The translations under genes were made by a program, and so were the position numbers. 39,484 bases of DNA from Patescibacteria group bacterium (GTDB lineage Bacteria > Patescibacteriota > Minisyncoccia > JAHIHE01 > JAGLIN01). The notes beneath the pieces were generated by a model. The model made no database searches and was not told the origin of the DNA. It saw only the letters and a list, made by a program, of their open reading frames with translations. Shown one piece after another: positions 1-39,484 of the stretch. Position 1 is the stretch's first letter. Each line of letters begins with the position of its first letter. The stretch is from the NCBI GenBank assembly GCA_019428855.1, contig JAHYJV010000009.1, positions 1 to 39,484 on the forward strand. The letters run 5' to 3'.

Positions 1-111
1 CAGAATTAATCAGATTTATCAACTTTTACAATACGGTAAAACTCACAAGGGAATCGATAATCAAACCCCTATGGAGAAACTAATCAATTACTTTTATCCA
101 GACGAACTATA
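1..111 (+). pseudogene. C-terminal remnant of integrase-type (DDE) transposase, frameshifted
   Basis: Frame 3 reads ELIRFINFYNTVK, then another frame reads HKGIDNQTPMEKLINYFYPDEL*. This resembles the C-terminal 'FYN..RPH.gl...TP.e' region of IS3/IS481-like integrases. Truncated by the window start. Confidence 0.55.
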
Positions 112-196
112 AACAACGCTGGACAATCTAACATATTATTTTATATAGAATCACATTATGTATTGTATCTGCTATGGGGTATTTAATGGGATTATA

Positions 197-224
197 TTGA
201 CAAATCTTTAAAAAAATCTATAGT
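197..224 (+). promoter_or_regulatory. Candidate sigma70 promoter TTGACA-N16-TATAGT upstream of radical SAM gene
   Basis: TTGACA at 197-202 and TATAGT at 219-224. SD-like AAAGAGG precedes the ATG at 306. Confidence 0.55.
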
Positions 225-305
225 TGAGCTATATGATTAATAGTGTATCATATTATTAATATTTGTACATTGAACAAAGAACAAAAAATTAAAGAGGTTG
301 ATAAA

Positions 306-1460
306 ATGAACGAGACAAAGAACATTGAGTATATTGCCAGAAAAGAAGAAAATGGAGATTGGTTGGTATTTAACAGCACTGATCACTCAGTAAAATGGTT
401 AAATGATAATCAATTAAAAAAATTGAATAATGTTAAAACCATAGTAAGATCATTGGTAAGTGATGCCATGACCGCTCCGATAAAGTTATTCGTAAACGTC
501 AACAACAAATGCAATCTTGAGTGCAAACACTGTTTCTCTGCTTCATCACCTGTCGGAAATTATCAAATTCCTTATGATAATTTCATAAAAATTATAGATG
601 AAGCTTCGGAAATGGGTATATTTCTTTTCGTCATAGGCGGAGGAGAGCCACTTCTGAGAAATGATATATGGAAAGTCATATCCTATATCAGATCAAAAGG
701 AATGGGTGTTTCTCTTACAACAAACGGGACGGTTTGTAACGACGAGATAATAAATAATATCAAGGAATACGACGTACGGATGAATATCAGTTTCGACGGA
801 AAAGAAGAAACACATGATTCTGTCCGAGGAAGGAAAGGGGTATATAGAACTGCATTGAAAAATGTAAAAATTATGGTGGCTAATGGAATAAAGCCCACTA
901 TAAGATTTACTCTGATGCCGTTAAATATAAAGGATACCCCTCATATGATCTCTTTGGCAGATACGCTGGGTCTTAAGTTGAAAGTCAGGAGAGCAAAGCC
1001 AGCATCCAGGACAATGAAAAATGATATGATTATTAAACATATTGACCAGGAATATTTGGAAGCCATCAACTTATTGAATAACTCTCCTAACTGCGGAGTT
1101 GAAGATATTATGAATATCAATTTCAGAGCAAAGGAGCCCCTGCTTGTTAGCGATTCGGATTGCGGAGCCGCAACAAGAATAATGTTTATTGAAGCTGATG
1201 GAAAAATATCCCCTTGTTCATTTCTAAGGGATGAATTCTGTTCTGGCAGCATCTATACAGATACACTTGAAAGTATTTGGCGTGATAGTAGTCAATTTAA
1301 GTTAATAAGAAACTTAAAGCTAAATAAAGAGTGTGCCACATGCCACAGAAAAAGAGTTTGTCATGCAGAATGTCCGTCGATAAGACTGTATGTCAATGGA
1401 TCACTTGATGCTGAAGATCCTGGTTGTTTGAAAAATCATATTAAACAGACAATCACGTAA
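306..1460 (+). CDS. Radical SAM/SPASM domain protein (peptide-maturase-like)
   Basis: CNLECKHC radical SAM motif, GGGEPLL, and C-terminal SPASM-like Cys cluster (CGAATRIMFIEADGKISPCSFL...CATCHRKRVCHAEC). ATG at 306 preferred over the ORF start at 243 because of the SD. Confidence 0.85.
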   Translation: MNETKNIEYIARKEENGDWLVFNSTDHSVKWLNDNQLKKLNNVKTIVRSLVSDAMTAPIKLFVNVNNKCNLECKHCFSASSPVGNYQIPYDNFIKIIDEASEMGIFLFVIGGGEPLLRNDIWKVISYIRSKGMGVSLTTNGTVCNDEIINNIKEYDVRMNISFDGKEETHDSVRGRKGVYRTALKNVKIMVANGIKPTIRFTLMPLNIKDTPHMISLADTLGLKLKVRRAKPASRTMKNDMIIKHIDQEYLEAINLLNNSPNCGVEDIMNINFRAKEPLLVSDSDCGAATRIMFIEADGKISPCSFLRDEFCSGSIYTDTLESIWRDSSQFKLIRNLKLNKECATCHRKRVCHAECPSIRLYVNGSLDAEDPGCLKNHIKQTIT

Positions 1461-1470
1461 AGGAAAGTCC

Positions 1471-1504
1471 AGTATGCTGTTTTGTAGCAGTATACTTATT
1501 TTTT
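1471..1504 (+). terminator. Rho-independent terminator after radical SAM gene
   Basis: AGTATGCTG-TTTTGTAG-CAGTATACT followed by TATTTTTT. Confidence 0.7.
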
Positions 1505-1519
1505 AGCAAAGGAGGGAAT

Positions 1520-2212
1520 ATGTTTGTGAAAAGCGCAAGATACTATGATTTAATAAAAAGCTTGAAAGAATATCAGAAAGAAGCGGATCAGATTATCGAT
1601 ACCTTAAAATATTTTGGAATTTCAAGTGGAAATATTTTGGATTTGGCTTGCGGTACCGGAGAGCACGATAAATACTTAAAATCTAAATTTCATATAGATG
1701 GTTTGGATTTAAATAAAGAATTTATCGAAATTGCGAGAATTAAAAATCCAGAATGTATCTACAATGAAGGAAATATGATTGACTTTGAAATAAATAAAAC
1801 CTATGATGCAATAATTTGTCTTTATGGTTCCATTGGTTATACTAAGTCATTAGATAATCTGTCTAAAATGATTGCCTGTTGTAAAAAGCACTTGAAGGAC
1901 AATGGTTTGTTAATTATAGAGCCATGGTATAATCCTGATAATTGGGAAGTTAATGTTATCCATACTACTTCTGTAAAATCAAAATCTGTTAGCATAACAA
2001 GAATGTCAGTTGGCAGAGAGGATGGAAGTATAAATTTTCATTATCTGATCGGAGAAAATGGGAAAGGCATAGAATATTTTACTGAAAAGTATGAATTCGG
2101 ATTGTTTACCCACGAGGAATTAATGAAAATACTTCACAAAAATAAATTTGATACAATTTTTATGGAACATACTTTTCAAAAAAGAGGCTTATATACAGGG
2201 AAATCATGTTAG
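1520..2212 (+). CDS. Class I SAM-dependent methyltransferase, DesVI/TylM1-like
   Basis: LDLACGTGEH motif I, EPWYNPDNW, and C-terminal FTEKYEFGLFTHEEL...RGLYTG resemble aminosugar N-methyltransferases. Strong SD AAAGGAGGG before the ATG. Confidence 0.8.
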   Translation: MFVKSARYYDLIKSLKEYQKEADQIIDTLKYFGISSGNILDLACGTGEHDKYLKSKFHIDGLDLNKEFIEIARIKNPECIYNEGNMIDFEINKTYDAIICLYGSIGYTKSLDNLSKMIACCKKHLKDNGLLIIEPWYNPDNWEVNVIHTTSVKSKSVSITRMSVGREDGSINFHYLIGENGKGIEYFTEKYEFGLFTHEELMKILHKNKFDTIFMEHTFQKRGLYTGKSC

Positions 2213-2219
2213 CGTGTAT

Positions 2220-2256
2220 GGTTGCAATTGTTTAATTGATTGCAACCTCTTTTTAT
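2220..2256 (+). terminator. Rho-independent terminator after methyltransferase
   Basis: GGTTGCAAT...ATTGCAACC then TCTTTTTAT. Confidence 0.7.
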
Positions 2257-2271
2257 ACTTTAATTAAATTT

Positions 2272-2751
2272 ATGGATAAATATATAATTTCTTCAGGACT
2301 AATATATAACGATAAAAATCAAATACTTTTAGCCCAGCATACACCAGAATTTGGAGAGGGTCATTATTGGTATATTCCAGGTGGCACTGCTAATAAAGGC
2401 GAAAACGCTATTGATGCTCTTAGGCGAGAGATAAAAGAGGAAACGAATATTGATATTAGTATTATCGGTAAGCTTGTTTATGTTGTTAAGCATACTAATT
2501 ATAAAAGAGCATGGTATAGCGATATTTATGTTTATAAGATTAAAGACTGGAGCGGTGATATTAAAATAAACGATCCCGATGGTGATACCGTTAAATTAAA
2601 ATGGTTTGATGCTAAACAAGCAATTATAGCTATAAAAAAAGTTCCATTTCAAGTTATGAGTGAGCCATTAATATATTATCTGGAAGGTAAAAAACCTAAA
2701 AAGGAATGGTCTTACACTGAACATATCGATAGTAGGATAGAGCTTCTATAA
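2272..2751 (+). CDS. NUDIX hydrolase
   Basis: NUDIX box GGTANKGENAIDALRREIKEETNI. ORF opens at 2236, but that lies inside the preceding terminator; ATG at 2272 preferred. Confidence 0.85.
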   Translation: MDKYIISSGLIYNDKNQILLAQHTPEFGEGHYWYIPGGTANKGENAIDALRREIKEETNIDISIIGKLVYVVKHTNYKRAWYSDIYVYKIKDWSGDIKINDPDGDTVKLKWFDAKQAIIAIKKVPFQVMSEPLIYYLEGKKPKKEWSYTEHIDSRIELL

Positions 2752-2781
2752 AAAAGTCCTGCTAATTTTATAGCTAGGACT
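2749..2781 (-). terminator. Terminator of the 2797-3636 gene (possibly bidirectional)
   Basis: On minus: AGTCCTAGCTA-TAAAAT-TAGCAGGACT followed by TTTTTT. Confidence 0.6.
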
Positions 2782-2796
2782 GCATTTTGTTTATTC

Positions 2797-3636
2797 TTAA
2801 AAAATAAGTTTTGAGTATTTTATTTTAACTTTTTTATTTTTTGGTATCGAATAAGGGTATCGTACAAACGGCTTTCCGAAAATACCACATAGTATCGCAA
2901 GGTGTGATGAATAGCCACCTTCTTTGACAATTATCGCTTCTTTATCCTTGCATAATGGCCACATAGTAAGTTCGGCGCGTGGTAAAAAAATAATATTGCT
3001 ATTTTCAACAAGGTAACCACTGATACTGTGTTTCGTTACTGTGGGGTAGGTATACGATTCAAGAAAATATAATTTCTTGTTTGAATAAGCCCATTCAATT
3101 ATTTCATTTGGAAATAATTTTGTTATTTCTATCAGTTTTTCAATTACAGATTTGGGTAGCTTGCTATATTTCCCGCATTTTTTAAGGTTTGTTTCTCCTT
3201 TATCGATTTCGTATTTGTGACTTTGCTTTATCGCTTTTATCTTATTGAAACTGTTATAATAGGTTGTCGGAGTAAACCCCATTCTGTTTAAACCATAACC
3301 ATTGCCGATTATAGATTCAATATAGATATTTTCATTATGGTTCCAGACATTACCAGAAAACTCTGAAGAAATTAATTCTTGAAAAAACAATTCTTTTATA
3401 TGATTTGTTTCTGTAATTGGAATTTTTTCTCCAAACATTTTATCTGTAGTACATTCTCTTAAAAACCATCCTCTAAAAGTAAAATCATTAATTTGCTCCT
3501 GTTTTATTTCAGAAATGTTTTCAACTACAAGAGTTTCTGGAATAGTAAGACCTAGTTTTCTTGCTAATTTTAGACTTATTAATTTGCTGGTTTTTGGAAT
3601 GAACTCGTCCAGTTCAATTATGTTGTTTGTAGACAT
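2797..3636 (-). CDS. Small PEP-synthase-like protein: ATP-grasp-like N-terminal region plus phosphohistidine swivel-like domain
   Basis: KLARKLGLTIPETLVV (ATP-grasp-like N-term), EIIEWAYSNKKLYFLESYT (cf. PPDK/PPS 'iEWa...lyiLQsRp.t'), KEGGYSSHLAILCGIFGKPFV (cf. PEP-utilizer 'GG.tSHaAIvare.g.P.v'). SD GGGAGGAA upstream of the ATG. Confidence 0.6.
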   Translation of the reverse strand: MSTNNIIELDEFIPKTSKLISLKLARKLGLTIPETLVVENISEIKQEQINDFTFRGWFLRECTTDKMFGEKIPITETNHIKELFFQELISSEFSGNVWNHNENIYIESIIGNGYGLNRMGFTPTTYYNSFNKIKAIKQSHKYEIDKGETNLKKCGKYSKLPKSVIEKLIEITKLFPNEIIEWAYSNKKLYFLESYTYPTVTKHSISGYLVENSNIIFLPRAELTMWPLCKDKEAIIVKEGGYSSHLAILCGIFGKPFVRYPYSIPKNKKVKIKYSKLIF

Positions 3637-3688
3637 CTTTTCCTCCCTATTTTTTTATGAAGAGTGTAGTTGCTTCATTCAACTGTTT

Positions 3689-4464
3689 TTACAGTATCAT
3701 AATTTTTTTATTTCGTCCAGAATCTGTATTAGTCCAACACATTCTGGACAATAAATTATTATTAATCATATAATCCACGGGGGATTGCAAGCCCAAGCTC
3801 CAATGATATCTTTTTGTATTATACCATATAATCCATTCTAACATTTTTTCATTGAATTGCTCTATCTCGTCAAAGTATATTTCATTTTGATCTATGAATT
3901 CTTCTTGAATTGTTCTGCCTATTTTAGATTCAAAGTAAAGAGGAAGATTTCTATTTTCCTTGAATTACGAAATTCAATATATTTGTCACCCTGAGCTTGT
4001 CGAAGGGTAGAAAATGCGTCAAATTTATCATAGTTCGACTAGCTCACTATGACAAATTTAGCTATTTCGTAATTCACGGTAGTTTTACAAAATATATCTA
4101 AATCTTTTTTGACTTTCTCTTTGCCCATATTAGGACAGACATCAAATCTTAATCTTTTTATTTCCTTTAATGTGATTGGGTGTATTTCTCTTTTATTGTT
4201 ATTCTTCCTTTTCTGTGATTTCTGATTTAGGCTAGTTAGCATATGTCCACTATCTTCATATAGCTTATTCCATAGGTAAAGGATTGATTGTTTTGCTCCG
4301 TAAGCATCTGTGGTGGCCTGTAGTCCATATTTTTTCCAAAAATTAATAATCTTTAACCTTTGCTTAGCTTCTTTGGTGATCATATGAGTATGGTAATGTT
4401 TTAACCCATAATTATACAATCTTGAGAAACCTTTGCAATGACCATATTTGAATCCTAACTGCAT
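3689..4464 (-). pseudogene. Decayed integrase-type transposase, middle lost and replaced by a palindromic element
   Basis: N-terminal HTH-like part (LKHYHTHMITKEAKQRLKIINFWKKYGL...) at 4464-4076. C-terminal part (GRTIQEEFIDQNEIYFDEIEQFNEKMLEWIIWYNTKRYHWSLGLQSPVDYM...) at about 3930-3689. The central catalytic region is missing. Confidence 0.75.
3962..4075. repeat. 114-bp REP/MITE-like palindromic element (GTCACCCTGAGCTTGTCGAAGGG family) inside transposase remnant
   Basis: Terminal inverted repeats GAATTACGAAAT...ATTTCGTAATTC. Inner TTTGTCAcccTGAGCTtGTCGAAgggT pairs imperfectly with its mirror TTTGTCATAGTGAGCTAGTCGAACTA. Confidence 0.75.
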
Positions 4465-4693
4465 ATATTTAGCTTATTTGATTTCCAATATGCGAGTGAA
4501 ATTATACACAAATATATAAATTGGGTTAGTAAAATTACCCGCTCTGATTGCCCTATTTTCAAAACAGTGAAATTAAATTAAAAAAACAATGCTAAGCTTA
4601 CTTTTAATGAATAACAAAAAAAGTCCCATATAGGGAGATTTTTGTTGAATTTTAATAAACTATATTTTCATAACAACATCTCTAAAAAATTCT

Positions 4694-5329
4694 TTAACGT
4701 TTCACCTTTTTAGAAATCTTTTTTACAGCTTTTTTTACTTTAACAGCTGAAACTATCGTTGCAACTTTTTTTACCATCACCTTAGTATTTTTTTTTGCAG
4801 ACTTTTCTCCTTTGATAACCGGCATTTTTTCAGCTATTTTTTTAGTTTTCGAATCTGTCTTATTTATTACCGGTGTAATTACTTTTTTTTCAGAATTTAA
4901 TGGTTCATTGTTTTTCATGTTTTCTACCGCACTTATGAGTCGATCCATCTTTGAATTCAATAATACTAGTTGATTTTTTAATTCATCATTATTTCCTTTA
5001 CTACTATTATCACTATAATCATTCCTACGGGGGGCCTTGTAACTATTATTTTTTTCTTGCGAAAATCGATCACTGCCTCTCTCGCTTCCTTCATTTTTCT
5101 TTCCTCCGAAACACAAATTACAATAAATTGGCTTACCTTCTGATGGTCTAAATGGCACTTCACAAGACTTACCACATTGGTCGCAAACCGCTTGATGCAT
5201 AGTAACGAGTCCTCGATCCCTATTAAATGATTCGCCACGACTTCTACCAGAAAAATTTGATTGACCTCGATCACGCTGACCAAAACCGCCGCCACTATGT
5301 TTCCCTCCTTCTCTTCTAAAATCTCCCAT
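4694..5329 (-). CDS. Zinc-ribbon protein with RG-rich N-terminus and Lys-rich C-terminal tail, putative nucleic-acid binding
   Basis: CDQCGKSCEVPFRPSEGKPIYCNLCF (CxxC...CxxC), RREGGKHSGGGFGQRDRGQSNFSGRSRG N-term, KKVATIVSAVKVKKAVKKISKKVKR C-term. Confidence 0.7.
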   Translation of the reverse strand: MGDFRREGGKHSGGGFGQRDRGQSNFSGRSRGESFNRDRGLVTMHQAVCDQCGKSCEVPFRPSEGKPIYCNLCFGGKKNEGSERGSDRFSQEKNNSYKAPRRNDYSDNSSKGNNDELKNQLVLLNSKMDRLISAVENMKNNEPLNSEKKVITPVINKTDSKTKKIAEKMPVIKGEKSAKKNTKVMVKKVATIVSAVKVKKAVKKISKKVKR

Positions 5330-5552
5330 ATTTTTTACTTATTAGTTATTATAACTAAAGTATGCACTATATTTATACAAATAGCAATGGGCTAGTGCTT
5401 TTGTTACCAAAAAACAACGATTCTAAAAATTACTTGCTTGACCCTGAAGGGTGTGCGACATTTGAAACTGTCTTGAAAAATATACTGACGAAAAAATTTA
5501 AGTTATAAAATGCGATAACAGTGATGACGGATACAATCGCATTTCTTGTTGG

Positions 5553-5624
5553 CTCCGCGAGAGGGATTCGAACCCCCGACCAATTGGTTAACAGCCAACT
5601 GCTCTACCACTGAGCTATCGCGGA
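5553..5624 (-). tRNA. tRNA-Asn(GTT)
   Basis: Reverse complement TCCGCGATAGCTCAGTGGTAGAGCAGTTGGCTGTTAACCAATTGGTCGGGGGTTCGAATCCCTCTCGCGGAG folds as a cloverleaf. Anticodon loop CTGTTAA; CCA not encoded. Confidence 0.95.
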
Positions 5625-5693
5625 ATAAAAAAAGTGATTTTCGTTGCATTCCAACACACGCATAAATAAATTACAGTATTTGAAAATCACTTT
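5624..5693 (-). terminator. Probable terminator of rpoD, large-loop hairpin
   Basis: Perfect 12-bp arms AAAGTGATTTTC (5631-5642) and GAAAATCACTTT (5682-5693). On minus followed by a T-run. A nested GTTG-GAATG-CAAC hairpin lies in the loop. Confidence 0.5.
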
Positions 5694-5823
5694 AATAATA
5701 TACTATTAATATTGACATTCGTCAACACTTAAATAACTTCCAGTCTAGAAGCTAACGCAACACTAATAGTGCGAAGCACTAAATGTGTTAAGTTAAAAAT
5801 CTATGATAAATTATAAAAGATTT

Positions 5824-7185
5824 TTAATAATCAAGCAATTTTTTTGACTCTTTGTGTTTCCGAATTTTATCCAGAGCTTTGGCTTCAATCTGACGAATTC
5901 TTTCTCTGGTTACTCCAAATTCCTGCCCAATTTCTTCCAATGTATGAGTAACACCATCTTCAAGTCCAAAACGCAATTTCAAAATTTTTTGTTCTCTCGG
6001 AGAAAGTTCAATTATAATTTCCTTCACATATTCTTTCAACAACTGTCTTCCAGCAGATTGAGAAGGGAGAATCGCATCAGTATCCTCAATAAAATCTCTT
6101 AATGTACTTTCATCATCATCTTCACCTACCGATGTTTCCAGGGAAACCGTGTCTTGTGAAATTTTCATTATGTGTCTCACTTTTTCAACTTCAATATTCA
6201 TTTCAGATGCAATTTCCTCTGGAAGCGGTTCTCGTCCCAAATCTTGGACAAGTCGTCTTGTAATTTGTGAAAATTTATTAATTGTCTCAACCATATGAAC
6301 TGGAATTCTGATTGTTCGAGATTGATCTGCTATTGCTCTTGTAATTGCCTGACGAATCCACCAAGTTGCATAAGTTGAGAACTTATATCCTTTTCTATAA
6401 TCAAATTTCTCTACGGCACGAAAAAGTCCAATATTACCTTCTTGAATCAGATCCAAAAGTGTTAAATTGGCGCTTCTGCCAACATATTTTTTTGCGATAC
6501 TTACAACTAAACGAAGATTTGCCTCTGCTAAAGTTTGTCTTGCAGAAACATCACCTTTTTCTTTTCTTTTGGAAAGCTGAACTTCTTCTTCACCAGTTAA
6601 AAGAGATACTCGTCCAATTTCTCGAAGATACATTTGAACAGAATCGCTAGAGATATTATCCAAAGACAATTGCTTCATGTCTTTATCTAGTTCTTTTTTT
6701 GTTTTTTTGCCTTCATCAACTTTAACTTCTGACATATCAATAATATCGACAGAACTTTCTATACTGATATTGCTTTTCTCTAAGCTATCATACAGGTCCT
6801 CAAGTTGTTCAATATTATTTTCAATATCGGGAATGATTTTTATTATTTCTTCTTCAGTTACAAAACCTCTCAATTTTCCTGTAGCCAGCAGTTCTTTAAT
6901 CTGCTCAGCAATATTTTTTTCTTGTACTTCAGTTAGCTCAACCTTTTTTGGGGAGGTTTTTTTATAGGCAACCTTAGTAATTTTTTTCTTGACAACTAGT
7001 TTTTTTGAAACGGTTTTTTTTGACACTTTATTTTTTGTAGTTTTTTTCTTAGCAAGAGTTTTTCCAAATTTTTTCTTTGTCATAGAAACCAACTTTTTTT
7101 TCGCAGTACTTTTTTTCTTTCCAGTTTTATTCATTTTTGAAGCTATTTTTTTTACCGTTTTTTTTATTATTTTTTTTGTTTTCAT
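5824..7185 (-). CDS. rpoD: RNA polymerase primary sigma factor RpoD/SigA with Lys-rich N-terminal extension
   Basis: [12 protein letters not shown]-type region 1.2, [61 protein letters not shown], and the C-terminal [20 protein letters not shown]. Confidence 0.97.
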
Positions 7186-7216
7186 ATTTTAATTTATAAT
7201 AAATTTTTAACATCTT

Positions 7217-9016
7217 TTACTCAATATCTAAATCATTTAATTTCTTATATAGTTGATCAAATTTTTTAATGTCATCATCTTGAATTAAGCCAGTTTTCAT
7301 TTTCATTTCAATTTTTTTCAACTCTTCTTTCAGCTTGATTTTCTTCAAATTTACAACACATGTTTTTGCTTCCTTGAAAACATCACCAATTTCATCTATC
7401 TCCTCCTCAACAACAAGTGCTGCCACATTCCAAGTATTAGAAAAGGAATCGCTCTTACTTTCAATATTTTCTTGCCTGGAAAGTTCATTTTTTAAATTCG
7501 CAAGAATATCCTCATTTAATTTATTCTCTTTTAAATATGCAGCCTTTATCAAACTATATATCTCTTTTATTTTATTATCTAAAAAAATATCATCGAGATC
7601 TTGAAACAAATCCTGAAAATATTGTGGGCGAAGAATTACAAAACCTAAGATTCTCTGTTGAAGTTGATTTTCTCTGGATACATTTTTTAATGATTCATTA
7701 TTATTGTTCTTGAAACCTCGCTCACCGAAACCTGACTGCTCTCTTTTGATTTTATTCTCATATTCAAAAATTACCTTTTCATCAAGTCCTAATTTATCCG
7801 AAAGCATATTGCGATAATAGCCTCTGTCGATATCATTTGAAATATTCCCAATAATTCCTAAAAGTTCCTCTGCAATTTTTCTCTTACCATTAATATTGTC
7901 ACTATCATACTTTGAAAATACACTCTCAAAATAAAACTCCATAATAAGTTTTGGACTTTTCACGGCTTTCTCCCATAGCTCTGGACTACTTTTAACGCAA
8001 TCAGCAGGATCTTTGCCTTCGGGAACGGTAATTACGCTCACGCTCATATCTTCTGCCAAAGCCATTTCAATGCCTCTGTTTGCAGCTTTAATTCCAGCAG
8101 AATCCATGTCAAAAGAAAATGCAATATTTTTCGTATATCTTTTGATAATTTTAATTTGATCCGTTGTCAGCGCAGTTCCAGAAGTCGCTACGACATTTTC
8201 CACCTTGGCCTGAAAAGAAGCTATCACATCCATATTTCCCTCGACCATAATGCACAAATCATTTTCCCGAATTTCAGTTTTTGCTTTATCTAAACCATAC
8301 AAAACCCTACTCTTATTATAAATCAATGTTTCTGGGGTATTGATATATTTTGCCTGAGATTCATCCCCTCCCGGCATCACACGCGAACTATAACCGATTG
8401 TCTGTCCTCCTATATTGTTTATTGGAAACATTATTCTATTTCGAAATCTATCATAAAATCCTCCTCGATCCTTTTTAACAGTCATTCCTGTTGCCAAAAT
8501 ATCAATTTCATTATATCCCTTGCTCTTTAAAAAATTACTCAGTAAATCCCATGAATCTGGAGCATACCCCAGCTGAAATTTTTCAATAATGTCGTCCGTA
8601 ATTCCCCTGTCTTGTAAATATTTTAAAGCTAATTTTCCATTTTTAATCTTCAAACACTCTTGATAGAATTTTCTTGATATCTCAATTATCTCAAATATTT
8701 TTTTCTTCTTACTATCATCCGCTGAATTAAAGTTTTTAATCTTTACGCCAGCTCTATCCGCAAGCAATTTCAAGGCATCGTAAAATTCAATCCCCTCAAT
8801 TTTCATGATGAATGTAAAAATATCTCCCCCCTCATTACAACCAAAACAATGCCAGGACTGTCTTTCTGGACTTACCATAAAAGATGGAGTCTTCTCATTA
8901 TGAAAAGGACATTTTGCCTTGAAATTTCTCCCCGCTCGTTGCATTTGTATATAGCCAGCAAGAACTTCTTCTACGCTTAATTTTGACTTTATTTCATCTG
9001 TCTGAGAATCCAACAT
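7217..9016 (-). CDS. dnaG: DNA primase DnaG
   Basis: CPFHNEKTPSFMVSPERQSWHCFGCNEGGD zinc finger, Toprim EGNMDVIASFQ, SFDMDSAGIKAA. Start at the internal Met (MLDSQTDEIKSKLSVEEVL) preferred. Confidence 0.96.
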   Translation of the reverse strand: MLDSQTDEIKSKLSVEEVLAGYIQMQRAGRNFKAKCPFHNEKTPSFMVSPERQSWHCFGCNEGGDIFTFIMKIEGIEFYDALKLLADRAGVKIKNFNSADDSKKKKIFEIIEISRKFYQECLKIKNGKLALKYLQDRGITDDIIEKFQLGYAPDSWDLLSNFLKSKGYNEIDILATGMTVKKDRGGFYDRFRNRIMFPINNIGGQTIGYSSRVMPGGDESQAKYINTPETLIYNKSRVLYGLDKAKTEIRENDLCIMVEGNMDVIASFQAKVENVVATSGTALTTDQIKIIKRYTKNIAFSFDMDSAGIKAANRGIEMALAEDMSVSVITVPEGKDPADCVKSSPELWEKAVKSPKLIMEFYFESVFSKYDSDNINGKRKIAEELLGIIGNISNDIDRGYYRNMLSDKLGLDEKVIFEYENKIKREQSGFGERGFKNNNNESLKNVSRENQLQQRILGFVILRPQYFQDLFQDLDDIFLDNKIKEIYSLIKAAYLKENKLNEDILANLKNELSRQENIESKSDSFSNTWNVAALVVEEEIDEIGDVFKEAKTCVVNLKKIKLKEELKKIEMKMKTGLIQDDDIKKFDQLYKKLNDLDIE

Positions 9017-9138
9017 AAAATTAGCGATAAACAAATTATCCTATCGTAAGATTAGCATTTAATGTGCTTGTGGTCAAATTGCCATACTAACAAACTCACA
9101 CCTGCGAACTAAAATAATTCTCATTTTTTTATCTATTT

Positions 9139-10101
9139 TCAAACCAAAGATATAATCAACTTTACTAACTTTTTTGAATCATGAACAACCCCACCATCCT
9201 TTTCCAAAAGATCTCCTCCAATAAATTTTTTGCTATTTAAATCATCATTGATTTTCACTAATTCTATAATTTCTAAATGCTTATTTTTAAAATTTTCAAT
9301 TATGTCATTTGAAGGAATCAATGTATTAAAAATTACAAAGTCAAGTTCTGATTTTATATATTTTTCAACTTCATCAGAAAAATCTAAAACAGAAAAATTA
9401 TTTGTTTCGCCGAGCTTGGTCATTGTGTTGCAAATGAATACTTTTTTCGCTTTTGATTTTTGAAAAGCTTCTGACATTCCTTGTGACAAAAAACAAGGAA
9501 TAATTGAGGAATACAAATCTCCCGGTCCAATAATGATTAAATCGGCACTTTCTATTGCTTCCAAAGAAGGTTTATAGCTTTCTACTTCTGGACTTAAAAA
9601 TACTTTTTTAATTGCTAAATTTGGATTGTGTTTTTTTGGCACATCAATTTCAGACTCGCCTTTGATAATTTCACCATTTTCAAGTTCTGCATTGACTTGA
9701 GTGTTTTTAATCGTGGCAGGCATGGCATATCCATTTACCTCCATAAATTCATGCACAAATTTTAATACTTTCTCATAGTCGCCAAAACTTTTTTCAAGAC
9801 CTGCAAAAAAAACATTCGCAAAACTATGACCTTCGTGTCCGCCCTCAAAAATTTCTCTTCCAAATCGAAAATTCCACAAATCTTTTTTCCATTGTGGAGC
9901 CTCCGATAAAGCCAGAATATGTCGGCGAATATCTCCCGCAGGCAAAACTCCAAAGTCTTCACGAAGTTGACCAGTGGAACCACCATTATCAACCATAGAA
10001 GTTATGGTCGTAATTTTTACAGGATATTTAACCAATGATTCTAGAATTTTTTTTGGCATCGCACTGCCACCACCAAAACAAACTACTTTTTTTTCTTTCA
10101 T
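9139..10101 (-). CDS. YvcK/CofD-like protein (gluconeogenesis factor family)
   Basis: VVCFGGGSAMPKKIL, TSMVDNGGSTGQLREDFGVLPAGDIRRHILALSE, DLIIIGPGDLYSSIIPCFL. Confidence 0.88.
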   Translation of the reverse strand: MKEKKVVCFGGGSAMPKKILESLVKYPVKITTITSMVDNGGSTGQLREDFGVLPAGDIRRHILALSEAPQWKKDLWNFRFGREIFEGGHEGHSFANVFFAGLEKSFGDYEKVLKFVHEFMEVNGYAMPATIKNTQVNAELENGEIIKGESEIDVPKKHNPNLAIKKVFLSPEVESYKPSLEAIESADLIIIGPGDLYSSIIPCFLSQGMSEAFQKSKAKKVFICNTMTKLGETNNFSVLDFSDEVEKYIKSELDFVIFNTLIPSNDIIENFKNKHLEIIELVKINDDLNSKKFIGGDLLEKDGGVVHDSKKLVKLIISLV

Positions 10102-10333
10102 AATAATATAAATTAGACTTAAACATGAGCCAAAAAATATTCCTCAACAACATTATTAATGTTAAACCCTTAAGGACCGCCCTTGTTTTATAAAATAATG
10201 AAACTTCTGAACGACAAATTAATTACAAGATTTCATAGCATTCGTATATTTTTTACAAGATACTGTCTACTTTTAATTATTTTAATGTATTTTAATTTTC
10301 AAAAATAAACAAATCAAATTTGTTGTGCTAATA

Positions 10334-11470
10334 CTATTTTTTATTTTTTGACAAAATATCAAAATCATAAATTTCCGATATAATATTATAAACAGGTTTC
10401 TGGCCCATAAAATTATTATATTTTTTCATCTCTATAACCATATCTTTTCGAACCTCATTTTCCGCAAATAATTCAAATATTTTTTTGGTTAAAATATTTT
10501 CATCTAAAGTATCTTCTTTGATGACGATTAACATTTTTCTTTTTCGAAAAAATTCTGCGTTTTCAACTTGGTGATTGTTGGCAGCATTTCCAAGCGGTAT
10601 GATAATGCCTGGCTTTTCAAGTGCCACAATTTCAAAAAGACTATTTGCGCCAGCCCGAGAAACTATTAAATCGCAAAGTGCAAAGGCATCTTTTAAACCA
10701 TCTGCTAAAAAAGGGAAGATTCGGTAGCGAGTTTTATCACCCATTTCCATTTTCTCAGTTTCATCCTTTAATTTTTCATAATTTCCTTTTCCACATAAAT
10801 GAATTACCTGAAATTTTTCTAATATTTTTGGAAGTGACATTGTAATCACCTCGTTTATCTTCCTTGCACCCTGGCTTCCTCCAAACACTAAAATCACAGG
10901 AATATCTTCTTTTAAATTAAAAAAATCTCTTGCTTTGTTTTTATTACCTCGCATAATATCTTCTCGGATGGGATTACCTGTTAAAATTACTTTTTTTTCT
11001 GAAAAGTATTTTTTTGAGAAATAAAAAGAAATTAAAATTTTCTTAGCAAATTTCGCAATTATCCTGTTTGCCAGACCAGGAACAATATCTGACTCATGAG
11101 TTATGATTGGAATCTTATAAATCCATGCGGCAATCACTGGAGGGACACTAGCAAATCCCCCTTTTGAGAAAACGATATCAGGTTTAACTTGATTGACAAA
11201 AAATAGAGATTGAATTGTTCCGATAATAATTTTGAAAATATCTGTTATGTTTTCTAATGACAAATAGCGCCGAAGCTTTCCAGCTTGAATTATTTTAATT
11301 TTTACATCGGCATCTAAAAGACAATGATTAAAATCACCCTGCGGTCCGATAAAAATAAATTCAGATTTAACCAGATTTTTTTCAGCTTCTGTTTTTCTTA
11401 TTTCAGAAACCACTGTCAGAAGAGGAATAATATGTCCACCTGTCCCACCTCCAGTAAGTAATATTTTCAT
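10334..11470 (-). CDS. murG: UDP-GlcNAc:undecaprenyl-PP-MurNAc-pentapeptide GlcNAc transferase
   Basis: MKILLTGGGTGGHIIPLL, FSKGGFASVPPVIAAW, THESDIVPGLANRI, VFGGSQGARKIN, SRAGANSLFEI. Confidence 0.95.
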   Translation of the reverse strand: MKILLTGGGTGGHIIPLLTVVSEIRKTEAEKNLVKSEFIFIGPQGDFNHCLLDADVKIKIIQAGKLRRYLSLENITDIFKIIIGTIQSLFFVNQVKPDIVFSKGGFASVPPVIAAWIYKIPIITHESDIVPGLANRIIAKFAKKILISFYFSKKYFSEKKVILTGNPIREDIMRGNKNKARDFFNLKEDIPVILVFGGSQGARKINEVITMSLPKILEKFQVIHLCGKGNYEKLKDETEKMEMGDKTRYRIFPFLADGLKDAFALCDLIVSRAGANSLFEIVALEKPGIIIPLGNAANNHQVENAEFFRKRKMLIVIKEDTLDENILTKKIFELFAENEVRKDMVIEMKKYNNFMGQKPVYNIISEIYDFDILSKNKK

Positions 11471-11572
11471 AAAGATTTCTTCTTTTGTTAATATTTCGAA
11501 ATATTTTATCCTTGCCAATTATATGAATTTATTATAACATTAAATCATAAATAAGCTATAAGTAAAAATTAA

Positions 11573-12838
11573 ATGCAAAAATTTATTATAAATGGCGGAA
11601 AATCTCTTCGCGGAAAAATTGATGTAAAAGGTTCAAAAAATGCGGCAACACCAATTCTTTCAGCTTGCCTGCTGACAAAGGAAGAATGTATTATCGACAA
11701 TATTCCTCAAATTAATGATGTTTTGAAAATGATTGAGATTCTTCAAAGTATGGGTGTTGAGATTAAATGGCTTGCAAAAGGAAAATTAAGAATAAAGGCT
11801 AGTGATAATGTTGATCCGGAAAAAATGAATTTTGAAATTGTTGGACATATGCGTTCCTCGATTTTACTTCTTGGAAGTTTACTTGCTAGATTTAAAAAAT
11901 TTAAAATAAAACAACCAGGTGGTTGTATCATTGGTGCCCGTCCAGTTGGAGTTCATTTTGATGCCCTTGAAGCTTTGGGTGCAAAAATAACCACAGAAAA
12001 TGGGTTTTATTGTTTTAATGCCAGTAAATTAATTGGGAAGACAATAATTTTAAAAGAGTTTTCAGTCACCGCAACTGAGAATTTAATGATGGCTGCTTGC
12101 CTTGCCGAAGGCACAACGACCATCAAAATTGCAGCCATCGAACCTCATGTTCAAGATCTAGGAAGATTTCTTAATAAAATGGGAGCACGAATCAAAGGCA
12201 TGGGCATTCACACAATTAAGATTCAAGGAGTTGAAAAACTTCACGGCACTGAGCACAAAATTATTCCAGATCAGATTGAAGCAGGAACATTTGCGATTGC
12301 TGCAATTGCAACAAAAGGAACCGTCACAATTAACAATGTAAATCCTCACGAGCTTGACTTGGTAATAGAAAAATTAAGAGAAATTGGTGGTAATATTGAA
12401 ACGAAAAACAATCAACTACTCATTACACCTTCCTCGAAACTGAAGGCAATCCGAAAAATTGAAACCAGAACTTATCCAGGAGTACCAACTGACCTCCAAG
12501 CACCGTTTGCAGTTCTGGCAACTCAAGCCGAGGGAACAACGCTTATTCACGATACTATGTATGAAGGCAGATTGGCCTATATCAATGAACTGAATAAAAT
12601 GGGTGCCAATGCCATAATTTGCGATCCACACCGAGCTTTGATTTCGGGACCAACGCCTCTTTACGGTCAAGACATCACTAGTTTTGACCTTCGTGCTGGA
12701 GCAACTCTTGTGATTGCCGCCTTGATGGCAGAAGGGGAAAGTAGCATTGATAGAATTGAACAAATCGACCGAGGCTATGAAGACATTGAAAAAAGGTTAC
12801 AAAATCTCGGTGCAGATATAAAGAGGATAGAAGTTTGA
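11573..12838 (+). CDS. murA: UDP-N-acetylglucosamine 1-carboxyvinyltransferase
   Basis: KFIINGGKSLRGKIDVKGSKNAATPIL, PGGCIIGARPVGVHF, YPGVPTDLQAPFAVLATQAEGTTLIHDTMYEGRL, RAGATLVIAALMAEG. Confidence 0.97.
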   Translation: MQKFIINGGKSLRGKIDVKGSKNAATPILSACLLTKEECIIDNIPQINDVLKMIEILQSMGVEIKWLAKGKLRIKASDNVDPEKMNFEIVGHMRSSILLLGSLLARFKKFKIKQPGGCIIGARPVGVHFDALEALGAKITTENGFYCFNASKLIGKTIILKEFSVTATENLMMAACLAEGTTTIKIAAIEPHVQDLGRFLNKMGARIKGMGIHTIKIQGVEKLHGTEHKIIPDQIEAGTFAIAAIATKGTVTINNVNPHELDLVIEKLREIGGNIETKNNQLLITPSSKLKAIRKIETRTYPGVPTDLQAPFAVLATQAEGTTLIHDTMYEGRLAYINELNKMGANAIICDPHRALISGPTPLYGQDITSFDLRAGATLVIAALMAEGESSIDRIEQIDRGYEDIEKRLQNLGADIKRIEV

Positions 12839-12867
12839 AAAGAAACTGGAAAATAAAAATTTGTTAG

Positions 12868-12893
12868 CTCCACACTCCGTGTGGAGTCTTTTG
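12868..12893 (+). terminator. Terminator after murA
   Basis: CTCCACAC-TCC-GTGTGGAG followed by TCTTTTG. Confidence 0.65.
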
Positions 12894-12929
12894 TAATTTC
12901 AGAAAACAAATTTAATACTAAATACTAAA

Positions 12930-14768
12930 TCATTCCACCGTCACACTCTTGGCTAAATTTCTTGGTTTATCAATATCGAGACCAAGCTCAATACCCACAT
13001 AGGCCGCGAAAAGATGAAGTGGGATGGCTGTCAAAAGCGGTGTGAGCATTTCTAAAGTTTTGGGAATATATATTACATCATCCGCAAGACTTTTTATATC
13101 TTCATTCCCTTCGGTGGCGATAGCAATCACCTTGCCATCACGAGCTTTCACTTCTTCTATATTGCTCCACATTTTTTCATAAACACTGTCGCTTGGTGCG
13201 ATGAAAAAACAAGGAAAATTTTTATCAATCATAGCAATAGGGCCATGCTTCATTTCTCCTCCAGCATAACCTTCGGCATGAATCAAGCTGGCAACTTCCT
13301 TTAGCTTCAAGGCCCCTTCACAAGCAATTGGATAGTTATATTTTCGACCCAGAAAAAAGAAATTTCTATAATTTGAATATTTCTTCGCTAACTTTTCCAC
13401 TTCATTGCTTGATTTTAAAACTCTTGTCATCAAATCTGGCAACTTTTTAATTTCATCTGTTATTCTCTTCCCTATCACAAAAGACATATCTCTTGTTCTT
13501 CCTAGATATACCGTCAACAAAGAAAGAACTACTATTTGAGAAATAAATGCCTTTGTGGAAGCAACTGAAATTTCAGGACCAGCATGATTATAAACTCCGG
13601 CGTGAGTTTCTCTGGCAATCGTACTACCAACAGTGTTAACAATTCCCAAAACCAAGGCACCTTTTCTTTTTGCCTCTTGAACAGATGCCAAAGTGTCAGC
13701 TGTTTCCCCTGACTGACTAATCGCAATCACTACGGTTTGAGCATCAATAATCGGTTTTCGATATCGAAATTCACTAGCAATTTCCACTTCCACTGGAATT
13801 CCCGCATATTCCTCCAACATATATTCACCCACCCTTCCTGCATAGTTTGCAGTTCCACAGGCTATAATGATAATGCGATTTATATTTCTTATTTGATCTT
13901 GATTAAGAACATCCAACCCTCCAAGTTTTACAAGACCTTCACCGTCAACGATTCTTCCTCGAAATGAATTTTTCACCACCTCTGGTCCTTCAAAAATTTC
14001 CTTAAAAATAAAATGCTCATATCCCTCTTTTTGAATTTCACTAGCATCTTGCTTAATCTTGCAATGTTCTCTCTGAACACAGTTATTGCTTATTGTCGAA
14101 ATAATATGATAATCATCAGCCGTAATAATTCCCAATTCATCATCCTCTAAATACACTATCTGGTCCGTATAGCCAATCACTGCCGATGCATCTGAAGCAA
14201 TAAAATTTTCACCTACGCCTATGCCAATAATTAACGGACTGCTCTTTTTTGCAACCACGATTTTAGCTGGATCATATTTTGCAATTACAGCAATTGCATA
14301 AGCCCCTTTAATATGAACCAAGGAATTCAAAACAGCTTCTTCTAAATTTCCTTTAAAATGACTTTCAATTAAATGTGAAATCACCTCCGTGTCAGTTTCT
14401 GAGCAAAATTTATGTCCCGATTTTTCAAGATCTTCTTTAAGCTTCTTATAATTTTCAATAATACCATTGTGCACCACAAATATTTCTTCCTTACAATCCC
14501 CGTGAGGATGAGCATTTTTCTCTGATGGAAATCCATGTGTCGCCCATCTCGTATGTGCAATACCAGATTTTCCAGAAAGATTATTAGAGTTTAATTTTTC
14601 TTCCAAAACACATATTTTACCCACCGACTTAATACATTTTAATATTGCATCATCAGAAAGTACCGCAACTCCAGCAGAATCATAACCCCGATATTCAAGC
14701 CTTTTCAACGCATCTAAGAGAAAATTTTGCGCCTCTTTTTTTCCAATATATCCCGCAATTCCACACAT
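12930..14768 (-). CDS. glmS: Glutamine-fructose-6-phosphate aminotransferase
   Basis: MCGIAGYIGKKEA, RLEYRGYDSAGVAV, HTRWATHG, SIS domains (CGTANYAGRVGEYMLE, SQSGETADTL), C-term DKPRNLAKSVTVE. Confidence 0.97.
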   Translation of the reverse strand: MCGIAGYIGKKEAQNFLLDALKRLEYRGYDSAGVAVLSDDAILKCIKSVGKICVLEEKLNSNNLSGKSGIAHTRWATHGFPSEKNAHPHGDCKEEIFVVHNGIIENYKKLKEDLEKSGHKFCSETDTEVISHLIESHFKGNLEEAVLNSLVHIKGAYAIAVIAKYDPAKIVVAKKSSPLIIGIGVGENFIASDASAVIGYTDQIVYLEDDELGIITADDYHIISTISNNCVQREHCKIKQDASEIQKEGYEHFIFKEIFEGPEVVKNSFRGRIVDGEGLVKLGGLDVLNQDQIRNINRIIIIACGTANYAGRVGEYMLEEYAGIPVEVEIASEFRYRKPIIDAQTVVIAISQSGETADTLASVQEAKRKGALVLGIVNTVGSTIARETHAGVYNHAGPEISVASTKAFISQIVVLSLLTVYLGRTRDMSFVIGKRITDEIKKLPDLMTRVLKSSNEVEKLAKKYSNYRNFFFLGRKYNYPIACEGALKLKEVASLIHAEGYAGGEMKHGPIAMIDKNFPCFFIAPSDSVYEKMWSNIEEVKARDGKVIAIATEGNEDIKSLADDVIYIPKTLEMLTPLLTAIPLHLFAAYVGIELGLDIDKPRNLAKSVTVE

Positions 14769-14947
14769 ATCTTAAATTGTTATTATATTATATTCTGATT
14801 CAGAAAAATAAATGGTCAAAAGCATTAATCATTGTTGGCTCCAAACTCTTCGGTAAATCCATGCCCGAATCAATGAAATCCTTACCATATTTTAAAAAAC
14901 TCCAATCAATAGACCAAAGTTTCTAACTGAAATAATTTTAAAATGCT

Positions 14948-15637
14948 CTACTCCCATTCCCTCGCCTTTAACCCTTTTTCTGCTGCCTTTCTTTGTGCTG
15001 CTTGTTTCGAGATTCCCTCACCCTCGGCAACTTTTTCTTCTCCCAAGAAGACGCCAATCATAAAATGTTTATCGTGATCAGGACCCCATTCTCGAATAAC
15101 TCTATATACTGGAGTTACTCCCACAATCTCTTGTGCAATCTCTTGAAATTTACTCTTTGGATCTTGGTACAACTTGTCACTTAAGACATTATCCATTTTT
15201 ACTAAGAAATTTTCGGCAATAAATTTTGCTGACTTTTTATACCCTTGATCCAGGTAAATAGCACCAATCACTGCCTCAAGAGCATTTGCAATAATATATT
15301 GTCGTGCTCTGCCCGTATCTTTTGTTTCACCTTTACTCATCAAAAGATATTCCTCTAGGCCCAACTCTTCAGAAATCTTGGCAAGCATTTTTCGGTTTAC
15401 AAGTGCTGCTCTAAAATTTGTCAATTCTCCTTCGGGATTTGAAAATTTATTATATAAAAATTCTGTAGTCACAAGTTCAAGCACTGCATCGCCTAAAAAT
15501 TCAAGTCTTTCGTTGTGATCCAATTCAAAATCTTTGTGCTCGTTTATATAAGATCTGTGCACCAATGCTTGTCTTAACAAATCCTGATTTTTAAATTTTA
15601 CTTTTATTTTTTTTTCAAATATCTCTAAATTGCACAT
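14948..15637 (-). CDS. rnc: Ribonuclease III
   Basis: NERLEFLGDAVLELVTTEFLY, ANALEAVIGAIYLDQGY, and a C-terminal dsRBD. Confidence 0.95.
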   Translation of the reverse strand: MCNLEIFEKKIKVKFKNQDLLRQALVHRSYINEHKDFELDHNERLEFLGDAVLELVTTEFLYNKFSNPEGELTNFRAALVNRKMLAKISEELGLEEYLLMSKGETKDTGRARQYIIANALEAVIGAIYLDQGYKKSAKFIAENFLVKMDNVLSDKLYQDPKSKFQEIAQEIVGVTPVYRVIREWGPDHDKHFMIGVFLGEEKVAEGEGISKQAAQRKAAEKGLKAREWE

Positions 15638-15663
15638 AATATTTTATAAACTTTTAATAAAAA

Positions 15664-16149
15664 TCAACCCTTATTATTAGGCCTTTCGTTTTCTTCTATC
15701 TTGCTTGCAATTTCTTTATATAATGAACCAAGTACGCCATTTACAAACTTTCCACTTGAATTACCGCCGAATGACTTTGCCAGCTCTATGGCTTCGTTTA
15801 TCGCAACCCTTGGAGGTACATCTTCTCTCTCACAGAACATCAACTCATAAACACCTATTCTAAGAATATTTCTATCAATAATTGTAACTTGATCGATAGG
15901 CCATTCTGGCGCCAGTCTTTGAATAACAGAATCAATTTTTTTCATATTATTATAAACACCGTCTATGACATCTAACACAAATTCGTCCTCTTTTTCGCCT
16001 GAACCGTACTGCTGGATATTGTTATTTACAATAAAATCAAGCTTCTCTTTATTATTTGCATTTTCATCCCCACTAATCATAGAGAATTTAAAATCCCACT
16101 CATACAAGCTTTGCATTGTTATTGATCTGGACAAGTGTCGATTTGACAT
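15664..16149 (-). CDS. nusB: Transcription antitermination factor NusB
   Basis: [68 protein letters not shown]. Confidence 0.93.
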
Positions 16150-16175
16150 AATTCCTAGTTATTTAAACTATTTTT

Positions 16176-16514
16176 CTATTTATCTCCCCTAACTACACTT
16201 TTTATTCCTTCAATCCTGTCTGATTTATGATCTATCTTTCTGATTTTTTCAGATTCTTTATTTATTTTCTTCAACTCTTTACTTTCTTCTTTTACCTTCT
16301 TTTTTTCAATCTTGGCACGCTGTTTTCTTGGTAGCTTCTTGGTCATGTCAATGTATTCTTTTCCTTTATAAAATCCACAACCGTCGCAAACGGTATGTGG
16401 TTTAATAGCTTTTTCACATTTGGGACATTTAATTAAATTGATTGACTTTAGGGCATGATGAGATCTTCTTTGGTTCTTAGCAGCTTTTGATGTTTTCTTT
16501 TTTGGATGTGGCAT
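16176..16514 (-). CDS. rpmF: 50S ribosomal protein L32 with long charged C-terminal extension
   Basis: MPHPKKKTSKAAKNQRRSHHALK...CPKCEKAIKPHTVCDGCGFYKGK. Extra basic/acidic tail of about 60 aa. Confidence 0.9.
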   Translation of the reverse strand: MPHPKKKTSKAAKNQRRSHHALKSINLIKCPKCEKAIKPHTVCDGCGFYKGKEYIDMTKKLPRKQRAKIEKKKVKEESKELKKINKESEKIRKIDHKSDRIEGIKSVVRGDK

Positions 16515-16605
16515 ATTTTTCTTCAATTAATAAATATATTCTTATCTAACTAATTCCTATCTTAAACTAAATTTAACTATTTTGCAAGTGCATTTGATAA
16601 ATTTC

Positions 16606-17265
16606 TTATTTATCTGAATTTAGAAAATAATTTTTGATGGGCATAAATGATTTTCTGTGAATCTTACATGGACCTTTCTCTCGAATCATATCTAAATGTA
16701 GTTTAGTTCCATAACCTTTATGCTTCGCAAAACCATAACCAGGATATTGACAATCAAGTTTATGCAATATAGTGTCTCTGGTAACCTTAGCGACGATTGA
16801 TGCTGCACTCACAGAAAAAACATATTGATCTGCCTTCGGAATCGCCATTTGACTTGCTGGAAAATTTTCAACTGTATTTATTCCATCAACCAATATAAAA
16901 TCCGGCATTATTTTCAAATTTTCAACCGCATTTCTCATTGCTAATTTTGTTGCTTCTAAAATATTTATTTGATCAATAGTTCTTTCTGATACCACCCCTA
17001 TTCCCCAATCCTCAGAATGTTTGACAATCATTTCATAAAAATATTCCCTTTTTTTTTCAGAAATAGTTTTTGAATCACGAATACCTTTTTTGATTAAATT
17101 ATCTATACATTTCAAATCATGAAAAACGACAGCTGCAGCGACTACAGGACCCGCGAGTGGACCTCTACCAGCTTCGTCAACTCCTGCAATATATTTATAA
17201 CCTCTTTGAAATAATTTTTCTTCTCTGTAAAAATCTGGTATAATCATACAATTTATTTCTTTCAA
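16606..17265 (-). CDS. rnhB: Ribonuclease HII
   Basis: YIAGVDEAGRGPLAGPVVAAAV, RDSKTISEKKRE, ILVDGINTV, AASIVAKVTRD. Confidence 0.95.
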   Translation of the reverse strand: MKEINCMIIPDFYREEKLFQRGYKYIAGVDEAGRGPLAGPVVAAAVVFHDLKCIDNLIKKGIRDSKTISEKKREYFYEMIVKHSEDWGIGVVSERTIDQINILEATKLAMRNAVENLKIMPDFILVDGINTVENFPASQMAIPKADQYVFSVSAASIVAKVTRDTILHKLDCQYPGYGFAKHKGYGTKLHLDMIREKGPCKIHRKSFMPIKNYFLNSDK

Positions 17266-17438
17266 TGCCCTCCTAATTAACAGTTTAAATTAAATCAATT
17301 TCAATAAAAATAAAATCTAAGTATCTTCCTCAATTTTTCACTTGTTTATTATACTTATTTTTTAAATTTCTGTCAATAATTGCCATTTGCGCTACAAAAT
17401 TATATAATAAATATACACTTATCTCATAAATTAAACAT

Positions 17439-18062
17439 ATGAAAGAAGATTTAAAAGGTTCTGCTAATATTTATCAAGAATACTGGGATATAGTAGATAA
17501 ATCTCTCAATGAAGGATCTGATGCTGGTTATAAAATGGCGATAATAGAAACAGAAAAGATTCTAACTCTCGCCTTCAAAGAGAAAAAAATACCTGGAGAT
17601 AGTAACCTGGAAAAAATTAATAATTTCTTAGAGTTTATTAAAAATCCGGAGAAACTAAAATATTCTCATGCCATGTATGAAAGAATTATAAATGAACCAG
17701 GATTTAGGATATCATCTGAAGATACAAAGGAAATTGTTTTGGGATATTACAAAGCCATTAACGACATTACAAATATCAAATCCAAGAACATATCCATTGG
17801 TAAAAAAGTGGACTATTTCTTCAAAAACAATTTTAAAAAATATTCTTTCAAACCAAAAATGATTTTTATATACTTATTCATCTTTTTTCTTTTGATATTT
17901 ATTTCAACTGAAACTTCTTTGGGAATTGAAATAGCAGGTTCTTTTGTAGCCTTTACTCGATTTCTTTTCTACACAGTTATTTTCGGCTTGCTAAAAGTTT
18001 CTATTATATTTATTCTGGTTATAGGTGCCTTATATTATTTACAGCATAAATTAAAAAAATAA
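17439..18062 (+). CDS. Hypothetical membrane protein, two C-terminal TM segments
   Basis: Soluble N-terminal region followed by MIFIYLFIFFLLIFIS and FTRFLFYTVIFGLLKVSIIFILVIGAL. Located directly upstream of dnaE. Confidence 0.7.
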   Translation: MKEDLKGSANIYQEYWDIVDKSLNEGSDAGYKMAIIETEKILTLAFKEKKIPGDSNLEKINNFLEFIKNPEKLKYSHAMYERIINEPGFRISSEDTKEIVLGYYKAINDITNIKSKNISIGKKVDYFFKNNFKKYSFKPKMIFIYLFIFFLLIFISTETSLGIEIAGSFVAFTRFLFYTVIFGLLKVSIIFILVIGALYYLQHKLKK

Positions 18063-18078
18063 TTAATCTCTTTCATAA

Positions 18079-21000
18079 ATGAAATTTACTCACCTTCACA
18101 CGCATAGTCATTACAGCCTACTTGATGGTTTAGCAAAAATTGATGATCTTATCCTGCGTGCCCAAGAATTAGAAATGGATTCCTTGGCCCTTACTGACCA
18201 CGGAGTCATGTATGGTGCCGTTGAATTCTATCAAAAAGCAAAAAAGAATAACATCAAGCCAATTATTGGAGTAGAAGCATATGTATCTGCTGTTTCTAGG
18301 CATGATAAAACACTTGGTTTGAACGACCGAAGAAACCACCTAATTCTGCTTGCTAAAAATGATATTGGTTACAAAAACCTCATAAAAATGACAACCTCAG
18401 CTCACATTGAAGGTTTTTATTATAAACCAAGAATAGACAAGGAACTGCTGAAGGATAATTCCGCAGGTTTGATAGGCACCAGCGCTTGTATGGGAGGAGA
18501 AATTTCACAGGCAATTCTAGCGAACAATTTCCAGAAAGCTGAAGAAGTGATAAATGGATTTCAAGAAATTTTTGGGAAAGAAAATTTCTATCTTGAACTT
18601 CAGGATCATCCTAATCTCCAAGGGCAAACTGAAATTAATAATGCCTTAATCAAGCTTAGTGCAAAAACTAAAGCTCCACTAGTGGCCGCTAATGATATTC
18701 ATTATATAAACAAAGAAGACGACAAAGCTCAAGATATTTTGCTTTGCATCCAAATGAACCGAACTATAGATGAAAAAAATCGAATGACGATGATTGGCGA
18801 AGATTATTCCATGAAAAGTACAGAACAGATGATTCAAAATTTCAAGCATATTCCTGAAGCAATTGATAATACGCAAAAGATTGTCTCAGATTGTAATATT
18901 GAGCTTGATTTAGGAAAAATTCTTCTTCCTCATTATGAAGTTCCAGATAAACTTACGCCTGAAAAATATCTGGAAAAACTCTGTCGAATTGGAATTTCAA
19001 AAAGATATGGAAAAACAAACGACACCATTGAAAAAAGATTACAATTTGAATTGAATACAATTGCAAATATGGGATTTGCCTCGTATTTTTTGATTGTTCA
19101 GGACTTTGTTAATTGGTCAAAAAGCCAGGGAATTGTCGTTGGTCCTGGAAGAGGAAGTGCGGCTGGTTCGATAGTTTCATATCTCATCGGTATTACAGAT
19201 ATTGACCCGATTAAATATGATTTACTTTTCGAAAGATTTTTAAACCCTGATCGAATTAGTATGCCGGATATTGATTTAGACTTTGCGGATAACAGAAGAG
19301 ATGAAGTTCTCAAGTATGTCGCCCAAAAATATGGTCAAGATCATGTCGCCCAAATTATCACCTTTGGAACCATGGCGGCGCGTGCTGCCATTCGTGACAC
19401 AGGAAGAGCGCTGGGACTCCCCTATTCCTTGTGTGATCGTGTTTCTAAAGCCATTCCAATGTTTACGAAGCTTCCAGACGCCATTGCCAATGTCAAAGAA
19501 TTAAAAGATATGTACGAAGGTGAATCGGCAGTAAAAAACCTCATTGATAATGCTCTGAAGCTTGAAGGGGTTGCCCGTCATAGTTCGACACACGCTTGCG
19601 GTGTAGTAATAAGTAAAAATTCCTTGAATCATTATACCCCTTGTCAATATCCACCTCAGGGAGATTTGGGACTAGTAACCCAATATGATATGCACAATAT
19701 CGAAGACCTCGGGCTTTTAAAAATGGATTTTTTGGGATTAAAAAACCTCACGATTATTGAAAATACTATCAAAATTATTGCCAAAACTAAAGATGAAAAA
19801 ATTGATTTAACAAATATTCCCCTTCAGGATGAAAAAACTTTTCAGTTATTCCGAGATGGAAAAACAACTGGCGTTTTTCAGTTTGAATCAAGCGGTATGA
19901 AAAGATATTTAAAAAAACTAGCTCCAAGCGATTTTGAAGACATTGTGGCAATGGTAGCCATGTATCGACCAGGACCACTGAATTCTGGAATGGTTGATGA
20001 ATTTATTAATCGAAAGCACGGTCGAAAAGAAGTGGCTTACAAACATCCCATTATGGAAAATGCCTTAAAAAATACTTATGGTGTTATAATCTATCAAGAA
20101 CAGGTCATGAGACTTTCCAAAGATATGGCCAGCTTCACAGGCGGACAAGCAGACACACTGCGCAAAGCAATGGGAAAGAAAATTGCCGAACTGATGGCAA
20201 AAATGAAAGTATCTTTCATTGAAGGTTGTGTAAAAAATAATATTTCCAAAAAAATTGCTGAGGAAACCTTTACAGATATGGAAAAATTTGCGGAATATGG
20301 TTTCAATAGGTCTCATGCAGTTTGTTATGCGTTTATAGGCTATCAAACTGCCTATCTCAAAGCTCACTATCCCGCCGAGTTTATGGCCTCGCTTCTCACG
20401 GCTGATCGAGAAAATATTGACCGCATTGCAATTGAAGTTGATGAATGCAGACAAATGGGAATTGCAGTTCTTCCCCCTGATGTTAATATGAGTTTTGTGA
20501 ATTTTGGTGTAATCAATGAAAATGGAAAAGAAGAAATCCGTTTCGGACTTTCAGCTATTAAAAATGTTGGACAAAATATTGTACAAATAATTGTTGACGA
20601 AAGAAAAGAGAATGGAAAATTCAAGGGAATTGAAGATTTTGTTCTGCGCGTGGAATCAAAAGATTTGAATAAAAAATCGATGGAAAGTCTCACTCGGTCA
20701 GGCTCATTTGATAGTATGGAAGAGGCAAATAAACTTCTTGCCAACATGGAAAAAATTATTCTGTTCTCCAAAGAGCACCAGAAAGCAAAAAATAGCGGAC
20801 AAGTTAGTTTATTCGGCACGGTAGAAGATTCCACTAACAGTACAGATCAGCTTCAGCTTACTAATACATCGCCAATAGATAAGTCAGAAAAAATGGCATG
20901 GGAAAAAGAATTGCTTGGACTTTATGTTTCTGATCATCCCTTGCAGGAATATGCATCCTATTTGAGAAACGAATTTAAGGGTATAAACGACCTTTCCAAT

Positions 21001-21519
21001 GAAGATGTCAACCAAATTGTCAAAGTTGGTGGCATTATCACCAAGATTCAGAAGATTGTCACCAAAAGAGGTCAAACGATGGTTTTCGCAATTTTAGAAG
21101 ATTTAACTGGAAAAATTGAGGCTTTGGTCTTTCCAAGACTCCTAGATCAAAATCAAGAAATTTGGACAGAAGGTAATATCGTATGGATTAAAGGAAAGCT
21201 CTCTGACAAAGACGGTGTTTTCAAAATGATGGCCGAAGAAATCAAAAACATTAACATGAATGACGCCAAATCGTATTCAAAAAGAAATCAAGAAGCTGAA
21301 GAAAAAATAGCCAATTCAATCCAAATCAAAATTCCAACAGAGAATTCCCAAGAAATTATGAAAAAAATTTCTGAGATTTTGAAATCTGCCCCAGCTGGCA
21401 GTAATCAAGTTTACATCTCCATCCCCTCTGTTGACGGAAGTTATAAAAAAATAAAAACATTAAAGGCTATTAAGAAGAGTGAAAAATTTATGCATGAAAT
21501 TAATGAAATTGTAGGATAA
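18079..21519 (+). CDS. dnaE: DNA polymerase III subunit alpha
   Basis: PHP domain [70 protein letters not shown], C-terminal OB-fold. Confidence 0.97.
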   Translation: [1146 protein letters not shown]

Positions 21520-21620
21520 GTACATTGAGAATAAAACAACTATTTTTTACACAATTTAAATAATCCTTTAGACTATATTCAGAAGTGACTGGGACGGCTA
21601 CCAACCGTTCTTGGTAATAG

Positions 21621-21732
21621 TTGTCATTCTGAACTTGATTCAGAATCTTTTTTTTGCTAAGACTTATTTCTTGATTTAAAGTAAAATAAGATTTAATAGA
21701 CAGCAGATTCTGAAACAATTTCAGAATGACAA
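21621..21732. repeat. REP-like palindrome (GTCATTCTGAGCTTGATTCAGAATC family) in the dnaE-thrS intergenic region
   Basis: TTGTCATTCTGAACTTGATTCAGAATCTT... and mirror AGATTCTGAAACAATTTCAGAATGACAA. Confidence 0.75.
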
Positions 21733-21800
21733 AAAAATCAATCTCTACTAACTCGAGGCTAAACTTCAAAACAATCTGAAAGTTGTCTTAATTTTATTAA

Positions 21801-21864
21801 GGAATTTAAGTGGAACCGCCCTCTTTATAAGGTCCCAAAGCGCAAGAATTCTTGGGCTTTTTTA
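21801..21864 (+). promoter_or_regulatory. Candidate (decayed) T-box antiterminator/terminator module upstream of thrS pseudogene
   Basis: GTGGAACCGC at 21810-21819 matches the T-box core (consensus AGGGTGGNACCGCG). Downstream GGTCCCAAAG matches the conserved TCCC side. An AGCGCAAG-AATT-CTTGGGCT hairpin with TTTTTT follows at 21839-21864. The 5' A1 side looks eroded (TTTAAG where TTTGGG would pair). Confidence 0.55.
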
Positions 21865-22048
21865 TTTGGAAATTTCTGTCATTACGAGGATACGAAACGA
21901 ACAAAGTAAGAGAAAAAACGATATGACAATCTCGTATTTAATTTTATAAAACCTTATATCAAAACCCTAATTGTAAAGTTAAGGTATTCTATCGCATTGT
22001 TTCAGAATGAAAAAAAATGGAAATAAAATTTTAATTAAATTTAAAATC

Positions 22049-23779
22049 ATGAACAAAGAAACACAACTCGAAATTAAAAGACCTTAGTTTGCGCACATTT
22101 TGGCCAGTGCTGTCATGGAAATGTTTCCAGAAGCAAAATTCTAAATTGGTCCGAATATTGAAAATGGATTTTATTATGATTTTGATCTTCCACGAACACT
22201 GATTCCCGAGGACTTGCCGATTTTACAAAGAAAAATGACAAAATTATCAACAAGAATCTTCCTTTTGAAAAACAATTCATTACTCATGAAAAAACCAATG
22301 AGCTTTTTAAAAAAGCAAGTCAATATTATAAAGTTGAAATTTTAAGTGGCGAGGCAAAAGATACCGAAGTTTCACTCTCTCGAACGGGCGAGTTTGTTGA
22401 CCTTTGCCGTGGTCCGCATATTGATTCCACTGGCGAGCTTGATATTAAATCATTCAAACAAACCAAAATTGCTGGCGCTTATTGGCGTGGAGATGAAAAA
22501 AATAAAATGCTCCAAAGAATTTATGGCGTGACTTTTAATAATAAGAAAGAACTAAAATCATATCAAATTAAACTTAAAGAAGCTGTCAAAAGAGACCACA
22601 GAAAATTAGGTAGAGAATTAGACTTGTTTTGCTTTTCTCCTCTTGTTGGTCCATGATTACCACTGTTCACGCCAAAAGGCACTATAATAAAAGAAGAATT
22701 ACAAAAGCATATTGAAAATGTTTGTCGCAATTATGGCTTTGAAAAAGTAATGCCACCTCATTTGACTAAAATTGATTTATACGAAATCTCTGGTCATGCC
22801 AAAAAATTTGCTAAAGAGCTCTTCCATGTAACATCTGAAGCTGGTCATGATTTAGTTATGAAACCAGTTCAATGTCCTCACCAAACACAAATCTATACCT
22901 CCAGAGTTAGGTCTTATAGAGATCTGCCCATTCGCTACATGGAGTCTGAAAACAATATCGTGCCGAAAAAACTGGTGAAGTTGGAGGTTTAAATCGAGTT
23001 TATGCCATCACTGTTGAAGACGCACACACTTTTTGCAGACCAGACCAAGTAAAAGATGAAATTATTGGATTAATCAATATCATTAAAAATTTTTATACGG
23101 CTCTCGGATTATGGGAAAATCACTCGGTTTCTCTTTCGGTGTGTAATTATGCCAGTCCAAATAAATATATTGGAGAACCAAAAGATTGGGATTTATGTGA
23201 AGAAATGCTTCAAATTGTTTCGGATGGAATGGGCTTGAATGCCAAACGATGCGAAGGTGTAGCCGCACTATATGGTCCAAAATTAGATTTTATGTTTAAA
23301 GATGCCATGGGCAAGGAAGTTCAAATTCCAACAGTTCAAGTAGATTTTGCAACGCCAAAGAAATTTAATTTTTTATACACCGACAAAGATGGGATTGAAA
23401 AAAACCAGTCATGGTGCATCGAGCAGTTCTAGGTTCTTATGAAAGATTTATGGCCCTTAATTGAACATTTTGCTGGCGTCTTCCCTGTTTGGATTGCACC
23501 TGTACAAGTCAGAATTCTGCCGATTTCTGAAGAAAAACATCTGGCTTATGCTCAGGAAATAAAAAAAAATTATTGACAAACGGTTTCCGCGTCGAACTCG
23601 AGAAAGACAATGAAACACTCGGAAAAAAAATTCGCTTAGCAAAAATGCAGAGAATACCCTATCTGATTATTGCCGGAGAAAAAGAAATTGAAGAAAATGA
23701 TATTACCGTTGAAAATCGTGGAAATGAAAAAGGTGAAAAAATGGAATTGTTGAAATTTATTGAAAAAATTACAAGTTAA
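22049..23779 (+). pseudogene. thrS: Threonyl-tRNA synthetase pseudogene (thrS)
   Basis: Pieces in several frames: [117 protein letters not shown]. In-frame TAG (22085), TAA (22142), TGA (22654) and several frameshifts. Confidence 0.95.
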
Positions 23780-23897
23780 ATAAAAAACCGGTCCTAGAAA
23801 TGATTTCTTCGTGTAAAATTAAACATATAAAAATCCGTTATAACGCGATTTTCATATATGAAAAATGAATATAAATTCTATACATAATTACAAATCA

Positions 23898-23926
23898 TTG
23901 ACATATCCATCTATTGTATATATTAT
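23898..23926 (+). promoter_or_regulatory. Near-consensus sigma70 promoter TTGACA-N17-TATTAT
   Basis: TTGACA at 23898-23903, exact 17-bp spacer, TATTAT at 23921-23926. AGGAGG SD just before the ATG at 23955. Confidence 0.75.
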
Positions 23927-23954
23927 TTAAATGTAAAATAGGAGGTTTTGTAAA

Positions 23955-24188
23955 ATGACATCATATCTAACGATAGAAGACATCATACGAATGGCAAAAG
24001 AAGCGGGAATAAATTCAAATGAATTTTTCATTGCTACTAAGTTGCTTATAAAAGGGAAAACAATCAGAGTGGAAGGCATAATAAATATGTCTACTGGAAA
24101 TCTGCTTGTTAATAATGGTCGAACAAGATTTGATGGACAAAGCCATCGATCTTTTGGACCAGGAACAAGAATAGCTTCTATTTTATAA
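23955..24188 (+). CDS. Orphan 77-aa protein of unknown function
   Basis: Own promoter, strong SD (AGGAGG) and own terminator; no recognised family. Confidence 0.8.
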   Translation: MTSYLTIEDIIRMAKEAGINSNEFFIATKLLIKGKTIRVEGIINMSTGNLLVNNGRTRFDGQSHRSFGPGTRIASIL

Positions 24189-24216
24189 TGATTCTTGATT
24201 GAATCATTATTTTTTT
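24187..24216 (+). terminator. Rho-independent terminator of the 77-aa gene
   Basis: AATGATTC-TTGATT-GAATCATT followed by ATTTTTTT. Confidence 0.85.
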
Positions 24217-24258
24217 ACAATATATTACAGCGAAAATATCAAATCTTATCAAATATTT

Positions 24259-25662
24259 ATGAAATACTTCATCAAAACCTATGGCTGCCAAATGAACCAT
24301 TCCGATTCGGAACGAATTGCGGGGATTTTGGAATTGGCAAATTATGAAATGGTCAGAGAAGAAAAAGATGCAGACTTGGTCGTGATAAATATGTGTAGCG
24401 TTAGGGAATCAGCTGTCAATCGAATTTCTGGAAATTTTCATAAATATAAAAAGTATAAAATAATAAATTCAAATTTCAAAACAGTAATTACAGGGTGCGT
24501 TTTGGAAAGCGATAAGAGAAAATTTGATAAATTATTTGATTTAGTAATTGATATCAAGGAAATTGAGAAATTACCCAAGATATTAAAAGATTGTCATTCT
24601 GAGCTTGATTCAGAATCTTCAAAAAATATGGATTTAAACGCTACCATATCCTCTAGATTATTTATTTCTGAAATAGGCGTATATAACAACAATAAACAAA
24701 AGATTCTGAATCAAGCTCAGAATGACAATGATGTTATAAAAGATTATTTTAGTATCGCTCCTCAATATCAAAGTAAAATAACCGCTTATGTGCCAATTAT
24801 GACCGGCTGTAATAACTTCTGTACTTATTGCGTCGTGCCTTACACTAGGGGAAGAGAAAAATCACGAACGGTCAGGGAAATTATTGAAGAGATTACAAAA
24901 TTGATTGAAAATGGATACAAGGAAATCATTCTTTTAGGTCAAAATGTAAATTCATATAAACCAGATGATAAGACCGATTTTCCAGAATTACTACATCAAA
25001 TCAATGATATATCCGGTATTTTTTGGATAAGATTCATGACTAGTCATCCGAAAGACATTAGCGAAGAACTTATTAAAACCATCACCGATTGTAAAAAATG
25101 TACAGAGCATATTCACCTTGCACTGCAATCTGGCGATGATGAAATTTTGAAAATGATGAACAGAAAATATACAACAGAACATTTTTTAAATATCGTGAAT
25201 ATGATTAGAAATTATATTCCCGAAATTTCGATTACCACTGATATTATTGTCGGCTTTCCATTAGAAAAAGACGAACAATTTCAAAACACAGTTAAACTTA
25301 TGAAAAAGGCGAAATTTGATATGGCTTATATCAACAAATATTCTCCGCGAGCTGGCACAGTTTCTGCAAAGATGGATGACGACATCAGTTGGGAAGAAAA
25401 GAAGAATAGAGAAAATATTCTTACGGAGTTGCTCAAAAAAACCGCTCTAGAAAATAATAAAAAATATATTGGAAAAGTGATTGATGTCCTGATTGAAAAA
25501 ACAGATGATGAATATTTATATGGAAAATCAAGAAGTGGAAAAAATGTAAAGGTAGAATTAGATAATATTAATCAAGAATTAAGAGCTAGAATTGGCAAAT
25601 TCATGAAAACTAAAATAACCAAAGCTAAACCCTGGAATTTAGAAGGGCTAGTTTGGAGATAA
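24259..25662 (+). CDS. miaB: tRNA-2-methylthio-N6-dimethylallyladenosine synthase MiaB, with in-frame palindromic insertion
   Basis: MKYFIKTYGCQMNHSDSERIAGIL, radical SAM MTGCNNFCTYCVVPYTRGREKSR, C-terminal TRAM-like region. Start at 24259 preferred over ORF start 24199, which overlaps the terminator. Confidence 0.95.
   Translation: MKYFIKTYGCQMNHSDSERIAGILELANYEMVREEKDADLVVINMCSVRESAVNRISGNFHKYKKYKIINSNFKTVITGCVLESDKRKFDKLFDLVIDIKEIEKLPKILKDCHSELDSESSKNMDLNATISSRLFISEIGVYNNNKQKILNQAQNDNDVIKDYFSIAPQYQSKITAYVPIMTGCNNFCTYCVVPYTRGREKSRTVREIIEEITKLIENGYKEIILLGQNVNSYKPDDKTDFPELLHQINDISGIFWIRFMTSHPKDISEELIKTITDCKKCTEHIHLALQSGDDEILKMMNRKYTTEHFLNIVNMIRNYIPEISITTDIIVGFPLEKDEQFQNTVKLMKKAKFDMAYINKYSPRAGTVSAKMDDDISWEEKKNRENILTELLKKTALENNKKYIGKVIDVLIEKTDDEYLYGKSRSGKNVKVELDNINQELRARIGKFMKTKITKAKPWNLEGLVWR
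24591..24728. repeat. 138-bp palindromic element with perfect 29-bp inverted repeats, inside miaB
   Basis: TTGTCATTCTGAGCTTGATTCAGAATCTT (24591-24619) and its exact reverse complement at 24700-24728. Confidence 0.93.
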
Positions 25663-25691
25663 AAAAATTCTGTACTCATTCTAATACAAAA

Positions 25692-26113
25692 TCAAATATT
25701 ATTTCCCTCTTCGGGAAATAATATTTGCTTAACCTCTATCTTTACTTTATCAATTTCTATTCCCTCTTGACGAAGTTTTGATCGGACATAAAATAAATAA
25801 AGCTTTATCCACTCTTCAACATCTTTTGTAGCACGAAGCATCTCACTGCTTGGCAACGGTTCTTCTTCGTGGGTATTCACTAGAGAGAAGACTGTTCCTG
25901 CTGAAAAATAATTTGGCTCTGAAACTGAAAAAATTACCTTAACAATACTTTTTTCAAATTTAATCGATTCAATTACTACATTTCTCCAATCCTTTTTTGT
26001 TCTTCAATAAATTTTTTGATATTTTCTTGATCGCCTTTGAGTAAATTAACTATAATTGTTGCTTAATAAGTCTCAACTGCTTCAATGCTTCCAAATTTTG
26101 CTAGATACACCAT
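25692..26113 (-). pseudogene. Small protein of unknown function, pseudogene (in-frame TAA plus homopolymer frameshift)
   Basis: MVYLAKFGSIEAVETY*ATIIVNLLKGDQENIKKFIEEQKK, then a frameshift at A6, then DWRNVVIESIKFEKSIVKVIFSVSEPNYFSAGTVFSLVNTHEEEPLPSSEMLRATKDVEEW...EEGNNI*. Confidence 0.6.
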
Positions 26114-26170
26114 ATAAATCCTTTTTTTAAAAGTTTACCATCTCAAATATTAATGTCAAATTAAAATCCT

Positions 26171-27103
26171 ATGTCAACTCTCCAACCTCTCATCGTCATT
26201 CTCGGACCAACTTCTTCAGGAAAAACTGAACTGTCTATGAAATTGGCAAAAAAATTTAACGGTGAAATTATCAATGCCGATTCTCGACAGATTTATCAAG
26301 AAATGTCTATCGGAACAGGCTCGCCAATTACAAGCTACAGGGGCTTTACCCCTGTAGCTACAGTGGTAAAGCCCCTGATTGTTAAAGATATTCCTCATCA
26401 TCTATTTTACATTAAATATCCTAAACAAAAATTTTCACTTTCTCAATATAAAAAACTGGCCGTCAAAACCAGCAATGACATTCATAAAAAAGATAAACTG
26501 CCAATTCTTGTTGGCGGCACGGGGTTGTATATCAGTGCTATTGTTGACAATCTTGAAATTCCCAAAGCTCCACCAAATAGCAAAATTAGGGAGAAACTAG
26601 AGAAACATACCGAAAAATATTTATTCAGTCGACTTGAAAAAATAGATTCAAAATCTGCCATGATCATCGGTCCGTATAATAAAAGAAAGCTAATAAGATC
26701 GCTTGAGGTTTTCGAGCTTACAGGAAAGAAGTTTTCAGTTCAACAAACAAAGGGGAACCCACTTTTTAATATTCTACAAATCGGCGTTAGAATTGAACGT
26801 GAGAAATTATACAAAAAAATAGATATGCGAGTAGATGAAATGATTAAACTAGGCTTGATTGACGAGACAATAAATTTGTCTAAAAAATATAAATCTAATA
26901 TTCCTGCTATGAGTGGAATCGGTTATTATGAAATTGGTTTATATCTCAAGAATAAAATGAATCTTGAAGATGCAATGCAAAGAATTAAATTCCGAACTCA
27001 TCAATATGCCCGTCGCCAAATTACATGGTTTAAAAAAGATGAAAGAATTAAGTGGGTTGATAATTATAAAGAAGCAGAAAAATTATTAAAGAATTTTTTA
27101 TAA
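26171..27103 (+). CDS. miaA: tRNA dimethylallyltransferase MiaA, with in-frame palindromic insertion
   Basis: IVILGPTSSGKTELSMKLAKKFNGEIINADSRQIYQEMSIGTGSP, IPHHLFYI, LPILVGGTGLYISAI, RTHQYARRQITWFKKD. Confidence 0.95.
   Translation: MSTLQPLIVILGPTSSGKTELSMKLAKKFNGEIINADSRQIYQEMSIGTGSPITSYRGFTPVATVVKPLIVKDIPHHLFYIKYPKQKFSLSQYKKLAVKTSNDIHKKDKLPILVGGTGLYISAIVDNLEIPKAPPNSKIREKLEKHTEKYLFSRLEKIDSKSAMIIGPYNKRKLIRSLEVFELTGKKFSVQQTKGNPLFNILQIGVRIEREKLYKKIDMRVDEMIKLGLIDETINLSKKYKSNIPAMSGIGYYEIGLYLKNKMNLEDAMQRIKFRTHQYARRQITWFKKDERIKWVDNYKEAEKLLKNFL
26334..26377. repeat. Short double palindrome inside miaA
   Basis: CAGGGGCTTTACC (26338-26350) and exact mirror GGTAAAGCCCCTG (26365-26377). Overlapping GCTACAGGGG-CTTTA-CCCCTGTAGC (26334-26358) and perfect CTGTAGCTACAG (26352-26363). 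Confidence 0.9.
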
Positions 27104-27128
27104 AGTGATGAAATTATACCGTATTCAA

Positions 27129-27397
27129 ACCACCCCTGTCCCTCCTTTAAAAGGAGGTGATTTTTAATCTCTTTCGGATATAATCACTTGCCACTTTTAT
27201 TATAATATAATTTTGTTGCACAAAAAGATATCACCTCCCCTTGATGCTAGTAAATTTATTTGATTAACCAACAGTAAACCCATGCGGAATCTATTTTATT
27301 GCAAGTTAAATACTATTAATCAACAATACCTTTGTATCTGACTCCCAATTTTTAAAATAAATAATACCCTCCTAAATGAGGAGGCAGCTGGGGTGGT
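27129..27397. repeat. ~270-bp MITE-like element with hairpin-forming inverted ends (miaA-gatB intergenic)
   Basis: Left ACCACCCCTGTCCCTCCTTTAAAAGGAGG. Reverse complement of right end: ACCACCCCAGCTGCCTCCTCATTTAGGAGG. Internal ATCACCTCCCC mirrors GGAGGTGAT. Confidence 0.65.
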
Positions 27398-27412
27398 GAT
27401 GATTGAAAAAAT

Positions 27413-28888
27413 TTATCTCAATTTTCTCTTCAAAATCTCTTCTGCTATTTGTGGATTTGCTTTGCCTTTGCTTTGTTTCATTGTCTGACCGACTAAAAAT
27501 TTAATGGCGTTTTCCTTACCGGCCCTATAATCTTCAACCGACTTTAAATTAGCTTCGACAACCTCCTCCACGATTTTTTCAATTTCTCCTACATCACTCA
27601 TCTGAGTTAGTCCTTTCTCATCAAGAATATTTGAAGGATCTCCGCCTGTTGCAAACATTTCAGCCAACATCGTTTGAGCTCCACTACTTGAAATTTTGCC
27701 CTCGTGAATTAAAGTAATAAATTCTGCAAAATTTTCAGCTGATATCTTACAACAATGAACTGAATAATTTTCAACATATAAGAGTCTTTGAATTTCAGTT
27801 AATATGTAATTTGCGGTAAGCTTTGTAAGATGATCAATAAGTCCCCCGTCAATTCCTTTTGCATCAACCCAAGCTTTTAATTCGGATATAATATCCTCAA
27901 AATAATTTGCCAACTCTTTGTCTTCGGAAAATATTTTGGCATTTTCTTCGGTAAGTTTATATTGATTTATAAAACGATATTTTTTCAAAAGTGGCAATTC
28001 TGGAATACTGTTTTTAATTTTCTCGACATCGAAAACTCCTGCTTCTTTGGTTAAATCAAGAGGTGGTAAATCTGGTTCTGGAAAATAGCGATAATCATGA
28101 GCTTCTTCCTTTTTTCTTTGCAAATATGTTTCTTGTTTGTCTGCATTCCAACCTCTTGTTTCCTGGGAAATTACTCCACCTTCATCCAAAACTTCAGCCT
28201 GTCTCTTGATTTCATATTCGATTGACCGTTCCACTGCTCGAAAGGAATTTAAATTTTTCACTTCCACCTTTGTACCAAATTTATCTCGTCCTACTGGTTT
28301 TAAACTAATATTAACCTCACATCTCATATGTCCTTTTTCCATATCTGCATCCGAAACCCCAAGACATCTTACAATAAGTTGAAATTGTTTACAAAATTCT
28401 TTTGCCTCAGCTGATGAAGTAATCTCTGGTTCTGTTACCAGTTCCATCAAAGGGGTACCTGCTCGATTCAAATCAACTAAAGAATAACCAGCTCCTGCTG
28501 GATGCAGCAGTTTTCCCGTATCTTCTTCTAAGTGAATCCTAGTTATACCGATTTTTTTATCACTCACAAGAATACTCCCATTTTCACAAAATGGTTTATC
28601 ATATTGTGAAATTTGATAACCCTTCGGCAAATCTGGATAAAAATAATTTTTGCGATCAAACTTCGAAAAATCCGCTATCTGACAATCCGTGGCCAAACCA
28701 GTTTTGATGACATATTCAATTGCTTTTTTATTTGCCACAGGCAAAGTACCCGGATGTCCCATACAAATTGGACACACATTCTTATTAGGTTGAGTTTCAT
28801 CAGAATTATTTGCACAAGTACAGAACATTTTTGAATCTGTCTTGAGCTCCACATGAACCTCCATTCCGATTACAGCTTCATATTTCAT
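27413..28888 (-). CDS. gatB: Asp/Glu-tRNA(Asn/Gln) amidotransferase subunit B
   Basis: YEAVIGMEVHVELKTDSKMFC, VCPICMGHPGTLPVANKKA, DLNRAGTPLMELVTEPEI, C-terminal KGKANPQIAEEILKRKL. Confidence 0.97.
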   Translation of the reverse strand: MKYEAVIGMEVHVELKTDSKMFCTCANNSDETQPNKNVCPICMGHPGTLPVANKKAIEYVIKTGLATDCQIADFSKFDRKNYFYPDLPKGYQISQYDKPFCENGSILVSDKKIGITRIHLEEDTGKLLHPAGAGYSLVDLNRAGTPLMELVTEPEITSSAEAKEFCKQFQLIVRCLGVSDADMEKGHMRCEVNISLKPVGRDKFGTKVEVKNLNSFRAVERSIEYEIKRQAEVLDEGGVISQETRGWNADKQETYLQRKKEEAHDYRYFPEPDLPPLDLTKEAGVFDVEKIKNSIPELPLLKKYRFINQYKLTEENAKIFSEDKELANYFEDIISELKAWVDAKGIDGGLIDHLTKLTANYILTEIQRLLYVENYSVHCCKISAENFAEFITLIHEGKISSSGAQTMLAEMFATGGDPSNILDEKGLTQMSDVGEIEKIVEEVVEANLKSVEDYRAGKENAIKFLVGQTMKQSKGKANPQIAEEILKRKLR

Positions 28889-28898
28889 AACTTGAGAT

Positions 28899-29438
28899 TT
28901 ATTTTATTAAACTTTGCCAATTTTTTTTATAATATTCAAAGGCATAATCAAACTCTTTCTTTGTGCTAATTTTAATGCCCAATTTCATTAATTTTTTTTC
29001 TAGCCTCATATATGTATTATTTTCTTCTCCTGAATGCACCATTTTCTCTATTTCAATAATTTTTCCATAACCCCTTGTATCATCTAATAAGATTTTAAAA
29101 TCTTCTTGCAGAAATTCCATTCTTTTTCGTAACCATATAATTTCAATCTCATATCCAAGTGTTTCAAATAATTTTTTAATTTTTTCAAAATCCTCGACTG
29201 CAAATTTAATTTCAAACTCTTCTCTGAATTTATCGTGTAACTCTCCTTTCTTGTAGATAAGATAAGCATTTTTTTCATTTCTGCGCAATCTTAAATCTTT
29301 TTCTCCAGAAAAATAGATCGTTTCTTCATTCAATTCTTTGTTAAATTCACTATTAAGCCTCAATTTAGATGATAATATTTTATACTGATCATCAGTAATA
29401 AAACTTCTTATCTCAACCTCAATATTACCCTTTTCCAT
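28899..29438 (-). CDS. CYTH domain (class IV adenylate cyclase/triphosphatase-like) protein
   Basis: IEVEIRSF, DLRLRRNEKNAYLIYKKG, ILLDDTRGYGKIIEIEKMV. Confidence 0.8.
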   Translation of the reverse strand: MEKGNIEVEIRSFITDDQYKILSSKLRLNSEFNKELNEETIYFSGEKDLRLRRNEKNAYLIYKKGELHDKFREEFEIKFAVEDFEKIKKLFETLGYEIEIIWLRKRMEFLQEDFKILLDDTRGYGKIIEIEKMVHSGEENNTYMRLEKKLMKLGIKISTKKEFDYAFEYYKKNWQSLIK

Positions 29439-29515
29439 ATATTTCTTAATTTATATAATATAATTACATTATATCATATAAATTAAATAAAAAAAGTGGG
29501 CATTAGCCCAATTTT

Positions 29516-31312
29516 TTATATCTTACTTTTTTTGATATGCAATTCCTTTAGCTGTTCATCCTTTACTGCACTGGGACTGTCCATCATTAAATCCCGACCC
29601 TTTCCATCCTTTGGAAATGCATAGATATCACGAATTGAATCATAATCACAAAGAGTCATCAAAATTCGATCAACACCAGGAGCACAACCACCATGAGGTG
29701 GGGCACCAAATTTCAAAGCCTTTATCATCCCACCAAATTTAGCATCCACTTCCTCCTTTGCATATCCAGCAATTTCGAAGACCTTATACATTACTTCTGG
29801 TTTATAATTTCTAATTCCCCCACTCAAACATTCAAATCCATTCAAAGATATGTCAAATTGATTGTTAATAATTTCGAGAGGATCCTTTGCTTCGAGTTCT
29901 TCGAGTCCACCGCGAGGCATTGAAAATGGATTATGATCAAAATCAATCCGACCTTTTTCAATGTCAGAATAGGAAAACATTGGGAAATCAACAATCCAAC
30001 ACCAAGCGGCCTTGGAGTTATCTTTAAGACCAAGTCGCAAGCCACATTCATTTCGCACAGCACCCAAGGCCAAGCAAACTATTTTCCACTTATCTGCTCC
30101 AAAAAATATAATATCACCAGATTTTGCTTCAACATAACTTACAATTTTTTTCGTCAAATCATCTCCCAAAAATTTCACAATTGGTGATTGAAATTCCTCA
30201 CCTTCTTGGACAATAATATAAGCCAATCCCTTTGCTCCTTTTTCTTTGGCAATTTCTGTCAGCTCATCGATCTCTTTTCGAGAAAATTTAGCGCCTCCAT
30301 CAATTTTCAAAGCGTGAACCACACCACCTTTTTCAACTGTGTCAGCGAACACACCAAATCCACATCCTTTCACCAAATCTGAAATTGGTTTGATTTGTAA
30401 ATCAAATCTCAAATCTGGTTTATCTGAACCATATTTTTCTAATGCCTCTCTCCAAGGGATTCTCTGAAAGCTCTTATCTTTATTTAGTGCAACCATTTTT
30501 TTGTCACTAAATTTTTCCGTCATTTCAGTAAACAACGGCTCCATAATTTCAAAAATGTCATCCTGCTCCACAAAGCTCATTTCCATATCAATCTGATAAA
30601 ATTCTCCATAAGCCCGGTCCATTCGAGGATCTTCGTCTCGAAAGCAAGGGGCAATTTGAAAATATTTATCTATTCCACCAATCATCAAAAGTTGCTTGAA
30701 CTGCTGTGGTGCTTGAGGAAGGGCATAAAATTTTCCTGGATGCAGTCTCGACGGAATCAAAAAATCTCGAGCTCCTTCGGGAGAGGAATTTGCCAAAATT
30801 GGTGTTTGAATTTCTATAAAATCTCTAGTTTGGAAATAACTTCTCACATACCGAAACATTTGGTCTTTCAACTTGAGCATCTCCTGCATCTTTTTTCTTC
30901 GCAAATCAAGGAATCGATATTCCAATCTGATTAACTCATTTGCCTCTTGCCCATTTTCGTCATTGATTTCAAATGGTGGAGTTTCTGACTCAGACAAAAC
31001 TTCAATTTCAGCAACTTTAATTTCAATCTCTCCTGTCGCCAATTTTGAATTAATCATTGTTTCTGGTCTCGAAATCACTTTTCCTGTAACCTTGAGAACA
31101 AATTCACTGCGAACCTTGTCAGCAATTTCCCATGCCTTTTTTGAAAACTTTGGGTCAAATGTAGTTTGAGTGATTCCATATCTGTCACGCAAATCAATAA
31201 ATATTAATCCACCATGATCTCTTCTGGAATTTACCCAACCAGATAATATCACTTTTTCATTTTCTTCTTTTCTTGATAACACTCCACAACTATGTGTTCG
31301 ATATTTTTGCAT
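29516..31312 (-). CDS. aspS: Aspartyl-tRNA synthetase
   Basis: RTHSCGVLSRKEENEKVILSGWVNSRRDHGGLIFIDLRDRYG, FRDEDPRMDRAYGEFYQIDMEMSF, GGCAPGVDRILMTLC. Confidence 0.97.
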   Translation of the reverse strand: MQKYRTHSCGVLSRKEENEKVILSGWVNSRRDHGGLIFIDLRDRYGITQTTFDPKFSKKAWEIADKVRSEFVLKVTGKVISRPETMINSKLATGEIEIKVAEIEVLSESETPPFEINDENGQEANELIRLEYRFLDLRRKKMQEMLKLKDQMFRYVRSYFQTRDFIEIQTPILANSSPEGARDFLIPSRLHPGKFYALPQAPQQFKQLLMIGGIDKYFQIAPCFRDEDPRMDRAYGEFYQIDMEMSFVEQDDIFEIMEPLFTEMTEKFSDKKMVALNKDKSFQRIPWREALEKYGSDKPDLRFDLQIKPISDLVKGCGFGVFADTVEKGGVVHALKIDGGAKFSRKEIDELTEIAKEKGAKGLAYIIVQEGEEFQSPIVKFLGDDLTKKIVSYVEAKSGDIIFFGADKWKIVCLALGAVRNECGLRLGLKDNSKAAWCWIVDFPMFSYSDIEKGRIDFDHNPFSMPRGGLEELEAKDPLEIINNQFDISLNGFECLSGGIRNYKPEVMYKVFEIAGYAKEEVDAKFGGMIKALKFGAPPHGGCAPGVDRILMTLCDYDSIRDIYAFPKDGKGRDLMMDSPSAVKDEQLKELHIKKSKI

Positions 31313-31337
31313 AATTTTAGATTATAATTAATATTAG

Positions 31338-31415
31338 TTTAAATATATATAAGAAAAGCCTTATTCTTATCTAACAAGTAAAATCAAACTTATTAAATAA
31401 GAATAAAGCTCTATT
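31338..31415 (-). terminator. Inverted repeat with T-rich tail upstream of aspS (terminator or attenuator)
   Basis: Minus: AGCTTTATTCTTAT...ATAAGAATAAGGCT followed by TTTTCTTAT. Confidence 0.4.
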
Positions 31416-32171
31416 GATTATTATCGTTGTTATTTTTTTGGTAAAACACTGCTTTGGATTAATAATATTTTAGCGGTTACTGTATTATACTAAATAAAAT
31501 AAAATGATCAAGGACTTAATATTTATCTCTTAGATATTTAGTCCTATATCTACTTCACTATGAAATCAAACCAAATTCACAATCTACACCCACTCAATAC
31601 TCATAGTTTAATACATATTATATTCTGTTTTTTCACCTTCAACATAAAAAATTATCTCTCATCATACTAGTTTTAAAAAATAGTAGTCAACAGGTTTTCT
31701 CTAAGAAAAGAAAATTTTGATCAGGAATTTTTTAAAGAAGAGTGAATATTTTATTCATCCTAATGACTATACAAAGATTAGCACATAAACATATTTTGTC
31801 AATCGTAATATTAAAAACTTATATTCAAATAGATAAACGGTAGTTAGGAACTAGTATTCATTATTCTCTTTTTGGGGAAAAGGGGAAGTAAGGATTGGCT
31901 TGGAAAACCAGTATAGATAAGTCAAATTATTTATTTGATTTTAATAATTCTATCTTCTGTTATAAATGAAAATGAAAATCAATAAACCTTCTTATAAATA
32001 TACTTCCCAAAAAGTATATAAAATAATTACAATCCTTTGTTAAAATATATCATCCTGTCTTCCAAGGATTACTTTCATAATCAACATCATACCACTGCCA
32101 ACCTATTAAAAAAAATATAAACAATTTAGCATGTGCATATATTATATTAAGAAACTATCTTTTATTAGTAT

Positions 32172-32333
32172 AAATAAAACAAACCTAGCAAATCGCCAGG
32201 TAGAAAGAAGATTTAGCCAGCTAAAAGAGTTTTTTGATAGACCACTCGTTGTCGAGGGGTCCGAGGGGATGAATGTCTCTCTTAGCTGACTGCTGTCCAT
32301 CTACTAATCTATTAGTAGAATAAATTGACAGCA
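32172..32333 (-). ncRNA. Candidate structured small RNA of about 160 nt, unassigned family
   Basis: Minus-strand promoter at 32367-32339. Hairpin 1: TGCTGTC/CTACTAAT...ATTAGTAG/GACAGCA. Hairpin 2: CAGCTAA-x-AGAG / CTCT-x-TTAGCTG enclosing GACC-CTCG/CGAG-GGTC. Terminator hairpin CCTGGC-GATTT-GCTAGG then TTTGTTTTATTT. Confidence 0.65.
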
Positions 32334-32338
32334 TTTAA

Positions 32339-32367
32339 AATTTAGCACATTAATGATAATCTGTCAA
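32339..32367 (-). promoter_or_regulatory. Promoter of candidate sRNA: TTGACA-N17-TAAATT
   Basis: On minus, TTGACA at 32367-32362, 17-bp spacer, TAAATT at 32344-32339. Predicted start falls at the first hairpin. Confidence 0.6.
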
Positions 32368-32412
32368 GACCTTGTTTTTTACATTCTTTTTTTATCTATT
32401 ATTTTCAAAATC

Positions 32413-34158
32413 CTACATCTTATCCAAAACATCAATTCCCAATAAATTTAGTCCGTTTTTCAAAACAATTGCCACTGACTTTGACATCTCAATTCTTACC
32501 TTTGCCACTGACTTTTCAGCCTTCACAACTGACAATGAATTATAAAAAGTATTATATAAAGAAGCAAGGTCATAAATATATAGTGCAATCAAATGAGGAC
32601 AATTTTCATTGGCTGCAATTTCAACTGCTTCTGGAAATTTAATCAAATGGCGCATTAAATTAATTTCTTCTTTTTCTTTCAGTAAATCAAAATCATTTTT
32701 GTCGAAAGGATTAATTCTGTCCAATTTATGAAGATTCTTGAACTTATTCACCAAGGAATTTATGCGTGCATAAGTATATTGCAAATATGGCGCACTATTA
32801 CCTTCGAAAGAAAGCATCTTATCCCAATCAAAAGTAATATCCGTTAATCTGTTTTGAGACAAATCATTATATTTTATAGCACCAAGTCCTACTGTTTTGG
32901 CAATTTTCTTTTTTTCACTTCTGCTCAATTTTGGATTTTTATCTTCGACGGCCTTTTGAGCAAATTCAGTAGCTCGATGAATTAAATCAACCAAATAAAT
33001 TGTATCGCCTTTTCGTGTGGAAAACTTCTTCCCATTCTCTCCCAAGACCATACCAAATTTAACATGTTCTTTTTTAATTTTTTCGCCCATGCCCAGCAAT
33101 TCAAGAGAGGCAAACAATTTTTGAAAATGAAGTGCCTGTTCGTTTGCTACAACATAAAGAATTTTATTCGCCTTCAATTTTTCTTCTCGATATTTTGCAG
33201 TGGCAATATCAGTCGTCATATATAAAAATGCTCCATCAGTTTTTTGAATCAGAAAAGGAGTTAAATTATATTTATCTAAATTAATTACAACCGCCCCTTC
33301 GCTCTTACTTGCAATTTTTTTGTCCATTGCTCCGTTCACAATTCCGGCCAGCATATTGTCATATGCGCTTTCCCCGAGAACTAAATCAAATTTAACATTC
33401 AAGGTTTTATAAATTTTATTGTAATCCTTTAGGCTTTCTTTAACTAAAAATTTCCAAAGCTTGATATTTTCCGAATCCTTATCTTGAAGCCTTTTTGTTT
33501 CTTGCCTGGCAAATTCTTCCAGGTCTTTATTAGACTCAGACTCTTTGTGAAATTTGATATAAAGTTTCGTCATTTCTTCAATCGGACTCTTGCTAATTTT
33601 TTTCTTGTCACCCCAATTTTTATATGCATAAATTAACTTTCCGAACTGTGTTCCCCAATCTCCAATGTGATTATCGCCAATGACTTTATATCCCAAAAAA
33701 CTATAAATATTGTAAAGTGCTTGTCCAATAATCGTCGAACGCAAATGTCCCACATGCATCGGCTTGGCAATATTAGGAGCAGAATAATCAATAACTACTA
33801 TTTTTCTCTTGCCAATTTCCGAGGAGCCGAATTTACACTTTCTTTTCAAAATATGCTCTAAGTTTTCTGTCAGATATTTCTCAGAAATTTCAAAATTAAT
33901 AAAACCGGGATTTGCAACAACAATATTTTTAAACATTTCCTCGTTTACTTTTTCAGCTTTAATTTTCTCCGTAATTTCATTCGCCACTTCCATCGGTGAT
34001 TTTTTCAGCTCTTTTGCTAAAACCATCGCCACATTGCAAGCATAATCCCCAAAATCCTTCTGTTTTGGCCACTCTAAAACAAAATTAGGGATTTTTATAT
34101 TTTGATACAAATCCCCCACTATTTTTCCGATAAGAATCTTTATTTCTTTATTTATCAT
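32413..34158 (-). CDS. argS: Arginyl-tRNA synthetase
   Basis: IDYSAPNIAKPMHVGHLRSTIIGQALYNI, GDNHIGDWGTQFGKLIYAY, KFSTRKGDTIYLVDLI, C-term DALR-like. Confidence 0.97.
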   Translation of the reverse strand: MINKEIKILIGKIVGDLYQNIKIPNFVLEWPKQKDFGDYACNVAMVLAKELKKSPMEVANEITEKIKAEKVNEEMFKNIVVANPGFINFEISEKYLTENLEHILKRKCKFGSSEIGKRKIVVIDYSAPNIAKPMHVGHLRSTIIGQALYNIYSFLGYKVIGDNHIGDWGTQFGKLIYAYKNWGDKKKISKSPIEEMTKLYIKFHKESESNKDLEEFARQETKRLQDKDSENIKLWKFLVKESLKDYNKIYKTLNVKFDLVLGESAYDNMLAGIVNGAMDKKIASKSEGAVVINLDKYNLTPFLIQKTDGAFLYMTTDIATAKYREEKLKANKILYVVANEQALHFQKLFASLELLGMGEKIKKEHVKFGMVLGENGKKFSTRKGDTIYLVDLIHRATEFAQKAVEDKNPKLSRSEKKKIAKTVGLGAIKYNDLSQNRLTDITFDWDKMLSFEGNSAPYLQYTYARINSLVNKFKNLHKLDRINPFDKNDFDLLKEKEEINLMRHLIKFPEAVEIAANENCPHLIALYIYDLASLYNTFYNSLSVVKAEKSVAKVRIEMSKSVAIVLKNGLNLLGIDVLDKM

Positions 34159-34184
34159 AAATTGTTTGATTTATTTAATATAAA

Positions 34185-34903
34185 AACCTCTGAAAAACAA
34201 AGTTTTTGTCATCCTCGTCAACAAGAGAATCCAGCATTTAACTCACAAACGACATTCCAAAAATAGATTTTTAGCTGTCATTGCGAATCCCGGATGGTGA
34301 GAAATCATAAAACTTTATTATACAGCAACACAAAACACTAGATGAAACTTATTTTATCCTTAAATCTCTCAATTGTTCCACTCATTTTGAGATGACAGAT
34401 TATTATTATCCTGCATTCCTATTACAACCTAATCATAGCATAATTTTTAACTTTGACAAAAAAAGCTTTAACAACCTTCCTATTTATTTATTTTCTGATG
34501 AGCTTCATAACCGATCAAACCGGCTATAAGCAAGATAACAAATGTTATCGAAAAAAGATAGATTGTCTGCCAGATGTCGGGAATATAATTAACTGTTACC
34601 TTGCCACTCTCAGTATCAACATCGTATTTTTTTTGTAAAAGATTCTAACATTTGATATAATGTCTTTACTATAATAAAATCCCATTAGAGTTATAACGAA
34701 AAAGACAATTACATTTTCTGGCAAAAATAGCCAAAAGGCTTTGTCATTAATTATCATAGTAGTAAAAATTAATAATAAATTTCCACTACTATTATAGGAA
34801 GCTCTGATAAACTAATAAATTTATACCTTACAATCTATTTATTGTCTTAAATAATGGATCCCCGTATTAACGAGGATGATAAAAACTGCGTTTTTCAGAG
34901 GTT
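34185..34903. mobile_element. ~720-bp non-autonomous element (MITE-like) bounded by 48-bp imperfect inverted repeats
   Basis: Left AACCTCTGAAAAACAAAGTTTTTGTCATCCTCGTCAACAAGAGAATCC (34185-34232). Reverse complement of 34856-34903: AACCTCTGAAAAACGCAGTTTTTATCATCCTCGTTAATACGGGGATCC. About 40/48 identical by hand alignment. Confidence 0.7.
34480..34757 (-). pseudogene. Small two-TM membrane protein, frameshifted at an A8 run
   Basis: MIINDKAFWLFLPENVIVFFVITLMGFYYSKDIISNVRIFYKK, then frame change, then KYDVDTESGKVTVNYIPDIWQTIYLFSITFVILLIAGLIGYEAHQKINK*. Confidence 0.5.
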
Positions 34904-34950
34904 GCTATATTCTATTTTAGACTATTAATCCACAAGTATTCAGTATGATC

Positions 34951-35384
34951 CTATTTTCTGATGATTTTCAGAGTCGATAGGTTTGTGTCAATCCAAAGAT
35001 ATAAAACTGGAGATTTTTTCATCATTTCGAAATAAACATCGCTAATAATTTCTGGAATAATCATGCACTCTCCCCCACTAATTATGATGACATTTATTGC
35101 ATTTTCTGATTTATTTTTAATTTTCAACAATTCAGCCACAATTTATTCAGCATTGAAATATCTGCCATTCTTCTCACTTGCTGAATTTAGCACTCGTGGT
35201 ACAAAACAATAATTGCAAACATAATTACATCCGGCAACTTGCATCGTGAAAAATTTTGTAAATTCCAATAAATCTCTTTTTAAACGATGTGCAGCAGAAT
35301 ATGTGGGATTTTTGAAATTCTGTTTTTAAAACCGTTTTCGTCTAGTCCTAAAAAAATTTTCGCCTTCTGATCTAAATTAAACAT
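34951..35384 (-). pseudogene. Radical SAM protein pseudogene
   Basis: MFNLDQKAKIFLGLDENGFKN, frameshift, NFKNPTYSAAHRLKRDLLEFTKFFTMQVAGCNYVCNYCFVPRVLNSASEKNGRYFNAE*IVAELLKIKNKSENAINVIIISGGECMIIPEIISDVYFEMMKKSPVLYLWIDTNLST. Cx3Cx2C motif present. Confidence 0.8.
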
Positions 35385-35411
35385 AATTTTTATTGAGATA
35401 ATATTACTTTT

Positions 35412-35844
35412 TTAGTTTCCAATCTTTTTATCGCCTCTTCGTATCATGGAGTCGCCAGTTTTTTTATTATTCTAAAACAATTCTTTCTAACATCCAAACA
35501 ATTTTCTATTTAATCTTTTCTTTTTCAATTTTTTGTGCAATACCGTTTACAAAATTAGCAGCATTTTCTAAGAAGCTAAAAAAAAATCAGCGTCTTTCAA
35601 AATATTTTATTCTTTGCTCCCCCTGACTTCATGTTTTGAAACTAACGACCTAACTTTTTCTATTTCTTCATATTTGAATTTGCGAAACTAGGAAATCAAA
35701 AATTATCTCAGCACCTCTCTTTTGATGTCGTTTTACATGATTGTCATCCAAAAAACAGTTCTTTCAGAATGTTTTGATTTTCTTCCTGACGAATTTAAAA
35801 AAGTTTCTTGTACAAATTTTTCTGTTTTCTTGTATAGGTTCATT
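35412..35844 (-). pseudogene. HD-domain-like protein pseudogene
   Basis: MNLYKKTEKFVQETFLNSSGRKSKHSERTVFWM..., HQKRGAEIIFDFL, VSKHE, ILKDADF, SFLENAANFVNGIAQKIEKEKIK*KIVWMLERIVLE..., YEEAIKRLETKK, in several frames with stops. Confidence 0.65.
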
Positions 35845-36736
35845 TTATAATTTTATTTGAAATGATTGATTGCTTTGTACTCCTTAAAATAATCAATCCA
35901 AACTTCACTGTCGCATTGTATATTCTTTTTATTCTTTTTGGTTCTTTTATTAATCGATATAACCACTCTAATCCCAGTCGTTGAAAAAATAATGGGGCAC
36001 GTTTTATTTTTCCTGCTATAAAGTCAAATGAACCGCCAACTCCAATTGCAATTTTTACACTTGGCATTTTTTTTAAATTATCTGAAATCCAAATCTCTTG
36101 CTTTGGTACACCAAAAGCGACAAATATAATATTTGGCGTTACTCTGTTTATTCGTTGAATTAATTCTTCATTTTCCGTATTTGAATCTTGACTCTTTCTA
36201 ATTCCTTCTTCAGCACCGACAATATCGATATTAGAATATTTTCTTTTTAAATTATTTGCAGCTCTGTTCGCAACCTCCCCTTCTGCTCCCAATAAATAAA
36301 TTCTTTTATCTTTAATATTTTCGGATTCGCATATTCTATAAATTAAATCAATTCCAGTCGTTCTATATTGTAAAATGTTTATTCTATGTTTCGAGTTAAA
36401 CAATAATTTTACAAGAGAGTAAATAAAAGCAAGAATTGATTGCAATAATATTCTTAAAAAATTAGTTAATAATTTTTTGTTTTTTTTAATAGAAAATAAT
36501 TGTCTTTTTTTAATAAATTCCATTGCCCAAAGAATTCCAATTCCATCAGGTATGACTAAATCTGCATCATTAATTATTTCTTTGAAAAGAAAATGTTTCT
36601 GCGTTTCAACAACCATTTCTGGGTTAAGCGTGACAATATAATGTTGATTGTTTGATAATAAAAAACCCTTGATTTTTTCAAGAACCTCTTTCGTTGTCAT
36701 TCTGTTTATTTTTATGCCCAAAATTTCATTATCCAT
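35840..36736 (-). CDS. WecG/TagA/CpsF family glycosyltransferase
   Basis: NPEMVVETQKHFLFKEIINDADLVIPDGIGILWA, IYLLGAEGEVANRAANNL, IIFVAFGVPKQEIWI, VGGSFDFIAGKIKRAPLFFQRLGLEWLYRLIKEPKR. Confidence 0.92.
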   Translation of the reverse strand: MDNEILGIKINRMTTKEVLEKIKGFLLSNNQHYIVTLNPEMVVETQKHFLFKEIINDADLVIPDGIGILWAMEFIKKRQLFSIKKNKKLLTNFLRILLQSILAFIYSLVKLLFNSKHRINILQYRTTGIDLIYRICESENIKDKRIYLLGAEGEVANRAANNLKRKYSNIDIVGAEEGIRKSQDSNTENEELIQRINRVTPNIIFVAFGVPKQEIWISDNLKKMPSVKIAIGVGGSFDFIAGKIKRAPLFFQRLGLEWLYRLIKEPKRIKRIYNATVKFGLIILRSTKQSIISNKIIK

Positions 36737-36748
36737 TTATAAAATATT

Positions 36749-37291
36749 TTACTTTTTAAATTCGAAGCTTTCCAGAAATTTACATTTTTCGAGATTAAGA
36801 CTCAGTTGACTTTCCATTATTTCCATACTTCTTGCCTGGAAATGCAAATTTTTCAATACAAGGCTTGTCTTTTTACCCTTAAGTTGATTTCCTCTGGCTC
36901 TGGCCATGACGATATAAGGCTTAAACGGCGATTCTTCGAAAAAGAAATTTTCTTCACTTAAATTTTGATGAATCAAATTATTTAACTTCATTATGTTCGC
37001 ATCAATATGAATTGTTGCTAAAATCATTTTCGGCTGAACTGTATCCAGTCCTAATTCAATCTTGGCAAGTCGAATCTGAAATGGCTTTATATTATTTGCA
37101 GTTTTCTGACTGGCAGTCATTATCGCCTCCAGCCCATCTCGGTTAACTTCACCGAGGAATTCAAGATTAAGATGCATTTTATAAAAATTTATCCATTTGA
37201 TATTCAAATTATCCCATCTTTTCTCATAAGACAACAACTCTCTTTTTATTTCGTCTGGCAAATCAATTGTAATTATAATTCTTTTTTTCAT
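36749..37291 (-). CDS. thpR: RNA 2',3'-cyclic phosphodiesterase (2H phosphoesterase, ThpR-like)
   Basis: MHLNLEFLGEV (HxxLxFLG) and FKPYIVMARARG in the position of the second (HxTLARxK-like) motif. Confidence 0.7.
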   Translation of the reverse strand: MKKRIIITIDLPDEIKRELLSYEKRWDNLNIKWINFYKMHLNLEFLGEVNRDGLEAIMTASQKTANNIKPFQIRLAKIELGLDTVQPKMILATIHIDANIMKLNNLIHQNLSEENFFFEESPFKPYIVMARARGNQLKGKKTSLVLKNLHFQARSMEIMESQLSLNLEKCKFLESFEFKK

Positions 37292-37374
37292 AATTTAGGT
37301 ATTGCAGATTTTATAGATTAATATATCTTTGTTTTTTAGTATTTATTTAATATTAGCAAATAATTTTAATTATT

Positions 37375-37773
37375 TTACTCAAAATTTATATCAAAAAAAA
37401 ACATTCCCATACTGCATAGCCCGGTTATTTTTGAACCTTTCGCTTGAGCTGGAAGATTAATACTTGTAACTCCAAACGGCGGAAGATTCTTCTTGAAGTT
37501 TAAAGAAGGAATAACGAGTGCTGATGAACAATCATATGTCCCTTTGGTTTTTATATCGAGCCGAGATTTAATACCCGCTTTTGCCGAAATTTTGTGTGGG
37601 GTATATCCTCCGTAAGCGACAATTGTAATCACTTGAAGATCATTTTCGGTTTGAACCGCACTATTCGTTTTAATTGGTTCCACAGAGATATTTTTAGAAC
37701 GATCTGAAAAAGAAAAGAATAAAATTCCCATACTGAATAGTGAAACGAGTCCTATGATTATTTTTTGATCCAT
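37375..37773 (-). CDS. Secreted/anchored cupredoxin-like protein
   Basis: N-terminal signal/TM, VITIVAYGGYTPHKISAKAGIKSRLDIKTKGTYDCSSALVIPSL, C-terminal GLCSMGMFFFDINF. Confidence 0.65.
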   Translation of the reverse strand: MDQKIIIGLVSLFSMGILFFSFSDRSKNISVEPIKTNSAVQTENDLQVITIVAYGGYTPHKISAKAGIKSRLDIKTKGTYDCSSALVIPSLNFKKNLPPFGVTSINLPAQAKGSKITGLCSMGMFFFDINFE

Positions 37774-37779
37774 ATGTGT

Positions 37780-38784
37780 TTATATATTAAATAAAGGTTT
37801 AATTATTCCCAAACTCGCTAGACCCGAAAGGAGTGCAAAAATTCCCAAGCCAATCACAACCACACCCGCAGTTTTAAAAAAAAGTGAGGCATTCTTTGAA
37901 TGTGCAAATTTAAATGAGCCGAATGAGACAAGTGCCAAAACTGGCAAAGTACCTAGAGCAAAAACGGTCATAATTAAACTTCCTTGGACAACTGAACCAC
38001 TTGAAAGTGCCATAATCTGCATCGATTGTGTAAAGCCACAAGGTAAAAAAAAAGTTCCCGCACCCACAAGAAGTGGAGCCAGTGCACCATTTTCAATTTT
38101 TTTAAGATGCTCAAATGCATAACGAGGCAGAGTGATTTGAAATTGTTTTAAAGATCTAAATATACCAAGCAAATTTATTCCCAGAATAATCATCACCAAA
38201 GCTGCAAGAAGTCCTAATATAGCTGAAATTTCATGACTGACGGCAACTGCACTCCCGATTATTCCTAACAGCCCACCAAAAAAAAGAAAACCAAATAATC
38301 TTCCGATATGAAAGGAATAAATTGGTTTTAAAAAATTAATATCCTGGGAAACTTTGGCAGATAAGCTAAGCAATAATCCCCCCACAATTGCTAAACACGA
38401 AGAAAGTGAAGCGATAACTCCTAAGAAAAGTGCCGTCCAAAGATTAAATTCTTCTCCTAGTCCAAGATTAAGAAATCCAGATTTTTGCAAATAGAAAAAC
38501 AGGGTTAAAACAGAAATACCGATGGCAAAGGCAGTATAGATTTTTCCTTTTTTATCTTTCTCTCTTTCGCTAGAAAGCTTGTATCCATACTCTTTTAAAA
38601 TTTCAGACCAATGTTCCCCCATCTCTTCCAGGCTTTCGGTTCGATCCGTTTCAATGATTACATCTTCGCTCTTCATATTCACAGAAATCATTTTAACATC
38701 CTTATCTTCACTAAGAATATTTTCAACAATTATTTTACAGGACTTGCAGTGAATTCCTGAAATAAAAAATTTATGTTTTGGCAT
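37780..38784 (-). CDS. HMA domain fused to sulfite exporter TauE/SafE (DsbD-like) membrane domain
   Basis: N-terminal ISGIHCKSCKIIVENIL (CxxC HMA) followed by a polytopic TM domain with FLPCGFTQSMQIMALSSGSV. Confidence 0.85.
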   Translation of the reverse strand: MPKHKFFISGIHCKSCKIIVENILSEDKDVKMISVNMKSEDVIIETDRTESLEEMGEHWSEILKEYGYKLSSEREKDKKGKIYTAFAIGISVLTLFFYLQKSGFLNLGLGEEFNLWTALFLGVIASLSSCLAIVGGLLLSLSAKVSQDINFLKPIYSFHIGRLFGFLFFGGLLGIIGSAVAVSHEISAILGLLAALVMIILGINLLGIFRSLKQFQITLPRYAFEHLKKIENGALAPLLVGAGTFFLPCGFTQSMQIMALSSGSVVQGSLIMTVFALGTLPVLALVSFGSFKFAHSKNASLFFKTAGVVVIGLGIFALLSGLASLGIIKPLFNI

Positions 38785-38862
38785 TATTTTTTAATTATTT
38801 TGCTTAGACCTGTTAACCATTGTTATTACTCAATAATTATCAGAAAACATTCAATGAAATAA

Positions 38863-39240
38863 TTATAACTTGAAATTATACTTTTGTAAATTATATGTAC
38901 AAGACGCATACATAGGTAACACATTACTAAAATTCATCGGAGTTTCATAATTGAGGGTTTGATGCGGTCTGCCGAAATTATACTCAATTAACCACTCAGT
39001 TAATTCCTGGTTAAATTCATCAGGATCAGAATTAAAGTTTCCTAAGTTGATAAATTCAGTTTGGAGAGTTTGGTTAAATCTTTCACAATCAGGATTGTCT
39101 TTTGGTGTTCTTACCCTTAAATAGCATTGCTCAATTCCCAGTTCCAGGCAAGCTTGTTTGAAATACTTTTCAAACTCAGTTCCATTGTCGTGTCCCACTC
39201 TGGGAACATTGCCATCTAGGAAGGGTCTGTTGCCAATTAA
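38863..39240 (-). pseudogene. Integrase-type transposase, 5'-truncated remnant
   Basis: HDNGTEFEKYFKQACLELGIEQCYLRVRTPKDNPDCERFNQTLQTEFINL...LTEWLIEYNFGRPHQTLNYETPMNF (DDE core and C-term). The N-terminal two thirds are absent. Confidence 0.85.
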
Positions 39241-39336
39241 AATAAATTTACTAATTCAAAATTAACTAAAAAAATTTTCAAAACACCATTTTTATGCTAA
39301 AACAAGGGTATAATTAATCTTTGATAAAGCAAAAAC

Positions 39337-39484
39337 ATGGTTTAAAAAGAAAACAAAACTATCAAACTTTTTACTTCCACTGAAAAAGAGATAATAGAAA
39401 AGTTAGTTAGAGAAGATCACGCTTTTAGAAAGCTGAATGAGATAATAGGTTTTGAAGATTTGATAATCCCTTACAGAAAATTAT
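39337..39484 (+). pseudogene. N-terminal part of IS5/IS1182-like transposase, truncated by window end
   Basis: KENKTIKLFTSTEKEIIEKLVREDHAFRKLNEIIGFEDLIIPYRKLY. The apparent ATG is followed two codons later by TAA. Confidence 0.5.

Follow-up and report, generated by a model that had tools for sequence, protein, structure and literature searches.

The CGTC-tagged REPs were surveyed by Di Nocera et al. 2013 (PMC3733652). They carry an unpaired CGTC tag or its variants TGTC and CCTC, a stem of 8–9 bp beginning with AT, a loop of 4–5 nt and a short unpaired tail that is mostly CCA-like. Most of them form head-to-head (HH) dimers with spacers of about 20–100 bp. They are chiefly intergenic with some intragenic copies, and are found without an associated transposase gene. 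The same survey placed the Rickettsia elements RPE-4 and RPE-6 in this superfamily, and noted that Xanthomonas recB genes carry different REPs at roughly one site. RPEs were reported by Ogata et al. 2000, 2002, as cited in PMC2229807, PMC10969869 and PMC3733652.

Here we describe a palindrome inside the miaB reading frame of a Patescibacteria group bacterium. The window, that is, the whole stretch of DNA that was analyzed, is 39,484 nucleotides long and holds the following features.

24259..25662, + strand: miaB CDS, 467 aa, from ATG 24259; TIGR01574 above cutoff, Pfam UPF0004, Radical_SAM and TRAM
24592..24729, + strand: 46 inserted codons, CHSELDSESSKNMDLNATISSRLFISEIGVYNNNKQKILNQAQNDN, residues 112–157
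24591..24619, + strand: left arm, a REP monomer consisting of T, tag TGTC (24592–24595), stem, loop, stem and tail CTT
24596–24603, + strand: first stem strand of the left arm, ATTCTGAG
24604–24608, + strand: loop of the left arm, CTTGA
24609–24616, + strand: second stem strand of the left arm, TTCAGAAT
24620..24699, + strand: 80-nt spacer without stops in the miaB frame; a gapless 136-column alignment shows it to be homologous to the spacers that coding copies carry in other genes and genomes
24700..24728, − strand: right arm, a second REP monomer, inverted, so that the tags are outermost (HH dimer)
21622..21731, no strand assigned: HH dimer from the same REP family, non-coding, in the 110-nt class and located downstream of dnaE
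26338..26377, + strand: unrelated palindrome of 20+20 nt (CAGGGGCTTTACCCCTGTAG/...) in frame in miaA, in a loop with other inserts in relatives

The host gene is a genuine miaB. The protein scored 402 bits against TIGR01574 (cutoff 355), with UPF0004 at residues 2–93, Radical_SAM at 178–347 and TRAM. The open frame begins further upstream, at TTG 24199. The insert lies in the interdomain linker between the UPF0004 and radical-SAM domains, and the preliminary description correctly placed it within an open miaB and in a tolerant linker. A repeat search of the window returned inverted arms of 39 nt that are 90% complementary (24581–24619/24700–24738), within which 24591–24619/24700–24728 match perfectly over 29 nt. 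The length of 138 bp (46 codons) and the perfect 29-bp arms described earlier held up, but the codons, counted from ATG 24259, are read one base later than had been described.

Because the arms and spacer contain no stops in the frame used and the insert length is a multiple of three, ribosomes would be expected to read through. In the AlphaFold model, residues 115–160 are the only long segment with pLDDT below 50, and the rest matches the MiaB structures 7mjz and 7mjv. The insert appears to be translated as a 46-residue disordered loop outside the folded domains. As nucleic acid, a 158-nt stretch folded at −52.4 kcal/mol, compared with a shuffled mean of −21.5 (z = −9.1). The inserted peptide had no match in NCBIfam or Pfam. 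An Rfam match to MIR530 (38 bits, gathering 85) was discarded as one typical of long hairpins in general.

Each arm forms a hairpin of its own, with a TGTC tag, the stem ATTCTGAR/TTCAGAAT, the loop CTTGA and the tail CTT. We compared 90 distinct dimers (180 monomers) from the source genome and its relatives. The stem was 8 bp and the loop 5 nt (CTTGA-type) across the dimers. A 3-nt tail is present in this family and reads CTT, CTA or CTG. The TGTC tag was present in 155 of 180 monomers and on both arms of the window element. Monomers were selected for AT at stem positions 1–2, so an AT start of the stem is not an independent observation. Pairing within monomers was 0.972 against a shuffled maximum of 0.944; the third stem pair alternated between T-A (106) and C-G (55), and compensatory double changes were found in 65 cells. 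Dimer lengths had two peaks, 110 and 136 nt, and a further, longer class lay near 203. Concerted evolution between the arms of a dimer was rejected, as they differed by 3.88 mismatches compared with 4.02 for randomly paired arms. Belonging to the same dimer thus makes two arms no more similar, and the constrained unit is the monomer. By this anatomy, the element consists of two TGTC-tagged REP hairpins joined head to head, and it matches the CGTC REP superfamily.

In the source genome (981 kb), the arm family gave 37 matches at ≤3 mismatches, compared with 0 for the reversed control. We then surveyed about 406 kb of this genome by stretches, 82% of it within predicted genes. Most arms in this sample were intergenic. 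In-frame copies occurred as dimers in miaB and femAB and as single arms in ileS, a glycosyltransferase and a Wzy_C ligase; genes were identified by Pfam, except ileS, which was identified by eye. The proposed gene invasion of the RPE kind in this lineage is supported by these in-frame copies and by the position of RPE-4 and RPE-6 in the same superfamily (PMC3733652). The related non-coding palindrome noted at 21621–21732 was indeed an HH dimer of this REP family. At window 22080–23780, a threonyl-tRNA synthetase-like region is split over several frames, either as a decayed copy or through assembly frameshifts.

Further repeats were seen in the source genome (G000). On contig C44 (L068:1010–2077), an NlpC/P60 protein has two REP-like peptide stretches (CNFELVSES, CHSELVEPLQS). 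On contig C9 (L076:598–4434), an IleRS-like frame holds two in-frame REP remnants (KILNQVQDDS, FLRQAQNDK) and a stretch (VRHGESESN...) that, by eye, resembles an inserted histidine-phosphatase domain. A different family of repeats, in which outer TTTGAATTACGAAAT ends enclose inner TGTCACCCTGAGCTTGTCGAAGGGT-type units, occurs at window 3955–4076 and on several G000 contigs, and is almost wholly intergenic in the 406-kb sample.

When the window insert peptide was used as query, the same element was found in other genes of relatives. Ten coding elements aligned without gaps over 136 columns, with 96.9% of the helix positions paired. We searched 286 genomes of the class with a peptide profile, which favours coding copies by construction. 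Nineteen copies scored above 44 bits, all stop-free in long open frames (404–681 aa) and all confined to the family of the source genome, whereas matches below 37 bits were mostly arm-only or stop-bearing. These 19 copies represent about four insertion loci and are therefore not 19 independent events. The hosts of this 45-codon subclass are four gene families, namely miaB, femAB and two O-antigen-ligase-like (Wzy_C-like) families, so that in-frame insertion into unrelated conserved genes, an RPE trait, is present here. In the Wzy protein of G000, Pfam confirmed Wzy_C, and this protein is taken, from its matching insertion context, to be an orthologue of the first ligase family; the second family was assigned through similarity to the first.

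We also ran a DNA-level covariance search, with at most 150 candidates scored per genome. Among the further dimers viewed in context, 40 of 41 were intergenic (79–183 nt) and one (136 nt) was in a gene. One intergenic copy with a homologous spacer was found (G007:C11:3830–3979), which makes the coding restriction strong rather than absolute. From these comparisons, the gene-borne copies are a spacer subclass of their own, distinct from most intergenic copies; the earlier assignment to a REP family is correct with this amendment. The stop-free spacer cassette, the copies almost only in open frames and the intergenic cousins with other spacers could point further, to a palindrome specialised for life in protein genes that spreads from gene to gene, with the MiaB, FemAB and MiaA linkers as docking sites exchanging unrelated palindromes. 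We regard this extension as possible but doubtful.

The 46 residues are not unique to this MiaB. A homologous spacer was found at the same miaB site in G000, G007, G009 and G011, the last three of which belong to other genera and have MiaB proteins ∼65–70% identical to that of the window. Among named genomes, the nearest relatives are MAGs with the labels Candidatus Paceibacterota, Parcubacteria and Moraniibacteriota. The assembly that contains the contig is fragmented (52 contigs), but an assembly chimera or error is hardly credible when several other assembled genomes, the named MAGs L094, L098 and L099 among them, carry this insert class at the same position. The miaB spacers of the four genomes formed one group (support 89/97), and the copies clustered by host gene, with 4 changes compared with a shuffled mean of 10.5. 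A homologous spacer at one site in four genomes, together with the grouping of the miaB copies, indicates an ancient insertion, one that would predate the divergence of several genera in this Patescibacteria family. Among the relatives compared, none had an empty miaB site similar enough in DNA to locate the junction exactly or to define a target duplication; no target-site duplication was obvious, and the orthologue flanks were too diverged to define an empty site.

The preliminary description had taken the perfect arms as a sign of recent insertion, that is, the arms would be perfect because they had no time to decay. The arm identity of 29/29 fits this reading, and the sampled genomes include no second species of the source genus that could date the insertion. 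However, pS was 0.15 in the arms, which are short, and 0.54 in the flanks. The arms are near-unchanged where synonymous sites are near saturation, and arm perfection is therefore no indicator of youth. Perfect 27-nt arms were also found in 8 of the 90 dimers. With the spacer shared by the miaB genes of three other genera, grouped by host gene, and with orthologous arms conserved beyond the synonymous expectation, a recent insertion is unlikely.

The element had also been called domesticated, which would make the insert a functional peptide of MiaB, and likewise of FemAB and Wzy, under selection at the protein level. The frame is kept in 19 of 19 copies, and the inserted peptide shows some conservation across genes. 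Against this, pN/pS was 0.60 in the spacer peptide compared with 0.24 in the flanks, a difference that rests on 13 partly non-independent pairwise comparisons. The segment is predicted to be disordered, it is absent in G013, G002 and G006, and unrelated palindromes take its place in G001, G003, G004 and G005. FemAB is filled in G007 but empty in its genus mate G010. Constraint is weak by these measures, and we consider a domesticated function very unlikely. The pattern indicates that the peptide is tolerated and not strongly selected.

We compared the linker in 13 family genomes with aligned MiaB. The window's class was present in four, a TGTCATTGCGAG palindrome, read as CHCEG...VARND, in three, a GTAGAGACGAGGCA palindrome in one and other or decayed repeats in two; the remaining three had no recognised insert. 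Sister genomes differed at the linker (G007 vs G013; G004 vs G009 and G011), and a MiaB tree of 16 rows requires at least 7 changes of occupant. Other Patescibacteria also have palindromes at this linker (e.g. L128, L143 and L161). Different palindromes at the same spot in relatives identify the MiaB linker as a recurrent landing site. The linker is permissive, and its occupants have been repeatedly gained, lost and replaced.

Individual linkers showed further changes. In the miaB of G004 (L040), a short, perfect palindrome, GTAGAGACGAGGCA-C-TGCCTCGTCTCTAC, takes the place of the linker, and native residues of the linker are lost. In the miaB of G009 (L044), a 24-nt in-frame insertion, CCTGTCCTGAGTTTGCCGAACGGA, is nested in the right REP arm. 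In four genomes, WIPAFAGMT-type repeats occupy a second MiaB site, which follows GQNVNSY. With the inserts in miaA and miaB, both tRNA A37 pathway genes in the window hold palindromes.

This turnover allows two histories, a single ancestral insertion followed by loss and replacement, or independent insertion time and again at one preferred miaB target (or an exchange of cassettes there among REP types with TGTCAT ends in common). Independent insertions of the same subclass at one site may have occurred. Occupation of one linker by the unrelated palindromes TGTCATTCTGA, TGTCATTGCGAG and GTAGAGACGAGGCA, with several of them at an identical codon, and the minimum of 7 changes on the MiaB tree are in line with repeated insertion or exchange. 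However, the window-class miaB spacers form one group, which fits a single origin for that class. We hold repeated insertion or exchange to be plausible while leaning against it.

Three Y1_Tnp genes were found in the source genome and more in relatives. No arms of the family lay in the 92 kb around 31 Y1_Tnp genes, and no mobilising transposase was identified for the window REP family. Movement is probably due to a trans-acting single-strand (HUH/Y1) transposase that acts on the REP hairpins.

Taken together, we think it probable that the insert is a TGTC-tagged REP dimer that arrived long ago in a permissive miaB linker. A head-to-head dimer of the CGTC type would have landed in the interdomain linker before the genera split. 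Ribosomes would read through it and add 46 residues as a tolerated disordered loop. The arms would be maintained at the nucleic-acid level, through hairpin selection or conversion from other copies; few synonymous changes and the compensatory stem changes argue for such upkeep. Occupants of the linker would be gained, lost and replaced over and over.

These results add Patescibacteria to the lineages with protein-coding palindromes, which are best known from Rickettsia, and reveal one interdomain linker of a conserved enzyme that unrelated palindrome families have invaded in relatives. They also caution that arm perfection does not date an insertion. It can now be tested whether in-frame repeats are merely tolerated, why some linkers are used again and again, and why arms stay palindromic while the spacer drifts. 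We found no report of intragenic REPs in Patescibacteria in the literature searched. Nor did that literature describe the coding spacer subclass or a protein linker used repeatedly by unrelated palindromes.

Compared with known systems, REPINs mobilised by RAYTs (GTAG REPs, PMC3116915) likewise consist of two inverted REP hairpins around a spacer, and Y1 transposase genes occur in the source genome. However, their tag is GTAG whereas it is TGTC here, the Y1 genes examined have no flanking repeats of this family, and the window element family has neither the GTAG tag nor a REP-flanked RAYT gene. Nematomorpha palindromes, as described in PMC6649704, are likewise perfect inverted repeats inside coding genes, but of animal mitochondria. 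RPEs, as portrayed in the sources cited above, share in-frame palindromes of about 105–150 nt in unrelated conserved genes, which add tens of residues, and several element families within one lineage. They belong to another phylum, and the Patescibacteria peptide has no matching domain model; unlike RPEs as so portrayed, several unrelated families have invaded one protein linker here.

The CGTC REPs (PMC3733652) share the TGTC tag variant, an 8-bp stem starting with AT, a 5-nt loop, a short tail and mostly HH dimers, as well as a mainly intergenic location with some intragenic copies and no linked transposase. The tail is mostly CCA-like there and CTT/CTA/CTG here, and that survey covers five phyla without Patescibacteria. 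The conserved 45-codon spacer subclass in gene-borne copies is a feature of the Patescibacteria elements, unlike the CGTC REPs. For different REPs sharing one site, Xanthomonas recB (PMC3733652) is a precedent on a smaller scale.
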